Of a stretch of DNA of 64,000 bases, positions 1-64,000 are shown piece after piece. Positions within the stretch are counted from its first letter, which is position 1. Each line of letters begins with the position of its first letter. The DNA is taken from NCBI RefSeq assembly GCF_031624635.1, contig NZ_JAMQOQ010000004.1, forward strand, positions 186,001 to 250,000, written 5' to 3'. The position numbers and the translations under genes are program-made. Source of the DNA: Halogeometricum sp. S3BR5-2 (GTDB taxonomy: Archaea > Halobacteriota > Halobacteria > Halobacteriales > Haloferacaceae). The notes beneath the pieces were generated by a model. It had not been told where the DNA came from and did not search any database. It was given only the letters and a program-made list of their open reading frames with translations.

Positions 1-689
1 GTAGCGTCGTAGTACGACGACTGGTCGACGATGGCCCGCGCGGGCGTCTCGTCCTCCTCCGCCTCGTAGCGCCACGTATCGAAGTCGGCGAACCCGAGCA
101 GGCGGTCGGAGCAGTACTCGAACAGGTCGTCGACGTCGCTCTCCGTCTCGCCCTCCTCGACGACGTGGAACAGGTCGACCCAGGCGTCGGCCGACTCGGC
201 GAGGGCGCGCGCCATATCGAGCGTCGCGTCGAGGTGCGGGCCGCGCGCGACGGGGACGAGCACCGAGGAGATGCCGTCGAGTTCCGCGTTCCGCGTCACC
301 GTGACGTGGTTGCCGCCAGAGGCGAGGGCCAGTTCGCCGCCGCCGAGCATCGACTTGCGGTCGCGGATATCGAAGATGACGGTGATGTCGAAGCGGTCGA
401 CGACGTCGCTCACCCACTCGGCGGTCACCGCCGGCGGCCGTTCGAGAAAGCGCGTCTCGTAGTCGGCCGACGCGTCCGACGACGACGGCTTCAGCGACTC
501 GGCGACGCTCGCGTCCCGCACGGGGACGACGAACCGACCGCCGTCCGCCAGCGACTCGGCGACCCGCAGGAACTCCCCGTCGGCCGGTTCTCCCGGGTCG
601 AACAGACAGAGCACCCGCTCGCTCGTCGCTCGTCCGCCGTCCGGAGAGGCGTACCCCACGGTCTGGCTCTCCCCGAGACGGTTAGGCAT
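1..689 (-). CDS. Universal stress protein (UspA-like), C-terminus outside window
   Basis: The reading frame starts at the ATG at 689 (MPNRLGESQ) and stays open to the window edge, so about 229 residues are seen and the C-terminus is missing. Residues about 140-180 (SSVLVPVARGPHLDATLDMA, then a strand ending LFHVVEEG) match the start of a UspA fold: a first beta strand followed by the helix that tracks residues through an ATP-binding pocket. The first 135 residues form another alpha/beta segment of the kind seen in haloarchaeal tandem Usp proteins. The role is probably cytoplasmic stress-linked nucleotide binding or regulation of a neighbouring transporter. The partner gene, if any, lies outside the window. 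Confidence 0.75.
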   Translation of the reverse strand, partial: MPNRLGESQTVGYASPDGGRATSERVLCLFDPGEPADGEFLRVAESLADGGRFVVPVRDASVAESLKPSSSDASADYETRFLERPPAVTAEWVSDVVDRFDITVIFDIRDRKSMLGGGELALASGGNHVTVTRNAELDGISSVLVPVARGPHLDATLDMARALAESADAWVDLFHVVEEGETESDVDDLFEYCSDRLLGFADFDTWRYEAEEDETPARAIVDQSSYYDA

Positions 690-747
690 AGGCGACTGTT
701 ACGTCGAGAGATAATAAACCTCCGTACCGGTTCGCGCGCGCCGTCAC

Positions 748-984
748 TCACTCCGGAACGCCGCGACTCCCCCGCCAGCGGGCCAAGACGACGCGCTCGG
801 CCCGTTCGGGACCGGCGTCGTCGACCCACGCCTCGGCGTCCGACCTCGAACAGGACCGAAGCTCCATGACGGCCGCCACGAGGTCGTCGTACGGGCGCGG
901 TTCGACCGGGTCGTCGCTCACGTCCAACTCGTCGACGTTCGGCGGGGGAACGGGCATCGTCGGCGCTAGGGAGGCGGCGTTCAA
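748..984 (-). CDS. Small acidic hypothetical protein
   Basis: This open frame encodes 78 residues, starting MNAASLAPTMPVPPP. A second in-frame Met at residue 10 could be the true start, giving 69 residues. The C-terminal 40 residues look like a small helical domain (MELRSCSRSDAEAWVDDAG, then ERVVLARWRG). No signal peptide or membrane segment is present. It lies on the same strand as, and 52 nt downstream of, the DICT-like gene and upstream of the Usp gene. I do not recognise the family. Codon use and acidic composition fit a real haloarchaeal gene. Confidence 0.55.
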   Translation of the reverse strand: MNAASLAPTMPVPPPNVDELDVSDDPVEPRPYDDLVAAVMELRSCSRSDAEAWVDDAGPERAERVVLARWRGSRGVPE

Positions 985-1036
985 CAGTGGTTCGGTCGGC
1001 CGTCCGGCGGACGCGACGGCGCCGCGCCGGGTGCGC

Positions 1037-1795
1037 TCACTCGACGGCGTCGCTCATCTGCGACTCGACGGACGCCCGCACCTCCGTCGTCAGCGCCCCG
1101 TCGAACGTCCACAGGCCCGAGTAGCGGTCCGGACTCCGTTCCTGCGCGAGAAGGGCGGCGTCGTCCTCCTCGCCCTGGTAGACGACGAACCACGTCGTCC
1201 GGAGTTCGTCCTCCTCGGTGTGGGGGTGGACGGATAGCCCCGCCGACCCCTCCACCTCGACGTTCGGGACGCCGTGGACGTGGACGTCCACCCCCGACTC
1301 GCCCAGTCGTCGGTAGAGGTTCCGCGTCGGGATGTGTTTCGTGAACCGCGAGAACCGCTGGAACCCGCCGTGCAGTCGCCCCGTCTTCGACTGCCACGCG
1401 AGGTGCTCGATGACTCTCGACCCCTGGAGCATCTGCCCGCGCGACTGCTCGCGGATGGTCGTCGTCCCGGACGTCAGTTCGGCCACCAGCGGAGGTTCCG
1501 TGCGGTTCGTCTCGAACCGACCCCGGTCGCGCCGGACGTACTCCGTCAGGCTGTCGACGTCGGCGTCGGCGCGGCGGGCGCCGTCGCGGTAGAGGACGGC
1601 CGTCTCGGCCGAAATGGACCGGTTGTCGCCGTCCCCCTCTTCGTCTACACCTCCCTCGCCCTCGAACGCCACCTCGGCGCCCTGCGCGCGGAAGAACGAT
1701 TCGAGCAGTTCCCGCCCCTCGGCGTCGACGCCGCCGACGACGACGAGGCGGTAGTCGCGTTCGAGCACGTCGTCGATTATCTCCGTGAGCGTCAC
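1037..1795 (-). CDS. DICT-type sensory domain protein
   Basis: A 252-residue cytoplasmic protein with a GTG start at 1795. The pattern of a short N-terminal helix, an alpha/beta core, then PLVAELTSGTTTIREQSRG, and a C-terminal segment ending in FVVYQGEEDDAALLAQERSP resembles the haloarchaeal DICT sensor family (a small-molecule or light-linked sensory domain found with diguanylate cyclases and two-component proteins). No kinase or output domain is attached, so it would act as a stand-alone sensor. The nearest good TATA-like element on its strand lies about 105 nt upstream (around 1893-1905), implying a 5' leader of about 75 nt. Family assignment is from memory of the pattern and is moderately secure. 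Confidence 0.6.
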   Translation of the reverse strand: MTLTEIIDDVLERDYRLVVVGGVDAEGRELLESFFRAQGAEVAFEGEGGVDEEGDGDNRSISAETAVLYRDGARRADADVDSLTEYVRRDRGRFETNRTEPPLVAELTSGTTTIREQSRGQMLQGSRVIEHLAWQSKTGRLHGGFQRFSRFTKHIPTRNLYRRLGESGVDVHVHGVPNVEVEGSAGLSVHPHTEEDELRTTWFVVYQGEEDDAALLAQERSPDRYSGLWTFDGALTTEVRASVESQMSDAVE

Positions 1796-2161
1796 GCCGG
1801 GCCTCCGAACCGCTCGTTCGGCGAACGGCGTCCGACCGTCGGAGGGCGAATCTCAGCCGAGACCTGTCCGGTCATCTCCCGTTCGAAAGGAGAGCTGATA
1901 GGAATATATTTTGTTTCGAATCGGGTGGAAAAATGACGGGTGAGGTGCTCTTCGTGAGATGGCCTGTTCGACGCCGTCGGCGTTACCTCTTGGTGCTGTT
2001 CGTCTCGGTCCGGACGCAGACCTGACCTCTCTCCAAGCCCGAACGAAATCTAGTTTGTACGGTTTTGATGCAAAAACTATATTTAGCGTCTTGGACAGTT
2101 GTTCGTCTTCCCGTCGACCGGAACTACCCGGCCTCACGGGCGTCGGCCCCGCGTAACGCGC
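1796..2161. other. Gene-free interval with AT-rich promoter elements
   Basis: No convincing coding frame is present. Two AT-rich elements stand out, around 1893-1907 (ATATATTTTG) and around 2068-2083 (AAAACTATATTTAG). The first is suitably placed to drive the DICT-like gene on the minus strand. The second has no obvious gene at leaderless distance and may be the end of the nucleoside hydrolase transcript or the promoter of an unannotated RNA. Confidence 0.5.
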
Positions 2162-3115
2162 CTACAGCGACCGTTCCGGGTCGCCGTGGCGGAGCATGTC
2201 GAGGAACATCGCCTCGAAGCGGTCGGCGTCGACGGACTCGACGACGCGGGCGTTGGGTTCGCCGTCGGTGACGCCGAGTTCGTCGACGAGGCTGTATCCG
2301 CGGGTCATCCCCCCGCGTTCGTCCACGTCGACGTGGTACTCCGCCGATTCGGTGATGAGGTCGGGATGAAGCGCGGACGCCACCGTCAGCGAGTCGGGTT
2401 GACTGGTCGTCTCCTCGCCGTACTGCTCGACGGCGAACTCCCGGGCGCGTTCCATGATGGTGGTGAAGAACTCGGCGTAGTCGGTGTCCATCGCGTCTAT
2501 CTCTTCGAGGGTGTCGGCGCCGAACGTCCCGTCGCGGAGCGTCAGGCCCCAGTCGACGAGCGTCACGTCGAGCTCGTCGACGACGACTTTCGCCGCGTCG
2601 GGGTCGACCCAGAAGTTGAACTCCGCCGAGGGGGTGTCGTTGCCGAGGGTGTTCACCGCGCCGCCCATCACGAACACCTCGTCGAGGAGTTCGTTCAGTT
2701 CGGGTTCGAGGCGGAGGGCGAGGGCGACGTTCGTCAGCGGACCGATGCAGACCAGCGATATCTCGCCGGGCGACTCGCGGGCGCGTTCGACGATGGCGTT
2801 CGCGCCGTGGCCCTCGGCGGACTCCACGTCGGTCTCGGGGCGCAGTTCGCCGCCCAGTCCGCCCTCTCCGTGGACCTGTTCGGCGTGTTCGTGGTCCTTC
2901 ACGAGGGGCGTCCGCGCGCCCTCGTAGACGGGCACGTCCGTCGCGTCGGCCACGCCGAGGGTGTGCTTCGCGTTCTCGACTTCCTGTTCGAACTCCACGT
3001 TGCCGGCGACCATCGTCAGCGCTTCGAGGTCGAGTGAGTCGGCCGACGCGGCGAGGAGAATCGCCATGGCGTCGTCGCCCGCGGTGTCGGTGTCGAGGAT
3101 GACTCGTCTGCTCAT
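2162..3115 (-). CDS. Nucleoside hydrolase (inosine/uridine-preferring family)
   Basis: A 317-residue cytoplasmic enzyme. The N-terminal MSRRVILDTDTAGDDAMAI carries the DxDxxxDD calcium and ribose-binding signature of nucleoside hydrolases (Asp8, Asp10, Asp14, Asp15). The central VMGGAVNTLGN and EFNFWVDPDAAK segments are the second family hallmark. It should hydrolyse the N-glycosidic bond of ribonucleosides to give free base and ribose. It is divergent from a ribokinase-type gene 92 nt away, which would phosphorylate the ribose released. A TATA-like TTTAAC lies about 26 nt upstream of the ATG, consistent with a leaderless mRNA. Exact nucleoside preference cannot be read from sequence. Confidence 0.9.
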   Translation of the reverse strand: MSRRVILDTDTAGDDAMAILLAASADSLDLEALTMVAGNVEFEQEVENAKHTLGVADATDVPVYEGARTPLVKDHEHAEQVHGEGGLGGELRPETDVESAEGHGANAIVERARESPGEISLVCIGPLTNVALALRLEPELNELLDEVFVMGGAVNTLGNDTPSAEFNFWVDPDAAKVVVDELDVTLVDWGLTLRDGTFGADTLEEIDAMDTDYAEFFTTIMERAREFAVEQYGEETTSQPDSLTVASALHPDLITESAEYHVDVDERGGMTRGYSLVDELGVTDGEPNARVVESVDADRFEAMFLDMLRHGDPERSL

Positions 3116-3207
3116 GGGTTCCCATTCCCGGCGGCGTCGTTTAACGGCACGGGAACGGAGCGAACGCGGAACTGAAGTGACTTATCCCACCCGCCTCTCC
3201 CACGAGT

Positions 3208-4152
3208 ATGGGCCGCGTCGTGAGTCTCGGGAGCATCAACGTCGACCACGTGGAGTACACCTCGACCGAGTGGGTGCGCTCGGCGGCGGAGCGTTACGAG
3301 TGGTTCCCCGCGCCGGGCGAGACGGTGTCCGTCGAATCGGTGCCCGACTCCCTCCGGGAGTCGTACGGGGAGACGTACCTCGGCGGGAAAGGGGCGAACC
3401 AGGCCGTCGCCGCGGCCGCGGCCGGCGCGGACGCGGGACTCTTGGGCATGGTCGGCGACGACGAGGACCGGTACGACGTGCTCGACTCCCTGTCGGACCG
3501 CGGCGTGGACGTGACCGGCGTGACCCGAACCGACGGGCCGACGGGCGCGGCGTACGTCGCCGTCGACGAGACGGGCGAGAACTACATCGCCATCCTCGCC
3601 GGCGCGAACGGCCGCGTCGACGACGCCTACGTCGACGACCGCCTCGACGCTTGCGCCGCCGCCGACTGCCTCCTCGTGCAGAACGAACTCCCGCCCGCGG
3701 CGGTCCGGGCGGCGCTCGACCGACTGGCCGGCCGCCCGGACCGACCGACCGTCGTCTACGACCCCGCGCCCGCCGCGGGCGCCGCGGCGATTCTCTCCCA
3801 CGACTGCGTCGACGTGGTGACGCCGAACGAGGGCGAGTACGCCCGTCTCCGCGACGAACTCGACGCCTTCGACGGAACTGTCGTCCGCACGCGGGGGAAG
3901 AACGGCGTCGTCGTCGACGGCGGGGACTCCCGCCTCTCCGTCGAGTCGCCCGCCGTCGACCCCGTCGACACGACGGGCGCGGGCGACGTGTTCGTCGGCT
4001 ACCTCGGCGCCGAGTTGGCGGCCGGGACCGACTTCGAGGCGGCCGTCAGACTGGCCACCGTCGCCGGCGCCCTCTCGACCGAACGCGAGGGCGTGCAGTC
4101 GGCCGCCCCGGCGCGCAAGGCGGTCGAATCGGTCGCCGTGCGGTCGCCGTAG
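3208..4152 (+). CDS. PfkB-family sugar kinase (ribokinase-like)
   Basis: A 314-residue kinase. The N-terminal strand MGRVVSLGSINVDHV, the substrate motif YLGGKGANQAVAAA and the C-terminal VDTTGAGDVFVGYL signature (catalytic Asp of GAGD and anion hole) are all intact. Ribokinase is the best reading because the divergent neighbour is a nucleoside hydrolase, so the pair would turn nucleosides into base plus ribose 5-phosphate. A fructose-type or nucleoside kinase remains possible within this family. A TATA-like CTTATC lies about 27 nt before the ATG and there is no Shine-Dalgarno sequence, so it is probably leaderless. Confidence 0.88.
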   Translation: MGRVVSLGSINVDHVEYTSTEWVRSAAERYEWFPAPGETVSVESVPDSLRESYGETYLGGKGANQAVAAAAAGADAGLLGMVGDDEDRYDVLDSLSDRGVDVTGVTRTDGPTGAAYVAVDETGENYIAILAGANGRVDDAYVDDRLDACAAADCLLVQNELPPAAVRAALDRLAGRPDRPTVVYDPAPAAGAAAILSHDCVDVVTPNEGEYARLRDELDAFDGTVVRTRGKNGVVVDGGDSRLSVESPAVDPVDTTGAGDVFVGYLGAELAAGTDFEAAVRLATVAGALSTEREGVQSAAPARKAVESVAVRSP

Positions 4153-4186
4153 GGTCGCCGTAGCGGTTCTCCCTCGCTCGCCTCGT

Positions 4187-4897
4187 TCACTCCAGGAGGA
4201 CGCTGAACCCCCACGTGAACGAGGACTGCTCCTCGCCGCCCGCCTCGTCCATCACCGAGAACGTCGACTCGAAGCGGTACTCGCCCACGGGGAGGCAGAC
4301 GTCCTCCTGCGTGGGCGCGCCGTACAGTCCCAGTTCCTGACTCGTCGACTCGCCGGGTTCGAGCGTCACCGTCCGGTACTCTTCTGTGACCGCGATACCG
4401 TCCGTGAGCCGCCAGCACCCCGCCTCGGCGGGGTAGTCGCCGTCGGACGGCAGGAGCATCAGGTGGTCCTCCGTGTCGTACCGGTAGGCGAAGACGATAT
4501 CGCGCCCCTCGCCGAGCGTCACCGTCCGGTCGCTCTCGTTGGTCACCGTCGCGCGGAGCGTCGGGGGGTGCTCCTCGGTGGCCGCCTCCGCGACCACCTC
4601 GATAGCGGGCCGGACGGGGGCGTCCGGGGCGTCGTCCGTCGACGCGATGATGACGCCGGGGCCGCCGGTTCCCTCCGGGCGCGTCCCGCCGGTTTCGTTG
4701 CCGGTGCCCTCGCCCGGCGGCATCTCGGTGCCGGTGTCCGTCGGCGCCTCCGTTCCGGTCGGCGAGTCGGTCTCGCTCTCCGTCTCCGTTCCCGTCTCGG
4801 TCTCCGTGTCGCCGCCTGTCCCGCCTAGACACCCGGCGAGAAGAGCGAGCGTTCCGATGCCGCAGGTTCCGATGAGGGACCGTCGTGTCGTGTTCAC
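4187..4897 (-). CDS. TAT-exported lipoprotein, unknown function
   Basis: The GTG at 4897 gives MNTTRRSLIGTCGIGTLALL, a twin-arginine signal followed by the lipobox LLAGC. A start further upstream (4960) would bury the signal inside the protein, so I prefer the GTG. After the lipidated Cys comes a Thr/Glu/Gly-rich linker of about 75 residues, then a beta-sandwich-like domain (TLRATVTNESDRTVTLGEG, later VTLEPGESTSQELGLYG) like the ligand-free Ig-type domains of haloarchaeal lipoproteins. It would sit on the outer face of the membrane. It is convergent with the sugar kinase and its function is unknown. Confidence 0.75.
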   Translation of the reverse strand: MNTTRRSLIGTCGIGTLALLAGCLGGTGGDTETETGTETESETDSPTGTEAPTDTGTEMPPGEGTGNETGGTRPEGTGGPGVIIASTDDAPDAPVRPAIEVVAEAATEEHPPTLRATVTNESDRTVTLGEGRDIVFAYRYDTEDHLMLLPSDGDYPAEAGCWRLTDGIAVTEEYRTVTLEPGESTSQELGLYGAPTQEDVCLPVGEYRFESTFSVMDEAGGEEQSSFTWGFSVLLE

Positions 4898-4997
4898 GAC
4901 AGACGTATCGACGTTCGAGGGGATAATCGCAACGTAGACACAAGCGAGCGTTTGTCCCACCCCGTCGTCCGCCGCGGACCGGTGGCGTTATAGTGAG

Positions 4998-5011
4998 TTA
5001 GGCGGGCCTAA
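4998..5011 (+). promoter_or_regulatory. DtxR-type iron box before FAD oxidoreductase
   Basis: The palindrome TTAGGCGGGCCTAA ends exactly 4 nt before the ATG at 5016. A TATA-like GTTATAGTG lies at about 4987-4995, so the palindrome sits over the expected transcription start. It matches the half-sites of DtxR/IdeR iron boxes. Two other genes in the window have the same arrangement. Confidence 0.7.
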
Positions 5012-5015
5012 AAAC

Positions 5016-6023
5016 ATGGGCGGAGAGACTTCGACGGGCGACGGAGCGGAGGAGCGAGCGGAGGAGCGAGCGGAGACGGGTCGGACGGACGAGGTGGTTC
5101 GGAACGACGGCCCCGATGTCGACGCCGACGTCGCCGTCGTCGGCGGCGGACCGGCGGGGTGTTCGGCGGCCGTCTTCGCCGCGCGGTACGGCCTCGACAC
5201 CGTCGTCTTCGACCGCGGTCGGTCGTCGATCCGACAGTGCGGCTACTTGGAGAACTACCTCGGCTTCCCGGGCGGCGTCGACGTCGACGCCTTCTACGAC
5301 CTGATGCACGCTCACCTCGAAGAGGCGGGGGGAACGCTCGTCCCCGAACTGGTCGAATCGGTCGACCGCATCGCGTCCGACGCGGCGGACGGGAGGAGGG
5401 CCGGAACGTTCCGCGTCGAGACGCAGGACGGCACGTCTCTCCGCGCCTCCCGGGTCGTCGCGGCGACGAAGTACGACGCGGGCTATCTGGCCGGAGTCGA
5501 CGAGGCGATGTTCGTCGACGACGGGCACGGCGGCGAGACGCTCGACCCCGACTACCCGTCCGAGGACGGGGCGACGCCCGTCGGCGGCCTGTACGTCGCC
5601 GGCCCCCTCGCGGGCGTGCCCGACCAGGCCGTCGTGGCGGCCGGTCACGGCGGACGCGTCGGCGGGCGCGTCGTCGCGGACGTCCGCCGCGAGAACGGCC
5701 ACTGGGACGCCGTGGCGACGTACTACGACTGGGTCCGCCGCGACGCGACGCTGACCGACGAGTGGCGCGACAGGGACCGTTGGCGCGAGTACTTCGACGA
5801 GTACCTCGCGCCCGAGGGCGAGGCGGCCGAGACGCTCGACGAGGCGCACGTCGAACGCGTCCGAGAGTCGTACATCGACGAGCGGTTCGCCAAGTACGCG
5901 ACCGACGAGGAGATAGCCCGGCGGACCGACGCCGGCACCGAACGCCTCGTCGAGACGGTCGGCGTCGACCGACTCCTCGACGCCGTCGACGACGACCGAA
6001 TCCGCGCCTACCTCGACGACTGA
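5016..6023 (+). CDS. FAD-dependent oxidoreductase, thioredoxin-reductase-like, iron-box controlled
   Basis: A 335-residue protein. After a polar N-terminal tail of about 35 residues comes DADVAVVGGGPAGCSAAVFA (FAD GxGxxG motif), then CGYLENYLGFPGGV, as in the thioredoxin-reductase family. The redox CxxC of thioredoxin reductase is absent. A GLYVAGPLAGVPDQAVVAAG segment is the second FAD-binding motif. About 110 C-terminal helical residues are an addition to the fold. The palindromic iron box 4 nt before the start codon suggests repression by an iron-sensing DtxR-type factor, so a role in ferric or siderophore reduction or in iron-linked redox stress is likely. The substrate is inferred, not shown. 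Confidence 0.82.
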   Translation: MGGETSTGDGAEERAEERAETGRTDEVVRNDGPDVDADVAVVGGGPAGCSAAVFAARYGLDTVVFDRGRSSIRQCGYLENYLGFPGGVDVDAFYDLMHAHLEEAGGTLVPELVESVDRIASDAADGRRAGTFRVETQDGTSLRASRVVAATKYDAGYLAGVDEAMFVDDGHGGETLDPDYPSEDGATPVGGLYVAGPLAGVPDQAVVAAGHGGRVGGRVVADVRRENGHWDAVATYYDWVRRDATLTDEWRDRDRWREYFDEYLAPEGEAAETLDEAHVERVRESYIDERFAKYATDEEIARRTDAGTERLVETVGVDRLLDAVDDDRIRAYLDD

Positions 6024-6103
6024 CTCGTCGCCCCGTCTCTCCGCTCTCTTTCCGCCCCGCGTCTCCGACAGTGTTTTGCGCGGAACACCCGAAGATACAA
6101 CTC

Positions 6104-6757
6104 ATGAATACGGAGCTGCGAACGTACCTCGTGACGCAGGCCGACCGCTCCCGCGGGCGCGGCACCGTCGCCACCGTCCGCGCCGCCATCGACGGCGGCG
6201 TCGACGTCGTCCAGATGCGCGAGAAACACGCCACCGCCCGCGAGCGGTACGAACTCGGTCGGGAACTCCGGGAACTCACCCGCGAAGCGGACGTCGCGTT
6301 CGTCGTGAACGACCGCGTGGACGTGGCCGCCGCCGTCGACGCCGACGGCGTCCACCTCGGCGACGACGACCTGCCGATAGCGGTCGCCCGCGAGCAACTC
6401 GGCCCCGACGCCCTCGTCGGCCGGTCGGTGTCGACGGTCGAGGCCGCCGTCGAAGCCGAACGCGCGGGTGCGGACTACCTCGGCGTCGGCGCCGTCTTCG
6501 CCACCGACACGAAGGACGTCTCCGAGGGCGAGTCGAACGTCGGCACCGAGCGGGTAGCCGAAATCGCCGACGCTGTCGAGATTCCCCTCGTCGGTATCGG
6601 AGGCATCACGGCGGCGAACGCGGCCGACGTGGTCGGCGCGGGCGCGGACGGCGTCGCCGTCGTCTCGGCCATCACCGACACCGACGACCCCGAGACGGCC
6701 GCACGCGACCTGCGCCGGGCCGTCGACGGCGTGCGCGCCGGGGGGGTCGAACGGTGA
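6104..6757 (+). CDS. thiE: Thiamine-phosphate synthase ThiE
   Basis: A 217-residue TIM-barrel enzyme joining hydroxymethylpyrimidine diphosphate and thiazole phosphate to give thiamine phosphate. Visible motifs are VVQMREKHATARERYE, FVVNDRVDVAAAVDADGVHL with HLGDDDLP, YLGVGAVFATDTKD and the phosphate-binding GIGGI near the C-terminus. The ATG at 6104 follows the conserved start context MNTELRTYLVTQ. The stop codon overlaps the thiM GTG (GTGA), so thiE-thiM-thiD is a tightly coupled salvage operon. I saw no THI-element-like structure in the 80 nt before the gene. Confidence 0.95.
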   Translation: MNTELRTYLVTQADRSRGRGTVATVRAAIDGGVDVVQMREKHATARERYELGRELRELTREADVAFVVNDRVDVAAAVDADGVHLGDDDLPIAVAREQLGPDALVGRSVSTVEAAVEAERAGADYLGVGAVFATDTKDVSEGESNVGTERVAEIADAVEIPLVGIGGITAANAADVVGAGADGVAVVSAITDTDDPETAARDLRRAVDGVRAGGVER

Positions 6758-7563
6758 GCGACCCGACCGTCGACCCCGCCGCGGCGCTCTCGGCCGTCCG
6801 CCGGGAGCAACCCTTGGTCAACTCGCTCACGAACGCGGTGACGGTCAACGACGTGGCGAACGCGACGCTGTACTGGGGCGGTCTCCCGGTCATGTCCGAC
6901 GACGAACGCGAGGTGGCCGACATGGTCGCGGGCGCGCAGGCGTGTCTCCTCAACATGGGAACGGTCAGCGAGTCGGGCGAGGCGGCCAACGGGAACGGCG
7001 TCCCCCTCGTCGTCGACCCCGTCGGCGTCGGCGCGACGCCCACGCGGGACCGCGTCGCGGAGCGTCTGGTCTCCGAGGTCAGACCGGACGTGATAAACGG
7101 CAACTACGGCGAGATATCCGCCATCGCGGGCGAGGAGAGCGAGGTCCGCGGCGTCGAGTCGGTCGGCGAGTACGCCGACATCGCGGAGACGGCGGTGGCC
7201 GTCGCGCGGCGGACGGACGCCGTCGTCGTCGCCTCCGGCGAGACGGACGTGGTTGCGACCGAAGACGCGGCCTTCGAGGTGCGCGCCGGCCACCCGATGA
7301 TGGGCGAAGTCGTCGGCACGGGCTGTATGCAGGGCGTCACCGTCGCGACGTTCGCCGGGGCGATGGAGGATACGCTGACCGCGGCGCTGGCCGGGACGCT
7401 CGCGTTCGGCGTCGCGGGCGAGGCGGCCGCGGACGGGCAGTTCGGCGAGTACGCCGGTCCCGCGAGCTACAAGATAGCGTTCCTCGACGCGGTGGCCGGC
7501 CTCGGCGGCGTCGACTTACCCGACGGCGACGAGCGAATCGAGCGCGTGGTGGAGGCGGCGTAA
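6754..7563 (+). CDS. thiM: Hydroxyethylthiazole kinase ThiM
   Basis: A 269-residue kinase with a GTG start that overlaps the thiE stop. The motifs PLVNSLTNAVTVNDVANATL, GLPVMSDDEREV and VVGTGCMQG (the catalytic Cys/Gly anion hole region) are typical of ThiM. It phosphorylates 5-(2-hydroxyethyl)-4-methylthiazole to the thiazole phosphate used by ThiE. The operon position directly between thiE and thiD supports the assignment. Confidence 0.95.
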   Translation: MSDPTVDPAAALSAVRREQPLVNSLTNAVTVNDVANATLYWGGLPVMSDDEREVADMVAGAQACLLNMGTVSESGEAANGNGVPLVVDPVGVGATPTRDRVAERLVSEVRPDVINGNYGEISAIAGEESEVRGVESVGEYADIAETAVAVARRTDAVVVASGETDVVATEDAAFEVRAGHPMMGEVVGTGCMQGVTVATFAGAMEDTLTAALAGTLAFGVAGEAAADGQFGEYAGPASYKIAFLDAVAGLGGVDLPDGDERIERVVEAA

Positions 7564-7566
7564 CCG

Positions 7567-8406
7567 ATGGCCGACCCCGACCCGCAGACCCCGCCGTACG
7601 CGCTGACGATTGCATCGAGCGACTCGGGCGGCGGCGCGGGAATCCAGGCCGACCTGAAGACGATGACGCGACTCGGCGTCTACGGCGGGTCCGTCGTCGT
7701 CGGCGTCACGGCGCAGAACACTGCGGGCGTCCGGTCGACGCACGTCCTGCCGACCGAGGAGGTCCGAGCGCAGTTCGAGGCGGTGAACGACGACTTCGAT
7801 ATCGGCGCGGTGAAACTCGGGATGCTGGCGACGGCCGAGGCCGTCGAGACGGTCGACGACTGCCTCGACGGCGTCGACGCCCCCGTCGTAATCGACCCGG
7901 TGATGGTCGCCACCTCCGGCGACCGACTGCTCGAAGCCGACGCCGTCGACGCCTACACCGAGCTGTTCTCGCACGCGACGCTGGTGACGCCGAACGCCGA
8001 CGAGACGGAGGAATTGACCGGAGAGTGGCCCGACTCCGAGGCGGCGCGGGCGGCGGCGGCCGACCGGTTCTTCGAGTGGGGCGCCGACGCGGTGCTGTTC
8101 AAGGGCGGGCACGTCGAGGACGAGTCGGGGAACGGCGAGGTACGCGACGTGCTGGTCACGCCCGACGGGACGGAGACGTTCGCGTCGGAGCGCATCGAGA
8201 CGGACGTGACGCACGGGTCCGGATGCACGCTGTCGAGCGCCGTCGCCGCCCGACTAGCACGCGGCGACGACCTCTCGGCGGCGGTCGAACGCGGCACCGC
8301 GTTCGTCCGCGCGGCGATAGCGAATCCGGCGGACGTGGGGGAGAACGGGAGCGTGAACCACCTCGTCGAGAGCGAGGGGGCGCTTGCGGAGTTCGGCGGC
8401 GAGTAG
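7567..8406 (+). CDS. thiD: Hydroxymethylpyrimidine/phosphomethylpyrimidine kinase ThiD
   Basis: A 279-residue kinase starting 3 nt after the thiM stop. ALTIASSDSGGGAGIQADLK, GAVKLGMLATAE, VIDPVMVATSGD and the C-terminal THGSGCTLSSAVA are the ThiD hallmarks. It makes hydroxymethylpyrimidine diphosphate in two phosphorylation steps. Unlike many archaeal ThiD proteins it has no fused ThiN domain, which fits with a separate ThiE in the same operon. Confidence 0.95.
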   Translation: MADPDPQTPPYALTIASSDSGGGAGIQADLKTMTRLGVYGGSVVVGVTAQNTAGVRSTHVLPTEEVRAQFEAVNDDFDIGAVKLGMLATAEAVETVDDCLDGVDAPVVIDPVMVATSGDRLLEADAVDAYTELFSHATLVTPNADETEELTGEWPDSEAARAAAADRFFEWGADAVLFKGGHVEDESGNGEVRDVLVTPDGTETFASERIETDVTHGSGCTLSSAVAARLARGDDLSAAVERGTAFVRAAIANPADVGENGSVNHLVESEGALAEFGGE

Positions 8407-8451
8407 TGCGGACGACGCGACGCCGCGACGAGCGCGGAGTCGACGACCGAC

Positions 8452-9258
8452 CTACGACCGCGTCCGCGTGTGGTACTGGGTGTAGCCGCCGAGGACGGCG
8501 TTGATGACGGCCCCCAGGAGGAGGACGACGCCCGTGAAGTACAGCCACGTCAACAGCAGCATGATGCCCGTGACGATGTCGGCCCCGCCGGCCGTCGAAC
8601 GGGCGACGTATATCTGGAAGATGCCCTGCAGGAGCGCCCATCCGACCGCCGCGACGACGACGCCCGGGAGAATCTCCCGCGCGGACACGTCGACGTCCGG
8701 AAAGACGTAGTAGATGGGGAAGAACGCCACGATGAGACCCAGGGCGAGACCGACCGGGAGGAACACGCCGAGGTACGGAATCATCCCCTGAAACGCCCCG
8801 AACACGCTGGTCACCGCTATCATGGCGGCGAGTGCGAGCGTGAGGCTGACAAGGACGACGAGGCCGTCCTTGATCTGGTCGACGATAGAGCTGTCCGGCG
8901 TGACCTCGTAAATCTCGGAGAAGGCGGTGTCGAGCCCGCGGAATATCTTCAGCGCGCTCCAGACCAGTACGACGATCCCGACGACCGACGACCCGGTGGC
9001 GCTGTTCGCCTGCGTGGCGAACAGGCGCTCGATGAAGCTTCCGATGGCGGGCGAGACGTTCTCTGTGACGACTGACAGCACCTGCTCCTCCCAGCCCGCG
9101 CCGAAGAACGCGACGACGAAGACGGCGAAGAGGAGAATCGGTACCAAGGAGACGAACGCGTTGTAGGCGATGCTCCCCGCGAGGAACGTGACGTTCTTGT
9201 CGCGGAACGCCTCGCCTACCGCCTTGGCTTTCGAGACGGTGCCTGTTGAGTTGCTCAT
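8452..9258 (-). CDS. YihY/virulence factor BrkB family membrane protein
   Basis: A 268-residue integral membrane protein with about six hydrophobic helices. AYNAFVSLVPILLFAVFV and the RGLDTAFSEIYEV segment before a polar loop are characteristic of the YihY/BrkB family. Its substrate is unknown; the family was once misnamed ribonuclease BN. It is convergent with thiD (45-nt gap) and divergent from the PLP dehydratase, with a 152-nt shared upstream region. Confidence 0.87.
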   Translation of the reverse strand: MSNSTGTVSKAKAVGEAFRDKNVTFLAGSIAYNAFVSLVPILLFAVFVVAFFGAGWEEQVLSVVTENVSPAIGSFIERLFATQANSATGSSVVGIVVLVWSALKIFRGLDTAFSEIYEVTPDSSIVDQIKDGLVVLVSLTLALAAMIAVTSVFGAFQGMIPYLGVFLPVGLALGLIVAFFPIYYVFPDVDVSAREILPGVVVAAVGWALLQGIFQIYVARSTAGGADIVTGIMLLLTWLYFTGVVLLLGAVINAVLGGYTQYHTRTRS

Positions 9259-9410
9259 GGGGGCATCGTCCCTCCACGCTCACAAAGAACTCACGGCAGT
9301 TAGGAATGCTCTCGGCGAACGTCACGATTTCCTTTAGCTTCGCCGCGACCCGCCGGACGCCCCGCGGACTCCTCCCGGGTCTTTATACGTGCCACCGCGT
9401 ATCACGACCG

Positions 9411-10424
9411 ATGACAGCGTACGACACGGTCGAATCACCGGACGAAACGACGATCTTCGGGTACCACGACCTGACCCCGCCGACGCTCGCGGACGTCTAC
9501 GAGGCGCGTTCGGTCGTCTCCCGTCACCTCCCGCGGACGCCCCTCGTCCGGAGCGAGTCCCTCTCGGCGGAACTCGACGCCGACGTCTACCTCAAACGGG
9601 AGGACACGCTCCCGACGGGCGCGTTCAAGGTACGCGGCGGAATCAACCTCTGTGCGGGCCTCGACGAGGAGTTCCGCGAGCCCGGTCTCATCGCGGCCAG
9701 CACCGGCAACCACGGCCAGTCCGTCGCCTACGCGGGGCGGGCGTTCGACATCCCCGTTCTCGTGGCCGTGCCCGGCGACCCGAACCCGGACAAGGTGGCC
9801 GCGATGGAGCGGATGGGGGCGGAGGTGCACCCCGTCGGCCGCGACTACGACGACGCGCGCGAATGGGCCGAAGAGCGGGCGCGGACGGAGGGCTACCGCT
9901 ACGTCCACTCGGCGAACGAACCCGCACTGATAGCTGGCGTCGCCACGGCGGGCCTCGAAGTCGTCGAGGAACTCCCCCGGGTGGACACGCTCTTCTGCCC
10001 CATCGGCGGCGGCAGCAGCGCCTCGGGCTACTGTCTCACCGTCGGCGAGATGACCGACGCGGACGTCGTCGGCGTCCAGTCGGCGAACGCGCCCGCGATG
10101 TACCACGCGTGGTCGGAGGGTCACCTCCGCCCCCGAGACGACGCCGACACCTACGCCGAGGGCCTCCAGTCGCGCGTCCCGTTCGCCCTCACCACGGAGA
10201 TACTCCGCGACCGACTGACGGAGATGGTCCTCGTGAGCGACGAGCGAATCGAGGCGGCGGTGGAGACGATGCTCCTCGAAGAGCACCTCGCCTTGGAGGG
10301 CGCGGCCTGCGCGTCCGTCGCGGCGGCGCTCGAACGCGGCGACGAACTGGCGGGACAGACCGTCGTGCTCCAGATTTCGGGGCGCAACATCGCCGGCGAG
10401 AAACTCCGGGCGGTGCTCGGCTGA
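9411..10424 (+). CDS. PLP-dependent threonine/serine dehydratase-like enzyme
   Basis: A 337-residue fold-type II PLP enzyme. LPTGAFKVRGG carries the lysine that forms the Schiff base, STGNHGQSVAYAGR is the substrate loop and CPIGGGSSASG is the phosphate-binding glycine loop. There is no C-terminal ACT domain, so it resembles catabolic threonine/serine ammonia-lyases and related racemases. The ATG at 9411 follows a TATA-like TTTATA at 9382-9387. The next gene, an M20 amidohydrolase, begins on the very next base after its stop codon, which points to a two-gene operon handling an amino-acid derivative. Confidence 0.85.
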   Translation: MTAYDTVESPDETTIFGYHDLTPPTLADVYEARSVVSRHLPRTPLVRSESLSAELDADVYLKREDTLPTGAFKVRGGINLCAGLDEEFREPGLIAASTGNHGQSVAYAGRAFDIPVLVAVPGDPNPDKVAAMERMGAEVHPVGRDYDDAREWAEERARTEGYRYVHSANEPALIAGVATAGLEVVEELPRVDTLFCPIGGGSSASGYCLTVGEMTDADVVGVQSANAPAMYHAWSEGHLRPRDDADTYAEGLQSRVPFALTTEILRDRLTEMVLVSDERIEAAVETMLLEEHLALEGAACASVAAALERGDELAGQTVVLQISGRNIAGEKLRAVLG

Positions 10425-11735
10425 ATGGCCGGCAGCGAATCGGACGGCGGGACGGAATCGCGGCCGGTTCGGGACCACTTGAGCGAGGTCCGCCGGGCGT
10501 TCCACCGCGACCCCGAACCGGCGTGGTGCGAGTTCGCCACGACCGCTCGCGTCGTCGAGTACGCCGAGCGAATCGGCGTCGACGAACTCCACTACGGTCC
10601 CGATATCACCGACCCCGAGAACCGTCTGTCGGTGCCGCCCGAGGCGGAACTGGAGGGGTGGTTCCGACGGGCACGAGAGCGCGGCGCCGACCCCGACGTG
10701 CTCGAACGCCTCCGCGGCGGTCACACCGGCGCGGTGGCGGTCCTCGAACGCGGTCCGGGACCGACCGTCGCCCTCCGCGTCGACATCGACGCCCTGCACG
10801 TCGCCGAGTCCGACGACCCGGGCCACCGCCCCGCAGCCGAGGGGTTCCGCTCGGAGAACGAGGGAGTGATGCACGCCTGCGGGCACGACGGACACGCGAC
10901 CATCGGCCTCGGCGTCCTCGATGCGGTGAGGGGGAGCGAGTTCTCGGGGACGCTGAAGGTTCTCTTCCAACCCGCCGAGGAGGTGGCCGGCGGCGCCAAG
11001 GCGATGGCGACGGGCGGCCACCTCGACGACGTCGACTCCCTCCTGGCCGTCCACCTCGGTCTCGACAGACCGACGGGCACCGTCGTCGCCGGCGTCGTCA
11101 GGACGCTCGCGGTCCGCCGGTTCCGCGCCGAGTTCTCGGGAACGTCGGCCCACGCCGCGAAGAACCCCGAAGCGGGCGACAACGCGATTCAGGCCGCGGT
11201 GTCGGCGGCGTCGGACCTGTACGCGGTTCCGCGGCACGGCGGCGGCGCGACCCGGGTCAACGTCGGCCACGTCGAGGGCGGCGCGCCCGGCCACACGAAC
11301 GTCGTCGCCGACCGCGCCGCCTTCGAGGCGGAGGTCCGAGGTGAAGACACGGAACTGATGGAGCACATGTTCGAGGAGTGCGCGACGGTGATTCGGACCG
11401 CCGCGGAGCGACACGGCTGCGAAGTCGAGATAACGGTCGAGGGGGAGGCGCCGCGGGAGGACAGCGACCCCGAGACGGCGGGGGCCGTCGAGGCGGCGGC
11501 GCGGGCGCACTCCGACGTGACGGAGACGATACCGTCCGCGGACTTCGGCGCCAGCGAGGACGCGACGTACCTGATGAAGCGGGTGAAGGAGAACGGCGGA
11601 AACGCGGCGTACGCGGTGGTGGGTACGGACCACCCCGGCGGCCACCACTCCCCGACGTTCGATATCGACGAGCGGAGCCTCGACATCGCCGTCGACGTGC
11701 TGAGCGACGCCGTCGTTCGGCTGGGGGCCGAGTAA
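10425..11735 (+). CDS. M20-family amidohydrolase/aminoacylase
   Basis: A 436-residue metallohydrolase. VALRVDIDALHV, MHACGHDGHATIGLG (metal ligands), LFQPAEEVAGGAKAM (catalytic Glu) and AVVGTDHPGGHHSPTFDI near the C-terminus follow the AbgB/HipO-like M20D pattern. The central ANFSGTSAHAAKNPE-like dimerisation region is intact (here SGTSAHAAKNPEAGDNA). It should remove an acyl group from an N-acyl amino acid. Its start is directly adjacent to the PLP dehydratase stop, so the released amino acid may be the dehydratase substrate (inference). Confidence 0.87.
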   Translation: MAGSESDGGTESRPVRDHLSEVRRAFHRDPEPAWCEFATTARVVEYAERIGVDELHYGPDITDPENRLSVPPEAELEGWFRRARERGADPDVLERLRGGHTGAVAVLERGPGPTVALRVDIDALHVAESDDPGHRPAAEGFRSENEGVMHACGHDGHATIGLGVLDAVRGSEFSGTLKVLFQPAEEVAGGAKAMATGGHLDDVDSLLAVHLGLDRPTGTVVAGVVRTLAVRRFRAEFSGTSAHAAKNPEAGDNAIQAAVSAASDLYAVPRHGGGATRVNVGHVEGGAPGHTNVVADRAAFEAEVRGEDTELMEHMFEECATVIRTAAERHGCEVEITVEGEAPREDSDPETAGAVEAAARAHSDVTETIPSADFGASEDATYLMKRVKENGGNAAYAVVGTDHPGGHHSPTFDIDERSLDIAVDVLSDAVVRLGAE

Positions 11736-11805
11736 GCGAGTAGGCCGGCCCCGACTGAACTGCGAGGGCGGCGACGGACGCTTCCGACGCCAGATTCAAG
11801 CGCCT

Positions 11806-11823
11806 CGTATACGACTGTATACG
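11806..11823 (+). promoter_or_regulatory. Inverted repeat operator of vapBC
   Basis: CGTATAC-GACT-GTATACG is a perfect inverted repeat with 7-bp arms and a 4-nt spacer, ending 1 nt before the vapB ATG. Position and symmetry fit autoregulation by the ribbon-helix-helix or AbrB-like antitoxin, possibly together with the toxin. Confidence 0.6.
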
Positions 11824-11824
11824 T

Positions 11825-12064
11825 ATGGGGACGAAATCGGTTCGCCTCGACGACGACGTGTACGACTACATCGAGGCGCACAAGCGGGACGACGAGACGT
11901 TCTCGGACGCCGTCGCCCGACTCACCCGCCGGTCCTCGATAACCGACCTCGCCGGACTCCTGAACTCGGAGGACGTGGAGACGATGCGCGACGCTATCGA
12001 CGAGGCCGACGAGGCCGACGCCGAAGAGGTGCGCGAGGTGCGGGAGCGATTGCGTGATTCTTGA
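11825..12064 (+). CDS. vapB: VapB-type antitoxin
   Basis: A 79-residue acidic protein. MGTKSVRLDDDVYDYIEAHK is a DNA-binding N-terminus typical of haloarchaeal VapB antitoxins, and the rest is a charged helical tail (about residues 45-79) that would wrap the toxin. It overlaps the downstream PIN-domain toxin by 11 nt. A perfect palindrome directly before the ATG is a likely autoregulatory operator. Confidence 0.85.
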   Translation: MGTKSVRLDDDVYDYIEAHKRDDETFSDAVARLTRRSSITDLAGLLNSEDVETMRDAIDEADEADAEEVREVRERLRDS

Positions 12065-12434
12065 TACGGCGTTCGTTCTCGACCTCCTCGACGGCGACGA
12101 GGGGGCGGTCTCGAAGGCCGAACAGTTAGAGGCCGACGGCGCGGTGTTGAAGATGCCCGCGATGACCGTTCTGGAGTTGTACATCGGTATCGGAACGGGC
12201 GCCGCCGACGACTCCGAGGAACGACGGATTCGCCGCGTTATCGACGACTTACCGTTCGTCCCGATGGACGAAGAGGTCTCCCGTCGGGCGGGGCGGCGAC
12301 TCGGCGAGTCCGGGGCGGCGCGCCGGAAAGGCGACGCCGCCATCGCCGCGACCGCCGAGATAGCGGGCGAACCCGTTCTGACGCGGAACGTCGACGACTT
12401 CGAGCGGTTGGGCGTCGAGGTCGAAACCTACTGA
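12054..12434 (+). CDS. vapC: VapC-type PIN-domain ribonuclease toxin
   Basis: A 126-residue PIN protein with a GTG start inside vapB. The acidic active site appears complete: Asp4 (MILDTAFVLDLL), Glu41 (TVLELYIGIG), Asp94 (RKGDAAIAATA) and Asp115 (TRNVDDFERL). VapC enzymes cleave tRNA or rRNA when released from the antitoxin. The pair ends 110 nt from the convergent nrdB gene. Confidence 0.9.
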   Translation: MILDTAFVLDLLDGDEGAVSKAEQLEADGAVLKMPAMTVLELYIGIGTGAADDSEERRIRRVIDDLPFVPMDEEVSRRAGRRLGESGAARRKGDAAIAATAEIAGEPVLTRNVDDFERLGVEVETY

Positions 12435-12498
12435 GTCGACGCCCCGGGTTCGCCCGCTCCTTGAACGACGCAGTCGTGCGGTTGGGTACGATTAACGA

Positions 12499-12519
12499 GG
12501 CGTAACGGGTCGTTACGCC
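12499..12519. terminator. Hairpin between convergent vapC and nrdB
   Basis: GGCGTAAC-GGGTC-GTTACGCC is a perfect 8-bp stem with a 5-nt loop located between the ends of vapC (+) and nrdB (-). No long T-run follows on either strand, so an intrinsic terminator is uncertain. A 3'-end stabilising hairpin for one or both transcripts is the alternative. Confidence 0.4.
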
Positions 12520-12545
12520 GCCGTCTCGCCCGGTTTATCGACCCC

Positions 12546-13538
12546 TTACCAGTCTAACGACCCGCCGCTCTGGTACTCCGTGACCTGCGTCTCGAAGAAG
12601 TTCTTCTCCTTGTTCAGGTCGACGGCCTCGCTCATCCACGGGAACGGGTTTTCGGTCCCGTAACTCGCCGCGAGGTCCAACTGACCCAGTCGCCGGTCGG
12701 CGATGTACTCGACGTACTCGGCGAACTGCTCGGAACTCATCCCGAGCACGTCGTCGGGGCAGGCCTCCCGGGCGTATATCTGTTCGAGGTCGACCGCTCT
12801 CTCCACGAGGTCGCGCACCTCCTCGCCGAACTCGTCGGTCCAGACGCCGGAGTTCTCCGCGCGAATCTGGTTGATGAGGTCGACGCCGAACCCCACGTGC
12901 AGCGACTCGTCGCGCATGATGTACTCGAACTGCTGGCCGATGCCGACCATCTTGTTCTGCCGCCGGAGGGCGAGCATCATGGCGAACCCGGCGTAGAAGA
13001 ACACCCCCTCCATGACGACGTAGAAGCCGACGAGGTCGCGGAGCAGGTCGCGCACGTCCTCCGTGTCCTCGACCTCGAAGTCCGGGTCGTCGAGATTCCG
13101 CGTCAGGTCGACGACGAAGTCGTCTTTCTCCTGAATCGAGGGGACGCGCTCGTACATCCCGTAGAGATAGTCGGGGTCGAACCCCAGCGAGTCACAGCAG
13201 TAGATGAAGGTGTCCGTGTGGATGGCCTCCTCGTACGCCTGCCGCAGGAGGTACTGCCGGCACTCCGGCGCGGTGACGTACTCGTAGAGGGCGAGGACGA
13301 TGTTGTTCGCCGTCAGCGACTCGGCGGTGGAGAAGAAGCCGAGGTTCCACTCGACCAACTGCTTCTCCGAGTCGGTGAGTTCGCCGCCGTTCCACTGGGC
13401 GACGTCGTCCTGCATGGGTATCTCCTCGGGCACCCAGTTGTTGGCGACGCCGTCGCGGTAGTACTGGCGCGCCCAGTCGTAGTCGATGGGCAGTATCTTG
13501 TTCGGGTCGTGTTCCGCGTCGTGGTTGAGTATGGGCAT
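12546..13538 (-). CDS. nrdB: Ribonucleotide reductase R2 (beta) subunit, class Ic-like radical site
   Basis: A 330-residue ferritin-like radical-generating subunit. Metal ligands by alignment to the R2 pattern are Glu73 (FFSTAESLTANN), Glu104 and His107 (EEAIHTDTF), and later GFYVVMEG and RDESLHVGFG with Glu and His. The position of the tyrosyl radical, four residues after His107, is Phe111 instead of Tyr. The first metal ligand is Glu rather than Asp. Both features are those of the Chlamydia-type class Ic enzyme, which uses a Mn/Fe cofactor. It follows nrdA by 20 nt and is the last gene of the nrdR-nrdA-nrdB operon. Confidence 0.93.
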   Translation of the reverse strand: MPILNHDAEHDPNKILPIDYDWARQYYRDGVANNWVPEEIPMQDDVAQWNGGELTDSEKQLVEWNLGFFSTAESLTANNIVLALYEYVTAPECRQYLLRQAYEEAIHTDTFIYCCDSLGFDPDYLYGMYERVPSIQEKDDFVVDLTRNLDDPDFEVEDTEDVRDLLRDLVGFYVVMEGVFFYAGFAMMLALRRQNKMVGIGQQFEYIMRDESLHVGFGVDLINQIRAENSGVWTDEFGEEVRDLVERAVDLEQIYAREACPDDVLGMSSEQFAEYVEYIADRRLGQLDLAASYGTENPFPWMSEAVDLNKEKNFFETQVTEYQSGGSLDW

Positions 13539-13558
13539 TGGTAATCGAGTTCAGACGG

Positions 13559-16045
13559 TCACTGACAGGCGTCGCAGGTCGGGTCTTCGACGCGGGCGAG
13601 ACCGGTGCCGCTGGACTCGTCTGACGGTGTCGCGCCGTCGTCGCCGTCAGTCGCCGCGTCCGCATCCTCACCTCGTCGCTGCGTCCGGCCGTACTCGGCC
13701 ATGTCGAGCGTCGATTTCTCTATCTGCGAGGCGCCGAGCGTCCGCAGGTAGTACGTCGTCTTCATCCCGAGTCGCCACGCCGTCTTGTACACGTCGTCGA
13801 GCAGGGAGCCGTCGGTGCTCGGGAAGAACACGTTGTGCGAGACGGACTGGTCGATCCACTGCCCTCGGTGGGCGGTGAGGCGAAGTTGGTGTCGCGGGTC
13901 TATCTCGAAGGCGCTCCGGTGCAGTTCGCGCGTCTCCTCGGGGATGTCGGCTATCTCCTGAATCGACCCGTCGTGGAACTTCACCCGGTCGACCATCCCC
14001 TCGTCCCACAGGTCGAGGGCTTTCAGTTCCTCGACCAACTGCTCGTTGAGGACGGTGAAGTCGCCGCTCATGTTCGACTTCACATATAGATTCGAGTAGA
14101 TGGGTTCGATGGAGGGCGTCGTCCCGTTGATGGTCGACACCGTCGCCGTCGGCGCGACGGCCATCGTGTTCGAGTTGCGCATGCCGTGCTCGGAGATGTG
14201 CTCGCGCACCCGGCCCCAGTCCATCGTCTCCGAGCGGTCGGTCGGAATCTCGCGGCCGCGCTCCTCTTCCAGCAGGTCGACGGTGTCGTGCGGAAGGACG
14301 CCGCGGTCCCACTTGCTCCCCTCGAACGTCTCGTACGGTTCTCGCTCCTTCGCCAAGCGAGAACTGTTGAGGATGGCGTGGTAGGAGACGAACTCCTGCC
14401 AGCGGTTGGACTTCTCGACTGCGTCCTCGGAGGCCATCGGCGTTCCCGTCGCCATCAGCGCCTCGTGGAAACCCATCACGCCGAGACCGATGGGACGGTG
14501 GCGCATGTTGGAGTACTCGGCCTCGTCCGTGGGGTAGAAACAGAGGTCGACGACGTTGTCGAGCATCCGCATCGCCGTCTCGACGGTCTCGGAGAGGGCG
14601 TCGCGGTCCAGTCCCTCGCCCGAAACGTGGTTCGAGAGGTTGACGCTCCCGAGGTTGCAGACTGCGTGCTCCTCGGAACTCGTGTTGAGCGTTATCTCGG
14701 TGCAGAGGTTCGAGGAGTGAACCGTGCCGACGTGGTCCTGCGGCGATCGGACGTTACAGGGGTCCTTGAACGTGATCCACGGGTGGCCCGTCTCGAACAG
14801 TCGGGTGAGCATCGTCCGCCAGAGATCCGCGGCGTCGACCGTCTCGTACTGCCGCAGTTCCCCGTTCTCGGCTTTCGCCTCGTACGCCTCGTACACCTCG
14901 GCGAACTCCTCGCCGTAGGTCTCGTGGAGTTCGGGCACCTCGTCGGGGGAGAACAGCGTCCACTCTCCCTCCGCTTCGACCCGTTCCATGAACAGGTCCG
15001 GCACCCACGCCGCGGTGTTCATGTCGTGCGTGCGGCGGCGTTCGTCGCCGGTGTTCCGCCGCAGGTCCAAGAAGGCGGGAAAGTCCATGTGCCACGCTTC
15101 GAGGTAGGCGCAGGCGGCGCCGCGGCGCTTGCCCGACCGATTTATCGCCGCGGTCACGTCGTTGCTTATCTTCAGGAACGGCACCGTCCCCGTCGACTCG
15201 ACGCCCGTACTGCTGATGAGCGCGCCCTCCGAGCGGAGGTTCGTCCAGTCGTTGCCGAGGCCGCCGCTCCACTTCGACAGTTGCGCGTGGTGTTTGTAGG
15301 ACTCGAAGATGTGCTCTAAGTCGTCCTCGACGGTGGTGAGATAGCAGGAAGACAGCTGCGGGTGGGTCGTCCCGCTGTGGAACAGCGTCGGCGTCGAGGG
15401 GGTGAAGAGCAGTCGGGAGAGCACGTCGTAGAACTCCAAGGCCCGTTCTTGAGGGTCGTCCTCCTCGATGGCGAGGCCCATCGCCACCCGCATCCAGAAC
15501 GCCTGCGGCAGTTCGAGGGGGTCCTCGTCGTTCGTCTCGATGAAGTACCGCTGGGTCAGCGTCGACATCGCGATGTAGTCGAACTTCTCGTCGCGTTCGA
15601 GGGCGAGCGAATCGGCCAACTCGTCGAGGTCGAACCGACCGTCGAGGAGTCGCTCGTCGAGTAGGTCCTCCTCGACGCCGCGTTCGAGGTTCTCGCGGAA
15701 CGTCTCGCGGTAGGTCGCCTCCGTCTCGTCGTCGACGCGCCCCTCGGACTCGGCCGCCGCGCCCGTCAGTCGCTCGCCGGTCACCCGGCGGAAGTAGCGC
15801 TGCCGGTGCACGTCGGCGGCGACGTACTTGTAGGCGGGGTCGCGTTCGATTCGCGCCGTCGTCACCCCCTCGAGCGCCTCGTACACCTCGTCGGCCGAGG
15901 CGCCGTCGTAGAGGTTTCGCTCGGCCTCTTCGAGGAGTCGGTCGGTCGTCTCGTCGGTGAGCACGTCCTCGTAGTCGGTCCGCGCGCGTTCGAGTATCGC
16001 TCGTGGCTGTGCGTCAGTCGCCTGCGTCGTCTGTGTGCGTGCCAT
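13559..16045 (-). CDS. nrdA: Ribonucleotide reductase R1 (alpha) subunit
   Basis: An 828-residue catalytic subunit. Visible sites are QLSSCYLTTVED (first redox Cys), SSNLCTEITLN (Asn-Leu-Cys-x-Glu active site), AVCNLGSVNLSNH (second redox Cys) and the flexible C-terminal CDACQ pair that is reduced by thioredoxin-like donors. The N-terminus (AILERARTDYEDVLTDETT onward) enters the R1 N-terminal helical domain almost directly, so I do not see an ATP-cone activity domain. Its start lies inside the 3' end of nrdR (32-nt overlap), so the two are translationally coupled. Confidence 0.95.
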   Translation of the reverse strand: MARTQTTQATDAQPRAILERARTDYEDVLTDETTDRLLEEAERNLYDGASADEVYEALEGVTTARIERDPAYKYVAADVHRQRYFRRVTGERLTGAAAESEGRVDDETEATYRETFRENLERGVEEDLLDERLLDGRFDLDELADSLALERDEKFDYIAMSTLTQRYFIETNDEDPLELPQAFWMRVAMGLAIEEDDPQERALEFYDVLSRLLFTPSTPTLFHSGTTHPQLSSCYLTTVEDDLEHIFESYKHHAQLSKWSGGLGNDWTNLRSEGALISSTGVESTGTVPFLKISNDVTAAINRSGKRRGAACAYLEAWHMDFPAFLDLRRNTGDERRRTHDMNTAAWVPDLFMERVEAEGEWTLFSPDEVPELHETYGEEFAEVYEAYEAKAENGELRQYETVDAADLWRTMLTRLFETGHPWITFKDPCNVRSPQDHVGTVHSSNLCTEITLNTSSEEHAVCNLGSVNLSNHVSGEGLDRDALSETVETAMRMLDNVVDLCFYPTDEAEYSNMRHRPIGLGVMGFHEALMATGTPMASEDAVEKSNRWQEFVSYHAILNSSRLAKEREPYETFEGSKWDRGVLPHDTVDLLEEERGREIPTDRSETMDWGRVREHISEHGMRNSNTMAVAPTATVSTINGTTPSIEPIYSNLYVKSNMSGDFTVLNEQLVEELKALDLWDEGMVDRVKFHDGSIQEIADIPEETRELHRSAFEIDPRHQLRLTAHRGQWIDQSVSHNVFFPSTDGSLLDDVYKTAWRLGMKTTYYLRTLGASQIEKSTLDMAEYGRTQRRGEDADAATDGDDGATPSDESSGTGLARVEDPTCDACQ

Positions 16046-16553
16046 CTGGTGAGTCGTCCGTCGTCGCGTCGGGGTCGTCGGGACCGTCGGACCGCTCGAA
16101 CCGGTCGTCGAGCACCCGGTCGAGTTCGTCGAGGAACTCCTCGGGGTCCGAGAACGCCTCGTACACCGAGACGAACCGGATGTACGCCACCGAATCGAGG
16201 TCGCGCAGGCGGTCGGAGGCGAGTTCGCCGACGAGGCTGGAGGAGACGATGCGCGTCCCCCGCCCCGCCAGTTCCCGCTCTACCGCCTCGACCAGCGACT
16301 CGACGGTCGCCGCGTCCACGGGCCGCTTCTCGACGGCCCGTTCGACGCCGGCGCGGAGTTTCCCCCGGTCGAACGGTTCGATGCGTCCGTCGCGTTTCTT
16401 CACTTGGAGGGTCTCCCACTCGGGTCGCTCGTACGTCGTGAACCGGAACGAACACCGCTGACACTCCCGCCGGCGGCGGACGGTCGCTCCGTCCTCGCCG
16501 GTCCGGGTGTCGACGACGCTCGTCCGGTCGTGACCGCAATCGGGGCAGTCCAT
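16014..16553 (-). CDS. nrdR: Transcriptional repressor NrdR
   Basis: A 179-residue regulator, start chosen at MDCPDCGHDRTSVVD (ATG at 16553) because the zinc ribbon must be near the N-terminus. CPDCG with CQRCSFRF gives the four zinc ligands. Residues about 50-140 (QVKKRDGRIEPFDRGKL onward, to AYIRFVSVYEAF) are an ATP-cone that senses ATP/dATP. It should repress the operon it heads, through NrdR boxes; two box-like sequences lie 33-80 nt upstream of its start. The C-terminal tail of about 35 residues is Asp-rich and probably unstructured. Confidence 0.93.
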   Translation of the reverse strand: MDCPDCGHDRTSVVDTRTGEDGATVRRRRECQRCSFRFTTYERPEWETLQVKKRDGRIEPFDRGKLRAGVERAVEKRPVDAATVESLVEAVERELAGRGTRIVSSSLVGELASDRLRDLDSVAYIRFVSVYEAFSDPEEFLDELDRVLDDRFERSDGPDDPDATTDDSPDGTHTDDAGD

Positions 16554-16585
16554 GGTTGTCACTACTCGACCCTCCGGGCTGTTCA

Positions 16586-16602
16586 ACCCACATGTCGTGG
16601 GT
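16586..16602 (-). promoter_or_regulatory. NrdR-box-like site, proximal
   Basis: On the minus strand the site reads ACCCACGACATGTGGGT, an inverted repeat (ACCCAC/GTGGGT). It shares CACnACATGTnG with a second site 30 bp upstream. Confidence 0.5.
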
Positions 16603-16615
16603 CCGCGCTATCGGT

Positions 16616-16632
16616 CGCAACATGTAGTGTCC
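16616..16632 (-). promoter_or_regulatory. NrdR-box-like site, distal
   Basis: On the minus strand the site reads GGACACTACATGTTGCG, resembling the ACAC...GTGT layout of bacterial NrdR boxes. The core ACATGT is exactly 30 bp from that of the proximal site, about three helical turns. An AT-rich TTTATC element (about 16633-16640) overlaps it upstream. Confidence 0.5.
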
Positions 16633-16739
16633 GCGAGACGGTGATAAATTTTTCCAACGAGATTTCACTAAGACAAGTAAGATTGTTTTAGTCGCATCGG
16701 CCTTCTGGATGGGAGGGCCCGCTTGTTCCCCTATCGGGG

Positions 16740-16759
16740 CGATTTAGCCGATTAAATCG
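16740..16759. repeat. Inverted repeat of unknown role
   Basis: CGATTTA-GCCGAT-TAAATCG has perfect 7-bp arms and a 6-nt spacer. It lies 112 nt before the DUF7344-like regulator and well upstream of the nrd promoter, so it could be an operator for either. Confidence 0.4.
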
Positions 16760-16870
16760 GACGTTTCGCTCTCTGACATCCCGACGTCGGAGATTCAACG
16801 ACACCTTCAAGAAAACATCTAGTTCAATACCATTGATATAACAATACAGACCTACTCCGGATGTGAAGAC

Positions 16871-17377
16871 ATGCCACTGGCGATACGACCGCCCGCGGTG
16901 CGGGGTAATGTCACCGATATCGGGGAGGATGACCTCTACGAGATGCTCGGCAACCCACGACGGCGACACACGCTCCGATACCTGCGCGAACGCGACGGCC
17001 CCGTCGCCATCGGCGAACTCGCGGAGCACATCGCGGCGGCGGAGAACGGTATCCCGGTCGAGGAAGTGACGCACGCGCAACGGAAGAGCGCGTACACGGC
17101 GCTCTATCAGAACCACCTCAAGAAGTTAGCTGACTCCGGGTTCGTGCAGGCGGAGCGACGGTGGGTCGACGTCGAACTCACGCCGGCCGCGAAGCGCCTT
17201 GATTTCGGATTCGACGGACACGCCGGCGAGGCGCAGCACTCGAGTCGGTACGCCGTCGCGCTCTCGTTCCTCAGTATCGTAACGGCCGCCGCCTTCTCGT
17301 TCGGGCTACTGTCGCCGCTTACCGCCGCTGCCTCGTTCGGCGTTCTCCTCGTCGCGTTGTTCGTCGTCTCGACGTAG
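16871..17377 (+). CDS. DUF7344-like winged-helix regulator with membrane tail
   Basis: A 168-residue protein. Residues about 20-110 form a haloarchaeal winged-helix domain (DDLYEMLGNPRRRHTLRYLR, then AQRKSAYTALYQNHLKKL and LTPAAKRLDF). Two C-terminal hydrophobic helices (about 127-147 and 150-166) would tether it to the membrane. The NPRRRHTLRYL segment is diagnostic of the DUF7344-type family. The target genes are unknown. The next gene downstream is a giant exported protein, which makes control of surface proteins a plausible but unproven role. Confidence 0.8.
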   Translation: MPLAIRPPAVRGNVTDIGEDDLYEMLGNPRRRHTLRYLRERDGPVAIGELAEHIAAAENGIPVEEVTHAQRKSAYTALYQNHLKKLADSGFVQAERRWVDVELTPAAKRLDFGFDGHAGEAQHSSRYAVALSFLSIVTAAAFSFGLLSPLTAAASFGVLLVALFVVST

Positions 17378-17847
17378 TCGTCACCGGTCGTCGGTTCGAG
17401 GGGGCGATTGACGCCGCCGGTGGCTCTGCGCTTCTCCACTCCGCCGCTCTGTTTTCACTTTTTGCTTCCCGATTCCTCCGCGTTCGTGCTCTGTGCTTCA
17501 CTCCCTCCTCGACAGGCGTTTTTCCTCGCCCGCCTCCTTCCGCTTCCGCTCTCGTTCGCGCTTCCTCCGCCTCGCCGTTCCTCCCGCTCCCGACGAGCAA
17601 CCCCGAGACCGCGTTCACACTTCCCTAACCGCTCGACGCGAGACGTAGTTAGCGCGGTGATAATCATCGAAACAGTACGTTACTCTCTACCAACGTCTCG
17701 ATACCGCTCGGTATTGTGCTAATAGTGATACATCTGTCAGTACGTTCAATTTTCACCCGGTTCGGTGGGTGGACTGCCGTTTCTCGGGTCACGTATGGAA
17801 TCGATTCGGTGATCAGACGCGATTCGACGACACAAACAGATGATGAC
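17378..17847. other. Long intergenic region with polypyrimidine tract
   Basis: This 470-nt gap contains a strongly C/T-rich plus strand from about 17428 to 17592, then AT-rich sequence with a perfect inverted repeat at 17701-17714. No coding frame there looks real. The right part should hold the promoter and a long leader of the giant exported protein gene. Confidence 0.6.
17701..17714 (+). promoter_or_regulatory. Inverted repeat upstream of giant surface protein
   Basis: ATACCG-CT-CGGTAT, perfect 6-bp arms with a 2-nt spacer, 134 nt before the start codon. It may be an operator; no TATA box at a defined distance could be assigned. Confidence 0.4.
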
Positions 17848-20800
17848 ATGAACGAACCAGAGACGAACCGACTCACCGCCGTCGTCTTGGCGGTGATGAT
17901 GATAACGTCGGTGTTCGCCGGCACCTTCGCCTTCTCGGGCGCGGTGGCGGCGGCGCCGGGAGAGGTCCTCTACCGCGTGAACGCGGGCGGAGGGGGAGTC
18001 ACCGGAGCCGACGCGCCGGAGTGGTCCGGCGATTGGCAGCAGTATCAAACGGGAAACAGCCAAACCTACAGTACGGGCGACTCCGTTTCGCTCGGACCGT
18101 CCGTTCCATCGGGGACGCCCGCGGGCGTCTTCCAGAGCGAGGTGTACGGCGACCAGCAGTGGACGTTCTCCGAGAACATCCAAGCCGGTCAACCGTACGA
18201 AGTCCGGCTGTACTTCGCCGAGATATACGCCACCAGTGACGAGGAACGGCTCTTCGACGTCGCTGTCGAGGGCGAACAGGTGCTGAACGACTACGATATC
18301 CACGCCGACGTCGGCCACGACGCGGGCGTGATGAAGTCCTACACCGTGACGCCCTCGGACGGCGCCATCGACGTCGCACTCACGACAGTCCAGGACAACG
18401 CCAAGATTTCGGCCGTCGAAATCGTCTCTGCCGGGCCCGAACCGAACACGCTCGGCGGTCCGTCGAGCGTCGACTTCGGCTCGGTTCTCAGCGGCGAGTC
18501 CGAGACACAGACGGTCGCCGTGACCAATCTCGGCGGCGACGACGACGCCAGCATCGCCATCGACGGCGTCTCCGTCGACGGCGACGACGCGTTCTCGGCG
18601 GGGTCGGCGTCTCAGACGACGCTCGCCCCCGGCGAGTCCGCGGAGATTCCGGTGACGTTCTCGCCGTCGAGCGCCGACTCCGCGAGCGCGACGCTTTCGA
18701 TCGCACACAGCGGGTCGAACGACCCGCTGACGGTGTCGCTCTCGGGCGATGGAGCGAGCGCGGTCGACCCCGACTTCACGAAGAGCAAGCTCGACGGGTT
18801 CAGCGCGGGTAACCCGACGGCTATCGACGTCGGTCCCGACGGGCGCTTCTACGTCTCGGTGCAGAGCGGCACCGTCTACGTGCTCGACGTCGAACGCACG
18901 GGCGACGACAGCTACGAGGTCGTCGGGCAGTTCGCGACCGACGCGATCAAGCAGATTCCCAACCACGACGACTTCGGGGAGTACAACGCGGGCGAGAACG
19001 ACCGACAGATCACCGGTCTGACCGTCGGCGGGACGGCCGAGAATCCGATCGTCTACGTCTCTTCCAGCGACCCGTCGATCGACGTGGGGCAGGACGACGA
19101 CGACACGGACACGAACTCCGGTACGATCTCTCGACTGACCCTCTCGCCGGGAAGCGACGGCGTGCTCCAATCGAGCGAGGTCGACCACGACGTGATGGTG
19201 CTCGGACTGCCGCGGTCCGAGGAGAACCACGCGACCAACGGACTCGACCTTTCGGCCGACGGCGACACGCTGTACGTCGCCCAGGGCGGGAATACGAACA
19301 AGGGTGCGCCGGGCGACAACTTCGGACACACCCCCGAGTTCGCGCTCTCGGCCGCCATTCTGGAAATCGATATCGCGCAGATAGAGAGCGACTACCAGGC
19401 GAAGAATCTCCAGAGCTACGACGGAAGCTATCCCGACCTGGAGTTCTACTACGCCATCCCCACGATTCAGAACGACGACGGGACGGACGGCGACGACCTT
19501 CCCTTCGGCGGAAACGACGGGATCAACCAGGCCAAGATAGTCGAAGACGGGCCGGTCCAGGTCTACTCGCCCGGCTACCGCAACCCGTACGACCTCGTCG
19601 TTACGACGAGCGGCCAGATCTACGCCGCCGACCACGGACCGAACGGCGGTTGGGGCGGCCAACCGGCCGACGCCAGCGGGAACATCGTGGCCGACGCCAC
19701 GTCGGTGACGAACCACCCGAACGAGGACGGAAGCTACTCGAAGAGCGACGAACTCGTCAAGGTCGACGAGGGCGTCTACGGCGGCCACGCCGCGCCCATC
19801 CGCGCGAACCCGACGGGCGCGGACATCTACGACGAGAACGGGAACCTGGTGTTCGACATCACGGAATCGAACTCGCCCGTTCCGGCGAGCATGGTGAACC
19901 CGGTCGAGGCGGACTACATCCCGCCGACGAGCGGGTCGCCCGACCCGGGTGCGCCCGCCGGTAGCGCGAACACGATGGTGGACCAGAACGGCGACAAGGT
20001 TCTGTTCGGTCCCACCGGCGGCACGGCCGAGTACACCGCCTCGAACTTCGGCGGCGCGATGCAGGGCGACCTCCTGCAGGTCGAACTCGGTGGCTCGATC
20101 AAGCGCATCCAGCTTAGCGCCGACGGCGAGACGGCGACGAACGTCGAAACGGTGTTCAACACCGGCTCGCAGCCGCTCGGTATCGCGACTGTCGGCGACG
20201 ACGGCCCGTTCCCGGGCGTCGTGCTGACGGCGAACCGCGGGAGCGGCGACGTGACGATCTTCGAGCCGGTCGACTACGGCACCGACGGTAGCGGCGACGG
20301 GCAGCAGTGCACCGGCGCCGACGACGCCTCACTCGACGAGGACGGCGACGGCTACGACAACGCCGACGAACTCGACGCGGGCACCGACCCGTGTTCCGCG
20401 GCGTCCACGCCCGCCGACTTCGACGGCGACGGCGAATCGAACCTCAACGACCCGGACGACGATAATGACGGCCTCGACGACACCGAGGACCCGTTCGCCG
20501 TCGACCCGAACAACGGTCTCGACACGGCGCTCCCCGTCCAGTACGACTTCTCCGAACTCGGTCTGTTCGGCGAGAGCGGTCAGGGCTGGACCGGGCTCAT
20601 GACGAACGGGCAGGACTACCAGGAGCTGTACGACCCGACGGAGATGACCGTCGGCGGCGCCGCGGAGGTGCTGACGGTCGAAGGAGTTCCGAACGGCGAC
20701 GCCTACTCGGACACCAACACGCAGCAGTACGGCTTCCAGTTCGGCGTCGACGCGCCGGACCAGCCGTTCACCGTCGAGACGACGGTGAGCAGCTTCCCGG

Positions 20801-23800
20801 AGAACCCGGAGAACTACCAGTCCGCCGGCCTGTTCGTCGGCACCGGAGACCAGTCGAACTACGTGAAGCTGGTCGCCGCGGCCGACGGCGGCACCGGCGG
20901 CGTCCAGTTCGCGAAAGAGGTCGACGACTCCTTCGAGAGCCAGGGCGTCACCAGCGACAGTGCCGTCGCGGGCGGCTCTCCGACGCTTCGGATGACCGTC
21001 GACCCGACGACCGATCCGGTGCCGAACAACGGCGTCGAAGAATTCGCGGTCACGGCCGAGTACGAGATCGACGGCGAGACGACTCAGGTCGACACCACGG
21101 CGGTGCCGGCGAGCTGGTTCGACTCGTCCGACGGTGTCGCGCCGGCGGTGGGCGTTATCTCGACGTCCAACGGTGCGAGCGCGTTCCCGGCGACGTGGAC
21201 CGACATCTCGGTCGACTACGTGAACCCGCCCGCGAACGCCCCGCCGACGGCCGACGCCGGCGCGGACGTCACCGTCGAGGAGGGCCAGCAGGTCACCCTC
21301 GACGGGTCCGGTTCGTCCGACCCGGACGGCGACGCGCTGGGCTACACGTGGACGCAGACGGCAGGGAGCCCGTCCGGACTGCTCGACATGAGCGACGGTC
21401 AGCAGGCGCCGTTCATCGCCCCCGACGTGGACGGCGACGCGGTGTTCACCTTCGAGTTGAGCGTCTCGGACGGCGAGGACTCGGCGACCGACACCGTGAA
21501 CGTCACCGTCGAGGACACCGACACCGACGGCGGAGACGGCACGCAGACCGTCGCTGAGTTCGTCGCCGGCGAGGACGGTATCGTCGATAACGCGGAGGTT
21601 CAGCAGGCTATCAACTGGTGGGCCACCGGCGCGGCGGTGCCCGGAACCGACGGCGCGACGGTCGACAACGCGCAGATACAGCAACTCGTCAACGTGTGGG
21701 CGACCGGCGCCTCCGTGACGACACCCGAAGAGGAGACCACCGGTTCGGCGCTGGTCGAAATCACGCCCGACAGCGGCAACATCGACCAATCGACTTACGG
21801 CGGCGACACGTTCCAGGTGACGAACACCGGCGAGAAGAACATCACGTCGGTGAGCTTCGACCTCGGCACGTCGTCGATGCCGGACATGGTGTTCGACCCG
21901 CAGGGTACCGCAGGTGACCCGACGGGCGAAGGCCTCAACATCGCCAGCGACGGCGGAACGGGAATCATCACCCAACCCGGCACCGGCGAGGCGTTCTCTC
22001 AGCCCCACAACGGCCAGAACGCCGACGACGGCTACGACGTGATGACCGTCGAGTTCGACGACTTCCAGTCGGACGAGACGGCGACGTTCTGGGTCGACAA
22101 CGACCCGACCAGCATCAAGGGCGCCACGGTCGGCTCTCAGGAGGCCGGTCCGGTCTCAGGTCTGGAACTCGCTCGTGCGACGGTCACTGTCACGTACGAG
22201 GACGGCACGACCCAGACCACTCAGCTGATGGGTGACGGCAGCGTCGGCGGCGCGACCGCCGTCGTGACCGGAGACGAAGCCCCCGCGCCCTCGGTCGGCG
22301 CGCAGGGCGTCTCGCTCGATTCGAGCGTTCTCGACGACTACCACAGCGGTGCGACCGTCTCGCAGGCGGACCAGACCGTCACGGTCACCGGCCAGCCCGG
22401 CGAGACCGTCACGCTCGTTCGCGTCGAGGGCGAACTCGCGCTGAGCAACGTTCCGAACGGCGGCTACGACGTCGAAGACCTGGAAGCGAACAACGCGGTC
22501 GACGTTCAGTACTACACCGCTACCCTCGACTCGAACGGCGAGGCGACGGTGCCGGTCACGCTGACTAGCTCGGCCGACGACGGCGACGAGGCCGGTTACA
22601 ACTACTTCGTCGCCGCGCACGGTGAGGCCTCGGGCGACACGGGCCTCGCCTCGAACGTCGTCGTACTGAAGTACGACCAAGACGCGGGCGACGGTTCCGA
22701 CGGTCAGTCCGGCGACGTCGTCTTCGCCGTGAACGCCGGCGGCTCGGAGTACACCGCGGTCGACGGCACGGTCTACGAGGCCGACACGAACTTCGACGGC
22801 GGCAGCGCGTTCAGCACCGGCAGCGCCGGAACGCCCTCGACCCCGGAGATCGGGAACACCGAGGACGACCCGCTCTACCGGACCGAACGGTACGGCGACC
22901 CGTTCAGCTACGACATCCCCGTCTCGGAGAGCGGAACCTACGAGGTCACGCTCCAGTTCGCCGAGATCTACCAGGGCGTCTCCTCGAACGACGGAGACGC
23001 CGACCAGATCGGCGACCGCGTGTTCAGTGCGAACGTCGAAGGCGGCGAGGTCGAACTCGATGAGTACGACCTCTACGCCGACGTCGGCGCGCTGAACGCC
23101 ACGGAGAAGACCTACACGGTCGAGGTAACCGATGGCACGCTGAACATCGACTTCAGCGCGTCCGCGGACAACGCGAAGATCTCCGCGATCAAGGTGACTC
23201 AGACTGATGGTAGCTCGAACGGCGGCTCCGGCTCGGCCGACTTCGCCGTGACGGCGAACAGCGGTATCGACGCGAGCACCTACGGCGGCGGCTCGCTCTC
23301 GATCGCGAACACCGGCGACAAGCAGATCACGTCGGTCACCTACGACCTGAGCACCGCCGTGCTCTCGGACGTCGTCTTCGACCCCGAGGGTACCGCCGGT
23401 GACTCCGGCTCGAAGGGCTTCTCGCCCGACGGCGGCGCGAGCGCGACCGGCCTGCAGGGCGGGTCGTTCGCCGCGCCGCACGACGGACAGAGCGGCGCCG
23501 ACGGCTACGACGAACTGACGGCGACGTTCGACGACTTCGACGGCGGCGAGACGTTCGCCTTCTCCGTCGACATCGACCCGACCAGCATCAAGAACGCGCA
23601 GGGCACCGGTGCCGCCGGCTCCGTCTCCGGACTGGAGATGACCGGCGCGACCGTCACGGTCGAGTACGCCGACGGCAGCACGCAGACGACGGCGCTGTTC
23701 GGCGACGGGAGCGACGGCGGCGCGGAAGCCGCCGCGAAGACCGACGTCGCCCCCGCGCCGGCGCTCGGCGTCGAGGGCGTCTCGCTCGATTCGAGTGCGC

Positions 23801-24687
23801 TCGACGCACAGCACGGCGCGGCGACCGTCTCGCAGGCGGACCAGACCGTCACGGTCTCCGGTCCCGCCGGCGCGACGGTCTCCCTGCTCCACGTCGAGGG
23901 ACAACTCGAACTCGCTAACCAGGCCGACGGCTACGAACTCGTCGACTACGAGGCCAACACGGCCGAGAACGTCGACTATCAGACCGTCCAGCTCGGCACC
24001 GACGGCGAGGCGACGGTTGACGTCTCCCTCACCAACACGTCGAGCTCCGGCGCCGAGGGCGGCTACAACCACTTCGTCGCCGCCGTGCAGGACGGCGACG
24101 GCGACACCGGCCTCACCTCGAACGTCGTCGTGCTGAAGTACGACGAGAGCGCGGGTGACGACGGTTCGTCCGGCGCGCAGGTCCTCTACCGCGTGAACGC
24201 GGGCGGAGACACGGTCGCTGCCGTCGACGCCGGTCCCGAGTGGGTCGGCGCGACCGGCGCCGGTTCGACGTACCTCGCCTCGGTCGGGCCCGACGGCGGC
24301 AACTACGCCGCCGGGGCGGACGTTACGGTCGACGACACGGTTCCGTCGTCCACCCCCGACGCCGTGTTCGACACCGAGCGCTACGGGGAGATGACGTGGG
24401 AGTTCGCGGCGGACGCGGGGCAAGAGGTCGAGGTGCGTCTGTACTTCGCCAACTCGTTCCCCGGCACGAGCGACCCTGGCGACCGCGCGTTCAACGTCTC
24501 CGTCGAGGGCCAACAGGTCCTCACGCAGTACGATCCGGTGGCCGACGTGGGCCACGCGACGGGGACGATGAAGAGTTTCACCGCGACCGAGGACGGCGAC
24601 GGCACGGTCACCGTCACCTTCGAGACGGGCGCGGCGGAGAAACCCGAGGTTCGAGCCATCGAGATTCTCGCGGAGGACGACGCGTAG
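17848..24687 (+). CDS. Giant exported multidomain protein: three malectin domains, sugar-dehydrogenase propeller, PKD, degenerate dockerin
   Basis: A 2279-residue protein. The ATG at 17848 gives a haloarchaeal surface-protein signal peptide ending FSGAVAAAPG. Approximate domain order is: malectin 1 (39-195, VLYRVNAGG); Ig-like choice-of-anchor-D type domain (198-302); glucose/sorbosone dehydrogenase-like beta-propeller (307-815, PGYRNPYDLVV); Asp-rich calcium-binding thrombospondin-3-type repeats (825-891); a concanavalin-like domain (892-1126); one K319/PKD domain (1129-1230); a degenerate dockerin-like pair (1232-1293, EDGIVDNAEVQQAIN and ATVDNAQIQQLVN); module A copy 1 (1300-1615); malectin 2 (1624-1789); module A copy 2 (1795-2108); malectin 3 (2111-2279). 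There is no C-terminal anchor. It probably binds and oxidises carbohydrates outside the cell, and may be tethered by the cohesins encoded downstream. Confidence 0.85.
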   Translation: MNEPETNRLTAVVLAVMMITSVFAGTFAFSGAVAAAPGEVLYRVNAGGGGVTGADAPEWSGDWQQYQTGNSQTYSTGDSVSLGPSVPSGTPAGVFQSEVYGDQQWTFSENIQAGQPYEVRLYFAEIYATSDEERLFDVAVEGEQVLNDYDIHADVGHDAGVMKSYTVTPSDGAIDVALTTVQDNAKISAVEIVSAGPEPNTLGGPSSVDFGSVLSGESETQTVAVTNLGGDDDASIAIDGVSVDGDDAFSAGSASQTTLAPGESAEIPVTFSPSSADSASATLSIAHSGSNDPLTVSLSGDGASAVDPDFTKSKLDGFSAGNPTAIDVGPDGRFYVSVQSGTVYVLDVERTGDDSYEVVGQFATDAIKQIPNHDDFGEYNAGENDRQITGLTVGGTAENPIVYVSSSDPSIDVGQDDDDTDTNSGTISRLTLSPGSDGVLQSSEVDHDVMVLGLPRSEENHATNGLDLSADGDTLYVAQGGNTNKGAPGDNFGHTPEFALSAAILEIDIAQIESDYQAKNLQSYDGSYPDLEFYYAIPTIQNDDGTDGDDLPFGGNDGINQAKIVEDGPVQVYSPGYRNPYDLVVTTSGQIYAADHGPNGGWGGQPADASGNIVADATSVTNHPNEDGSYSKSDELVKVDEGVYGGHAAPIRANPTGADIYDENGNLVFDITESNSPVPASMVNPVEADYIPPTSGSPDPGAPAGSANTMVDQNGDKVLFGPTGGTAEYTASNFGGAMQGDLLQVELGGSIKRIQLSADGETATNVETVFNTGSQPLGIATVGDDGPFPGVVLTANRGSGDVTIFEPVDYGTDGSGDGQQCTGADDASLDEDGDGYDNADELDAGTDPCSAASTPADFDGDGESNLNDPDDDNDGLDDTEDPFAVDPNNGLDTALPVQYDFSELGLFGESGQGWTGLMTNGQDYQELYDPTEMTVGGAAEVLTVEGVPNGDAYSDTNTQQYGFQFGVDAPDQPFTVETTVSSFPENPENYQSAGLFVGTGDQSNYVKLVAAADGGTGGVQFAKEVDDSFESQGVTSDSAVAGGSPTLRMTVDPTTDPVPNNGVEEFAVTAEYEIDGETTQVDTTAVPASWFDSSDGVAPAVGVISTSNGASAFPATWTDISVDYVNPPANAPPTADAGADVTVEEGQQVTLDGSGSSDPDGDALGYTWTQTAGSPSGLLDMSDGQQAPFIAPDVDGDAVFTFELSVSDGEDSATDTVNVTVEDTDTDGGDGTQTVAEFVAGEDGIVDNAEVQQAINWWATGAAVPGTDGATVDNAQIQQLVNVWATGASVTTPEEETTGSALVEITPDSGNIDQSTYGGDTFQVTNTGEKNITSVSFDLGTSSMPDMVFDPQGTAGDPTGEGLNIASDGGTGIITQPGTGEAFSQPHNGQNADDGYDVMTVEFDDFQSDETATFWVDNDPTSIKGATVGSQEAGPVSGLELARATVTVTYEDGTTQTTQLMGDGSVGGATAVVTGDEAPAPSVGAQGVSLDSSVLDDYHSGATVSQADQTVTVTGQPGETVTLVRVEGELALSNVPNGGYDVEDLEANNAVDVQYYTATLDSNGEATVPVTLTSSADDGDEAGYNYFVAAHGEASGDTGLASNVVVLKYDQDAGDGSDGQSGDVVFAVNAGGSEYTAVDGTVYEADTNFDGGSAFSTGSAGTPSTPEIGNTEDDPLYRTERYGDPFSYDIPVSESGTYEVTLQFAEIYQGVSSNDGDADQIGDRVFSANVEGGEVELDEYDLYADVGALNATEKTYTVEVTDGTLNIDFSASADNAKISAIKVTQTDGSSNGGSGSADFAVTANSGIDASTYGGGSLSIANTGDKQITSVTYDLSTAVLSDVVFDPEGTAGDSGSKGFSPDGGASATGLQGGSFAAPHDGQSGADGYDELTATFDDFDGGETFAFSVDIDPTSIKNAQGTGAAGSVSGLEMTGATVTVEYADGSTQTTALFGDGSDGGAEAAAKTDVAPAPALGVEGVSLDSSALDAQHGAATVSQADQTVTVSGPAGATVSLLHVEGQLELANQADGYELVDYEANTAENVDYQTVQLGTDGEATVDVSLTNTSSSGAEGGYNHFVAAVQDGDGDTGLTSNVVVLKYDESAGDDGSSGAQVLYRVNAGGDTVAAVDAGPEWVGATGAGSTYLASVGPDGGNYAAGADVTVDDTVPSSTPDAVFDTERYGEMTWEFAADAGQEVEVRLYFANSFPGTSDPGDRAFNVSVEGQQVLTQYDPVADVGHATGTMKSFTATEDGDGTVTVTFETGAAEKPEVRAIEILAEDDA
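21745..22690 (+). repeat. Module A, copy 1, of the giant protein
   Basis: This segment encodes about 315 residues that recur once more downstream. Shared landmarks are the STYGG start, VFDP.GTAGD, DPTSIK, VSLDSS and a nearly identical SQADQTVTV, ending SNVVVLKYD. The copies are clearly diverged, so the duplication is old. Confidence 0.8.
23230..24170 (+). repeat. Module A, copy 2, of the giant protein
   Basis: Second copy of the 315-residue module, again followed by a malectin domain. The duplicated unit is therefore module A plus malectin. Confidence 0.8.
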
Positions 24688-24810
24688 ACTCGTCCGCTCC
24701 TCCGAACGACGAGCCGACGCACCGCGCTCGTCGGACCGCCGTCGGGACGACTCCCGGCACCGCATCGCGCGCCAACCACCGAAGCGAACACAGCGAATCA
24801 AAACCAACTG

Positions 24811-26838
24811 ATGAAAGACACAGCGCAGAACCGGTTCAGACAGGCGGCCGCCGCACTCGTGGCGCTCGCGCTCGTTCTCTCGGCCTTCGGGCCGGTGGGG
24901 ACGGCCGCGGCAGCCCCGACGGTCGCGGTCGCGCAGTCGCCGAACAGCACGACGGTCGCACCGGGCGATACGGTCGAGATAGAGACGGAACTCGCGGTGA
25001 CGGAACTCAACGCGCCGCAACTGATCGCGTCCCTCCCGTCCGGCTGGACCATCGAGTCGCAGACCGCCGACGGACCCGCCGCCTTCAGCGGCGACGCGTG
25101 GACGTGGCTCGCCGGTGACGCCGACGGCATCGACGCGACGTACGTCGTCACGTACACCGTCGCGGTTCCCGACGACGCCGCGCCCGGCGAGTACACCGTC
25201 GGCGCCGAAGGGTCGGCGCTGACACCCGACGACGGCAGCCGGACGGTCGACACAGCGCAGACCGCCGTCACCGTGCAGGAAGAACAGCCGAACGCCTCAC
25301 CCGTCGCGGACGCCGGCGCCGACCAGACGGTCGACGAAGGCGCCTCGGTGACGCTCGACGCGTCGGGTTCCTCTGACGCCGACTCGGACGCACTCACCTA
25401 CGCGTGGACGCAGACGGGCGGCCCGTCGGTCACGCTCTCGGACACTTCGGCGGCGTCTCCGACGTTCACTGCGCCCGACGTGAGCGCGGACACGACGCTC
25501 ACCTTCGAGGTCGAAGTCGCCGACGGTAACGGCGGCACCGACACCGACACGGTCACCGTGACCGTCGAGGCCGACGAACCGGACGAACCGACGAACACCT
25601 CGCCCGTCGCTGACGCGGGTGCAGACCAGACAGTCGACGAGGGAACGTCCGTGACGCTCGACGCGTCGGGTTCCTCTGACGCGGACGGCGATACCCTCTC
25701 GTACGCGTGGACGCAGACCGATGGTCCGACGGTGAGTCTCTCGGACGCCTCGGCGGCGTCCCCGACGTTCACCGCACCCGACGTGGAGAACGACGCGACG
25801 CTCACCTTCCAAGTGACCGTGGCAGACGGTAACGGCGGCGAAGACACCGAAACGGTCGTCGTGACCGTCGAGGCCGACGAACCGGACGAACCGACGAACA
25901 CCTCGCCCGTCGCTGACGCGGGCGCAGACCAGACGGTCGACGAGGGAACGTCCGTGACGCTCGACGCGTCCGGCTCCTTCGACGCCGACTCGGACGCGCT
26001 CACCTACGCGTGGACGCAGACGGGCGGCCCGTCTGTCACGCTCTCGGATGACTCGGCGGCGTCTCCGACGTTCACCGCGCCCGACGTGGAGAACGACGCG
26101 ACGCTGACCTTCGAGGTCGAAGTCGCCGACGGTAACGGCGGCACCGACACCGACACCGTCTCCGTGACGGTCGAGGCCGACGAACCGGACGACCCGACGA
26201 ACGACGCGGCTCCGGAGACGACCGTCTCGCTCTCGCCCGAGGATGACCTCCTCGGCGTGGACCAGACGGCCGACTTCGACCTCGTGGTCGACCCCGCCGA
26301 CGGCGGCGTCGGCGCGTACAGCATCACCGTCTCGCTCTCGGACCCGAGCGTCGGTACCATCACCGGCGTCGAACTCGCGGGCGAGGGTAGCCTCTCGGAC
26401 GTGCAGGTGGCTGAGGACGGCTCTTCGGCGACCATAGAGGCTGTGCTGGTCGACACGAACGACACCGGTGCGGTCACGCTCGGCACCGTCTCGGTACAGG
26501 GCGTCGCGGAGGGCGAGAGCGAACTCGCCCTCGACGTGACGGCGCTCGGAACCGAGGGCGGGATGCCCTACGACGTGACGACGGTCGACGGTGCGACGCT
26601 GACCGTCTCGACCCTCGTCGTCGGCAACTCCGCCGGTCCCGCCATCGACGCGGACGGTGACGGCGTCTACGAGGACGTCAACGGCGACGGCGCCGTGGAC
26701 GTGCTGGACGTGCAGACGCTGTTCGCGGCCCGCAACGGTCCGACCACGACGCAGAACCCCGACGCCTTCGACTTCAACGGCGACGGGCAGTTCGACGTCC
26801 TGGACGTGCAGTGGCTGTACTACAACGAGGTCGCCTGA
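24811..26838 (+). CDS. Exported cohesin-dockerin protein with three PKD-like repeats
   Basis: A 675-residue protein with a signal peptide ending GPVGTAAAAP. An N-terminal beta domain (about 36-150) precedes three nearly identical K319/PKD-type repeats of 101 residues each (start residues 161, 262, 363; SPVADAGADQTVDEG, later ASPTFTAPDV). A cohesin-like domain follows (about 466-603; GVGAYSITVSLSDPSVGTI). A C-terminal type I dockerin (about 611-675) has two calcium loops, DVNGDGAVDVLDVQTL and DFNGDGQFDVLDVQWL, with good Asp/Asn ligands. The protein can therefore in principle both receive and dock. It lies 123 nt after the giant gene and 24 nt before the anchored cohesin gene, probably one operon. 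Confidence 0.87.
   Translation: MKDTAQNRFRQAAAALVALALVLSAFGPVGTAAAAPTVAVAQSPNSTTVAPGDTVEIETELAVTELNAPQLIASLPSGWTIESQTADGPAAFSGDAWTWLAGDADGIDATYVVTYTVAVPDDAAPGEYTVGAEGSALTPDDGSRTVDTAQTAVTVQEEQPNASPVADAGADQTVDEGASVTLDASGSSDADSDALTYAWTQTGGPSVTLSDTSAASPTFTAPDVSADTTLTFEVEVADGNGGTDTDTVTVTVEADEPDEPTNTSPVADAGADQTVDEGTSVTLDASGSSDADGDTLSYAWTQTDGPTVSLSDASAASPTFTAPDVENDATLTFQVTVADGNGGEDTETVVVTVEADEPDEPTNTSPVADAGADQTVDEGTSVTLDASGSFDADSDALTYAWTQTGGPSVTLSDDSAASPTFTAPDVENDATLTFEVEVADGNGGTDTDTVSVTVEADEPDDPTNDAAPETTVSLSPEDDLLGVDQTADFDLVVDPADGGVGAYSITVSLSDPSVGTITGVELAGEGSLSDVQVAEDGSSATIEAVLVDTNDTGAVTLGTVSVQGVAEGESELALDVTALGTEGGMPYDVTTVDGATLTVSTLVVGNSAGPAIDADGDGVYEDVNGDGAVDVLDVQTLFAARNGPTTTQNPDAFDFNGDGQFDVLDVQWLYYNEVA
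25291..26199 (+). repeat. Three tandem 303-nt PKD-coding repeats
   Basis: Units begin at 25291, 25594 and 25897 and end at 26199, each exactly 303 nt (101 codons). They are highly similar at the DNA level, indicating recent duplication or ongoing gene conversion. Copy number could vary between strains. Confidence 0.9.
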
Positions 26839-26862
26839 GACCATGACGACGGAGGTCCGACG

Positions 26863-27753
26863 ATGGTGAACTCGAACTCGTCCCGCGGCGCGGGCGGACG
26901 CCTCCTCCGAGCGACGGCGGTGGCGTTCGTCCTCCTGACCGTCCTCTCGGCGCCGGCGGTGGCGGGGGCGGAAGCGGCGACGACCGTGCGGGTGGACGCG
27001 GCGACCGAACGGGTGGCCGTCTCGGAGACGACCACCGTCCACCTGGTCGTGGACGGCGTCGACGGCGGCGTCGGTGCGTACGACCTCGGGATCGCCCTCT
27101 CGGACCCGTCCGTCGCCACTATCAGCGACGTGAGGCTCGTCGGCGAACCGCGGCTCAACACGGTCGAAGTCGCCGAGGACGGCTCCAGCGCCGACCTCAA
27201 AGCGGCGCTGATGGACACGGACGACACCGGACGCGTCGCCATCGCCGCGGTGACGCTCTCGGGAGTCGCCCCCGGGACGACGGACGTCTCGGTGTCCGTG
27301 TCGGCCCTCGGCGCGGAAGACGGCTCCCGCTACCCGACGGAGGTCGACGCGGCGTCCGTCACGGTCGACGCCGTCGGAGCCGTCGCGTCGAACGACTACC
27401 AGTCGACGGCCGGGTCCGACTCGGTCGACGAACCGAGCGAACCGGACGAATCGGCCGACGGGTCCGACGAATCGGTCGATGACTCCGACGACTCCGTCGA
27501 CGCATCCGGCGACTCGGCGGTCGGGGACGCTCCGGCCGACGGTTCGGACGCCGGATCGGTCGACGACGCGAGCGAGACGCCCGACGACTCGGACGCGTCT
27601 GCGCTGGACGCGCCGACCGACGCCGACCGACAGGCCTCGACCGACGGCGCGTTCTCGTTCGCCCCGGCCGGCGCCTCGATATGGCTCGTCGCCCTCGTCG
27701 CCCTCGCCGCGGCGGCGCTGGTTGCGACACTCTTCGCCGTCCGGCGGCGATAG
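26863..27753 (+). CDS. Membrane-anchored cohesin-domain protein
   Basis: A 296-residue protein. A signal peptide (1-38, ending VAGAEA) is followed by one cohesin-like domain (about 42-170). Its GGVGAYDLGIALSDPSVATI segment and the VAEDGSSA stretch closely match the cohesin of the preceding gene. Then comes a Ser/Asp-rich spacer of about 80 residues typical of haloarchaeal cell-wall spacers, a C-terminal transmembrane helix (about 268-291) and a short RRR stop-transfer tail. This architecture, one cohesin displayed on a stalk, is that of an anchoring scaffoldin. The likely ligand is the dockerin of the adjacent protein. Confidence 0.85.
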   Translation: MVNSNSSRGAGGRLLRATAVAFVLLTVLSAPAVAGAEAATTVRVDAATERVAVSETTTVHLVVDGVDGGVGAYDLGIALSDPSVATISDVRLVGEPRLNTVEVAEDGSSADLKAALMDTDDTGRVAIAAVTLSGVAPGTTDVSVSVSALGAEDGSRYPTEVDAASVTVDAVGAVASNDYQSTAGSDSVDEPSEPDESADGSDESVDDSDDSVDASGDSAVGDAPADGSDAGSVDDASETPDDSDASALDAPTDADRQASTDGAFSFAPAGASIWLVALVALAAAALVATLFAVRRR

Positions 27754-27878
27754 CGCCCGACGACCCGCGATTTTTTCGACCGTCGACCACCGAGCGGACG
27801 CGCCGCGAATGTCGGTGTCGCTCTCGGATTTCGAGAGCCGCCGACAGAGACCGGTTCTCGGACGACGTATCCCTCTCC

Positions 27879-28136
27879 GTGACCACCACGACTCGCCGCT
27901 CCGTCACGCGCCGCACCGTCTGGAACGCCTCGGCGGGCGTCGTCGCCGGCATCGTCGCCTTCGTCGCCGTCGGCCTCGGCGTCACCGCCGTCCTCGACCC
28001 GTACGTGTGGCCATCGCTCCTCGTGGGTCTCCCGGTCGGCGGCGTCGCCGGCGCCGTCGCGGCCGTCCTCGTCCACCGCGTCCTCGCGGCGCGCCGAAAC
28101 GCGGGAGACGGCCGCGGCAGGCCCGGTGCGCCGTAG
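27879..28136 (+). CDS. Small two-helix membrane protein
   Basis: A GTG at 27879 opens an 85-residue frame with two hydrophobic helices (VVAGIVAFVAVGLGVTAVL and LLVGLPVGGVAGAVAAVLV) and basic ends. Longer upstream extensions in this frame are Arg-rich and look non-coding. Similar small membrane proteins are common in haloarchaea. Function unknown. Confidence 0.6.
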   Translation: MTTTTRRSVTRRTVWNASAGVVAGIVAFVAVGLGVTAVLDPYVWPSLLVGLPVGGVAGAVAAVLVHRVLAARRNAGDGRGRPGAP

Positions 28137-28170
28137 CTCCGCTGCCGGCCCCTTCGCTCCTATCGGGTCC

Positions 28171-29196
28171 TCACTCGAACCGGACGACCGTCTCGCCCCC
28201 CTCGTCCCGTTCCAACACCGCGCGGGTCGGGGACTCGAGCCACCCCTTCGGCAGCGCCACGCCCTCGTGGTCGGTGAACGGCAGGTCGAACGTCTCCACC
28301 TCGCCCGCCGTCGTCTCGGCGCTCACCGCGCGGTCGTAGCGGAAGTAGCCGTACACGTCCCGCGGCGTCCCCGGGATGTCGACGGCGGTGCGCTCGAACG
28401 GCCGCTGTGACCCCTCGCCCTCGACTTCGACGTAGAGGTTCATCGCCGCCGCGGCGATGGGGGCGCTGAAGCTCGTTCCGCTGGCCTTCACGTACTCGTC
28501 GTCGATGACCGTCCCCATCGACGTGCCGGACGCGCGCGGTAGTTTCACGTCCTTCCCGACGCCGACGACGTCGGGGTTCTCCACGGCGCCGGGGTTGTAG
28601 CTGCTGAACCGCGTCATCTCCTTCTGTTCGTTCATCGCGCCGATGCCGTAGGCGTTCTCCGCCGTCGCCGGACTCCCGCTGGTGCCGCCGGTGTTCCCGG
28701 CCGCCACCACGTCCTGCACGCCCGCGTTCATCAGTTTCGCGTGCTCGCGGTCGATGTCGGGCGACCGCGTCTGCGCGCCCCACGAGAGGTTGATGGTGGC
28801 CAGTTCGTCGGCGTGCGACTGCGCCCACTCGTAGGCGTCGAAGATGGACCGACCGTTGCCGCTCCCGCTCTCGCCGAAGATGCGGAGGTCGACTATCCGC
28901 TCGATTCCCGGCGAGAGCTGTGCGATGAGGCCCGCGACGCCCGTGCCGTGACCAACCTGGTCGTACGGTTCGTCGGGTGCCTCGGTGAAGTTGTGGTGCT
29001 CGACGGCGACGTCGTCGAACACCTCGTGGCTCTCGTCGACGCCGGAGTCCATCACGGCGACAGTGAGGCCGGCACCGGTGGGGGCGTCGTCGTCGGAGGG
29101 GGCGGGGAACCCGTGTATCTGGCGGACGTCCGAAATGGTGACCACGGGACCGGACCGACCGGTCGTGATGTTGTGGTCCGTTCGTATCTCGAACAT
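28171..29196 (-). CDS. Subtilisin-family serine protease without signal peptide
   Basis: A 341-residue protein. The ATG at 29196 (MFEIRTDHN) is preceded by a CTTATC element about 28 nt upstream; longer in-frame extensions have no sequence support. The catalytic triad is Asp50 (VAVMDSGVD), His83 (GHGTGVAGL) and Ser242 (SGTSFSAPIA), with the oxyanion Asn168 (VAAGN). Unlike halolysins it has no twin-arginine signal or pro-region, so it is likely cytoplasmic or acts on an internal target. About 85 residues follow the core domain. It is convergent with the small membrane protein gene. Confidence 0.88.
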   Translation of the reverse strand: MFEIRTDHNITTGRSGPVVTISDVRQIHGFPAPSDDDAPTGAGLTVAVMDSGVDESHEVFDDVAVEHHNFTEAPDEPYDQVGHGTGVAGLIAQLSPGIERIVDLRIFGESGSGNGRSIFDAYEWAQSHADELATINLSWGAQTRSPDIDREHAKLMNAGVQDVVAAGNTGGTSGSPATAENAYGIGAMNEQKEMTRFSSYNPGAVENPDVVGVGKDVKLPRASGTSMGTVIDDEYVKASGTSFSAPIAAAAMNLYVEVEGEGSQRPFERTAVDIPGTPRDVYGYFRYDRAVSAETTAGEVETFDLPFTDHEGVALPKGWLESPTRAVLERDEGGETVVRFE

Positions 29197-29460
29197 TATA
29201 TGCAGGTTGTTAGCAAACGTGGATAAGAGTTCGGTGCGGAGTGAAAATGATTCTCGGCGACGGGTGGGATGTGGCGATATTCCGGGCGAACTCACGCTTC
29301 GACCCCGCTCTGTCCCGAGCGCACCGTACTGATTTGACCCGCGAGGTCGTTGTCGGCGTATGGTCGAACCGATTCCGACACCCTCGCGCAAGTGCCGCGC
29401 CGCCGGCACCCGGAAGGGGTCGAGACGGGCGGAGGCGGCCGCGGGAGGCGTCCGCTGACC

Positions 29461-29634
29461 GTGCGCCTTATCCACTCTCCGGCCCGCGAACGGTGCTACG
29501 ACTGCGGGGAACGGGCGGACGTGGTGGTCGCCCGCGGGCACCGACACTGGTACAGTTGCTGGGACCACGCCCCCGCGCTGTTGGAGCACGGCGGCATGAT
29601 AGTCGCGGGCGACCTGACCGTCCGGCGGCGGTGA
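29461..29634 (+). CDS. Small Cys/His-rich (zinc-ribbon-like) protein
   Basis: The GTG at 29461 gives 57 residues with RCYDCGERADVVVARGHRHW and SCWDHAPALLEHGG, a CxxC...CxxH arrangement that could bind zinc. An upstream TTG start is possible but its extra segment is Gly/Arg-rich and unconvincing. A 32-codon ATG frame (29360-29458) ends 2 nt before this GTG, and might be a coupled leader peptide. Function unknown. Confidence 0.5.
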   Translation: MRLIHSPARERCYDCGERADVVVARGHRHWYSCWDHAPALLEHGGMIVAGDLTVRRR

Positions 29635-29654
29635 GGCGACGCGGGACGCGGGCG

Positions 29655-29924
29655 CTACGTCGCGGGGCGAATCCGCGCCAAGACGTCGCCGCGAGCGAAG
29701 TCCGCGCCCTCCGCGACGGCCACCTCCACCACCTCGCCGGCCGTCGGCGCGGGCACGTCGATGCTCACCTTCTCTATCTGTATCTCGCAGAGCGTTTCGC
29801 CCGCCTCAACGGTCCGCCCCTCGGCGGCGAACCAGTTCGCGAGATAGCCCTCCTCGACGTCGTCGGCGTCGTCGGGCCAGTAGTCGGCGGCGACGACGTC
29901 GACTCCGCCCGGTTCGCCGCTCAT
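29655..29924 (-). CDS. Stand-alone lipoyl-domain protein
   Basis: An 89-residue protein consisting of one biotinyl/lipoyl domain. CEIQIEKVSIDVPAP places the lipoylated lysine at Lys52 in the hairpin turn, followed by TAGEVVEVAVAEG and a GDVLARI strand. It lacks the peripheral-subunit-binding and acyltransferase domains of an E2. Its ATG overlaps the stop of the E1 beta gene (ATGA), so the three genes are one operon. It could act as a carrier that hands the acyl group to an E2 encoded elsewhere. Confidence 0.83.
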   Translation of the reverse strand: MSGEPGGVDVVAADYWPDDADDVEEGYLANWFAAEGRTVEAGETLCEIQIEKVSIDVPAPTAGEVVEVAVAEGADFARGDVLARIRPAT

Positions 29925-30946
29925 CGCGTCGCCCGGATCGCGTCGGCAATATCTTCGACGCCCGGATTGACCGCCTCTTCGAGCGGCCGCGCGTACGGAA
30001 TCGGTACGTCCGGTATCGCCACTCGCTCGACCGCTTCGAGGTCCGACAGCGCGCCCTCGGCGACGCGAGCGACTATCTCGCCCGTCACGCCGTACGAGCG
30101 GTAATCCTCGTCGACGACGACCAGCCGACCGGTCTTCCGCACGGAGTCGACCACCGTCTCGGTGTCGAGCGGTTTCAGCGTTCGGAGGTCGACCACTTCC
30201 GTGTCGATTCCGTCGGTTCGGCTCAGTTCGTCCGCGGCCTCCAGCGCACGGTGAACGTGGAGCCCGAGCGTCACGACGGTGACGTCCTCGCCCTCGCGTT
30301 TCACGTCGGCCTCCCCGAACGGAATCGAGTAGGGTTCCTCGGGGACGTCCGTCTTCGGTCCCGCCGGCGAGGGCATCCAGCCGAGGCCCATCAGGCGCTT
30401 GTGGAACATGTACACCACCGGGTCGTCGTCCCGGACGGCGTTGTGCATCAGGCCCTTCGCGTCGTACGCCGTCGAGGGGACGACGACCTTCATACCGGGG
30501 AGGTGCGCGAAGGTGCCGTACAGCGTCTGAGAGTGCTGGGCCGCGTCGTTGTACGACCCGCCCACGGCGGTCATCAACACCATCGGGACGTTCACCGACC
30601 CGCCCGACATGTAGGTGTTCTTCGCCATGTTGTTGTAGATCTGGTCCATGCAGACGCCGAAGAAGTCGACGAACATGAGTTCGACAATCGGGCGCATGCC
30701 TGCCTGGGCGGCGCCGACGCCGGCCCCGACGAAACTCGTCTCCGAGATGGGGACGTCCATCACCCGGTCGCGGCCGAACTCCGCCAGCAGTCCGTCGGTG
30801 CTGCCGAAGATGCCGCCGTAGTCGGCGACGTCCTCGCCCATGACGAACACCTCCTCGTCTTCGCGCATCTCGTGTGCGATGGCCTCGACCATCGCCCTGC
30901 TCATCGTCAGTTCGCGTCCCGCGGCGTCGGCCTGCTGCGCCATCAC
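29921..30946 (-). CDS. 2-oxoacid dehydrogenase E1 beta subunit
   Basis: A 341-residue TPP-dependent subunit. EDVADYGGIFGSTDGL, VPISETSFVGAGVGAAQAG and the C-terminal domain with VVDEDYRSYGVTGEI follow the transketolase-type E1 beta pattern of acetoin/pyruvate/branched-chain dehydrogenases. It pairs with the E1 alpha gene, which it overlaps by 4 nt. The substrate is probably a 2-oxoacid or acetoin; the sequence alone does not decide. Confidence 0.92.
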   Translation of the reverse strand: MMAQQADAAGRELTMSRAMVEAIAHEMREDEEVFVMGEDVADYGGIFGSTDGLLAEFGRDRVMDVPISETSFVGAGVGAAQAGMRPIVELMFVDFFGVCMDQIYNNMAKNTYMSGGSVNVPMVLMTAVGGSYNDAAQHSQTLYGTFAHLPGMKVVVPSTAYDAKGLMHNAVRDDDPVVYMFHKRLMGLGWMPSPAGPKTDVPEEPYSIPFGEADVKREGEDVTVVTLGLHVHRALEAADELSRTDGIDTEVVDLRTLKPLDTETVVDSVRKTGRLVVVDEDYRSYGVTGEIVARVAEGALSDLEAVERVAIPDVPIPYARPLEEAVNPGVEDIADAIRATR

Positions 30947-32040
30947 TCCTCACCTCCGTCGGACCCGCTTCGCTCGCCTGGCGTGATTCGCGGCCCGTCG
31001 GACCGCTCACCGCCGTCCGTCTCCGCGGCCGCGGGCGGTTCCGCCGCCCCCTCCGGCGGTCCGGCGAACGCGTCCTCCAGCGCCGCCTCGGGCTTCGGTT
31101 CGGGCTGCTCTTTCGCCCACTCGATGGCCTCCTCGACGCGTTCGTGTGCGCGCGTCCGGATCTCCTCCAACCCGTCGTCGTCGACGCCGCGCTTCCGCAG
31201 GTCCTCCGCCAGCCTCGGTATCGAGTCGAGACGGCTCGCGCGCTCGACGTCGTTCTCCGGCCGGTAACCCTCCGCATCGCCCATGAAGTGGCCCATCCGG
31301 CGGTGGACCTGTACCTCGATGAGCGTCGGGCCGTTACCGTCCCGCGCCCGCCCGACGGCCTCCTCGGCGGCGTCGTAGACGGCCAGTGCGTCGTCGAAGT
31401 CGACGCGCACGCCGGGCAGCCCGAACCCGTTCGCGCGCTGGGAGCCGTCCGTCACGTCCGTGACGCGCTCTTTGGGCATGCTGATAGCCCAGTCGTTGTC
31501 CTCGACGACGAACACGACCGGAAGGTCGTGCACGCTGGCGAGGTTCAGCGATTCGAGGAACCCGCCCTGGTCGATGGCGCCCTCGCCGAGGAACGCGACG
31601 GCCACCTCGTCCGTGTTGCGCTTCTTCGCCGCCATCGCCGCGCCGACGGCGGGCGGACAGCCCTGCGCGATGATGCCGCTGCAGGCGAAGTTCACGTCGG
31701 GGTCGAACAGGTGCATGTGTCCGCCCTTCCCCTTACAGAGGCCCGTCTCGCGGCCGAATATCTCCGCCGTCATCCGCTTCAGGTCGACTCCCTTCGCGAT
31801 GGCGACGTGGTGGGGTCGGTGCGGCGCGGTGACGGTGTCACCGTCGCGGAGGTGGATGCACACGCCGGCCCCCGACGCTTCGTGCCCCGCGGCGAGGTGG
31901 AGTTCGCCCGGAATCGGCCCCGCAGAGATGTCGAACGCGGGCTGTTTTCCCTCCAGATACTCCTCTTGGAGCCGCTCCTCGTAGCGACGCGCCGTCACCA
32001 TCCCCTCGTACATCGTTCGTAGCTCGACAGTGCTTGGCAT
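30943..32040 (-). CDS. 2-oxoacid dehydrogenase E1 alpha subunit
   Basis: A 365-residue subunit. GHMHLFDPDVNFACSGIIAQ, then the TPP/Mg motif GEGAIDQGGFLESLNLA and the strand VVFVVEDNDWAISMP are diagnostic. The last 60 residues are a Pro/Glu/Ala-rich tail not needed for the fold. An AT-rich TTTTTATTATC element (around 32074-32086) is its likely promoter. It heads a three-gene operon, E1 alpha, E1 beta and lipoyl domain, with no E2 catalytic core or E3 nearby. Confidence 0.92.
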   Translation of the reverse strand: MPSTVELRTMYEGMVTARRYEERLQEEYLEGKQPAFDISAGPIPGELHLAAGHEASGAGVCIHLRDGDTVTAPHRPHHVAIAKGVDLKRMTAEIFGRETGLCKGKGGHMHLFDPDVNFACSGIIAQGCPPAVGAAMAAKKRNTDEVAVAFLGEGAIDQGGFLESLNLASVHDLPVVFVVEDNDWAISMPKERVTDVTDGSQRANGFGLPGVRVDFDDALAVYDAAEEAVGRARDGNGPTLIEVQVHRRMGHFMGDAEGYRPENDVERASRLDSIPRLAEDLRKRGVDDDGLEEIRTRAHERVEEAIEWAKEQPEPKPEAALEDAFAGPPEGAAEPPAAAETDGGERSDGPRITPGERSGSDGGEE

Positions 32041-32192
32041 GGTTCACCGTCCGGGGGTATGCCGACAAAGATAATAAAAATTCATCAAGAATACGAGACG
32101 GTCACTTCGGGGAACGAGCGGAATCGGAACGGGTTCTGCGGACCGTTCCTCGCTTCCCAGTCGGTCGATTTCCCTCCGCCGTCGTCACCGCT

Positions 32193-32579
32193 CTACTCCA
32201 CCGTCGTCACCGTCACCGACCGCGTCCGCGGACCGTCGCACTCGACGAACAGCACCGACTGCCACGTCCCGAGGGCGAGTTCGCCGTCCTCGACCGGAAT
32301 CGAGACGCTCGACCCGAGCAGCATCGCCCGGAGGTGGGCGTCGGCGTTGCCGTCCAAGTCGTCGTGTCGGTACCCGCCGTCGCGGGGAACCAGTCGTTCG
32401 AGCGCCTCCTCCACGTCCGCGAGGAGGCGGTCCTCGTCCTCGTTTACGACGACGCCGGCGGTGGTGTGCCGGACGAACACGGTGCAGACGCCATCGGCGC
32501 CGTCCGGAACCGCCTCGGCCACCTCGTCGGTCACGTCCCGCACCTCGACGCGCTCCTCGCTGCGTATCTCGAGCGTCAT
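32193..32579 (-). CDS. YjbQ/UPF0047 family protein
   Basis: A 128-residue protein, start at MTLEIRSEE (ATG at 32579). VFVRHTTAGVVVNEDED and GNADAHLRAMLLGSSVSIPV, then LGTWQSVLFVECDGPR, are the conserved family motifs, with His residues around a metal site. Family members show weak thiamine-phosphate synthase activity in bacteria, but the physiological role is unsettled. A dedicated ThiE is present elsewhere in this window. Confidence 0.9.
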   Translation of the reverse strand: MTLEIRSEERVEVRDVTDEVAEAVPDGADGVCTVFVRHTTAGVVVNEDEDRLLADVEEALERLVPRDGGYRHDDLDGNADAHLRAMLLGSSVSIPVEDGELALGTWQSVLFVECDGPRTRSVTVTTVE

Positions 32580-32701
32580 GTCCGCCCCTACCGCCGGCAC
32601 CGTCTTGAACCACCGCGGTGGACCGACCGCGACGTCTCCGGCCCGCCGAACCGCGCCGGTCGATAGTATAACCCGACCGGCGCACGCAGTGGGACCCGTC
32701 G

Positions 32702-33526
32702 ATGCCAGACGAACCAAGCGGCTCGCCCTCCGACGGCGACTCCAGCGCGGCGCTCCGGGTGGCGACCGCCGAGGCCCGGCGGACGCTGGACCAGCAACTC
32801 GACACGCTCGAAGACATCGACCGCAAGGCGATGCGCCTGCTCCGGTTCTCCGTCGGACTGCTCGGCGTCGTCGTCTCCGTGCTGTCGCTGACCGACGGAT
32901 CTGTCGGCCTGCGGTCGATGCCCTACCTCGGCGGCGGCCTCGCCTTCCTCGTGGTGGGCGCCGTCGCCGCGGGCGTCACCTACACCGCCTCGCCCCGCGT
33001 CGCCGGCGCCTCGCCGGCCGATTTGGAGCGCGCGGCCGAGGCCGACCGCGAACGGGCGTTCCGCCGGACGCTCGTCCGGAGCTACGCCGACTGGATACGG
33101 TTCAACGCGGCGGCGAACGCCCGCGCCGCCCTGCTCATCACCGTGGCCATCCTGTTCGTCGTCGCCGGTGCCGTCGGACTCGCCCTCGGGAGCATCCAGG
33201 CGCTCACCGGACCCCTCCCCCCCGTCGTCCTCGCCGTCTCCGGCGCGGGCCTCCTCCTCGCGGCCTACCTCGCCGGCGTCCACCGGCAGTTCTCGCGCCT
33301 CCGCGAGGCGAGGCGCCGGAACGCGGACCGAGGCGTCGCGTCGGAACTCTCCGGCGGTTCCGGCGTCTCCGATTCCTCCGACTCTCCCGACGCGCCCGAC
33401 GCGACGTTCACGGCCGCGGCGGCGGGAACTGAGGCTCGCTTCGAGGGGCAACTCTGTCACACGGGCGACGTCGGACCCGACCGCGGGCGGGCGTCGAGAG
33501 GATCGGACGCCGAATCGGACGGGTGA
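32702..33526 (+). CDS. Four-helix membrane protein, unknown function
   Basis: A 274-residue protein. A helical N-terminal arm (LDQQLDTLEDIDRKAMRLLR) leads into four hydrophobic helices at about 47-65, 75-95, 143-163 and 174-191, with a charged cytoplasmic loop between helices 2 and 3. The C-terminal 75 residues are Ser/Asp-rich and disordered. The arm-plus-paired-helices layout loosely recalls SLATT/Pycsar-type membrane effectors, but no nucleotide cyclase or nuclease is adjacent, so I do not assign that. A TATA-like AGTATAAC lies about 35 nt before the ATG. Confidence 0.65.
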   Translation: MPDEPSGSPSDGDSSAALRVATAEARRTLDQQLDTLEDIDRKAMRLLRFSVGLLGVVVSVLSLTDGSVGLRSMPYLGGGLAFLVVGAVAAGVTYTASPRVAGASPADLERAAEADRERAFRRTLVRSYADWIRFNAAANARAALLITVAILFVVAGAVGLALGSIQALTGPLPPVVLAVSGAGLLLAAYLAGVHRQFSRLREARRRNADRGVASELSGGSGVSDSSDSPDAPDATFTAAAAGTEARFEGQLCHTGDVGPDRGRASRGSDAESDG

Positions 33527-33629
33527 GACGGATTCACCGAGGAGCGACGCGACCGGCCGAGCGAGGAGCGTCGCCGCCGCTCCCGGGAGAAGAGCTTTGC
33601 TTCGACGGGACCGATTTCCACCCAGAACC

Positions 33630-34247
33630 GTGTCCTCCACCGCGTACGACGCCGGCCGCGACCGGCGCTCCTCCGTCCTCCGCCGCAACCCCGTCGTCGA
33701 GACGCTCCTCGCCATGCTCGTCGTCTCCGTCCTCGCGTGGGGAGCCTCGTTCGTCGGCCTGCTGGGACTGTTCGCCCTCGGACCGCCCGTGTGGCTCCCG
33801 CCGTGGGCGCTCCTCACGAGCGTCTACGCGCACGCCGGCCCGGCGCACCTGCTCTCGAACGCCGTCGTCGTCGCCGTCGCCGGGACGCTCGTCTCCCTGT
33901 CGACGACGCGACTCCGCTTTCACGCCTTCTTCGTCGTCACCGGGGCGCTTGCCGGCGTCGCGCACGTCTGGGCGAGCGGCTTCCTCGGCGCGCGGACCGC
34001 GGTGCTCGGCGCCAGCGGCGCGGCGTTCGCCTTGGTCGGCTACGTCCTCGCGGCCAACCCGGCCTCGAACGCGCTCTTCGAGCGGCTTCGGCTCCCGCCC
34101 CGCGCGGTCATCGCCGTCGTCGCGGCCGTCGCACTGGCGCTGACGCTCTCGTTCAGCGCGCCCGGAAGCGCCCTCGTCGCCCACTTCGCGGGCGCCGCGA
34201 TGGGCCTCGTCGCGGGCCGGTTGGGGCTGCTTCGGACGCGGCGCTGA
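33630..34247 (+). CDS. Rhomboid-family intramembrane serine protease
   Basis: A 205-residue membrane protein with a GTG start. The catalytic Ser129 sits in VLGASGAAFALVG (GxSG), the partner His in the last helix (VAHFAGAAMG), and HLLSN (His73 to Asn77) supplies the oxyanion hole. It cuts transmembrane substrates near the membrane surface. Six helices are predicted by eye. Upstream in-frame sequence is Pro/Arg-rich and non-coding in character, which supports the GTG start. Confidence 0.88.
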   Translation: MSSTAYDAGRDRRSSVLRRNPVVETLLAMLVVSVLAWGASFVGLLGLFALGPPVWLPPWALLTSVYAHAGPAHLLSNAVVVAVAGTLVSLSTTRLRFHAFFVVTGALAGVAHVWASGFLGARTAVLGASGAAFALVGYVLAANPASNALFERLRLPPRAVIAVVAAVALALTLSFSAPGSALVAHFAGAAMGLVAGRLGLLRTRR

Positions 34248-34426
34248 ACTCCCCCTCTACCCCGACAGCGCCGCCGCGACGACCGGCTCGAAGGTATTGG
34301 TCACATTATCGGCTCGGTCGACCGCCACCGGGAGGAAGCGCGGGTACGTTCGCGCGTTCGACTCGCGCGGAGGCGTCGCTCCGGGGGGTGCGTCTCGTCA
34401 CCGGTCGGGGACGGGTGTCGCCGCAG

Positions 34427-34669
34427 TCAGTTCGCGTCGTCCAGCGAGTAGACGCGTTTTCGGGCGTCTCGCAGGCAGACGTCCTCCTGGACGATGTCGG
34501 CGTCCTCCAGTTTCCGGAGGGCGTCGCGGACGGTCCGCGTCGAGAGGTGCGTCCGCTCCGTCAGGTCGGTCTGCGTCAGGTCCGACTCCTGTTCGAGCAC
34601 GTAGCGGACGAACTTTGCGCTGGGAGGGAGGTCGTCGATGGTCGCCGCGGTCTGTTGAGCCTGTGACAT
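34427..34669 (-). CDS. Winged-helix MarR-like regulator
   Basis: An 80-residue DNA-binding protein; the Met at 34669 (MSQAQQTAATIDD) is the natural start. LPPSAKFVRYVLEQESDLTQ, DLTERTHLSTRTVRDALRKL and a short wing form a minimal winged helix. It is divergent from an aldehyde dehydrogenase gene, and a perfect inverted repeat lies between them. Its own promoter is probably the CTATATGG element around 34766-34773, giving a leader of about 70 nt. Confidence 0.82.
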   Translation of the reverse strand: MSQAQQTAATIDDLPPSAKFVRYVLEQESDLTQTDLTERTHLSTRTVRDALRKLEDADIVQEDVCLRDARKRVYSLDDAN

Positions 34670-34796
34670 AGAACTGTGTTCGGTTCGGCCGCCGACGCTC
34701 CGGACGCGGGGCGCGCCCGATGGAGAGTCGGTCCGACCGATCACACCGGGAGTACGGACGCCACCCATATAGCCGTTTTAGGGCGTGAACGTCACC

Positions 34797-34816
34797 CGGT
34801 TACACCGCCGTAACCG
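34797..34816. promoter_or_regulatory. Inverted repeat between wHTH regulator and aldehyde dehydrogenase
   Basis: CGGTTAC-ACCGCC-GTAACCG, perfect 7-bp arms with a 6-nt spacer. It lies 100 nt before the aldehyde dehydrogenase ATG and just upstream of the regulator promoter element, a fitting position for an operator. Confidence 0.5.
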
Positions 34817-34915
34817 ACCGCTCGTATACTCGACGGACGACTTGAACGTGGCGGTAGCGAGCGTTCTCTCTCGTTTCGCCCCTCGCTTTACCGCTCGCCC
34901 CGTAGTGGGTGGTAC

Positions 34916-36403
34916 ATGTCCACAGACTACTCCATCGACGCGGACTGGAACGCGCTGTACGTCGACGGCGAGTGGCGGTCGCACGACGGCGACACCATCG
35001 CGGACGAGGACCCCTCGACGCGCGAGACGGTAACCGAAGTCCCGGCGGCGACGGAGGCCGACGTGGACGACGCCTACGAGGCCGCGGCGGCCGCGCAGTC
35101 CGAGTGGGCCGAGCAACCGCCCGCCCGGCGGGCCGAGGTGGTCCGGAACGCCCTGCAGGAACTGGAGGCCAACGAGGAGGCCATCGTCGAACTGTTCGCC
35201 GACGAGGCGGGCGGGACGGGCGTGATGGGCCACACGTCGGTCGCCATCACGAGCGACCACCTGAACGAGGCGGCGACGCTCCCCAACCGGATGTCGGGCG
35301 AGCACAAGGAGTCGAACATCCCCGGCAAGGAGAACATCGTCCAACGGAAGCCGAAGGGCGTCGTCACGGTCATCTCGCCGTGGAACTTCCCGCTGAACCT
35401 CTCGATTCGGGCCGTCGCGCCCGCCATCGCCCTCGGCAACACCGTCGTCCTGAAGCCGGCGACGAACACGCCCGTCCTCGGCGGCCTCCTCGTGGCGAAA
35501 CTGTTCGAGGCGGCGGGCCTGCCGGACGGCGTCCTCAACGTCGTCACCGGTCGCGGCTCCGACATCGGCGACGCCGTCGCCGGGCACCCCGAGAGCGACG
35601 CCGTCGCGTTCACGGGGTCGACCGAAGTCGGGCGCGGCGTCGCCGCCACCGCCGCGGAGAACCTCGCCGTGCAGGCGATGGAACTCGGCGGCAACAACGC
35701 CCACGTCGTCACCGAGGACGCGGACCTCGACCGCGCCATCGACGGCGCCGTGTTCGGGTCGTTCGTCCACCAGGGACAGGTCTGCATCTCCATCAACCGC
35801 CACGTCGTCCACGAGAGCGTCTACGACGAGTACGTCGAGCGACTGACCGAACGCGCCGAGGAACTGTCGGTCGGGAGCGCCCACGACGAGAACGCGGACG
35901 TCGGCCCCATCATCGACGAGTCTCAGCGCGACGAGATGCTCGGCTACGTCGAGGAGACGGTCGACGCCGGCGCAACGCTCGAAACCGGCGGCGAGACGGT
36001 CGAAATCGACGGGGTGGAGGACTCTCTGGTCGTCGCACCCACCGTCCTCTCGGACGTGACCAACGACATGGCCGCCGCGTGCAACGAGCACTTCGGCCCC
36101 ATCGCCCCGGTCATCCCGTTCTCCGACGTCGACGAGGCCGTCGAGATAGCCAACGACACCGAGTACGGCCTCTCGGGGTCCGTCCACGCCGGCGACCTCG
36201 ACACCGCGATGGACGTCGCCGACCGCATGGAGACGGGGCACGTCCACATCAACGACCAACCCATCAACGACGAGGCGCACGTCCCCTTCTCGGGCACCGC
36301 CGCCTCCGGGATGGGCGGCTACAACAGCGACACCATCCTCGAGGAACTGACCGAGACGAAGTGGATATCAATCCAGCACGACGCGCGCGACTACCCGTTC
36401 TGA
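34916..36403 (+). CDS. Aldehyde dehydrogenase family protein
   Basis: A 495-residue NAD(P)-dependent enzyme. TVISPWNFPLNLSIRAVAPA and GNTVVLKPATNTP bind the cofactor, VAFTGSTEVGRGV is the glycine motif, MELGGNNAHVV carries the general-base Glu and HQGQVCISINR the catalytic Cys. The set resembles benzaldehyde/vanillin- or salicylaldehyde-type dehydrogenases. It oxidises an aldehyde to the acid. TATA-like CTTTACC lies about 26 nt before the ATG. The divergent winged-helix gene is its probable regulator. Confidence 0.93.
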   Translation: MSTDYSIDADWNALYVDGEWRSHDGDTIADEDPSTRETVTEVPAATEADVDDAYEAAAAAQSEWAEQPPARRAEVVRNALQELEANEEAIVELFADEAGGTGVMGHTSVAITSDHLNEAATLPNRMSGEHKESNIPGKENIVQRKPKGVVTVISPWNFPLNLSIRAVAPAIALGNTVVLKPATNTPVLGGLLVAKLFEAAGLPDGVLNVVTGRGSDIGDAVAGHPESDAVAFTGSTEVGRGVAATAAENLAVQAMELGGNNAHVVTEDADLDRAIDGAVFGSFVHQGQVCISINRHVVHESVYDEYVERLTERAEELSVGSAHDENADVGPIIDESQRDEMLGYVEETVDAGATLETGGETVEIDGVEDSLVVAPTVLSDVTNDMAAACNEHFGPIAPVIPFSDVDEAVEIANDTEYGLSGSVHAGDLDTAMDVADRMETGHVHINDQPINDEAHVPFSGTAASGMGGYNSDTILEELTETKWISIQHDARDYPF

Positions 36404-36452
36404 GGCGTCGGACCCGAGAGCGGCGGTAGCGGTTTCTCCCGCCGCGCTCCGA

Positions 36453-37292
36453 CTACTCGCGCAGTTCCCCGAGCGGGTTCGGTAGCAGGCTCTCGCCCTG
36501 CTCCTGCCGGTCGGCGGCGGACCGCGCCGCCTCGACGCTCGCGAACGCGACGAATGCGCCGGCGACCACGTCCGTCGCCCAGTGGATGCCGAGGTACATC
36601 GTCGAGACGGCGATGGACACCGCGAGGAAGAGCGCGATGGGCGTCCACCGCGGGTAGACGCCGCGGAACCGCCACGCGAGGAGCGCGACGGTGCCCGACA
36701 GCGAGGTGTGCAGCGACGGGAAGACGTTCGTGTTCACGTTCACCTGACTCGTCAGCAACTGCGCCTGCGGCCAACTGTTGTACAGCAGCGGTTGCACCAT
36801 GTCCGGCATGAAGTTCCGCGGCCCGTAGGCGACGAACAGGATGTAACAGAGCAGGCCGACGCCGTAGTTCACGATGTAGGCGAACAGGACGACGCGGAGG
36901 GGGCGGGACTCCTCGTGCATCGCGTACGCCGCCAGCGGGAACACGAGGAGGAACACGTAGCCGAAGATGTAGACGAACCCGAAGTACGCCGTCAGCGCCG
37001 GCGTCGCGAACGACTGCACGAACGCGACGGTGCTCCCCTCGACGGCGTGGATGTAGCCGGTGATGTTCAGCCCGATGAGCCACGACAGTTCGACGCCGAT
37101 GTCGCGGATGACGCCGTTGGCGGCGAGGACGGCGACGAGGGCGACGAACGTCGGAGCGACGGCGCGGGCGTTCGACCGGACGGTCCGGGGGGCGGACCGG
37201 AGCCGCGACGGTCCGACGACGAGCACCGCGGCGACGACGAGGAGTGCGGACACGCCCGCGCCGACCTGCAGGACGACGTCGACGAGCGCCAT
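36453..37292 (-). CDS. PAP2-family membrane phosphatase
   Basis: A 279-residue membrane protein with about six helices. FPSLHTSLSG and YLGIHWATDVVAGA are the second and third phosphatase signature motifs with the two catalytic His residues. YGPRNFMPD contributes the first, degenerate motif. It resembles inositolphosphotransferase-type PAP2 enzymes and acts on lipid phosphates at the membrane. Its ATG overlaps the stop codon of the upstream solute-binding protein by one base (TGATG), so the two are coupled. Confidence 0.87.
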   Translation of the reverse strand: MALVDVVLQVGAGVSALLVVAAVLVVGPSRLRSAPRTVRSNARAVAPTFVALVAVLAANGVIRDIGVELSWLIGLNITGYIHAVEGSTVAFVQSFATPALTAYFGFVYIFGYVFLLVFPLAAYAMHEESRPLRVVLFAYIVNYGVGLLCYILFVAYGPRNFMPDMVQPLLYNSWPQAQLLTSQVNVNTNVFPSLHTSLSGTVALLAWRFRGVYPRWTPIALFLAVSIAVSTMYLGIHWATDVVAGAFVAFASVEAARSAADRQEQGESLLPNPLGELRE

Positions 37293-39265
37293 CAGTTACC
37301 CTCCAGCAGTCGCCCGTCGGAGTACTGATAGCCCGCGTCGCGGAACGCCTCTCTCGCCTCGTCGACGTTCAGTTCGCCGTCGCTCCCGAGGAACGGCGTC
37401 ACGGGGTTCTCCCCCTCCCACCGCAGGTCCTCGGGGAGCCACTCCGTCCCGGCCAGCGGGCTCACCGCGCCCCGGGCGTAGCCGCCGAACACGTCGCTCA
37501 CGAGGAACGACTGGTCGACGAGTCGCGCCAGCGTGTTCCTGAACCGAGGGTTCGTCGTCGGCGACCGACCGGCGTTGTGCCCGAGGATGAACGGCGTCTC
37601 CGACCGACCGACGAGCAGTTCGAGGTCCCGCGCGCGGCCGATGCGGGGGACCGTCGAGGCGCCGACGGTCGTCCCGGTCACGTCGGCGTCGGCGTCGGCG
37701 ACCATCTCGACGGCCGTCGCGTCGGAGCCGACGACCTGCACGGACAGCCGTTCGAACTCGGGCGGTCGGGCCGGCACGCCCGCCTCGGCCGCCGCCTCGA
37801 AGAGGAAGTGCTCGTCGAACCGGTCGAGCACGAGCGACTCGCGCGGCGTGTTCTGCGCGAACTCGAACGGGCCGCTCCCGACCGGCGGGATGTTGTTCGT
37901 CACGATGGCCTCGGTGGCGGGGCCGATTTCGATACCGCTGACCGACGCCCGCGAGGTCCGCTCCTCCCAGATGTGTTTGGGGAGCACCGGCACGGTGAAC
38001 GCCCGCGTCGCCAGTTCGGGTTCGCACTCGACGAAGTCGAACTCGACGGTGCGCGTTCCCGCCGCGCGCACGTCCGCGACGAGGCTGTTCCGCCCCTGGA
38101 ACCGCGGCGCGGGGATGCGCGCGTCGCTCTCGTCCTCGGTCGTCGTCCCCGTCTCCATCGCCGTGTCCGCGAGGAGGCGGTGGGTGAACGCGACGTCCTC
38201 GGCCGTGAGGTCCTCGCCGTCGTGCCACGTCAGGTCGGGCCGGAGCCGAACCGACGCGCTCGGCGCGTCCCCGGTCCCGGAGAACGCCCACGACTCCGCC
38301 AGCCATGCCTCGACGCCGTCGCCCGTCTCGACGCCGAGCGAGTCGTACAGGAGGCCCGTGATGAGACCGTCGCGTCGGTACTCGACCGATAGGGGGTTGA
38401 GATTCTCCGTCGCCCGCCTGTCGGTCGTCGCCGTCCGGAGCGTGCGCGCCCCGTCCGCCGCCGTCGCGACCTCGGTCGGGGTCGGAGTTGGGGTCGGCGT
38501 AGGGGTCGACGTCGGCGTGGCGGTCCGCGACGACGAGTTCGAGTTCCGGTTCCGGCTCCGGTTCGAGGCCGCTCCGACCGTCCCGTCGGTTCCGGCGGTC
38601 GTCGTCGCGTCCGTTGCCGGGGTGGCGCCGTCGACGCCGCTGCGCGTCAGCGACAGGTAGCCCAGCGGGGAGTCGAGGTCGGCGGTCCGCCAGTTCCGGT
38701 AGTTGTCGGTGCGGGCCGCGCGGATGTCGTCGGGGAACGAGAGGAGGGTGAACGGCTGGCTTCGGGCGATGCTCCGCTGGAGTTCGTACACCGCCTCGCG
38801 TCGCTCCTCGCCCGTGGTCGTGCGCTGGGTCTCCAGCAGGTCGTCGACGTCGAGGTTCGCGTAGCCGAACGGGTTCTGCCACCCCGGGGCGTCGGCGAAC
38901 CGCGAGTGCAGGAGCGAGTAGAGCCCGTCGGGTTGGTGAAACTGGTCGGGGAGCCGCGCGACGAACAGTTCGAAGTCGTTCTGCACCAGCACCTGCCGGA
39001 GAAGTTCCTCGCTGGCCATCGGCGTCACCTGCGCGCCGATGCCGGCCGCGCGGAACCACGCCGCGACCTGACGCGCGATGCGCAGGGCGTAGGGGTCGGC
39101 GTCGGCCGGCACGGTCTTGATTTCGAGGGAGACCTGGTTCGCCGACCGCCAGCCCGCGACCGTCCGCAACCGGCGCACGCATCCGCCGGAGAGCGCAGTC
39201 ACGCCTGTCGCGAGCGTCCCGAGGACGGCTCGCCGACGGACCGTGGAGGGCGACGACTGTGGCAT
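37292..39265 (-). CDS. Family 5 (peptide-type) solute-binding lipoprotein, circularly permuted
   Basis: A 657-residue TAT lipoprotein (TVRRRAVLGTLATG, lipobox Cys29). Residues about 45-210 (IKTVPADADPYALRIARQV, AAGIGAQV, GWQNPFGYANLDVDDLL, EERREAVYELQ) match the C-terminal lobe of family 5 binding proteins. A Thr/Pro/Ser linker (211-270) follows, and residues about 273-657 contain the normal N-terminal part (ENLNPL, LAESWAFS, WHDGEDLTAEDVAFTH, VPVLPKHIWEE), ending with AREAFRDAGYQYSDGRLL. In a canonical protein that last motif directly precedes the segment that is here at the N-terminus. No permease or ATPase genes are adjacent. Its ligand is unknown. Confidence 0.87.
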   Translation of the reverse strand: MPQSSPSTVRRRAVLGTLATGVTALSGGCVRRLRTVAGWRSANQVSLEIKTVPADADPYALRIARQVAAWFRAAGIGAQVTPMASEELLRQVLVQNDFELFVARLPDQFHQPDGLYSLLHSRFADAPGWQNPFGYANLDVDDLLETQRTTTGEERREAVYELQRSIARSQPFTLLSFPDDIRAARTDNYRNWRTADLDSPLGYLSLTRSGVDGATPATDATTTAGTDGTVGAASNRSRNRNSNSSSRTATPTSTPTPTPTPTPTEVATAADGARTLRTATTDRRATENLNPLSVEYRRDGLITGLLYDSLGVETGDGVEAWLAESWAFSGTGDAPSASVRLRPDLTWHDGEDLTAEDVAFTHRLLADTAMETGTTTEDESDARIPAPRFQGRNSLVADVRAAGTRTVEFDFVECEPELATRAFTVPVLPKHIWEERTSRASVSGIEIGPATEAIVTNNIPPVGSGPFEFAQNTPRESLVLDRFDEHFLFEAAAEAGVPARPPEFERLSVQVVGSDATAVEMVADADADVTGTTVGASTVPRIGRARDLELLVGRSETPFILGHNAGRSPTTNPRFRNTLARLVDQSFLVSDVFGGYARGAVSPLAGTEWLPEDLRWEGENPVTPFLGSDGELNVDEAREAFRDAGYQYSDGRLLEGN

Positions 39266-39376
39266 CTCTTCTCCTCACTCCTCCCGGCTCGCTCTTATCC
39301 GTTGGGAATCCGAGCCGGGGTTCGTACGGGACTCAGGAACCCCGTTTTGATAAGTACACTCGCCGTACCGCCGTCC

Positions 39377-39913
39377 GTGTCGCTCCCCGGTCCCGCGCTC
39401 GACCACCTCGCGTACCTCCTGTTCGCCGTCGCGACCCACGCGGCTCTCGGCTACGCGCTCGTCTCCGCGCTCACCGACCGACCGCGGCGCGCCGGCGTCC
39501 TCGGCGCCGTCCTCCCCGACGCCGACCTGCTGTTCCCGCTCGCGTGGACGTTCCCCTTCGACCACCGCGGACTGACGCATACGCTCGCCTTCGCGGCGGC
39601 CGCCGCGGCCGTTCTCGCGGTCGCGCGGCGCCCGCAGTGGTCCGCCGAGGCGGCGGCGCTCGGTCTCGTCTCGCACCTCGTCGTGGACTCGTTCACGCAG
39701 AGCGGCGTCGCGTGGCTCTACCCCCTCACCGCCGAGCGAGTGGGCGTCGCGGCGTCGATTCACTCGGGGTGGGGCGCCGCCCTCCTCTGGGGGGTCGTCG
39801 CCCTCGCACTGGTCGTCGACCGACGGTCGGCCGACGGGGAAACACGGGCTGACGGCCCGGCGGACGCCGAGTCCGCCGACGCCTCGGAGGCGCCCGGTGC
39901 GCCCCGCTCCTGA
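39377..39913 (+). CDS. DUF457-family membrane-bound metal-dependent hydrolase
   Basis: A 178-residue membrane protein with a GTG start. GAVLPDADLLFPLAWT and FDHRGLTHTLAF hold the conserved Asp and His residues of the YdjM/DUF457 family, and a third motif LVSHLVVDSFTQSG follows. Four or five helices precede a polar Asp/Glu tail. A TATA-like GATAAGTA lies 24-30 nt before the GTG. The biochemical role of the family is poorly known. Confidence 0.85.
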   Translation: MSLPGPALDHLAYLLFAVATHAALGYALVSALTDRPRRAGVLGAVLPDADLLFPLAWTFPFDHRGLTHTLAFAAAAAAVLAVARRPQWSAEAAALGLVSHLVVDSFTQSGVAWLYPLTAERVGVAASIHSGWGAALLWGVVALALVVDRRSADGETRADGPADAESADASEAPGAPRS

Positions 39914-39966
39914 CCGGCGACCGTAAGACGCCTCTCTTATTACCTCCACTGCAGAACTGGCGCGTA

Positions 39967-41358
39967 ATGGCTTCCAATCGGCGAGCGCTCCGCGGTCTGC
40001 TCGCGGCGTTGGTCCTCGTCTCTTCGGTCGTCCTCGCCGTCGGTTACGTGGACGCGCAGCGGAACAACGACCGGGTGACGGGCGACCCGGCGGTCGAACA
40101 GGCGTTCCGGACGGGCGACCGGACGCAAGTCGTCGCTCCCCGAGACAATATCACCGTCGTGGCGACGGACTCGAACGCGTTCGTCAGCGACGAGAGCGAC
40201 AGCCCCCGCGCGCAGGCCGAACTCGCGGCGTTCGCGCCCGACGGCAGCGTCTACTACTACCAGAACGAACACACCCGGTACTGGGACGTCGACCCCGTCC
40301 CGAACACGACGGCGACCGTCGAGTTCGTCTACGCCGACCACCTCGACGCCGACGAGTGCGGCGAGACGGTCTGCACGCGGAACGGCGTCGAGCGGGTGAA
40401 CCTCACCACCGGCGAGTCCGAAGAGGTGTTCAGCCGCATCACGCCCGGAAAACACTCGACGCGGTGGCACGACGTCGACCGCCTCGGTCCCGACCGCCTC
40501 CTCGTCGCCGACATCCACCAGGACCGCGTGTTCGTCGTCAACACGACGACGAACCTGACGACGTGGGAGTGGGACGCGCAGTCGGACTTCGACGTGGCGA
40601 CCAGCGGCGGGCCGTTCCCCGAGGACTGGACGCACCTCAACGACGTGGAGTCCGTCACCGTCGACGGCGAACGGGCCGTGATGGTGAGCCTCCGCAACCA
40701 CGACCAAGTGGTGTTCATCGACCCCGACGAGGGGTTGATGGAGGAGTGGACGCTCGGGACCGACGACAACCACTCGATACTGTACGAACAGCACAACCCC
40801 GACTTCATCCCCGCCGAGGAGGGCGGACCGGCGCTGCTCGTCGCGGACTCCGAGAACGGCCGCGTGATAGAGTACCAACGCGAGGGCGGCGAGTGGGTCG
40901 AGTCGTGGACGTGGGTCGACCGGCGGATGCAGTGGCCGCGCGACGCCGACCGCCTGCCGAACGGTCACACCCTCGTCACCGACTCGAACGGCGACCGCAC
41001 CTTCGAGATAGACGAGGAGGGCGAAGTCGTCTGGACCGCCTCCATCGGCTTCCCGTACGAGTCCGAGCGGCTGGGAACCGGCGACGAGAGCGCCGGCGGG
41101 GAGAGCGCCGCGAGCCTCGGCCTCCCCTCGCGGACGGCCTCGGACCTCGAACCGACGCTGACCTCGCGCGTCGCGTCCGTCGTCCCGCCGACGGTGCGTA
41201 ACGCGATATCCTACGCCTTCCCGCGCTGGGTGGGGCTCCTCGAAGGCCTCGCCGCCCTCGCGCTTCTCGGGTCGCTCGTCGCGTGGGGTGTGCTGGAGTA
41301 CCGCTGGTCGGACCGGACCGTTAGCTTTCAGTCGCCGCTGCGCGTCCGGAGGAAGTAG
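39967..41358 (+). CDS. Arylsulfotransferase-like membrane-anchored protein
   Basis: A 463-residue protein anchored at both ends: an N-terminal helix (about 9-27) and a C-terminal helix (about 421-440). The extracellular part is a repeat propeller with short strands ending in WHDVDRLGPDRLLVAD, DWTHLNDVESV, QHNPDFIP and RDADRLPNGHTLV, the pattern of arylsulfotransferase-family (ASST-like) propellers. His residues in WHD and THLND fit the ASST active site. The next gene, a multi-spanning protein, starts 2 nt after its stop, so the two probably act on the same cell-surface glycan or lipid. Confidence 0.8.
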   Translation: MASNRRALRGLLAALVLVSSVVLAVGYVDAQRNNDRVTGDPAVEQAFRTGDRTQVVAPRDNITVVATDSNAFVSDESDSPRAQAELAAFAPDGSVYYYQNEHTRYWDVDPVPNTTATVEFVYADHLDADECGETVCTRNGVERVNLTTGESEEVFSRITPGKHSTRWHDVDRLGPDRLLVADIHQDRVFVVNTTTNLTTWEWDAQSDFDVATSGGPFPEDWTHLNDVESVTVDGERAVMVSLRNHDQVVFIDPDEGLMEEWTLGTDDNHSILYEQHNPDFIPAEEGGPALLVADSENGRVIEYQREGGEWVESWTWVDRRMQWPRDADRLPNGHTLVTDSNGDRTFEIDEEGEVVWTASIGFPYESERLGTGDESAGGESAASLGLPSRTASDLEPTLTSRVASVVPPTVRNAISYAFPRWVGLLEGLAALALLGSLVAWGVLEYRWSDRTVSFQSPLRVRRK

Positions 41359-41360
41359 AC

Positions 41361-42953
41361 GTGGCAGATCCTTCGCTCCGCTCCCGGTTCGCCCGGTCGG
41401 TCCGGTTCGAAGACGACCTCCCGATAGACGTGCGCGACGGGGTGTGGCTCGCGCTCGCGGTCCTCCCGGCGCTGGTCTCCGTCGCGGTCTACCTCGCGAC
41501 GAACCCCTACCCGGCCTACGGTGCGGGCCTGTACGCGCAGATCGCCCGCGAAATCGTCGCCAACGGCTACCTCCCGCCGGCGCGCATTCCCGGCTACACG
41601 GCCGACGGCGTCCCGTTCGCCTACCCGCCGCTGCAGTTCTACGTGTTCGCCGTGCTCCGCGATATCGGGGTCGGCCCGGTCGCAGTGGCGCGGTTTCTCC
41701 CCGCCGTGGCCGTCGTCGCCGTGCAGGTGCCCGTGTACGTGCTCGCGCGCGACCTGCTGGACTCTCGGCCGGCGGGGACCGTCGCGGCGGCGGGCGTCGC
41801 GCTGAACCCGCAGATACTGGAGTGGCATCTCTCGGCGGGCGGCGTCGTCCGCGGCTTCGCCTTCCTGTACGCGCTGACGGCCATCTGCGCTGGCTACCGG
41901 CTGTTCACGACCGGCGACCTCCGCGCGCTGGTCGCGGGCGTCGTCGCCTTCGGACTGACGGTGCTGTCGCATCCGACGTACACCCTGTTCACCGTCGTGA
42001 GCTACCTGCTGCTCTGGCTCGCGCTCGACCGCTCGCTCGCCGGTCTCGTCCGCGGCGCCGCCGTCGGCGTCGGCGGCGCGGTGGTCGCCAGCCCGTGGCT
42101 CCTCTGGGCCGTCTCCACGCACGGCCCCGGCGTGTTCACCTCCGCCGCGGGGACGCACGGCGGCATCGGCGGCGGCGTCGGGGCGATATTCGGCGGCATC
42201 TCGGTCTACAGCCTCGTTCCCCTGCTCGCCGCGGCCTACCTCCTCGTCGTCCGCCGGGACCTCCTCCTCCCGGCGTGGGTCGTCGTCGCCGAACTGCTGT
42301 TCCAGCAGCCGAGGTTCGTCTACACCGTCGGAACGTTCGCCCTCGTCGCCGTCGGCTTCGACCTCGTCCGGCGCTTCTCCCTCGCCGAACGGCTCGGCCG
42401 GACCCTCGGCGGTCGGGCGGACGGCACCGACTGGCGCGCCGCGGGCGTCGCGGCCCTCGTCGTCGTCGCGTCGCTCGGCGGCGGCACGGTCCTCGCCTAC
42501 CAGAACACCCTCCCGTCGGACCCCTCGACGCCGGAGTTCCTCGACGACGAGGCGGTGGACGCGATGGCGTGGGCCGAGGCGGAGACCCCGCCGGACGCCA
42601 CGTTCGTCGTCCTCGGTGACGCCGCCGAGTGGTTCCCGGCGCTGACCCAGCGGACGATTCTGGTCGGCATGTGGGGCGTCGAGTGGGAGGAGCCGGAGGT
42701 GTACGAGGCTCAGACGGACGCCTACGTGAACGCCTCGACCTGCCAGAGCGTCGGATGCGTCGAGACGGCCATGCAGTCGGTGGACGCCAACCCGGACTAC
42801 GTCTACGTTCCGAAGGGACGCTACACGGTCCGCGGCGCCAGCGAGGTGCAGTTCGGCACGCTCGAACGCTCCTTCGAGGCCTCGCAGCGCTGGGAACTCG
42901 CCTTCGAGAACGACGGCGTCGCCGTCTACCGCTCGCTCGCCCGCGGCGAGTAG
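41361..42953 (+). CDS. GT-C-like multi-spanning membrane protein
   Basis: A 530-residue protein with about ten helices and a C-terminal soluble domain (from about 400). The first loop (PYPAYGAGLYAQIAREIV, then ADGVPFAYPPLQFY) has the size and layout of GT-C glycosyltransferases and oligosaccharyltransferases. However, I do not see the usual Asp-Glu or Glu-Asp pair there, so catalytic activity is uncertain. The C-terminal part contains a Cys pair (STCQSVGCVET) that could form an extracytoplasmic disulfide. The GTG start is 2 nt after the arylsulfotransferase-like gene, implying a shared operon. Confidence 0.75.
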   Translation: MADPSLRSRFARSVRFEDDLPIDVRDGVWLALAVLPALVSVAVYLATNPYPAYGAGLYAQIAREIVANGYLPPARIPGYTADGVPFAYPPLQFYVFAVLRDIGVGPVAVARFLPAVAVVAVQVPVYVLARDLLDSRPAGTVAAAGVALNPQILEWHLSAGGVVRGFAFLYALTAICAGYRLFTTGDLRALVAGVVAFGLTVLSHPTYTLFTVVSYLLLWLALDRSLAGLVRGAAVGVGGAVVASPWLLWAVSTHGPGVFTSAAGTHGGIGGGVGAIFGGISVYSLVPLLAAAYLLVVRRDLLLPAWVVVAELLFQQPRFVYTVGTFALVAVGFDLVRRFSLAERLGRTLGGRADGTDWRAAGVAALVVVASLGGGTVLAYQNTLPSDPSTPEFLDDEAVDAMAWAEAETPPDATFVVLGDAAEWFPALTQRTILVGMWGVEWEEPEVYEAQTDAYVNASTCQSVGCVETAMQSVDANPDYVYVPKGRYTVRGASEVQFGTLERSFEASQRWELAFENDGVAVYRSLARGE

Positions 42954-42975
42954 CCGCCTCGCCGACTCTCCTCAC

Positions 42976-44115
42976 TCACACGACGCCGAACAGCGGTAGC
43001 CCGAGCGCCACGAGCCACGCCACGGCCCCGGCGCTGATGGTCTGTCTGTCCTGACGCGCGACGCCGACGGCGAACAGGCCGAGCGCGCTGACCAGCGCGA
43101 TTCGGTGGAGGACGAACTGCACGGAGACGGCGTTCGCGCCGACGGCGCCGAGGTCGAGGACGACGCCGGCGCCCAAGCCGGCGGCGGCGAGCAGCGCCGA
43201 CTGCGTCGCCGGCCGGTCGCGCGCGAAGACGGTGACGAGGAACGGCGGCCCGGCGACGATGACCGGGTAGAGCGCCGCGGCGAACAGTTTCGGGGTGACG
43301 CCCGGAATCGCGTGCTCCAGCGCGATACCGGCCGACCGGACGCCGAGGATGAGGCCCGCGAGCGTCACCGGCAGGACGGCGGCGTCGGCGACGTCGCGGT
43401 GCCGGTGTCCGAACGGGACGACGGAGGCGACTGCGCCGGCCGCGCCGGCGACCGAGACGAGTTCGATGATGGTTATCCAGCCGTCGCTGCCGCCGCCGCC
43501 GAGGCCGTGGTACTCGCGGCTGATGCGCTCGACGAACGGTTCATCGCGCAGGTCGCGTTCGAGGAAGCGCGCGCCGGGAGCGACGCCGGTGACGGTGTGC
43601 CGCAGGCGGAGCCAGTCCCAGTACTCGGTGTGCGCCTGGAACGCGGTCCAGTTGCCCGACGGAGCCGGATACGCCCGGATGTGTATCCGCTCGCCGAGGT
43701 AGGTGCCGGTCGCCAACTGGTACTCCGACTCGAACCAGCGGCCGGTGATGTTCGGGTCGACGGTGACGTACGTGTAGCGCGACGCGCCGCGGGCCGGTTG
43801 CCACTCCGACTCGCTGATGGTGGCGTTGTCGTCGTCGACGACGGCCGTCCAGTTGGTCTCCGCGCGGCGCTCCAAGGCCATCCTCGTCCGGTCGGGGTCG
43901 CCGACGATGAGGACGTTGAGCGCGAGGGTTCGGCCCGTCACGGACCGACTCCGACTCGTGTACGGCCACACCTGCGTTCCCGTCTCCTCCGGTTGGATGA
44001 GTTGGTCCTCCCGCGGCAGCACCGTCTCCTCGCTCCCGGGAGCGCCGAGCAGGATGCTCCCCGCGAGAGCGAGAACGACGAGGGCCACGAGCGCTGTTCG
44101 TCGGTGGTATCGCAC
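42976..44115 (-). CDS. Haloarchaeal membrane protein, unknown function
   Basis: A GTG at 44115 opens 379 residues. An N-terminal helix (about 6-24) anchors an extracellular domain of about 180 residues with aromatic-rich strands (TYVTVDPNITGRWFE, HTEYWDWLRLRHTV). Five or six helices follow. The domain order, one helix, an outside domain, then a helix bundle, is common among haloarchaeal cell-envelope proteins, but I do not recognise the family. It is convergent with the GT-C-like gene (22-nt gap). Confidence 0.72.
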   Translation of the reverse strand: MRYHRRTALVALVVLALAGSILLGAPGSEETVLPREDQLIQPEETGTQVWPYTSRSRSVTGRTLALNVLIVGDPDRTRMALERRAETNWTAVVDDDNATISESEWQPARGASRYTYVTVDPNITGRWFESEYQLATGTYLGERIHIRAYPAPSGNWTAFQAHTEYWDWLRLRHTVTGVAPGARFLERDLRDEPFVERISREYHGLGGGGSDGWITIIELVSVAGAAGAVASVVPFGHRHRDVADAAVLPVTLAGLILGVRSAGIALEHAIPGVTPKLFAAALYPVIVAGPPFLVTVFARDRPATQSALLAAAGLGAGVVLDLGAVGANAVSVQFVLHRIALVSALGLFAVGVARQDRQTISAGAVAWLVALGLPLFGVV

Positions 44116-44213
44116 GGTCCGATACTCCCACCGCGTCCGACGCTCTTTGCAGTTTCCGTTCGGATCGCGCGAAAATGTCGAAATGTAGAGAAAACGGACC
44201 GCGCGGCGCCGAC

Positions 44214-44801
44214 TCAGACGTCGTCGTCGACCATGGCGCCGAACGTCTCGTCGGCGTCCGCCGGCACGTCGAAGTCGTGGTAGTTCTCGCCCTTCTCCGT
44301 CGAGAGGATGTTGAGCGCGGCGGCGGCGCCGTCGCCGGCGGCGATGACGGCCTGCCACTCCTCGGTGCGGACCATCGCGCCCGTGGCGTACGCGCCCTCG
44401 ACGCTCGTCTCCATCGTTACGCCGACGTCGACGGTGTCCTCGTCCGTCAGGTCGCAGCCCAGCGACTCCGCGAGGTCGCGCTTCGCGCCGGTCGCGAGGA
44501 CGACGTAGTCCGCCTCGCGGTCCTCGCCGTCGACGGTGACGGCGAAGCCGTCGCCGTCCGACGACACGTCGGTCACCTCCGCCTCCTCGCGTTCGACGCC
44601 GAACGTATCCACCTGCCGGCGGAGCGTCTCCAGGAACACGGTGCCGTCCTGCGACCCGATGCCGGGGTAGTTGAACAGGTGGGCCTTGTGCATCCACGTC
44701 GAGTCGGTGTCGAACACGGTGGTCTCGAGCCCGTTCTTCTGTGCGAACAGCGCGGCGCTCAGGCCGGCGGGGCCGCCCCCGACGACGATGACGTCTGTCA
44801 T
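44214..44801 (-). CDS. Small FAD-dependent thioredoxin-reductase-like oxidoreductase
   Basis: A 195-residue flavoprotein of minimal size. MTDVIVVGGGPAGLSAALFA is the dinucleotide-binding loop, NYPGIGSQDG the FAD-contact region, VVLATGAKRDL and the C-terminal GAYATGAMVRTEEWQAVIAAGDG the second FAD motif. It lacks both the CxxC and the NAD(P)-binding domain of thioredoxin reductase, as also seen in the iron-box gene at 5.0 kb. The partner electron donor is unknown. It is divergent from the VOC gene. Confidence 0.83.
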   Translation of the reverse strand: MTDVIVVGGGPAGLSAALFAQKNGLETTVFDTDSTWMHKAHLFNYPGIGSQDGTVFLETLRRQVDTFGVEREEAEVTDVSSDGDGFAVTVDGEDREADYVVLATGAKRDLAESLGCDLTDEDTVDVGVTMETSVEGAYATGAMVRTEEWQAVIAAGDGAAAALNILSTEKGENYHDFDVPADADETFGAMVDDDV

Positions 44802-45082
44802 GGCTACGAGTACTCACGTGGAGGTGAAATGGGTTTGTACAGGTGAGAGCCTCGCCGCTACCGGGACCGCTCAGACCCCGGGGCGCCACCCGCGCAGGAA
44901 CGCCGCCGACAGGCCGCCGACCGACAGCGCGAACGGGACGGAGACGCTTCGGACCACGAGGACGGACGAACGAGCGCGTCGACGGTGTCGTCGGGCGGGG
45001 ACGGACGGTCGTGACCCGCGTCACACGTGGGGACTCGGATGTCACTGGCCCGCTTATTACGTTCACGTTCGTAAGCCGATAT

Positions 45083-45700
45083 ATGAGCGAAGAGAACCCC
45101 GTCACCGCGGAACTCCCGGACAGCCCCTTCCACACCACTGGTACCGACCACATGACCATCTGGGGGAGCAACGAGGAGGACACCGTCGCCTTCTACCGCG
45201 ACCTCCTGGGGATGCGCCTCGTCCTCCGGCAACCGAACCTCGACGACCCCTCGCAGACGCACCTGTTCTTCGACACCGGCGACGGTCGCATCGTGACGTT
45301 CTTCGTCAGCGACGACCGGCAGTCCAACCGGATGGGTCAGCGCGGCGGCGTCGGCTCCGTCCACCACCTCTGCTTCAGCGTCGCGCCGGAGGAGTTCGGC
45401 GAGATGGTCCAGGCCATCGAGGACGACGGCCGCAACTACAACATCTTCGACCGGGGCATCTTCTACTCGCTGTACACCCACGACAACAACGGTCTCGTCA
45501 TCGAACTCTCGACGGACAAGTACGACATCCCCGACGACCGGCGCGCGGAGGTGCTCGCGAAGACGCAGGAGATACGCGAGGCCGACGGTGCGGAGTACGC
45601 TAAGGACGAGCACCTCGCGGAGGCGCTCGAATCGCTCGGACTCGACGCGACGGCGCACGACCTGCCGGACGCCGAATCGGGCGTCGGCGGCGTGGAGTAG
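45083..45700 (+). CDS. VOC-family metalloenzyme (glyoxalase/dioxygenase-like)
   Basis: A 205-residue protein of two beta-alpha-beta-beta-beta units. Probable metal ligands are His23 (TDHMTIWG), His94 or His95 (VHHLCFSV) and Glu141 (LVIELSTDKYD), the 2-His-1-carboxylate layout of extradiol-dioxygenase-type VOC enzymes. About 50 acidic helical residues follow. TATA-like CTTATTAC lies about 30 nt before the ATG. The reaction cannot be assigned from sequence; ring-cleavage or glyoxalase-type chemistry is possible. Confidence 0.85.
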   Translation: MSEENPVTAELPDSPFHTTGTDHMTIWGSNEEDTVAFYRDLLGMRLVLRQPNLDDPSQTHLFFDTGDGRIVTFFVSDDRQSNRMGQRGGVGSVHHLCFSVAPEEFGEMVQAIEDDGRNYNIFDRGIFYSLYTHDNNGLVIELSTDKYDIPDDRRAEVLAKTQEIREADGAEYAKDEHLAEALESLGLDATAHDLPDAESGVGGVE

Positions 45701-45738
45701 TCGGAGCGCCGCCGCCTCCCCTCCGACCGCTTTCACCC

Positions 45739-46560
45739 TCAGGCGCGCCGGACGAGGTGCGCCCGCACCGCTCGCTGACACGACTCGCAGACGCCGTCGA
45801 GACGGGCCACGGCGCTCAACGCGGGATAGTTCACGGGAAGCCCCTGATACAGGTACAGCGCCAACGCCCGGTGGCCCACCTCGACGGCCGCCGACCGTCC
45901 GGTCGACTCCCGCAGGAACGACTGTCTGTCCGCGACCGTCGCCTCGCACCGCTCGCGGTGCGCCGCGAGGGTCCGGTGCCGGTCCCGGAGCGCGTCGAAT
46001 CCCAGTTCCGACAGCGGCGTCCGTTCCGCCGCGGCGACCCACGAGGTGACGTCCTCGACGTCGGCCGCGGCGTCGTCCAGCGACGCCGCCTCCCGGTCGA
46101 GCGCCCGGTCGGTGACCGCGACGCCCGCCCGCTGGGTCCGCGCCTCCGCGACGACGGCCCGCTTGGCCTTCGGGGTGAACGCCGCCCCCGTCGCCGGCGC
46201 GAGGGCGTCGGCGACGGCGTCGGTGAGTTCGTTCCGGATGGTCGCCGAGAGCGACTCGGGGTCGTCCACGTCGGCGATGCTGTGCGGGCGAACCGTCTCC
46301 GCGAACGCCTTCCGGACCGCTCGACACCCGTCGCCCCCCGTCGCCGCCGCGCGGAACTGCGCGCCGGTCGTCGCAGTCGCCCTCGGCGCCCCCGACGGCG
46401 CCGGTTCCGTCGGCACCGCGGCGACCCGGCGGACGAACGACTCGTAGGCCGTCCGCTTCGCTTCGAGCGCGGTCCCCTCCTCCCGCACGCGGGCCGCGGC
46501 GCGGTCCACGCGCGTCTTGACGTCTGTGAGCGCCGCCCGCGCGGTTCGGCCTCCTTCCAT
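45739..46560 (-). CDS. DUF7260-like coiled helical protein under iron box
   Basis: A 273-residue Ala/Arg/Glu-rich soluble protein with long amphipathic helices (about 1-50 and 130-215), resembling the haloarchaeal DUF7260 family. The C-terminus holds CESCQRAVRAHLV, a CxxC near the end that could bind metal. The ATG is exactly 4 nt after a perfect TTAGGC-CA-GCCTAA palindrome, so expression is probably iron-controlled. No function is known; the CxxC and the iron box together suggest a role in metal handling, which is inference. Confidence 0.75.
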   Translation of the reverse strand: MEGGRTARAALTDVKTRVDRAAARVREEGTALEAKRTAYESFVRRVAAVPTEPAPSGAPRATATTGAQFRAAATGGDGCRAVRKAFAETVRPHSIADVDDPESLSATIRNELTDAVADALAPATGAAFTPKAKRAVVAEARTQRAGVAVTDRALDREAASLDDAAADVEDVTSWVAAAERTPLSELGFDALRDRHRTLAAHRERCEATVADRQSFLRESTGRSAAVEVGHRALALYLYQGLPVNYPALSAVARLDGVCESCQRAVRAHLVRRA

Positions 46561-46564
46561 ATTT

Positions 46565-46578
46565 TTAGGCCAGCCTAA
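46565..46578 (-). promoter_or_regulatory. DtxR-type iron box before DUF7260-like gene
   Basis: TTAGGCCAGCCTAA is a perfect palindrome with 6-bp arms and a 2-nt centre, 4 nt before the ATG at 46560. A weak TATA-like GCTTTGTT is about 23-30 nt upstream of the start. Confidence 0.7.
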
Positions 46579-46683
46579 ACGAACAAAGCGGTGCCGGGTT
46601 CGGCAATACTACTGAAAATCCGCGATAGCTCCCGCCGGTGCCGCGGACGGACTCCCGCCCGTCCCGCGACGGGTTCGGTCCCG

Positions 46684-47754
46684 TCAGTCGAGGGCCACGT
46701 CTTCGGGGTCGACGGCGACGAACGACCCGTCGCTCCGGGCGGACTCGTAGGCCGCCTCGGTGACGGCCGTCACGCGCAGGCCGTCGAGCGCCGTCGCCGC
46801 GGGTTCCTCGCCCGTCTCGATTGCTTCGAGGAACGCCTCGGCCTTCGTCTGCTGGTCGGCGCGCAGGAGGCGCGGGCGGTGCTCGCCGCTCTCTTCGTCT
46901 ATCTCGACGTACTCGCTGGGTTCCCAGTCTTTACTGTTGAGCGCTATCGCCCCCTGCTCGTCCCACATCCGGATGTGCTCGCGCATGCACGGCGTCTCGC
47001 CCGACAGCGAGAACGTCGCGGTGGCGCCGTTCGTGAACCGAACCGTGACGTTCGCGCGGCCGTCGACCTCTTTCTCGTCGTCGACGAAGTGCATGTTCGC
47101 CGAGACGGCTTCGGGGGTGAGTCGGGTGCTCCAGAGCACGCCGTCGAGCAGGTGGCTCCCGGTGTCGTACAGGTAGCCGCCGCCGGAGAGCGCGGGGTTC
47201 TGCCGCCAGGCACCCTCGAAGCGGTCGACCCAGTCCTGCGAGACTTCGGCGGTTATCCAGCGCGGGTCGCGGTCCTCCTGGTCCCACAGTTCGCGGGCCC
47301 GGATGAACGCCTCGTAGAGGTGACGCTGGTAGCCCACCATCAGCACCTCGTCGCGTTTCTCGTCGCGTTCGACGAGGTCGCGCGCCTGGTCGAGGTCGGT
47401 CGTCAGCGGTTTGTCACAGAAGACGTGCAGGTCGCGGTCGAACGCGGCGATAATCTGGTCGTAGTGGAGCGTGTGCGGCGTTCCGATGAGGACGGCGTCC
47501 AGCGATTCGGCGTCGAGCATCGTCTCGTAGTCGGTGTACTGCGACTCCGAGTCGACCTCCAACTCCTCGCCGGCCTCCGCCAGCACCGTCTCGTCGATGT
47601 CGACGAGGGCGACGACGCTCGCGTTCTCGTGTTCGACGAACCCCTCGCCGACGGTCTTCCCGATGTAGCCGCCGCCGACGACGGCGATTCGGAGCGGACC
47701 GTCGGTGCCGTCGTTACGAATCGATTCCTCGTTCTTCACACTCGTATCGCTCAT
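46684..47754 (-). CDS. Gfo/Idh/MocA-family oxidoreductase
   Basis: A 356-residue NAD(P)-dependent dehydrogenase. RIAVVGGGYIGKTVGEGF is the Rossmann loop, VFCDKPLTTDLDQARDLV carries the EKP-type (here DKP) substrate-binding Lys and GYLYDTGSHLLDGVLW the Asp-x-x-x-His catalytic motif. It should oxidise a sugar or polyol derivative. It lies 86 nt downstream of the iron-binding protein gene on the same strand, so it may share its transcript, though the substrate has no visible link to iron. Confidence 0.9.
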   Translation of the reverse strand: MSDTSVKNEESIRNDGTDGPLRIAVVGGGYIGKTVGEGFVEHENASVVALVDIDETVLAEAGEELEVDSESQYTDYETMLDAESLDAVLIGTPHTLHYDQIIAAFDRDLHVFCDKPLTTDLDQARDLVERDEKRDEVLMVGYQRHLYEAFIRARELWDQEDRDPRWITAEVSQDWVDRFEGAWRQNPALSGGGYLYDTGSHLLDGVLWSTRLTPEAVSANMHFVDDEKEVDGRANVTVRFTNGATATFSLSGETPCMREHIRMWDEQGAIALNSKDWEPSEYVEIDEESGEHRPRLLRADQQTKAEAFLEAIETGEEPAATALDGLRVTAVTEAAYESARSDGSFVAVDPEDVALD

Positions 47755-47840
47755 GCACCGGACGACTCCGGGGGGGCCAATAGGTGCTTTGTTTCGGGTC
47801 GGAGCGCCGGGGAATCGAAGACCGGCGCCCGACGACCCGC

Positions 47841-49064
47841 TCAGAACTCCCCGTTCACGATGTCGGCGACGCGCCCCCGGTCGAACAGTTCCGCACCGTC
47901 GGTCACCTCGCCGAACTCCTCGGGGTAGAGCTGTTTCGCCGCGCGTTCGGTGAGAAAGAGGTTGTGGACGGGACCCTGGTTGAGGTAGCCGCCGCGGTAG
48001 ACGCGCCCCTCCCGCACGGCCGTCAGTTCGCCGCCGACGGCGTGGTCGCGCATGTACGCCAGCACCGTGTCCCGGAACTCGGTCGCCGAGTCGCGTTCGT
48101 GTCCGCGAATCAGTATCACGTCCGGGTCGACTTCGAGCAGGGTCTCGTAGTCGAGTTCGCCGCGGTTGGTCGTGCTCAGGTTCTCGACGTCCGTGCCCTC
48201 GAGGGCGTCGGTGACGCCCAGGTCGCGCCACTGCTTCTTACTCGTCCCCTTGTCGTGCAGGCGGTACGGCGAGAACGTCTCGGGTTCGTCGGTTCCCTCG
48301 TAGGTGAGAAACACGTTCGGCCGTTCGGACTCCGGCGGCAGTCGCGACTGCACGTCCGCGAGGAACTCCTCGTGCAGCGACGCGAACGCCTCGTAGCGCT
48401 CCTCCTCCCGGAACAGGCGTGCCACCTTCTCGAAGGCCTCGTACAGCGTGTAGTAGCGGTAGTCGTGCCACTCGTCCGAGCGGCGGAAGACGAGGTTCCC
48501 GAAGAACGGCGCGACGTTCGTCGCCACCTCCTCGACGTCCTCCTCGCCCCAGTCGAACCAGTTGACGAGCATGTACGGGTCGTACAGGTGCACGTCGGCG
48601 TCGAGTTCGTAGAACTCCTCTTTCGTCCGGACCTCCGGGTGCCGCGCTATCGCCTCGCGGTCCACGTCCACGCCGGGGAGTTCGTCGTAGACGTCGGTGT
48701 AGTAGCGGTCCGCGCCGCCGATGCCGGCGATTCCGTCGCCGCGACCCAGCGCCACCGCCATGTCCGCGTAGCCGCCGTCGTAGGCGACCCAGCGCTCGGG
48801 TACCGAGTCGAACGCGACCTCTCCCATCGGCTCCATCGACACCGTGTAGGACTCCGTTCCCGTCACGGTCGAGTTCTCAGTCCCGGCCGCAGTCGGGGTT
48901 TCCGTATCCGCGTCCGTCGCCGCTCTATCCGCGTCCGCCGCCGTCGACTCGGACCCGCCCCCCGCGGCGCATCCGGCGAGCAGTCCGGCGCCCGCCAGCG
49001 CCCCGCCGTACGTCAGATACTTCCGCCGCGTCGTCCGCTCGAATCCCTCGTCGTCTCGTGCCAT
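47841..49064 (-). CDS. Iron-siderophore/heme ABC transporter substrate-binding lipoprotein
   Basis: A 407-residue protein; ATG at 49064 chosen because the twin-arginine signal TTRRKYLTYGGALAG then sits near the N-terminus with lipobox LLAGC (Cys32). After a Thr/Ala-rich linker, the two lobes follow the periplasmic binding protein type III plan (SVPERWVAYDGGYADMAVAL, then LEVDPDVILIRG). A perfect iron box ends 4 nt before its ATG. It should deliver ferric siderophore or a similar iron complex to a permease encoded elsewhere; none is in the window. Confidence 0.9.
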   Translation of the reverse strand: MARDDEGFERTTRRKYLTYGGALAGAGLLAGCAAGGGSESTAADADRAATDADTETPTAAGTENSTVTGTESYTVSMEPMGEVAFDSVPERWVAYDGGYADMAVALGRGDGIAGIGGADRYYTDVYDELPGVDVDREAIARHPEVRTKEEFYELDADVHLYDPYMLVNWFDWGEEDVEEVATNVAPFFGNLVFRRSDEWHDYRYYTLYEAFEKVARLFREEERYEAFASLHEEFLADVQSRLPPESERPNVFLTYEGTDEPETFSPYRLHDKGTSKKQWRDLGVTDALEGTDVENLSTTNRGELDYETLLEVDPDVILIRGHERDSATEFRDTVLAYMRDHAVGGELTAVREGRVYRGGYLNQGPVHNLFLTERAAKQLYPEEFGEVTDGAELFDRGRVADIVNGEF

Positions 49065-49068
49065 GACT

Positions 49069-49082
49069 TTAGGCAAACCTAA
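49069..49082 (-). promoter_or_regulatory. DtxR-type iron box before siderophore-binding protein
   Basis: TTAGGCAAACCTAA (arms TTAGG/CCTAA), 4 nt before the ATG at 49064. A TATA-like CTTTATCG lies about 25-30 nt upstream of the ATG on the minus strand. Confidence 0.72.
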
Positions 49083-49104
49083 AACGATAAAGCCGTTCCG
49101 ATAT

Positions 49105-49118
49105 TTCGGCGAGCCTAA
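49105..49118 (-). promoter_or_regulatory. Degenerate second iron box
   Basis: TTCGGCGAGCCTAA differs from the palindrome consensus by one base. It is 36 bp upstream of the perfect box, beyond the TATA-like element, where it could provide a second contact for the regulator. Confidence 0.4.
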
Positions 49119-49131
49119 AATAGGCCGTCCG

Positions 49132-49509
49132 TCAGCGCTCGACGGCCGTCGCCTCGATTTGGACCGCCGCCCCGTCCGGCAGGTCGGCGACGCCGACGAC
49201 GGTCATCGCGGGTCGGCGCCCCTCGAAGTACGACTCGTAGGCCGCCTCGATGTCGTCGATGCGGTCCGCCTCCGTCGTGTAGACGGTCGTCCGAAGCACG
49301 TCGTCCATCTCCACGCCGGCGCGTCGAACCGCCGTCTCGACGCGTTCGAGGGCGTCGACCGTCTGCTCTCCGACGCTCATCTCGTCGGCGTTCGCCCGCG
49401 TCGGGAACTTCCCGTCGAAGAAGACGAGTTGGAGGTTCCGCTTCCGGACGCCGTACCCCGCGGTGGCGTCGAGGTTGTCGCTCTCGTACCGCGTCACGTC
49501 GCCGTTCAT
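49132..49509 (-). CDS. ridA: RidA-family enamine/imine deaminase
   Basis: A 125-residue protein of the YjgF/YER057c/UK114 family. The N-terminal TAGYGVRKRN, the central MDDVLRTTVYTTEADRID and the C-terminal PAMTVVGVADLPDGAAVQIE motifs define the trimeric RidA fold. The Arg expected to bind the carboxylate sits in the LRTTVY segment, shifted relative to the canonical RDF motif. It clears reactive enamines made by PLP enzymes. Its ATG overlaps the stop of a 27-codon upstream frame (ATGA). Confidence 0.85.
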   Translation of the reverse strand: MNGDVTRYESDNLDATAGYGVRKRNLQLVFFDGKFPTRANADEMSVGEQTVDALERVETAVRRAGVEMDDVLRTTVYTTEADRIDDIEAAYESYFEGRRPAMTVVGVADLPDGAAVQIEATAVER

Positions 49510-49589
49510 CGGTCCACCTCCGCGTCGCTCGGTTCGGGGGTGTCGGTCGGCGGTGATTCCGTCTCTCGGAAGCGCGTCGTGTCGCTCAT
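49506..49589 (-). CDS. 27-residue micro-ORF coupled to ridA
   Basis: ATG at 49589 opens MSDTTRFRETESPPTDTPEP and stops after 27 residues at 49506, its TGA overlapping the ridA ATG (ATGA). The peptide is acidic and polar, with codon use like its neighbours. It may be a leader peptide that couples translation, a small protein, or a chance frame. Confidence 0.35.
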   Translation of the reverse strand: MSDTTRFRETESPPTDTPEPSDAEVDR

Positions 49590-49626
49590 GATATCACGCT
49601 TGTCCCCCCGCATCCATCGACCTGTC

Positions 49627-49642
49627 GTTAGCACCTGCTAAC
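49627..49642. promoter_or_regulatory. Palindrome TTAGC-N4-GCTAA, copy 1
   Basis: GTTAGCACCTGCTAAC, perfect arms of 6 bp with a 4-nt centre. It sits 37 nt upstream of the micro-ORF/ridA start on the minus strand. A matching palindrome lies 84 bp to the right, nearer to the HTH_10 gene. Confidence 0.55.
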
Positions 49643-49711
49643 TCCGATATCGGCACCGAACTATCATCCTATTCGAGCGCTGCTCGTGTCTTTCCTGCAC
49701 GTTCGAAACAA

Positions 49712-49725
49712 TTAGCACAAGCTAA
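49712..49725. promoter_or_regulatory. Palindrome TTAGC-N4-GCTAA, copy 2
   Basis: TTAGCACAAGCTAA, 25 nt before the ATG of the HTH_10 regulator, that is, over its expected TATA position. It shares TTAGCAC and GCTAA plus a trailing TCCGA with copy 1. The design differs from the iron boxes by one base per half-site. Confidence 0.55.
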
Positions 49726-49750
49726 GTCCGACCGGTCCGAACCCGGTCCC

Positions 49751-50470
49751 ATGCGAGAGTTCGAGTTCGTCGTCACGTTCGAACGGGGCGCGGACGACCT
49801 GATGGACCTCTTCTTCGAGTACCCGTCGCTCACCACGCGGTCTTCCACCTGCTTTACCACCCACGACCGGATGTGGCGCATCGACCACGTTCGGGGAGAG
49901 CAGGAGGCGCTGGCGTCGTTCGACGACCTGTTCCTCGACGAGGGCCGCTGCAACGAGTGCTTCGACGTGGTGAACTGCGACACCTCGCGGATGTACCACG
50001 TCCTCGACCGGAAGAAGAACGCCCGGACCGTCTACACCTTCCGGGAGGAGGTTCACCGGTGTCACTCCATCCCCCACCACGTCGTCGACCACCTCGGCGA
50101 CGGCGTCGTCTTCGAGTCCCGGCGTACCGACGGCGAGTACCGCTGGCGCATTCTCTACCCCGGCGAACAGCCCATCGGCGACCTGTACGACGCCATCGAG
50201 TCGAACCTCCGGGAGGGACTCACTCTCGAAGTGTCGCACCTCTCCCGCGCCGGCAACTGGGACGTCGACTCGCGCGTCGCCGCGCAGTTGTCGCCCGCCC
50301 ACTGGGAGGTGCTCGAAGCGGCCGTCGAACACGGCTACTACTCCCGCCCGCGGGACGTCACCGTCGCGGAGTTGGCGTCGCTCCTGGACGTCCCCCGGTC
50401 GACGGTACAGTACCGACTGCGGACGGCCGAGGACCTCATCGTCGAGCAGTTCGTCGACGCGGCGCTCTGA
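49751..50470 (+). CDS. HTH_10 (Bat-type) transcriptional regulator
   Basis: A 239-residue regulator. The last 60 residues are the helix-turn-helix HTH_10 domain (LSPAHWEVLEAAVEHGYYSR, then DVTVAELASLLDVPRSTVQ). The N-terminal 170 residues form a ligand-sensing domain of the family without GAF or PAS motifs, including a Cys-rich patch (GRCNECFDVVNC) that could sense metal or redox state. It is followed by a zinc alcohol dehydrogenase gene, a possible target, and has a palindrome over its promoter. Confidence 0.87.
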   Translation: MREFEFVVTFERGADDLMDLFFEYPSLTTRSSTCFTTHDRMWRIDHVRGEQEALASFDDLFLDEGRCNECFDVVNCDTSRMYHVLDRKKNARTVYTFREEVHRCHSIPHHVVDHLGDGVVFESRRTDGEYRWRILYPGEQPIGDLYDAIESNLREGLTLEVSHLSRAGNWDVDSRVAAQLSPAHWEVLEAAVEHGYYSRPRDVTVAELASLLDVPRSTVQYRLRTAEDLIVEQFVDAAL

Positions 50471-50584
50471 GGGCGGCGAGCGAGGGTGCTCGGTTCGGAC
50501 GGCGCGCGGAGTCGCGTCCGCGTCGCTGTCAGAAAGCACGGCCGCAGTGCGGAGTTTTTTGCGTCTCTCGCGCGCAGTCGACGT

Positions 50585-51622
50585 ATGCGCGCAGCAGTCT
50601 ACCACGGCCCCGAGGACGTACGCGTCGAAGACGTCGAGGACCCCGAACTCGACTCCCCCCGAGGGGCCATCGTCCGCGTGACGCACACCGCCGTCTGCGG
50701 GTCGGACCTCTGGTTCTACCGCGGTCAGAGCGACCGAGACGCCCCCTCGCCCGTCGGGCACGAACCGATGGGCATCGTCGAGGAAGTCGGCGAGAAGGTC
50801 CGGTCGGTCGAACCCGGCGACCGCGTGTTCGCCCCGTTCGTCATCAGTTGCGGGCAGTGCGAGTTCTGTCGGAAAGGACTCCACACCTCCTGCGTCGACG
50901 GCGGGTCGTGGGGCGGCGACAACGGCGGCGCGCAGGGGGAGATGGTCCGCTGCCCGCGCGCCGACGGAACGCTGGTCCGCGTCCCGGACCGCCACGCCGA
51001 CGACGAGGACACCCTCAGAGCGCTCCTCCCGCTGACGGACGTGATGGGGACGGGCCACCACGCCGCGGTCAACGCGGGCGTCGAGGCGGGTTCGACCTGC
51101 GCCGTCGTCGGCGACGGCGCGGTCGGACTCTGCGGCGTCCTCGCGGCGCGGCGACTCGGCGCGGAGCGCATCATCGCCATCGGTCACCACGAGGACCGCC
51201 TCGAAATCGCCGAGGAATTCGGCGCGACGGACCTCGTCACCGAACGCGGCGAGGCGGCCGTAGAGCGCGTGACCGAGATGACGAACGGCGGCGTGAACCA
51301 CGTCTTGGAGTGCGTCGGCGCCACTTCCGCGATGGAGACGGCGACGGGCGTCTGCCGACCCGGCGGGACCGTCGGCTACGTCGGCGTCCCGCACGGGATG
51401 GGCGACGGCCTCGACCTCCACGAGTTCTTCGGGAACAACATCTCGCTGCGCGGGGGCGTCGCCCCCGTCCGCGCCTACGCCGAGGAACTGATGGCGGACG
51501 TGCTACAGGGGACGCTCGACCCCTCTCCGGTGTTCACGAAGACGGTCGATTTGGACGGCGTTCCGGAGGGGTACGCCGCGATGGACGACCGCGAGGCGGT
51601 GAAAGTCCTCGTCAAACCGTGA
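50585..51622 (+). CDS. Zinc-dependent alcohol/threonine dehydrogenase-like oxidoreductase
   Basis: A 345-residue medium-chain dehydrogenase. Catalytic zinc ligands are Cys38 (TAVCGSDLW), His59 and Glu60 (VGHEPMG). The structural zinc is bound by Cys89, Cys92, Cys95 and Cys103 (CGQCEFCRKGLHTSC). VVGDGAVGLCGVLAARRLG is the NAD(P) Rossmann loop. The ATG at 50585 is preferred over longer frames. It lies 114 nt downstream of the HTH_10 gene on the same strand. Confidence 0.92.
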   Translation: MRAAVYHGPEDVRVEDVEDPELDSPRGAIVRVTHTAVCGSDLWFYRGQSDRDAPSPVGHEPMGIVEEVGEKVRSVEPGDRVFAPFVISCGQCEFCRKGLHTSCVDGGSWGGDNGGAQGEMVRCPRADGTLVRVPDRHADDEDTLRALLPLTDVMGTGHHAAVNAGVEAGSTCAVVGDGAVGLCGVLAARRLGAERIIAIGHHEDRLEIAEEFGATDLVTERGEAAVERVTEMTNGGVNHVLECVGATSAMETATGVCRPGGTVGYVGVPHGMGDGLDLHEFFGNNISLRGGVAPVRAYAEELMADVLQGTLDPSPVFTKTVDLDGVPEGYAAMDDREAVKVLVKP

Positions 51623-51708
51623 ACGGCCGCTCACGGGCGGTTTCGAGCCGGTAAAAGCCGACGTTCCGGGTGCCGGACGGCGTCTCATCCCCGCCGTCCG
51701 ACGAGGGG

Positions 51709-51993
51709 TTACGTCGGGGATTCTCCGGAGAACTCGTAGTCGATTCCGCCGTCGGGCGTCACCGTCACGCGGCCGCCCTCGTAGTCGAAACTGATCTCGA
51801 AACTCGCGCTCGAGGACGCCTTCAACAGGTTCTCGATGGCGTCGGGATCAGTCACGCGCGAGAGCGGTCGGAGCTCCCACGGCCGGCAGCCCTTCGTCTC
51901 TGCGACGAGCGACACGATTTCCAGCGTCGCGCTCTCGCGAATCTGCGGGTCTCCTGCCGCGGAAGTTCCTCCGTTGGATGACGATTGTGACAT
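51709..51993 (-). CDS. HalOD1 output-domain protein
   Basis: A 94-residue haloarchaeal protein. TLEIVSLVAETKGCRPWELR and then PDAIENLL, ending in a beta hairpin FDYEGGRVTVTPDGGIDYEF, match the HalOD1 output domain, a small module of haloarchaeal signalling proteins. Its biochemical role is unknown. The gene is monocistronic and convergent with the alcohol dehydrogenase gene. Confidence 0.88.
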   Translation of the reverse strand: MSQSSSNGGTSAAGDPQIRESATLEIVSLVAETKGCRPWELRPLSRVTDPDAIENLLKASSSASFEISFDYEGGRVTVTPDGGIDYEFSGESPT

Positions 51994-52312
51994 AGATGTT
52001 CTCCCTGTCGACGGCCCTCCGAACGTCGCCGCGTCGGGAGTTCCCCGAGCGCGTGGTCCGAACGACCGCGACTACACTCTAACGTGATAGTTCGAGTGGT
52101 ATAACAGTTACCGTGAAATTCTCAGTAATGGTTCCTTCCCGCAATCGGTGGGAACGTCACGCATTCCCTGCGACCGGACGTCCACGTTCCCCGCGTATCC
52201 CGGCCGCCCTCCCGGCGGATCGTCGCTCGCCCTTAAACAGTACCAAGACGTTTGAATGTCTCTATATCCTTGACCGATACGTTGACATTCTCTTCGGGGC
52301 ATCTGTTCGAGC
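51994..52312. other. Divergent intergenic region, HalOD1 / zinc ribbon
   Basis: 319 nt with no coding frame I trust. AT-rich promoter-like patches occur around 52086-52104 (GTGATAG, GGTATAAC), suiting HalOD1 with a leader, and around 52258-52269 (TCTATATCC), suiting the zinc-ribbon gene with a leader of about 20-25 nt. Confidence 0.45.
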
Positions 52313-52540
52313 ATGAGCCTCGAACGTCCCCCGGACGTCCCTCCCCAGTGGTGTTCGGACTGCGGTGACGAACTGCTGTTCAGCGGCGTCCAGTCCGCCG
52401 GCTACGCCCAGTTCTTCTGTCAGAACTGCCGCTACCGACGCGACGTGTACGTCGGAGACCCGACGAACGCCTCGATTTCCGGCGACTCCGGTTCCGAGAA
52501 CGCCGTTCCCGACGACTCCGCGCCCGCGGCGGACGACTGA
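52313..52540 (+). CDS. Small zinc-ribbon protein
   Basis: A 75-residue protein. WCSDCGDELLFSG and FFCQNCRYRRDVYV place four Cys in two CxxC knuckles, a zinc ribbon of the haloarchaeal type. The last 25 residues are Ser/Asp/Pro-rich and disordered. It may bind nucleic acid or a protein partner; function unknown. The ATG at 52313 is the only good start. Confidence 0.78.
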   Translation: MSLERPPDVPPQWCSDCGDELLFSGVQSAGYAQFFCQNCRYRRDVYVGDPTNASISGDSGSENAVPDDSAPAADD

Positions 52541-52592
52541 TTCCGGCGAACGCCGCGTCTTCGAGGCGGTTCGAGCGACGCGCTCACCCGAC

Positions 52593-53087
52593 TCACTCGA
52601 CGACGACGACGCCTTTCATCCCCATCGACTGGTGCGGCAGGCAGGCGTACTTCGAGACGCCCGACGCGTCGAACGCGTGCGAGAACGTCGTTCCCTCGCC
52701 GCCCGTGAGTTCGCTCCTGAACGACCCGTCCTCGGCGACGACGTTGTGCGCGCCGCCGGCCCCCGTCCACTCCCACGTGACCGTCGTTCCCGACGAGACG
52801 CGCACGACGACCGGAGCGAAGGCGAAGTAGCCGCCGTTCCCCTCGGTGCCGACGCGTACGCGAACGTCCGAGGCGTCCGTCCGGTCGACCAAGGTATCCG
52901 CGTTCGCGACGCCCTCCAACCACCCGTCGAACGTCCGGTCGTTCGGTTCGGTGTCGCCGCGCGCCGTCGTCTGTCCCCCCTCGGCCCCCGTTCCGCCGCC
53001 GAGACATCCGGCGAGCAACGGCCCGGCGGCGAGTGTCGCGGCGCCGCCACGGAGGAAGCGCCGTCTGGAAATGCGTTCGTCGTTCAC
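52593..53087 (-). CDS. Halocyanin-like blue copper lipoprotein
   Basis: A 164-residue protein. SRRRFLRGGAATLAAG is a twin-arginine signal with lipobox LLAGC (Cys28). The cupredoxin domain (about 73-164) has the type 1 copper ligands His114 (GGAHNVV), Cys149 (KYACLPHQ), His152 and Met155 or Met157 (SMGMKG). It would be a membrane-tethered mobile electron carrier on the outer face. It is convergent with the zinc-ribbon gene. Confidence 0.92.
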   Translation of the reverse strand: MNDERISRRRFLRGGAATLAAGPLLAGCLGGGTGAEGGQTTARGDTEPNDRTFDGWLEGVANADTLVDRTDASDVRVRVGTEGNGGYFAFAPVVVRVSSGTTVTWEWTGAGGAHNVVAEDGSFRSELTGGEGTTFSHAFDASGVSKYACLPHQSMGMKGVVVVE

Positions 53088-53289
53088 GAGTATTCCTGCT
53101 ATCAGTCGTTGCGCCGGTATTTCTCGGTTTCCTTCCGAACCGGCGTCGGTCGAACTCGACGTACCGCGGACCCAGTCGGTATCTCTTCATTCTTCTTCGT
53201 GCGACGAAATTGCTTCCGAAGCGACCGTGTACAGCCACCGTGCCGTTCGTATGCCACTACTTCCGCTGTACTCTCCCGACTAATTACAA

Positions 53290-53320
53290 ATACTTCTATC
53301 TTTTTGAGATATAGAAGTAT
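53290..53320. repeat. Perfect 10-bp-stem inverted repeat in AT-rich region
   Basis: ATACTTCTAT and ATAGAAGTAT are separated by an 11-nt loop containing five T residues. It could be a terminator, an RNA hairpin, or the end of a lost mobile element. Confidence 0.5.
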
Positions 53321-53850
53321 CTCCGGACGCGGTGTCAGACCGGCGTATGAAAAAGTGCTACCGATGTTTTGCACGAATAATACAGAGAACTGGGAAATAT
53401 GGGGGACGATATGGGTAAAAGCGAGTGGAAAGATAAAGAAGAGTTTGAAAAGATATCGGTCTCGGCATCAAATGGAGCTTGATAGACTATACTGATACCG
53501 AAGATAGATATATTTAATTGCACAAAACTACCTTTGCGCGTTACTATTCCACCTTAGTGTTCTGAATTGGAGAACAGCAATTGGGGTATGGTACCGACCC
53601 TCGTAACCGTCCATTCGCCCCTCTCGCCGTCCTTTTCTATATATTACAGCCATAGTGTTGTCTCTTTCAGCTACCTCGCCAACACATCCCGCTCGAACCG
53701 TATACTCTCCGGTCCGCCTTGAACAGTCTTTCCAGTCCAGGCCGTGACGCCGCTCCGAGACCGTTCTTTCGTTGAGAACGGAGGTCCAAAGAGAAAAATA
53801 CCGATTTGGGGAGTAACTCACCATCTGTCTCGGTATCTAACCGAATTCTC

Positions 53851-53868
53851 TCTGTTCTCCCTAACAGA
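53851..53868. repeat. Short inverted repeat upstream of arabinofuranosidase
   Basis: TCTGTT-CTCCCT-AACAGA, perfect 6-bp arms, 144 nt before the ATG at 54012. It is a candidate operator for sugar-responsive control. Confidence 0.35.
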
Positions 53869-54011
53869 ATACGCATTGTCACAAATTGTCAATATATGGT
53901 CACACTGAGTGATGTTCCGCCTCTCAGTCAGTCGATTATCTCGCGAATCCGTCTCGAAATAGCACGAACTATCGATTCATTTATGCCCACGGGGGAAGCA
54001 CCGACCATCGC

Positions 54012-55514
54012 ATGACGAACGCGCAGGTCACAGTCCATACCCAAGCGGTTATCGACCGGATCGAACCCGAAGTCCACGGTCATTTCTCCGAGCATCTCGG
54101 TCGATGCATCTACGATGGCGTCTGGCGGAGCGAGGGCGACGACGAGGACGGCTACCGCGACGACGTCGTCTCCCTTCTCGAATCGCTGGAGATGCCCGTA
54201 CTCCGGTGGCCGGGCGGTTGTTTCGCCGACGACTACCACTGGGAGGACGGCGTCGGCCCCGTCGAGGACCGGCCCCGCCGCCGCAACCTCTTCTGGGCGC
54301 AGGACGTCGGCGAGGCGCCGGAGGAGTCCAACGAGTTCGGAACCGACGAGTTCCTGCGACTCTGCGAACGTCTCGACACCGAACCCTACCTCGCGGCCAA
54401 CGTCGGGTCGGGGGACCCGCAGGAAGCGGCCGACTGGGTGGAGTACTGCAACTACGAGGGCGACACGGAACTCGCCGACCGCCGCCGGGAGAACGGTCAC
54501 GAGGACGGATACGGGGTGGAGTACTGGGGACTCGGCAACGAGAACTGGGGCTGCGGCGGTCGGATGAGTCCCGAACAGTACGCCCGCGAGTATCGCCGGT
54601 TCGCGACGTACGTCGGGAGCATGGACAACCTGATGCTCGAAGACGACCTCGAACTCATCGCGTGCGGCTTCGAGGACCCCGACTGGAACCACCGGTTCAT
54701 GGAGGAAGTCGGCAACAGCGCGTGGGGGGTCAACTTTCCGCTCGACCACCTCACGCTACACCACTACTACGGCCGGACGATGAGCGTCGTCGACCCCGAG
54801 ACCGACGAGGAGAACTACGACAAGATGCTGGTTGAGGCGCTCGAGATGAGCCACCACATCGAGCGAATCGCCGCGGCCGTCAACGCGGTCGCGACTACGG
54901 ATGACATCGGCATCATCATCGACGAGTGGGGCACGTGGCACACGGAAGCCGTCTCCGAGAGCGGTCTCGAGCAGCCCGGAACCGCTCTCGACGCGCTGTC
55001 GGCCGCCGCGGTGCTCGATATCTTCAACCATCACGCCGACGTGATGACGATGGGGAACATCGCCCAGACGGTGAACGTGCTCCAGTGTCTCGTCGAGACG
55101 GACGGCGACGACGCGTGGGCGCGACCCACCTACCGCGTGTTCGACCTGTACGCGCCTCACAAAGGCAACGACGCGGTCACCACCTCGGTCGACGCGCCCG
55201 CCCGCGACGTCGACGACGAAGAACTTCCGCTCGTCGGCGCCTCGGCGTCGCTCGGCGACGACGGCACGTACGTCACGCTCACCAACCTCGACGTCCGAGA
55301 GGCACGCACGGTCGAAGTCGTCCTCGAAGGTGTCGACGTCGATGCGGCCGACGTGGACGCGGAGGCGCTCTTCGCCGACAACGAACTCGACGTGGCTGTC
55401 ACCGCCGATAACGCCGAAGAGTTCACGCGCCGAGAACTCGACGTCTCGGTCGAGGACGACCGACTCGTCGCGGACCTCGAACCCGGAACGGTCGCGGGCA
55501 TCTCCGTCCGGTAG
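54012..55514 (+). CDS. Alpha-L-arabinofuranosidase, glycoside hydrolase family 51
   Basis: A 500-residue cytoplasmic enzyme (no signal peptide). EVHGHFSEHLGRCIYDGVW and PVLRWPGGCFADDYHW are GH51 hallmarks. The acid/base is Glu177 (GLGNENWGCGG) and the nucleophile Glu305 (IIIDEWGTWH). A C-terminal beta-sandwich (about 390-500) completes the family plan at the usual length. It removes arabinose from arabino-oligosaccharides brought in by the ABC importer encoded 4 kb away. The promoter lies in the preceding AT-rich region. Confidence 0.95.
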   Translation: MTNAQVTVHTQAVIDRIEPEVHGHFSEHLGRCIYDGVWRSEGDDEDGYRDDVVSLLESLEMPVLRWPGGCFADDYHWEDGVGPVEDRPRRRNLFWAQDVGEAPEESNEFGTDEFLRLCERLDTEPYLAANVGSGDPQEAADWVEYCNYEGDTELADRRRENGHEDGYGVEYWGLGNENWGCGGRMSPEQYAREYRRFATYVGSMDNLMLEDDLELIACGFEDPDWNHRFMEEVGNSAWGVNFPLDHLTLHHYYGRTMSVVDPETDEENYDKMLVEALEMSHHIERIAAAVNAVATTDDIGIIIDEWGTWHTEAVSESGLEQPGTALDALSAAAVLDIFNHHADVMTMGNIAQTVNVLQCLVETDGDDAWARPTYRVFDLYAPHKGNDAVTTSVDAPARDVDDEELPLVGASASLGDDGTYVTLTNLDVREARTVEVVLEGVDVDAADVDAEALFADNELDVAVTADNAEEFTRRELDVSVEDDRLVADLEPGTVAGISVR

Positions 55515-55617
55515 TCGGACGGACCCGCCATCCCTGGTTCCCGTATCTTCCACTCTTCCGCTTTCCTCCGGCTTCACGCCGTACGCCGCACGCTCCGCAA
55601 TACGCCGTGCGCTCGAC

Positions 55618-58320
55618 TCAGCTCCCGTCGTGAAGTTCGTCTGCGAGCGCAGCGAGAACCGCGGTCGCGGTCGGGTGCGAGCCGTACCCGTCGACGACGC
55701 GAAGGGTACACGCGCCCAGTCGGCCCTCGCCGGTCGGCCGCGAGAGCGCGATCGCTCCGGTGTTCGCGAGCCACCCCTCGGTGTACCCCGCGAGCACCTC
55801 GTCGTCGGGCTTGGGGTCCGAAACGTACGCGTAGGGGTAGAGCCCCTCGAACGACCACCCCGGAACCACGTCGACGTCGGCGAGGAGCGTCTGCGTGACG
55901 AAGGACGCACAGAGGTTCCAGCTCTCCTCTTCGGGGAGGTCGGCGACGGAGAACTCCTCGCCCCCCGCCAGCCGACCCTCGGAGTCGGGGAGGAGCGCCG
56001 CCGCGCCGCCGCCCTCGACGAACTCGCGGGTCGCGTCGTCGAGTCGGGTGACGAACGCCACGTCGCCGTCCGCGGGGTCGTCGACGACCGACGCCCCGTC
56101 CGACTCGGCGAACGTCTCGCGGAGGCCGTCGTGGTCGGTGTAGACCGCCCGGTCGCCCACCCCGGCGTCGCGCGGGACGACCGTAATCGACGCCTCGTCG
56201 ACGGCGTCGACGCCCGCCCCGACGAGTTCGGCGGTGATCGACCCTTCGCGGACCCCGTCGACGGGGGGAGCGTCGACCGAAACCGCGTCCGCGACTCGTT
56301 CGCATCCGAACGGTTCGACCGAGACGTCGACTTCGCTCGTCTCGCCGAACGCCTCCCACCGGAGGCTGCCCTCGACGCGTTCGTCGGTGTCGTTGACGAC
56401 GGCCGGGTCGAACTCGACTGTCTCCTCGGCCCAGCAGACGTGTGTCTCGGGGCGGACCTGCACCGCGACCGGCGCGTTGGCCCGCGCGAACGCCTCGACG
56501 GATACCTTCTCCTCACGCCGGTAGTCAAGGAGGCCGTTGAACTCCCATTCGATGTCGGTCAGTTCGGTGACGGCGTAGCCGGCCACGCCCTCGTGAAGTC
56601 GCATGTCCGCGATGCTCTCAGCGACCGACAGGAGTTCGCGGCGCTGCCAGGCGTCGGCCACGTCGTCGAGGCTGTCGAAGGTGTCCGAGAGGTGACTTGC
56701 CTCGAACCGGTCCCGGACGCCCGCGGGCGACTTCAATCCCGAGAGGAAGTCGTGGTGATACCAGTGCGGTTCGCCGCCGTAGTGGGATTCGAGCGCGTCA
56801 ACCGACGGGAGGCCCCACGTCCCGAACTCGGAGACCAGAAGCGGCGCCCCATCGGGCGCCGGGCCGTCCCCGCCGTGATCCTCGTACCCGCCGTAGTTCT
56901 CCGCGGGGTTCTCGACGATGTGGTCGAGTTGCCCGCGCCACGCGTCGGCGCGGTCGGGGACGACGAAGTACTCGTGGTAGTCGTTGAGGTCGGTAACGAC
57001 GTGCGCCCACCCGGAGTTGTCGCACACCAGTCGAGTCGGGTCGCGTTCGCGCGCCGATTCGACGAACGACGCGAGAAACGCCTGCTTCTCGCCGTCGGTC
57101 CACAGCGATTCCTCCTCGTCCTCGTAGATGCCGCCGATACCCCACTCCTCGTTGTAGAGGCTCCACGCGATTACGCTCGGACGGTTGAAGTCCCGTTCGA
57201 CCAGTCCCGCGAACTGGTCGCGGACGGCCTCGCGAGACGCCTCGGTGTAGGCGCTCGGGTTCGCCGGCTCCTCCCACACGAGCATCCCCATCTCGTCTGC
57301 GAGTTCGAGGAATCGCGGGTGAGCGGGTTTGATGTGTTTTCTGAGGAGGTTGAACCCCATCTCCTTGGCGGCGCGTATCTCGTCTTCGAACGTATCCAGG
57401 TCCGCGGGGCGATAGAGCGTGTCCGGGTAGTACGCCTGGTCGAGCGCTCCCCGGACGAACAGCGGGTCGCCGTTGAGGAACAGTTCGTCGCCCGACCGCT
57501 CGATGCTCCGCATACCGAAGGTATCGGCGTACGTGTCGATGCGGTCGCCGTCGCGTTCGAGGCCGACGGCGACTTCGTACAGGTGGGGGTCGTCGGGCGT
57601 CCAGTAGTCGGGGTCGTCGAGCGAGAGCGTCGCACTCGCCGCTCCGTCGTCGTCGACGGAACACGTTTGAGTTGCTACCGTCGTCCCGCCCGAGCGGACC
57701 TGAACGGTGGCCGAAAGGCGGGTGAGCGACCTCTCCCCTCCGGAGTCCGTCACCCGGGCATCGACCCGGACGGTGTCGTCTCGCAGGTCGGGAGTGACGC
57801 GGGCGTCCCGCACTCGTGTCTCGGGCACGACCGCGAGGTCGACCCGCTGCCACAGTCCACTGACTCGGGTGTACCACGGAGCACCCTGCTTCCCGTGGGG
57901 AATCTCCGAGAGGTCCTCGGGATCCTCGACCCGGACCGCGATGGTGTTCTCTCCGTCGACCAGCGCGTCGGTTACGTCGAACCGGAACGGGAGGTAGCCC
58001 TCCCGGTTGCGACCGACCTGTTCGCCATTGACCCAGACGGTGGCGTCGTAGTCGGCCGCGCCGAAGTACAACTCCGCTCGTCGGTCGTCGTCGACGGCGT
58101 CCACGTCGACCGTCCGTCGGTACCACGCGACGCCGGTGTACGCTCGGAGATCCTCCGCTTCCTGCCACGCGTGGGGAACCGACACCCTGCGGACGTCGTC
58201 CCACGCCGCGTTGGGGTCATACCACTCCTCTGTCAGACCGGCGTCCTCGGGATCGGTCGTGAACTGCCAGTCGCCGGAGAGTTCGCGCGTCGGGTCGCGC
58301 ACGAGTGTCGTGCGTTGCAT
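55618..58320 (-). CDS. Glycoside hydrolase family 2 enzyme (beta-galactosidase/glucuronidase-like)
   Basis: A 900-residue cytoplasmic enzyme starting MQRTTLVRDPTREL; a longer start (58359) adds only 13 unconserved residues. The N-terminal jelly-roll (AWYRRTVDVD, DATVWVNGEQVG), the Ig-like domain and the TIM barrel are in the standard GH2 order. FNLLRKHIKPAHPRFLELAD leads to the acid/base Glu391 (WSLYNEEWG), and the nucleophile is Glu498 (LLVSEFGTWG). About 280 residues of C-terminal beta domains follow. The sugar specificity cannot be fixed by eye. It is convergent with the arabinofuranosidase gene and divergent from the ABC importer. Confidence 0.9.
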   Translation of the reverse strand: MQRTTLVRDPTRELSGDWQFTTDPEDAGLTEEWYDPNAAWDDVRRVSVPHAWQEAEDLRAYTGVAWYRRTVDVDAVDDDRRAELYFGAADYDATVWVNGEQVGRNREGYLPFRFDVTDALVDGENTIAVRVEDPEDLSEIPHGKQGAPWYTRVSGLWQRVDLAVVPETRVRDARVTPDLRDDTVRVDARVTDSGGERSLTRLSATVQVRSGGTTVATQTCSVDDDGAASATLSLDDPDYWTPDDPHLYEVAVGLERDGDRIDTYADTFGMRSIERSGDELFLNGDPLFVRGALDQAYYPDTLYRPADLDTFEDEIRAAKEMGFNLLRKHIKPAHPRFLELADEMGMLVWEEPANPSAYTEASREAVRDQFAGLVERDFNRPSVIAWSLYNEEWGIGGIYEDEEESLWTDGEKQAFLASFVESARERDPTRLVCDNSGWAHVVTDLNDYHEYFVVPDRADAWRGQLDHIVENPAENYGGYEDHGGDGPAPDGAPLLVSEFGTWGLPSVDALESHYGGEPHWYHHDFLSGLKSPAGVRDRFEASHLSDTFDSLDDVADAWQRRELLSVAESIADMRLHEGVAGYAVTELTDIEWEFNGLLDYRREEKVSVEAFARANAPVAVQVRPETHVCWAEETVEFDPAVVNDTDERVEGSLRWEAFGETSEVDVSVEPFGCERVADAVSVDAPPVDGVREGSITAELVGAGVDAVDEASITVVPRDAGVGDRAVYTDHDGLRETFAESDGASVVDDPADGDVAFVTRLDDATREFVEGGGAAALLPDSEGRLAGGEEFSVADLPEEESWNLCASFVTQTLLADVDVVPGWSFEGLYPYAYVSDPKPDDEVLAGYTEGWLANTGAIALSRPTGEGRLGACTLRVVDGYGSHPTATAVLAALADELHDGS

Positions 58321-58610
58321 ACCGGTGTAAGGCCCGTCATTCCATATCACACTTTGCACTCGTCTCGGTGGATAGCGTCAGGATAGTCAACCCTCGAAGA
58401 TGCTGGGGCGCGCAGGTCGGGTGCGGCGATTCCGGGAAGCCGTGGAACCGCGCGGGCCCGAAAACTACCTGCCAGAGCGGAGAAATACCGGAGCAAAGGC
58501 CGGGAGACGGCGGTGACGGAGCGCCAAATTAGTAGCCATCCGACACGACCTCCGGCAAGCTCCAATTGAATGGGAACATTTATTATAATTAGAGGGGGTC
58601 CTCTAGTGTG
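58321..58610. other. Divergent promoter region, GH2 / sugar ABC importer
   Basis: 290 nt with no gene. At the right end, TTATTATAATT (58580-58590) is a strong TATA box for the importer, followed by a palindrome. On the left, a CCATATCA element around 58343-58351 could serve the GH2 gene on the minus strand. Confidence 0.6.
58590..58605 (+). promoter_or_regulatory. Palindromic operator at sugar ABC importer promoter
   Basis: TAGAGG-GGGT-CCTCTA, perfect 6-bp arms with a 4-nt centre. It lies between the TATA box (about 58582-58587) and the ATG at 58611, over the expected transcription start, the place of a repressor site. Confidence 0.55.
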
Positions 58611-59978
58611 ATGTCATCCGGTAACACGAGAGATACAGCAGATGACACGCCGAAGCGAGACGCGTCATCGAGCCGCGTCGACCGGCGACAATTTATGAAA
58701 GCAACCGGCGTGACCGGTCTCGCCGGTCTCGGCGGTCTCGCTGGCTGTCTCGGAATGGGCGGCGGCGGGGGCGGCGGTGGCGGCGGTGGAGGCGGCGGCA
58801 ACGGGAGTATCGAACTCAACTACTGGACTCTGTTCGGTGGCGGCGACGGAGAGGTGATGAAGTCTATCATCGACAAGTTCAACGAGGAACAGCCGCTGGG
58901 CGACAACATCAGCATCAACCGCCAGCGGACCCCGTGGGAGGAACACTACAACCGCCTGTTCACCTCGATGACGGGCGGGGACCCGCCGGACATGGCCGTC
59001 TCGCACGCCTCGTACCTGCGCCGGTTTCAGGACACGCTGGTCGACATCCAGGACAGGGTCTCCTCGAACGACTACGTGGACTCGATCCTGAGCGCCTGTC
59101 AGCTTGACGGCGGGCAGTACGCCGTGCCGATGGACTCCCATCCGGTCGGGCTGTACTACAACGTCGATATCCTCAACGAGGCCGGTGTGGAGCCGCCGAT
59201 CGAGAACTACTCGCAGTTCGAGGAGGCGTGCAACGCCATCCTCGAGAACACGGACGCGCTCCCGTTCAGCCCCGACCCCTACTGGGGAGGCGGCGGCGGA
59301 TTCAGACAGTGGTTCATGGGTCTCAACCAGTACGGCGGGTCGATGTTCAACGACGACCTCACGGAAGCGACCTTCGGCGACGAGGCGGGAACGGGGTCGT
59401 TGGAGTTCCTCGCGAGCGTCTCGGGTGAGCGCGGCTGGGATCGCCCGGACATCTCCGAGGACCGCGTGGCCCAGAGCTTCCGTAACGGCTCGGTCGCCAT
59501 GACCGTCAACGGGACGTGGTACGTCAACGTGATGCGCGAACAGGATTTCGAGTGGGGCTTCGACAAGCCCCGCGTGTTCCCGGAGGCAGACCAGCTCCGG
59601 TCGACCGCCGACAGCCACACGATCGTCGTCCCGCAGAAGTCGAATGCGAGCGACGAACGGGTCCAAGCGGCCGTCGACGCCGCCGAGTGGATCACGCAGG
59701 AGAACCCCTCGTGGGGCGCGGAGGCCGGCCACCTGCCGGCGTACAACCCCATTCTGAACAGCGACGAACTCCAGAGCGCCGACATCTGGGAGAAGACGCT
59801 GAAGTCGTTCACGGAGATGGCGAACGACGGACAGTTGGCCTACTGGCCGCAGTTGCCGAACGCCGACTTGTACGCGGGGAGCAACTGGACGTGGGTGACC
59901 GACGCCTACTCGCAGAACACGGAAGCCCAGCAGGCCATCCAACAGGGCGTCGAGACCTGGAACTCCAACCTCGGGTAA
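58611..59978 (+). CDS. Sugar ABC transporter substrate-binding lipoprotein (family 1)
   Basis: A 455-residue protein, ATG at 58611 (a GTG codon directly before it is the less likely start). The signal VDRRQFMKATGVTG has twin Arg and lipobox LAGC. A run of 14 consecutive glycines follows the lipidated Cys and serves as a tether. The mature part is a MalE-type binding protein (LNYWTLFGGGDGEVMKSI, DPPDMAVSHASYL, YAVPMDSHPVGLYYNVDIL). Many Trp and Tyr residues fit oligosaccharide binding. It heads an operon with two permeases and a YesL-like gene. Confidence 0.93.
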   Translation: MSSGNTRDTADDTPKRDASSSRVDRRQFMKATGVTGLAGLGGLAGCLGMGGGGGGGGGGGGGGNGSIELNYWTLFGGGDGEVMKSIIDKFNEEQPLGDNISINRQRTPWEEHYNRLFTSMTGGDPPDMAVSHASYLRRFQDTLVDIQDRVSSNDYVDSILSACQLDGGQYAVPMDSHPVGLYYNVDILNEAGVEPPIENYSQFEEACNAILENTDALPFSPDPYWGGGGGFRQWFMGLNQYGGSMFNDDLTEATFGDEAGTGSLEFLASVSGERGWDRPDISEDRVAQSFRNGSVAMTVNGTWYVNVMREQDFEWGFDKPRVFPEADQLRSTADSHTIVVPQKSNASDERVQAAVDAAEWITQENPSWGAEAGHLPAYNPILNSDELQSADIWEKTLKSFTEMANDGQLAYWPQLPNADLYAGSNWTWVTDAYSQNTEAQQAIQQGVETWNSNLG

Positions 59979-59999
59979 TCGACGAGGAACTCACATATA

Positions 60000-60923
60000 A
60001 TGTCAGTCATCGATCGATTCGGCGGGGTCGTGGGAACGCTCAGTTCCGACAGTCGGTCGCGTCGGGAGTTCGTGGAGGGCGTCCTCTTCTCGCTCCCGTA
60101 TCTCATCATCTTCGCGGTGTTCCTGCTCTACCCGCTGTTGATGGGGGGATACATGAGCCTGTTCGACTGGAACGCGATCGCCCCCGCGGAGTCCGTCTTC
60201 CTCGGGCTAGAGAACTACGCGACACTCCTCAACGACTCGCAGTTCTGGAACGCGCTCGGCAACACGTTCTACTTCGCGCTCCTGACGGTGCCGTCGATCG
60301 TCGTGGTCGGGTTGGGGCTCGCGTTGGGCGTCAACCGCGATATCAGGGGACAGGGGTTCCTCCGCGCGATCTTCTTCAGTCCGTACATCCTCACGGTGTC
60401 CGTCACGGCGCTCGTGTGGATCGACATGTACTCCACCCAGTACGGGGTGCTCAACCACTATCTCGGGATGGTGATGGCCAACCCACCCCAGTGGCTCCAG
60501 TCGCGACTGTTCGCGATGCCCGCCATCGCCATGACCACCGTCTGGTGGCTGGTCGGCTTCAGCTTCGTCATCCTGCTCGCCGCCAGACAGAGCGTGCCTA
60601 CCTACCTCTACGAGGCGGCCAAACTCGACGGCGCGGGGACGTGGCGACAGTTCCGCGACGTGACCGTCCCCCAGATGCGTCACGCCATCTTCTTCGTCGT
60701 CGTCATCAACCTCATCTGGGCGTTCCAGGTGTACGGCCAACCGTACATCATGACGTCGGGCGGTCCGAGCCAGACGACGGAGACGCTCGTGATGTACCTG
60801 TACCAAGCGGCGTTCAACCAACGGAACTTCGGCTACGCGGCCGCGATCGGGTACGTGCTGACGGGGATACTCGTCGCCGTCTCCATCGCGAACTACTACC
60901 TCCTCGGAGGCGACAATGAGTAA
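60000..60923 (+). CDS. Sugar ABC transporter permease, MalF/UgpA type
   Basis: A 307-residue permease with six helices after an N-terminal polar segment of 25 residues. The EAA loop (EAAKLDGAGTWRQFRDVTVP) that contacts the ATPase is intact. It starts 21 nt after the binding-protein stop and overlaps the next permease by 8 nt. Confidence 0.94.
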   Translation: MSVIDRFGGVVGTLSSDSRSRREFVEGVLFSLPYLIIFAVFLLYPLLMGGYMSLFDWNAIAPAESVFLGLENYATLLNDSQFWNALGNTFYFALLTVPSIVVVGLGLALGVNRDIRGQGFLRAIFFSPYILTVSVTALVWIDMYSTQYGVLNHYLGMVMANPPQWLQSRLFAMPAIAMTTVWWLVGFSFVILLAARQSVPTYLYEAAKLDGAGTWRQFRDVTVPQMRHAIFFVVVINLIWAFQVYGQPYIMTSGGPSQTTETLVMYLYQAAFNQRNFGYAAAIGYVLTGILVAVSIANYYLLGGDNE

Positions 60924-61776
60924 AACAACGACAAGCCGGTTCGCATCGTTCGACGTCGGTGGAATAACCGCCCGGAGCGCCTTGGTACACATCGCGATGT
61001 ACGGGGCCGCGTTCCTGTTCGTGGTCCCCTACATCTACATGATCTCGACGTCGTTCATGACCCAACAGGACGCCGTCGCACAGGGGATGAACTGGATTCC
61101 CGACCCGGTCACGATCGGGTCGTACGTGCAACTGTTCGCCGGGTCGCAGATCATCCAGTGGTCGATCAACACGCTCATCATCTCGTCGGTGACGACGCTG
61201 CTCGTGTTGCTCGTGGACTCGATGATAGCCTTCTCGCTCACGCGACTCGAGTGGCCGGGCCAGCGCTACATCCTCGCGCTCATCATCGCGAGCTTCATGG
61301 TTCCCGGCTTCGTGAACATCATCCCGCTGTATCTCGTGGTGTCCGACCTCGGCCTCCTCAACAACTACCTCGCGGTCATCCTCCCGTTCGCGGCGGGACC
61401 GCTGGGGGTGTTCCTCCTCGCGCAGTTCTTCCGCGATATCCCGTACGAACTGCAGGAGGCCGCCCAACTCGACGGCTTCTCCAACTTCAGGATCTACACC
61501 CGGATGATCCTGCCGCTGTCGAAGTCGATTCTGACGGCGCTGGCGCTGTTCATCTTCGTCTGGAGTTGGAACCAGTTCCTCTGGCCGTTGATCGTCCTCC
61601 AGAGCGAGGCGGCGTACACGCTACCCATCGGCGTGGTCGTCCTGCAGGACAACTTCACCTACCAGCCCGCGCTGACGATGGCCTCGGCCGTCGTCGCCTC
61701 GGGCCCGCTGTTCATCCTGTTCTTGCTGCTGCAAGAACAGCTCATGACCGCCGTCGAGATGCAGGGCGTGACGTAA
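60916..61776 (+). CDS. Sugar ABC transporter permease, MalG/UgpE type
   Basis: A 286-residue permease with six helices. The coupling EAA loop is EAAQLDGFSNFRIYTRMILP. Its ATG lies inside the end of the MalF-type gene. Together the two permeases form the membrane channel for the imported oligosaccharide. Confidence 0.94.
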   Translation: MSKTTTSRFASFDVGGITARSALVHIAMYGAAFLFVVPYIYMISTSFMTQQDAVAQGMNWIPDPVTIGSYVQLFAGSQIIQWSINTLIISSVTTLLVLLVDSMIAFSLTRLEWPGQRYILALIIASFMVPGFVNIIPLYLVVSDLGLLNNYLAVILPFAAGPLGVFLLAQFFRDIPYELQEAAQLDGFSNFRIYTRMILPLSKSILTALALFIFVWSWNQFLWPLIVLQSEAAYTLPIGVVVLQDNFTYQPALTMASAVVASGPLFILFLLLQEQLMTAVEMQGVT

Positions 61777-61809
61777 CACTGTTAACGTTCCACGCCCCTC
61801 GTTGGGCAA

Positions 61810-62463
61810 ATGAGGGACGCTGATACGAAGACGGTGTACCGATCGTTCGTCTCCGCGGCGCGGTTCTTCTACGAGCACGGACCGCGGCTGGTCGCGGTGA
61901 GCGTGCTCTGGTTCCTCTGCTCCCTCCCGTTAGTCACCGTCGGTCCGGCGACGCTCGGCGCCTATGCGGCGGTCGCGTCGCTCCGCGAAGGACACGCGTT
62001 CGACCGAGAGCGGGTCGTGGCGACACTCAAGCGGCACGGTGTCTCGGCCGTACTGCTCTCGGGGGTTCCGCTCGTCTTCGCGGCTATCGCGGCGCTGTAC
62101 GCGCGGCGCTACCTCCTCACGCGTTCGACTGTCGCGCTCGTGCTGGGTGTCCTCACCACCTACGCCGCGGCGTACGCGGCCTTGGTACTGATTCCAACCT
62201 TCGCGGGCCTCGTCGCCGGTGAGGACCTCGAAACGGCGCTCAGGGCCGGCGTCAGGTGGACCGGACGGAACGCGGCCAGCAGCGTCATGATCGGACTGGG
62301 GACGGTTCTCCTCTTCGCCGTGACCGGCGCGCTGACCATCGCGTTCGCGGTCGTCTTCGGCGGCATGGTCGCCGCGTTCCATCTCGAAGCGCTGCTCGGC
62401 CCGCCGCCGAAGTCTGAGGCGGCGGAGGACCACTGGTCGCCCTACGAGAGCGCTCGCCGGTAG
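61810..62463 (+). CDS. YesL-like (DUF624) membrane protein
   Basis: A 217-residue membrane protein with about five helices. VSVLWFLCSLPLVTVGPATL near the N-terminus is the signature of the YesL family, which in Bacillus is found in carbohydrate uptake loci such as the rhamnogalacturonan operon. It follows the MalG-type permease by 33 nt in the same operon. Its molecular role is unknown; a helper of the importer is the usual guess. Confidence 0.85.
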   Translation: MRDADTKTVYRSFVSAARFFYEHGPRLVAVSVLWFLCSLPLVTVGPATLGAYAAVASLREGHAFDRERVVATLKRHGVSAVLLSGVPLVFAAIAALYARRYLLTRSTVALVLGVLTTYAAAYAALVLIPTFAGLVAGEDLETALRAGVRWTGRNAASSVMIGLGTVLLFAVTGALTIAFAVVFGGMVAAFHLEALLGPPPKSEAAEDHWSPYESARR

Positions 62464-62600
62464 CCCGAACCACACTGCGGCCGACGTCGACGAAGGGTGT
62501 GAGGCGGTGAGGTTAGCGCGAAGAAGAGCTCAACGGGACGAGAGGGTCGGCACCGCGGCGCCCCGACGATGACGATTCTGGGCCCGGACCTCGAAACGGC

Positions 62601-63740
62601 TCACGTCCGCTGTGGGGTGGGTTCGTGCGCCGTCTCGGTGGCACGACCGGTGTCGACCATCACGTTGTTACCGCTCGCACGGTCGAAGATGTGCATCTTG
62701 TCCTCGTCGAACGTGACGCCGATTTCGTCGCCCTCGTCGTACCGGTAATCGCCCATCACGCGCATCGTGAACTCGACGCCGTCCGACCGGAGGTAGAAGT
62801 AGTTGTCGTCGCCGACGGGTTCGTGCACGTCGAGTTCGGCCGGTATCGCGTCGGCGGACCCCCGTTCGGCGAAGTGGAAGTGTTCCGGACGGACGCCGAG
62901 CACGAGGTCGTCCGAGACGGCTCGTTCGCGGATTCGGTCCCGTGTCTCGGCGGACACCTCGTAGGAGAACGCCTTGCTCTCCAGCGTGGCGCCGTGCAGT
63001 TCCACGTCGAAGAAGTTCATCGACGGCGATCCGATGAAGTCGGCGACGAACAGGTTCGCGGGTCGGTTGAACACCTCCTTGGGTGTTCCCACCTGCTGGA
63101 GGTCACCGCCGTCGAGGATCACCACGCGGTCGGACATCGTCAGCGCCTCCTCCTGGTCGTGGGTCACGTACACCGTCGTCGTATCCAGGTCGTCCTGTAT
63201 CCGCTGGAGTTCCGTCCGCATGTGCGCGCGGAGTTTGGCGTCGAGATTCGAGAGTGGTTCGTCCATCAGGAAGACCTCCGGCTCCCGAACGATTGCCCGG
63301 CCGGTCGCGACGCGCTGTTGTTGTCCGCCCGAGAGCGCGGCGGGTTTCTTGCCGAGTTGGTCTTCGATACCCATCATCTCCGCCGCCTCCTCGACGCGAT
63401 CGGCTATCTCGTCGTTCGAGAGGTCCGAGGTGAGCTTCAGCCCGTACGACATGTTCTTCCTGACCGTCATGTGGGGGTACAGCGCGTAGTTCTGGAACAC
63501 CATCGCTACGTTGCGGTCCTGCGCCGGGACGTCGTTCACCACTCGGCCACCGATGCTGATGGACCCGTCGGATATCTCTTCGAGGCCGGCGAGCATCCGC
63601 AGCAGCGTCGATTTCCCCGACCCGGAGGGACCGACGACCGTGATGAACTCCCCGTCCTCGATGTCGAGAGAGAAATCGTCGACAGCCACGATGTCTCCGT
63701 CGTACACCTTCCGAACGTCCTCGAATCGTACTTCGCTCAT
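62601..63740 (-). CDS. Sugar ABC transporter ATPase, MalK/UgpC/MsmX type
   Basis: A 379-residue ATPase. Walker A is GPSGSGKST (residues 37-45), the signature LSGGQQQRVATGRAI, Walker B VFLMDEPLSNLD and the switch His in TVYVTHDQEEAL. The C-terminal TOBE-type regulatory domain (about 240-360) is the carbohydrate-type extension. It is convergent with, not within, the permease operon (137-nt gap), so it could be shared by several importers. An AT-rich TTATAAATT box lies about 25-35 nt before its ATG. Confidence 0.95.
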   Translation of the reverse strand: MSEVRFEDVRKVYDGDIVAVDDFSLDIEDGEFITVVGPSGSGKSTLLRMLAGLEEISDGSISIGGRVVNDVPAQDRNVAMVFQNYALYPHMTVRKNMSYGLKLTSDLSNDEIADRVEEAAEMMGIEDQLGKKPAALSGGQQQRVATGRAIVREPEVFLMDEPLSNLDAKLRAHMRTELQRIQDDLDTTTVYVTHDQEEALTMSDRVVILDGGDLQQVGTPKEVFNRPANLFVADFIGSPSMNFFDVELHGATLESKAFSYEVSAETRDRIRERAVSDDLVLGVRPEHFHFAERGSADAIPAELDVHEPVGDDNYFYLRSDGVEFTMRVMGDYRYDEGDEIGVTFDEDKMHIFDRASGNNVMVDTGRATETAHEPTPQRT

Positions 63741-64000
63741 AATTACCCGTTACGTACTACGCAGTGTAATTTATAATGATTGTGGTCGCCGGGACTTCGA
63801 TTCTCTACTCGCAGGAGACCGTTCGTTCGAGCCTCGGCGAAGGAAGAGGGACCGTACGGATCGTTTTCCTCGTGGTTGTTCTTGCTATCGCGGAATAGAC
63901 GCCGATCAGGGCGTGAGTGACTACCACCCTTCCCGGTGAACCAGTAGATAGCCGTCCCTCGTAGCGCTCGGTGCCAGCGTTGCGGCTGATCCGCTGGTTG
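63741..64000. other. Upstream region of the ATPase gene, to window end
   Basis: 260 nt holding the promoter of the MalK-type gene near its left end. The rest has no convincing coding frame or RNA gene before the window stops. Confidence 0.5.

Follow-up and report, generated by a model that had tools for sequence, protein, structure and literature searches.

A haloarchaeal gene trio that may build a surface chain from two different docking modules

Do three consecutive genes of a haloarchaeon encode the anchor, the adaptor and the large client of a protein chain on the cell surface, and which modules would fasten the three together? The question arises from an original prediction for a 64,000-nucleotide stretch (the window) of the 4.66-Mb, 22-contig genome of Halogeometricum sp. 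S3BR5-2, which read the genes, here P1, P2 and P3, as the parts of a minimal cellulosome-like complex.

Three genes and their domains

The three genes are consecutive and all on the forward strand, as predicted, and an ORF check bore out their coordinates (Table 1). The intergenic gaps are 123 nt (P1 to P2) and 24 nt (P2 to P3). At this locus the genome's nearest named relatives belong to Haloarcula, Halobellus, Halorubrum and Halorussus. A subtilase-like gene (window 28171-29589, reverse strand) converges on P3; our models detected no dockerin, cohesin or W module (described below) in it. ARAGORN placed a tRNA-Gly antisense within the P1 gene (window 19452-19541, reverse strand), which we judged to be a chance match and probably false.

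Table 1. Genes and modules of the trio (window coordinates).
Feature	Position	Strand	Remarks
P1 gene	17848..24687	+	2279 aa
P1 propeller, sugar-dehydrogenase-like	18760..20412 (approximate limits)	+	GSDH PF07995 at cut-off; conserved GYRNPYD...DHGPNGGWGG
P1 PKD domain	21235..21510	+	immediately 5' of VPT module
P1 VPT module	21547..21717	+	degenerate dockerin-like pair, VP-x-T signature; proposed to dock on P2 W
P2 gene	24811..26838	+	675 aa
P2 W module	24922..25281	+	NEW3-like Ig, LPSGW...WTW; proposed VPT receptor
P2 cohesin	26218..26610	+	49% identity to P3 cohesin; family model
P2 type I dockerin	26668..26817	+	two calcium loops; Dockerin_1
P3 gene	26863..27753	+	296 aa
P3 cohesin	26980..27372	+	AF2 model, PDB fold matches
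P3 C-terminal hydrophobic helix	27673..27741	+	then RRR; membrane anchor; no PGF motif

P1 is composed of a signal peptide, three malectin domains, an ASH-type (choice-of-anchor-D) Ig domain, a GSDH-like propeller, TSP3-like repeats, a PKD domain, the VPT module and two repeats of an unknown domain. It was predicted to be an exported 2279-residue protein with three malectin domains, and both features held: the signal peptide is of the haloarchaeal type TIGR04207 (NCBIfam), and Malectin matched three stretches with E 2.9e-66 (Pfam). The predicted sugar-dehydrogenase propeller matched GSDH (PF07995) only at the cut-off (25.0 bits, cut-off 25); a PDB search with the propeller profile retrieved nothing credible. 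P1 would likely bind and oxidise sugar at the cell surface.

P2, an exported adaptor, begins with a signal peptide, followed by a W module (residues 38-157) that the original prediction had overlooked, three PKD-like domains (Pfam), the cohesin and the C-terminal dockerin. P3 has the predicted order of cohesin, acidic spacer and C-terminal membrane helix, preceded by a signal peptide; the cohesin was identified by its fold, as described below, and the hydrophobic helix is followed by RRR.

The dockerin of P2 and the cohesin of P3

The cohesins of P2 and P3 are 49% identical over 130 residues and share the predicted GGVGAY core, as DGGVGAY in both. Neither matched a Pfam family at E<=1, including PF00963, and P3 had no Pfam or NCBIfam match at all. 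PF00963 matched 2 of 20 members of the cohesin family (best E 3.3e-5), and a PDB sequence search with the cohesin profile retrieved no cohesin, so that the evidence for the fold of P3 comes from AF2 modelling with Foldseek and VIA. For modelling, the P2 dockerin and P3 were folded as a single chain, in which the in-frame stop was read as a residue merely to join the modules; this is a joining device that implies no read-through in the cell. Fusion alignments of three parts, and extended ones, put homologous domains in the wrong place and were left out of the folding. The P3 cohesin was modelled with a pLDDT of about 95-98. The pTM values of the two chains that were folded, 0.70 for this chain and 0.58 for a VPT-W chain described below, are not a test of docking. 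Among the 50 best Foldseek matches of the P3 model in the PDB, 49 are labelled cohesin or cohesin complex, the Archaeoglobus fulgidus structure 2xdh among them, and VIA gave Z scores of 15.4 to 1g1k and 14.9 to 2xdh. Thus, P3 is a true cohesin by its modelled fold, which argues against the unrelated Ig-type fold that the original prediction had named as the outcome that would overturn it.

The P2 dockerin is the good two-loop type I dockerin that had been predicted. It matched Dockerin_1 (E 2.2e-10; 45.2 bits, over cut-off), has both calcium loops (DVNGDGAVDVLD and DFNGDGQFDVLD) and forms helices at 28-37 and 60-72 in the AF2 model, giving two units of loop plus helix.

All three genes of this genome with a Dockerin_1 match over cut-off lie directly 5' of a cohesin gene. 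Besides P2-P3, there is one such pair on contig C2 (L007 3530-6120, reverse strand) and one on contig C3 (L008 4119-7558, forward strand); each encodes a Tat-exported enzyme with a C-terminal dockerin, which from its sequence we take to be a metallophosphoesterase, and next to it a cohesin with PGF-CTERM. Among the 195 genomes of the order, P3-like cohesins were found in 60 and dockerins in 73. Within the matches listed, 59 of 109 dockerins (a count that leaves out two dockerin-rich genomes) lie no more than 3 kb from a cohesin, compared to 0.58 expected by chance. The neighbouring genes include some for PhoX phosphatases with cohesin and dockerin, and for PQQ propellers with a dockerin; a membrane helix or PGF-CTERM forms the C-terminus of most of the adjoining cohesin proteins. 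At most of the loci with such a PhoX-like protein (L051, L052, L056-L059 and L129), the neighbour is a small cohesin protein whose C-terminus is a hydrophobic tail. At two further loci (L042 7109-10919; L053 8095-11150, reverse strand) a PQQ/BamB-type propeller with a C-terminal dockerin is followed by a multi-cohesin protein. Since the layout recurs in more than 20 haloarchaeal genomes, the synteny search contradicted the view that genes of this kind side by side are unusual.

As dockerin genes commonly adjoin genes for anchored cohesins in Halobacteria, and as strong and specific binding is known between the ORF2375 dockerin and the ORF2376 cohesin of A. fulgidus (PMC9705933), we are confident that the P2 dockerin would bind the P3 cohesin and so provide the membrane link. 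The fold of P3 and the synteny across many genomes point the same way, in line with the original prediction. P2 and P3 also have the A. fulgidus-type layout, in which the gene for a protein with cohesin and dockerin adjoins a cohesin-only gene; in both systems the two proteins are encoded by neighbouring ORFs and the cohesin folds are alike.

The VPT and W modules

The link between P1 and P2 had been predicted to run from a degenerate dockerin-like pair of P1 (residues 1232-1293) to the P2 cohesin. The pair is a real conserved module, but not a type I dockerin. Its signature, VP-x-T-x-G, sits between two helical repeats. The module of P1 has AGEDGIVDNAEV and PGTDGATVDNAQ, in which the loop acids are missing, and it therefore lacks the two calcium loops of a type I dockerin; Pfam returned no Dockerin_1 match for it, and for VPT no family over curated cut-off. 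A comparison of VPT with dockerins by hhalign, which spanned both repeats, was weak with 5 rows and reached 20% (E 1e-3) with 14 rows, which is suggestive only. In some members (L133, L134, L118 and L120) the first calcium loop is still complete, and there are weak matches to EF-hand models. VPT may work like a dockerin, though it is not classed as one.

VPT was found in 45 of the 392 genomes searched. Several VPT proteins (L117, L121, L130, L131, L132, L224, L226 and L244) are about 330 aa long without a signal peptide, and most of these adjoin exported W proteins; for those beside an exported W (L117, L121, L130, L131), extracellular docking is no simple explanation, and this subgroup is the chief objection to docking of VPT on W. 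In L130 and L131 the W protein contains an internal membrane helix and ends in a zinc-ribbon-like tail. At L133 (8647-11878, reverse strand) and L134 (5357-8599), an LVIVD-like Tat protein with VPT adjoins a double-W protein, the C-terminal part of which presumably resembles DUF192.

The W module has the signature LPxGW...WxW across its members and falls among the Ig domains of the NEW3/DUF11 group. The NEW3/NPCBM_assoc model PF10633 matched 12 of 13 W members at E<=0.01 (best 6.6e-11), with the W of P2 just under the curated cut-off (22.7 bits, cut-off 24.4); the modules studied here differ from the family at large in being an LPxGW...WxW subgroup tied to VPT genes. The fold, modelled as part of a VPT-W chain, is an Ig-like sandwich near alpha-2-macroglobulin receptor-binding, integrin and pilin domains; the VIA lists for this chain cover its W half. 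We rejected W as a cohesin, because many Ig-like folds were matched before cohesins; its match to the cohesin profile spans 27 columns only. The VPT-W chain came from G075 (L120), where the two genes are neighbours and form one frame across a TGA stop. AF2 gave a pLDDT of about 90-97 for VPT and mostly 89-97 for W, with a pTM of 0.58. The W rows of alignment A10 have their first strand out of place.

At several loci W lies in a small exported protein with a PGF-CTERM anchor, encoded next to a VPT gene, in which no cohesin was detected. A model seeded with only the eight W modules of trio loci gave matches at 10 of the 12 remaining VPT loci, each time in the VPT protein itself or in the product of a neighbouring gene. 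Among 463 genes of non-VPT loci it had no further match, the seeds excepted. Of 32 VPT loci that were then added, mostly from new genomes, 26 have W in the VPT gene itself or in the one beside it. Over all 57 VPT genes that were left after removal of duplicate loci, W is present in the gene itself or a direct neighbour for 49, compared to a single W among the 479 genes of 38 non-VPT loci, and none of 5000 within-locus shuffles reached 49. For the remaining eight, neither the VPT gene nor its neighbours in the retrieved stretch have a W; one of these lies at a contig end. A genome-wide scan found 70 W matches in 195 genomes, from which about 6e-4 would be expected within 3 kb of any given place.

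The orthologs of P1 show a natural exchange of modules. At 21 loci P1 is of the VPT type and the adaptor begins with W, mostly in the order signal peptide, W, further domains, cohesin, dockerin; the species include Haloarcula amylovorans, Halobellus captivus, H. inordinatus, H. rufus, Halorubrum spp. and Halorussus marinus. Four loci (Haloarcula pellucida, Halomicroarcula rubra, Halorubrum sp. Hd13 and G136) have a P1 with a true C-terminal dockerin and without VPT. At all four the adaptor has a cohesin directly after the signal peptide and a second cohesin before its dockerin, and W is absent in three; the adaptor of G136 (L046) retains W despite the dockerin of P1. Fisher tests gave p 8e-5 for the module at the adaptor N-terminus and p 1.7e-3 for W, values that are optimistic because the loci are related. 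On the propeller tree the type changes at least twice, each time together with the adaptor; only about two swaps count as independent, too few for a sign test. The cleanest case is Haloarcula pellucida, a dockerin type that nests in a VPT-type clade with 100/100 support. The P1 ortholog of Halogeometricum pallidum (L153) has neither VPT nor dockerin, and no P2 or P3 alongside.

L239 (1-12239, reverse strand) has a longer chain than the trio, comprising a P1 with VPT, a protein with W and dockerin, a protein with two cohesins and a dockerin, and a cohesin protein. A 1672-aa frame of G003 (C1:2256705-2260817), a single contig of 2.7 Mb that also holds L125 and L126, has at least six W modules; the same genome has 31 dockerin matches and possibly a cellulosome-like system.

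The proposed chain, its rivals and its relation to known systems

We consider it reasonably likely, from adjacency and module swapping, that the VPT of P1 binds the W of P2. The originally predicted contact of the P1 module with the P2 cohesin is probably wrong, as the comparative evidence favours W as the partner. In that rival reading the degenerate dockerin of P1 would bind the P2 cohesin, the P2 dockerin would bind the P3 cohesin, and W would be a mere spacer. P2 does carry a cohesin, and VPT resembles a diverged dockerin in the calcium loop of some members, the weak EF-hand matches and the two-repeat span of the profile comparison. However, VPT loci with no cohesin detected nearby and W instead are common (L117, L118, L120, L121, L224, L226, L240, L244, L248, L249, L252 and L253), and W changes along with VPT, at the same N-terminal place, in the swap loci, which makes the cohesin contact quite unlikely.

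The same exchange bears on whether VPT and W instead each bind a third surface component, such as a polysaccharide or the S-layer, and merely travel together in operons for surface proteins. The generic fold of W, within the NEW3/DUF11 Ig group, and its occurrence elsewhere without VPT would fit such a role, but the change from VPT to dockerin coincides with a change from W to cohesin at the same N-terminal place, and the adjacency is almost one VPT to one W gene; we regard this reading as unlikely. Cohesin and dockerin occur together in P2 and in many of its relatives, so P2 might polymerise, with its dockerin on the cohesin of the next P2, into a filament that is capped by P3 and leaves P1 outside. 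This is very unlikely, given that P1 adjoins the adaptor gene at 21 of 21 VPT-type P1 loci with a next gene on the contig, and that the L153 ortholog, which has neither module, stands without P2 and P3.

The reading we prefer, and hold to be somewhat probable as a whole, is a surface chain with two different fasteners, P1-VPT : W-P2-Doc : Coh-P3-membrane. The C-terminal helix of P3 would lie in the membrane and display the cohesin on an acidic stalk. The C-terminal dockerin of P2 would bind this cohesin, as the like arrangement does in A. fulgidus, and the N-terminal W of P2 would bind the VPT within P1, thereby keeping the giant malectin and sugar-dehydrogenase-like protein at the cell surface. 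Speculatively, the P2 cohesin would then be free for further dockerin proteins or for chaining of P2. The predicted chain, in which an anchor and an adaptor keep a large protein at the surface, is supported in outline: the domains, the folds, the conserved gene order and the co-variation are shown, and we infer the two contacts, the surface location of the whole and the action of P1 on sugars.

The trio is a variant of the noncellulosomal cohesin-dockerin systems and not a cellulosome. It follows the logic of the clostridial cellulosome in having an anchor, an adaptor scaffoldin and a dockerin-borne client, but there is one cohesin per adaptor and the contact with the large client is probably not made via a cohesin. 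Pfam found no cellulase or glycoside hydrolase domain over curated cut-off in P1-P3, and no poly-cohesin scaffoldin was found at the trio locus, where P2 and P3 have one cohesin each; only the docking logic of the predicted cellulosome-like complex stands. G087 (C1:468-493 kb; L123 1-19901, L124 1-5206) has a cluster of genes for dockerin proteins, of which at least four are subtilases, together with anchored cohesins. A 1260-aa frame there has no fewer than eight cohesin stretches and ends in a PGF-CTERM tail; it looks like a haloarchaeal poly-cohesin scaffoldin for proteases.

The sources consulted on the A. fulgidus pair (PMC9705933) mention neither a third partner nor another fastener; in contrast to that pair, the haloarchaeal anchors have clear membrane or PGF-CTERM tails. 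For ANME archaea, the parts of the published account considered here describe surface proteins with cohesins and dockerins and suggest surface attachment; the scaffoldin-like proteins there have up to 5 cohesins and the partners are ABC-transporter binding and S-layer proteins, and those parts do not mention a VPT:W pair (PMC9012536). Two papers on haloarchaeal enzymes interpret the dockerins as substrate-binding modules, and neither speaks of cohesins (PMC10963439, PMC13260240). The presence of dockerin genes beside genes for membrane-anchored cohesins across Halobacteria suggests surface display.

Searches of the open-access literature yielded no account of a NEW3-type domain that receives a module resembling a dockerin, and the VPT:W pair appears to be undescribed. 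There is, in our judgement, a slightly better than even chance that VPT:W is a second archaeal docking pair, in which a module derived from dockerins that has lost most calcium ligands docks on a NEW3-type Ig domain. Such a pair would be evolutionarily exchangeable with dockerin:cohesin and would, across Halobacteria, tether surface proteins such as proteases and propellers to partners that are anchored. Docking pairs that work in high salt would be useful tools, and the swap of fasteners in close relatives offers a ready test set for the evolution of docking specificity.

Follow-up and report, generated by a model that had tools for sequence, protein, structure and literature searches.

Circular permutation appears to be a recurrent event in the family-5 solute-binding proteins (SBPs). 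We consider it quite probable that the same cut has been made at least three times independently (in a haloarchaeal and actinobacterial class, in an Archaeoglobi-like genus and in Thermoproteota), that two other cuts were made in six Thermoproteota proteins, that the lipid anchor was moved between lobes, and that one clade has left ABC transport for a membrane PAP2 enzyme. A member of this clade is encoded in the window, i.e. the whole stretch of 64,000 nucleotides analysed here, and it almost certainly has the permuted architecture: an exported lipoprotein in which the SBP is cut after the helix ending AGYxY.DG and the old termini are joined by a linker. In haloarchaea natural permuted SBPs are common; elsewhere they occur sporadically, in several phyla, and profiles call them plain SBPs. 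For sensors, circular permutation of binding proteins is a routine engineering step. In the open-access PMC literature we found engineered ones only and no natural permuted SBP; subscription journals lay outside this scope, and the result is no proof of absence.

Segment order and predicted fold of the window protein

The SBP gene and its parts are as follows.

37292..39265, minus strand: circularly permuted family-5 solute-binding lipoprotein, 657 aa (open reading frame, Pfam, PDB match, half-profiles)
39179..39265, minus strand: Tat-type signal peptide and lipobox, residues 1-29 (RRR...LSGGC; from the sequence)
38645..39133, minus strand: old C-terminal SBP segment, about residues 45-207, now on the N-terminal side (PDB match, half-profile)
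38444..38644, minus strand: Thr/Pro/Ser-rich linker (about residues 208-274) between the old termini (AlphaFold2 pLDDT)
37295..38443, minus strand: old N-terminal SBP segment, about residues 275-657 (Pfam, half-profile, 1xoc match)

The reading frame starts with ATG, contains no frameshift and encodes an RR Tat motif and an LSGGC lipobox, from which a lipid anchor is expected on Cys29. Both the RR pair and the lipobox Cys are invariant across the four permuted proteins of this genome. Pfam detects SBP_bac_5 (PF00496) only (E 2e-38). The match falls into two stretches, and the stronger one aligns residues 318-652 with profile positions 2-284 of 368. With 132.9 bits against a curated cut-off of 32.4, the protein belongs to this family by homology; the canonical N-to-C order of segments is absent, and it is a permuted variant. 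In comparisons with solved structures, residues 46-170 correspond to chain positions 336-454 of the canonical SBP 8efz, and residues 297-600 correspond to the first two thirds of canonical SBP chains. Half-profiles placed the C-half at residues 54-207 (E 2e-71) and the N-half at residues 275-656. These half-profiles were made from the permuted proteins of the same genome, the window protein among them, and the segment order hence rests on the independent Pfam and PDB matches, by which a C-half preceding the N-half is, at the level of sequence, far beyond chance. A canonical protein with an additional chance match was ruled out by the half-profile test, in which the bacterial loci from the scan with profile A1 (described below) came out in canonical order.

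Thus both segments lie in one reading frame, swapped relative to homologs by a single cut, with the old termini joined. The old N-terminal segment ends at AREAFRDAGYQYSDG, and the cut common to permuted SBPs falls between a helix ending "AGY.." and the next strand. The initial annotation had proposed a permuted family-5 binding protein with old termini joined by a long linker; the motifs that it quoted are all present, and permutation and linker are both borne out by these matches. Linker length is the point that needed refinement, the long linker being particular to the window species: in the clade linked to PAP2 the median is 16 residues (range 5-161), and in permuted members linked to ABC genes linkers go down to 3-5 residues.

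AlphaFold2, run with 19 sequences, gave one ordered model with a disordered linker (pLDDT 79.8, pTM 0.78); 87 residues fall under pLDDT 50, and mature residues 184-243, the linker, are below 50. Positions 20-357 of AppA (1xoc) superpose on model residues 244-629 at 2.8 Å over 327 residues, and matches by Foldseek and VIA over the same residues comprise AppA, DppA, NikZ and LpqW (2grv). Both programs align sequentially and capture the larger segment only, so that the missing match for mature residues 1-183 is uninformative, and the evidence for closure of the permuted fold is solely the AlphaFold2 confidence. It might be argued that the two halves do not close within one chain and instead form two half-domains or a domain-swapped dimer, as the restriction of the superposition to residues 244-629 and the disordered linker would allow. 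We regard this as improbable in view of the pTM, reached with 87 residues under pLDDT 50, of the short linkers of ABC-linked members, and of an Archaeoglobi-like permuted protein whose two segments share 83-86% protein identity with a canonical relative and which has no long linker. The model also does not show the two separate incomplete domains that the initial annotation had set against a permuted fold. For a second, ABC-linked permuted protein (L127), AlphaFold2 gave pTM 0.74, with residues 1-70 disordered.

From the model we infer that the window SBP folds as one closed, two-lobed SBP. If lobe boundaries are taken as generally known for OppA and DppA, the lipid anchor would have changed lobes relative to a canonical SBP, and this displacement may alter how the SBP meets a membrane partner.

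Distribution and repeated origin of permuted binding proteins

The genome of the window (4.66 Mb) has 14 SBP_bac_5 matches. Four of these proteins are permuted: the window protein and one on each of contigs C1 (L015, 625 aa), C2 (L016, 582 aa) and C4 (L017, 653 aa). DppB/DppC-type permease genes lie directly 3' of L016 and L017, which thus head Dpp-type ABC operons, and the genome also has several canonical SBP-ABC operons. When profile A1, made from the four permuted proteins, was run against 99 genomes of the same family, collinear matches over the full length appeared throughout the set; other families of the order have them too, and dozens of haloarchaeal genomes contain permuted SBPs. The best match among named genomes is from Halogeometricum pallidum, at 88% identity. 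An error of assembly or gene calling, or a frameshift, has already been ruled out as the source and has a negligible chance, as the same arrangement recurs in many independently sequenced genomes, H. pallidum included, and the frame is continuous with a Tat lipobox; no point in its favour was found. In the tree, one canonical SBP of Halobaculum saliterrae (L071:5839-7983, a 714-aa chain) stands on a long branch amid the haloarchaeal permuted proteins, a position that may represent a reversal or a tree error.

Other proteins with the same cut point, which the initial annotation had proposed to look for, turned out to be widespread across archaea and bacteria. A protein from a Thermoprotei MAG (L122), which has the same cut, can be aligned over its whole length in permuted order, and permeases follow it; two further Thermoproteota proteins (L287 and L288) share this cut. 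It was also found in 3 of 149 Actinomycetota genomes (G369 Jiangella, G503 and G509), in 1 of 121 Chloroflexota genomes (G711) and in about 10 of 149 Bacillota genomes, six of them read as sequence and the others judged from full-range matches alone. No permuted SBP was confirmed in 150 Pseudomonadota genomes, where the candidates in G850 and G854 proved to be two adjacent canonical genes read through stops. Score cut-offs were used in these surveys, so the counts are lower bounds.

Two other cuts occur in Thermoproteota, near N-half model position 200 (L291, L292, L294 and L295) and near position 235-270 (L290 and L296); in all six proteins the missing piece sits at the opposite end of the chain. 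By eye, these six proteins have extra CARDB or Ig-like domains, and they have terminal transmembrane anchors. A further candidate, called permuted by the order script and still scored so in the first tree, consists of two SBPs fused in tandem, N-C-N-C, in 1011 aa, with a permease following (L176:4355-7390, in G257). It shows that an intermediate of the duplication/truncation route to permutation can exist.

The most recent case was found in one genus of a small-genome archaeal class that belongs to the same phylum as the window species and is probably Archaeoglobi. Within this genus the gene is permuted in G276 (L174), G268 (L175) and G315 (L211) and canonical in G252 (L209), G264 (L210), G341 and G342. 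DNA of G276 and G252 aligns in two blocks of swapped order, with 79.3% identity over 956 bp and 79.6% over 476 bp. On Yersinia DppA, residues 229-518 of the permuted protein correspond to 61-368 and residues 35-183 to 373-524. In other genera the orthologous DppBCDF operon is headed by the canonical gene. Where the gene is permuted, it lies inverted, divergent beside this Dpp operon, and in G252, G264, G341 and G342 the canonical gene lies elsewhere, without that operon. Relatives from before and after the event at about 80% DNA identity offer a rare chance to test the origin, cost and gain of a permutation.

In a tree of 62 rows, with halves restored to canonical order, seven arrangement changes are needed and the starred branches force four. 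The AU test rejected descent of every permuted SBP from one ancient event (p 3.7e-5). One permuted clade was rejected even without the two Archaeoglobi-like rows (p 0.012). A shared origin of the haloarchaeal and actinobacterial permuted rows was not rejected (p 0.63), the tree constrained to this clade being 6.8 log units better. Both subgroups were chosen with a first tree already known, so these two values carry less weight. Permuted family-5 SBPs very probably have at least three independent origins.

The PAP2 neighbour and possible functions

Two membrane proteins encoded near the window SBP recur beside its relatives.

36453..37292, minus strand: PAP2-superfamily (PF14378, PAP2_3) membrane enzyme, 279 aa (Pfam 9.6e-17, motifs)
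42976..44115, minus strand: uncharacterised membrane protein, 379 aa, with the motif WPYTSR..GRTLALNV (found repeatedly close to SBP-PAP2 pairs of several haloarchaeal genera)

The PAP2 start codon overlaps the SBP stop codon (TGATG), and the product belongs to PAP2_3 by score (61.8 bits against a cut-off of 27) and by its catalytic motifs PSLH and HWATD. The corresponding stretches, NTNVFPSLHTSL and MYLGIHWATDVVAG, are kept in eight aligned neighbours, with PSLH and GIHW..D (HWxxD) intact in all eight. Its closest solved relatives are weak matches, PgpB (9e-4) and Aur1 (0.07). The coupling to PAP2 and the lack of ABC partners, both remarked on earlier for this locus, extend to the whole clade: a PAP2 gene directly adjoins 44 of the 45 distinct SBP genes, on the same strand, and an ABC permease gene adjoins none. 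The sole gene without a PAP2 neighbour is the paralog L015 on contig C1, which has neither partner. PAP2-linked SBPs form one clade (support 1.0 in the first tree, 100 in the later tree), and several haloarchaeal families retain the linkage; DppB directly adjoins most permuted SBP genes outside this clade. No family-5 ABC permease gene lies beside the window SBP, as it would for a DppA/OppA-type receptor encoded with DppB/C-type permeases. The closest ABC genes of the window, about 20 kb off at 58608-63740, apparently belong to a different, sugar-type system, by inspection.

In several loci (L060 and L157-L160) two permuted SBP genes flank one PAP2 gene. The WPYTSR gene lies within 1.6 kb of 8 of the 45 PAP2-linked SBP rows, immediately upstream of the SBP in some genera, and a Pfam search of its product in the window gave no significant match. 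Upstream of the window SBP, divergent on the opposite strand (39967-42953, plus), an arylsulfotransferase-like gene is followed after 2 bp by a PMT_2-like membrane glycosyltransferase gene.

It is likely that SBP and PAP2 constitute a functional unit, with the reservation that adjacency is no proof of interaction. We favour, at a probability of about 0.6, the reading that a Tat-exported SBP has been exapted as partner of a membrane PAP2 phosphatase/phosphotransferase. The clade would have been recruited from a permuted transporter SBP, exported via Tat and lipid-anchored, and the window SBP would capture a ligand for the adjacent enzyme or regulate it. By analogy with LpqW, the unit might act in envelope lipid or lipid-linked glycan metabolism, a role that we put forward only tentatively.

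Permuted SBPs with the same cut occur in Dpp-type ABC operons, in this genome and elsewhere. Hence such operons can accommodate the permuted fold, and permutation by itself is no sign of lost transport. These relatives, together with the canonical SBP-ABC operons of the same genome, lend some weight to an orphan transport SBP that feeds a Dpp/Opp-type ABC transporter encoded elsewhere, with PAP2 as a loose conserved neighbour. Orphan SBP receptors do exist, so the missing permease lowers the chance of an ABC-receptor role without excluding it. Against it stand the stop/start overlap at the window locus and the neighbourhood of the clade, PAP2 in nearly every case and a permease never. Moreover, the peptide anchors of DppA type are lost: the equivalent of Arg355 is absent from the clade, and that of Asp408 is present in the window SBP and replaced in most members (mature E. 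coli numbering, identities taken from the title of PDB 8z1z and our own mapping). These residues appear to count against a standard dipeptide receptor, and we consider the transport explanation unlikely. Still less likely is a surface lipoprotein that works as a sensor, chaperone or scavenger with no dependence on ABC transporters or on PAP2 catalysis; the paralog without either partner would fit such a protein, and the retention of PAP2 linkage across several haloarchaeal families argues against it. The non-transport role hinted at in the initial annotation is thus strengthened by PAP2 linkage and loss of DppA-type anchors, and the role itself is still a matter of interpretation. As far as our literature search showed, the SBP-PAP2 unit is an unstudied envelope module of haloarchaea.

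Comparison with known systems

Like other members of SBP family 5 or cluster C (DppA, OppA, AppA and NikA; PF00496), the window protein is an exported lipoprotein, and both its segments match this family significantly; unlike them, it is permuted, and its clade has no ABC partner, has lost the Arg355 of DppA and has not kept Asp408. The neighbouring enzyme resembles PAP2_3 (Aur1-like) proteins and PgpB in its PF14378 match and in its PSLH and HxxxD motifs, and differs from them in being coupled to an SBP gene.

We know of no permutation in LpqW. This mycobacterial SBP-related lipoprotein is used in lipoglycan synthesis (PMC3229680). It shares with the window SBP an SBP-5-like fold on a lipoprotein (2grv), and it serves synthesis of envelope lipoglycan, not uptake. 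Different enzymes are encoded near it, and the parallel is one of fold-level similarity and analogy.

cpRAS GTPases are an example of natural circular permutants of another family (PMC2430557). As in permuted SBPs, their conserved motifs occur in rotated order. The fold is different, and in SBPs the same cut has been reused independently, with canonical relatives at about 80% DNA identity.
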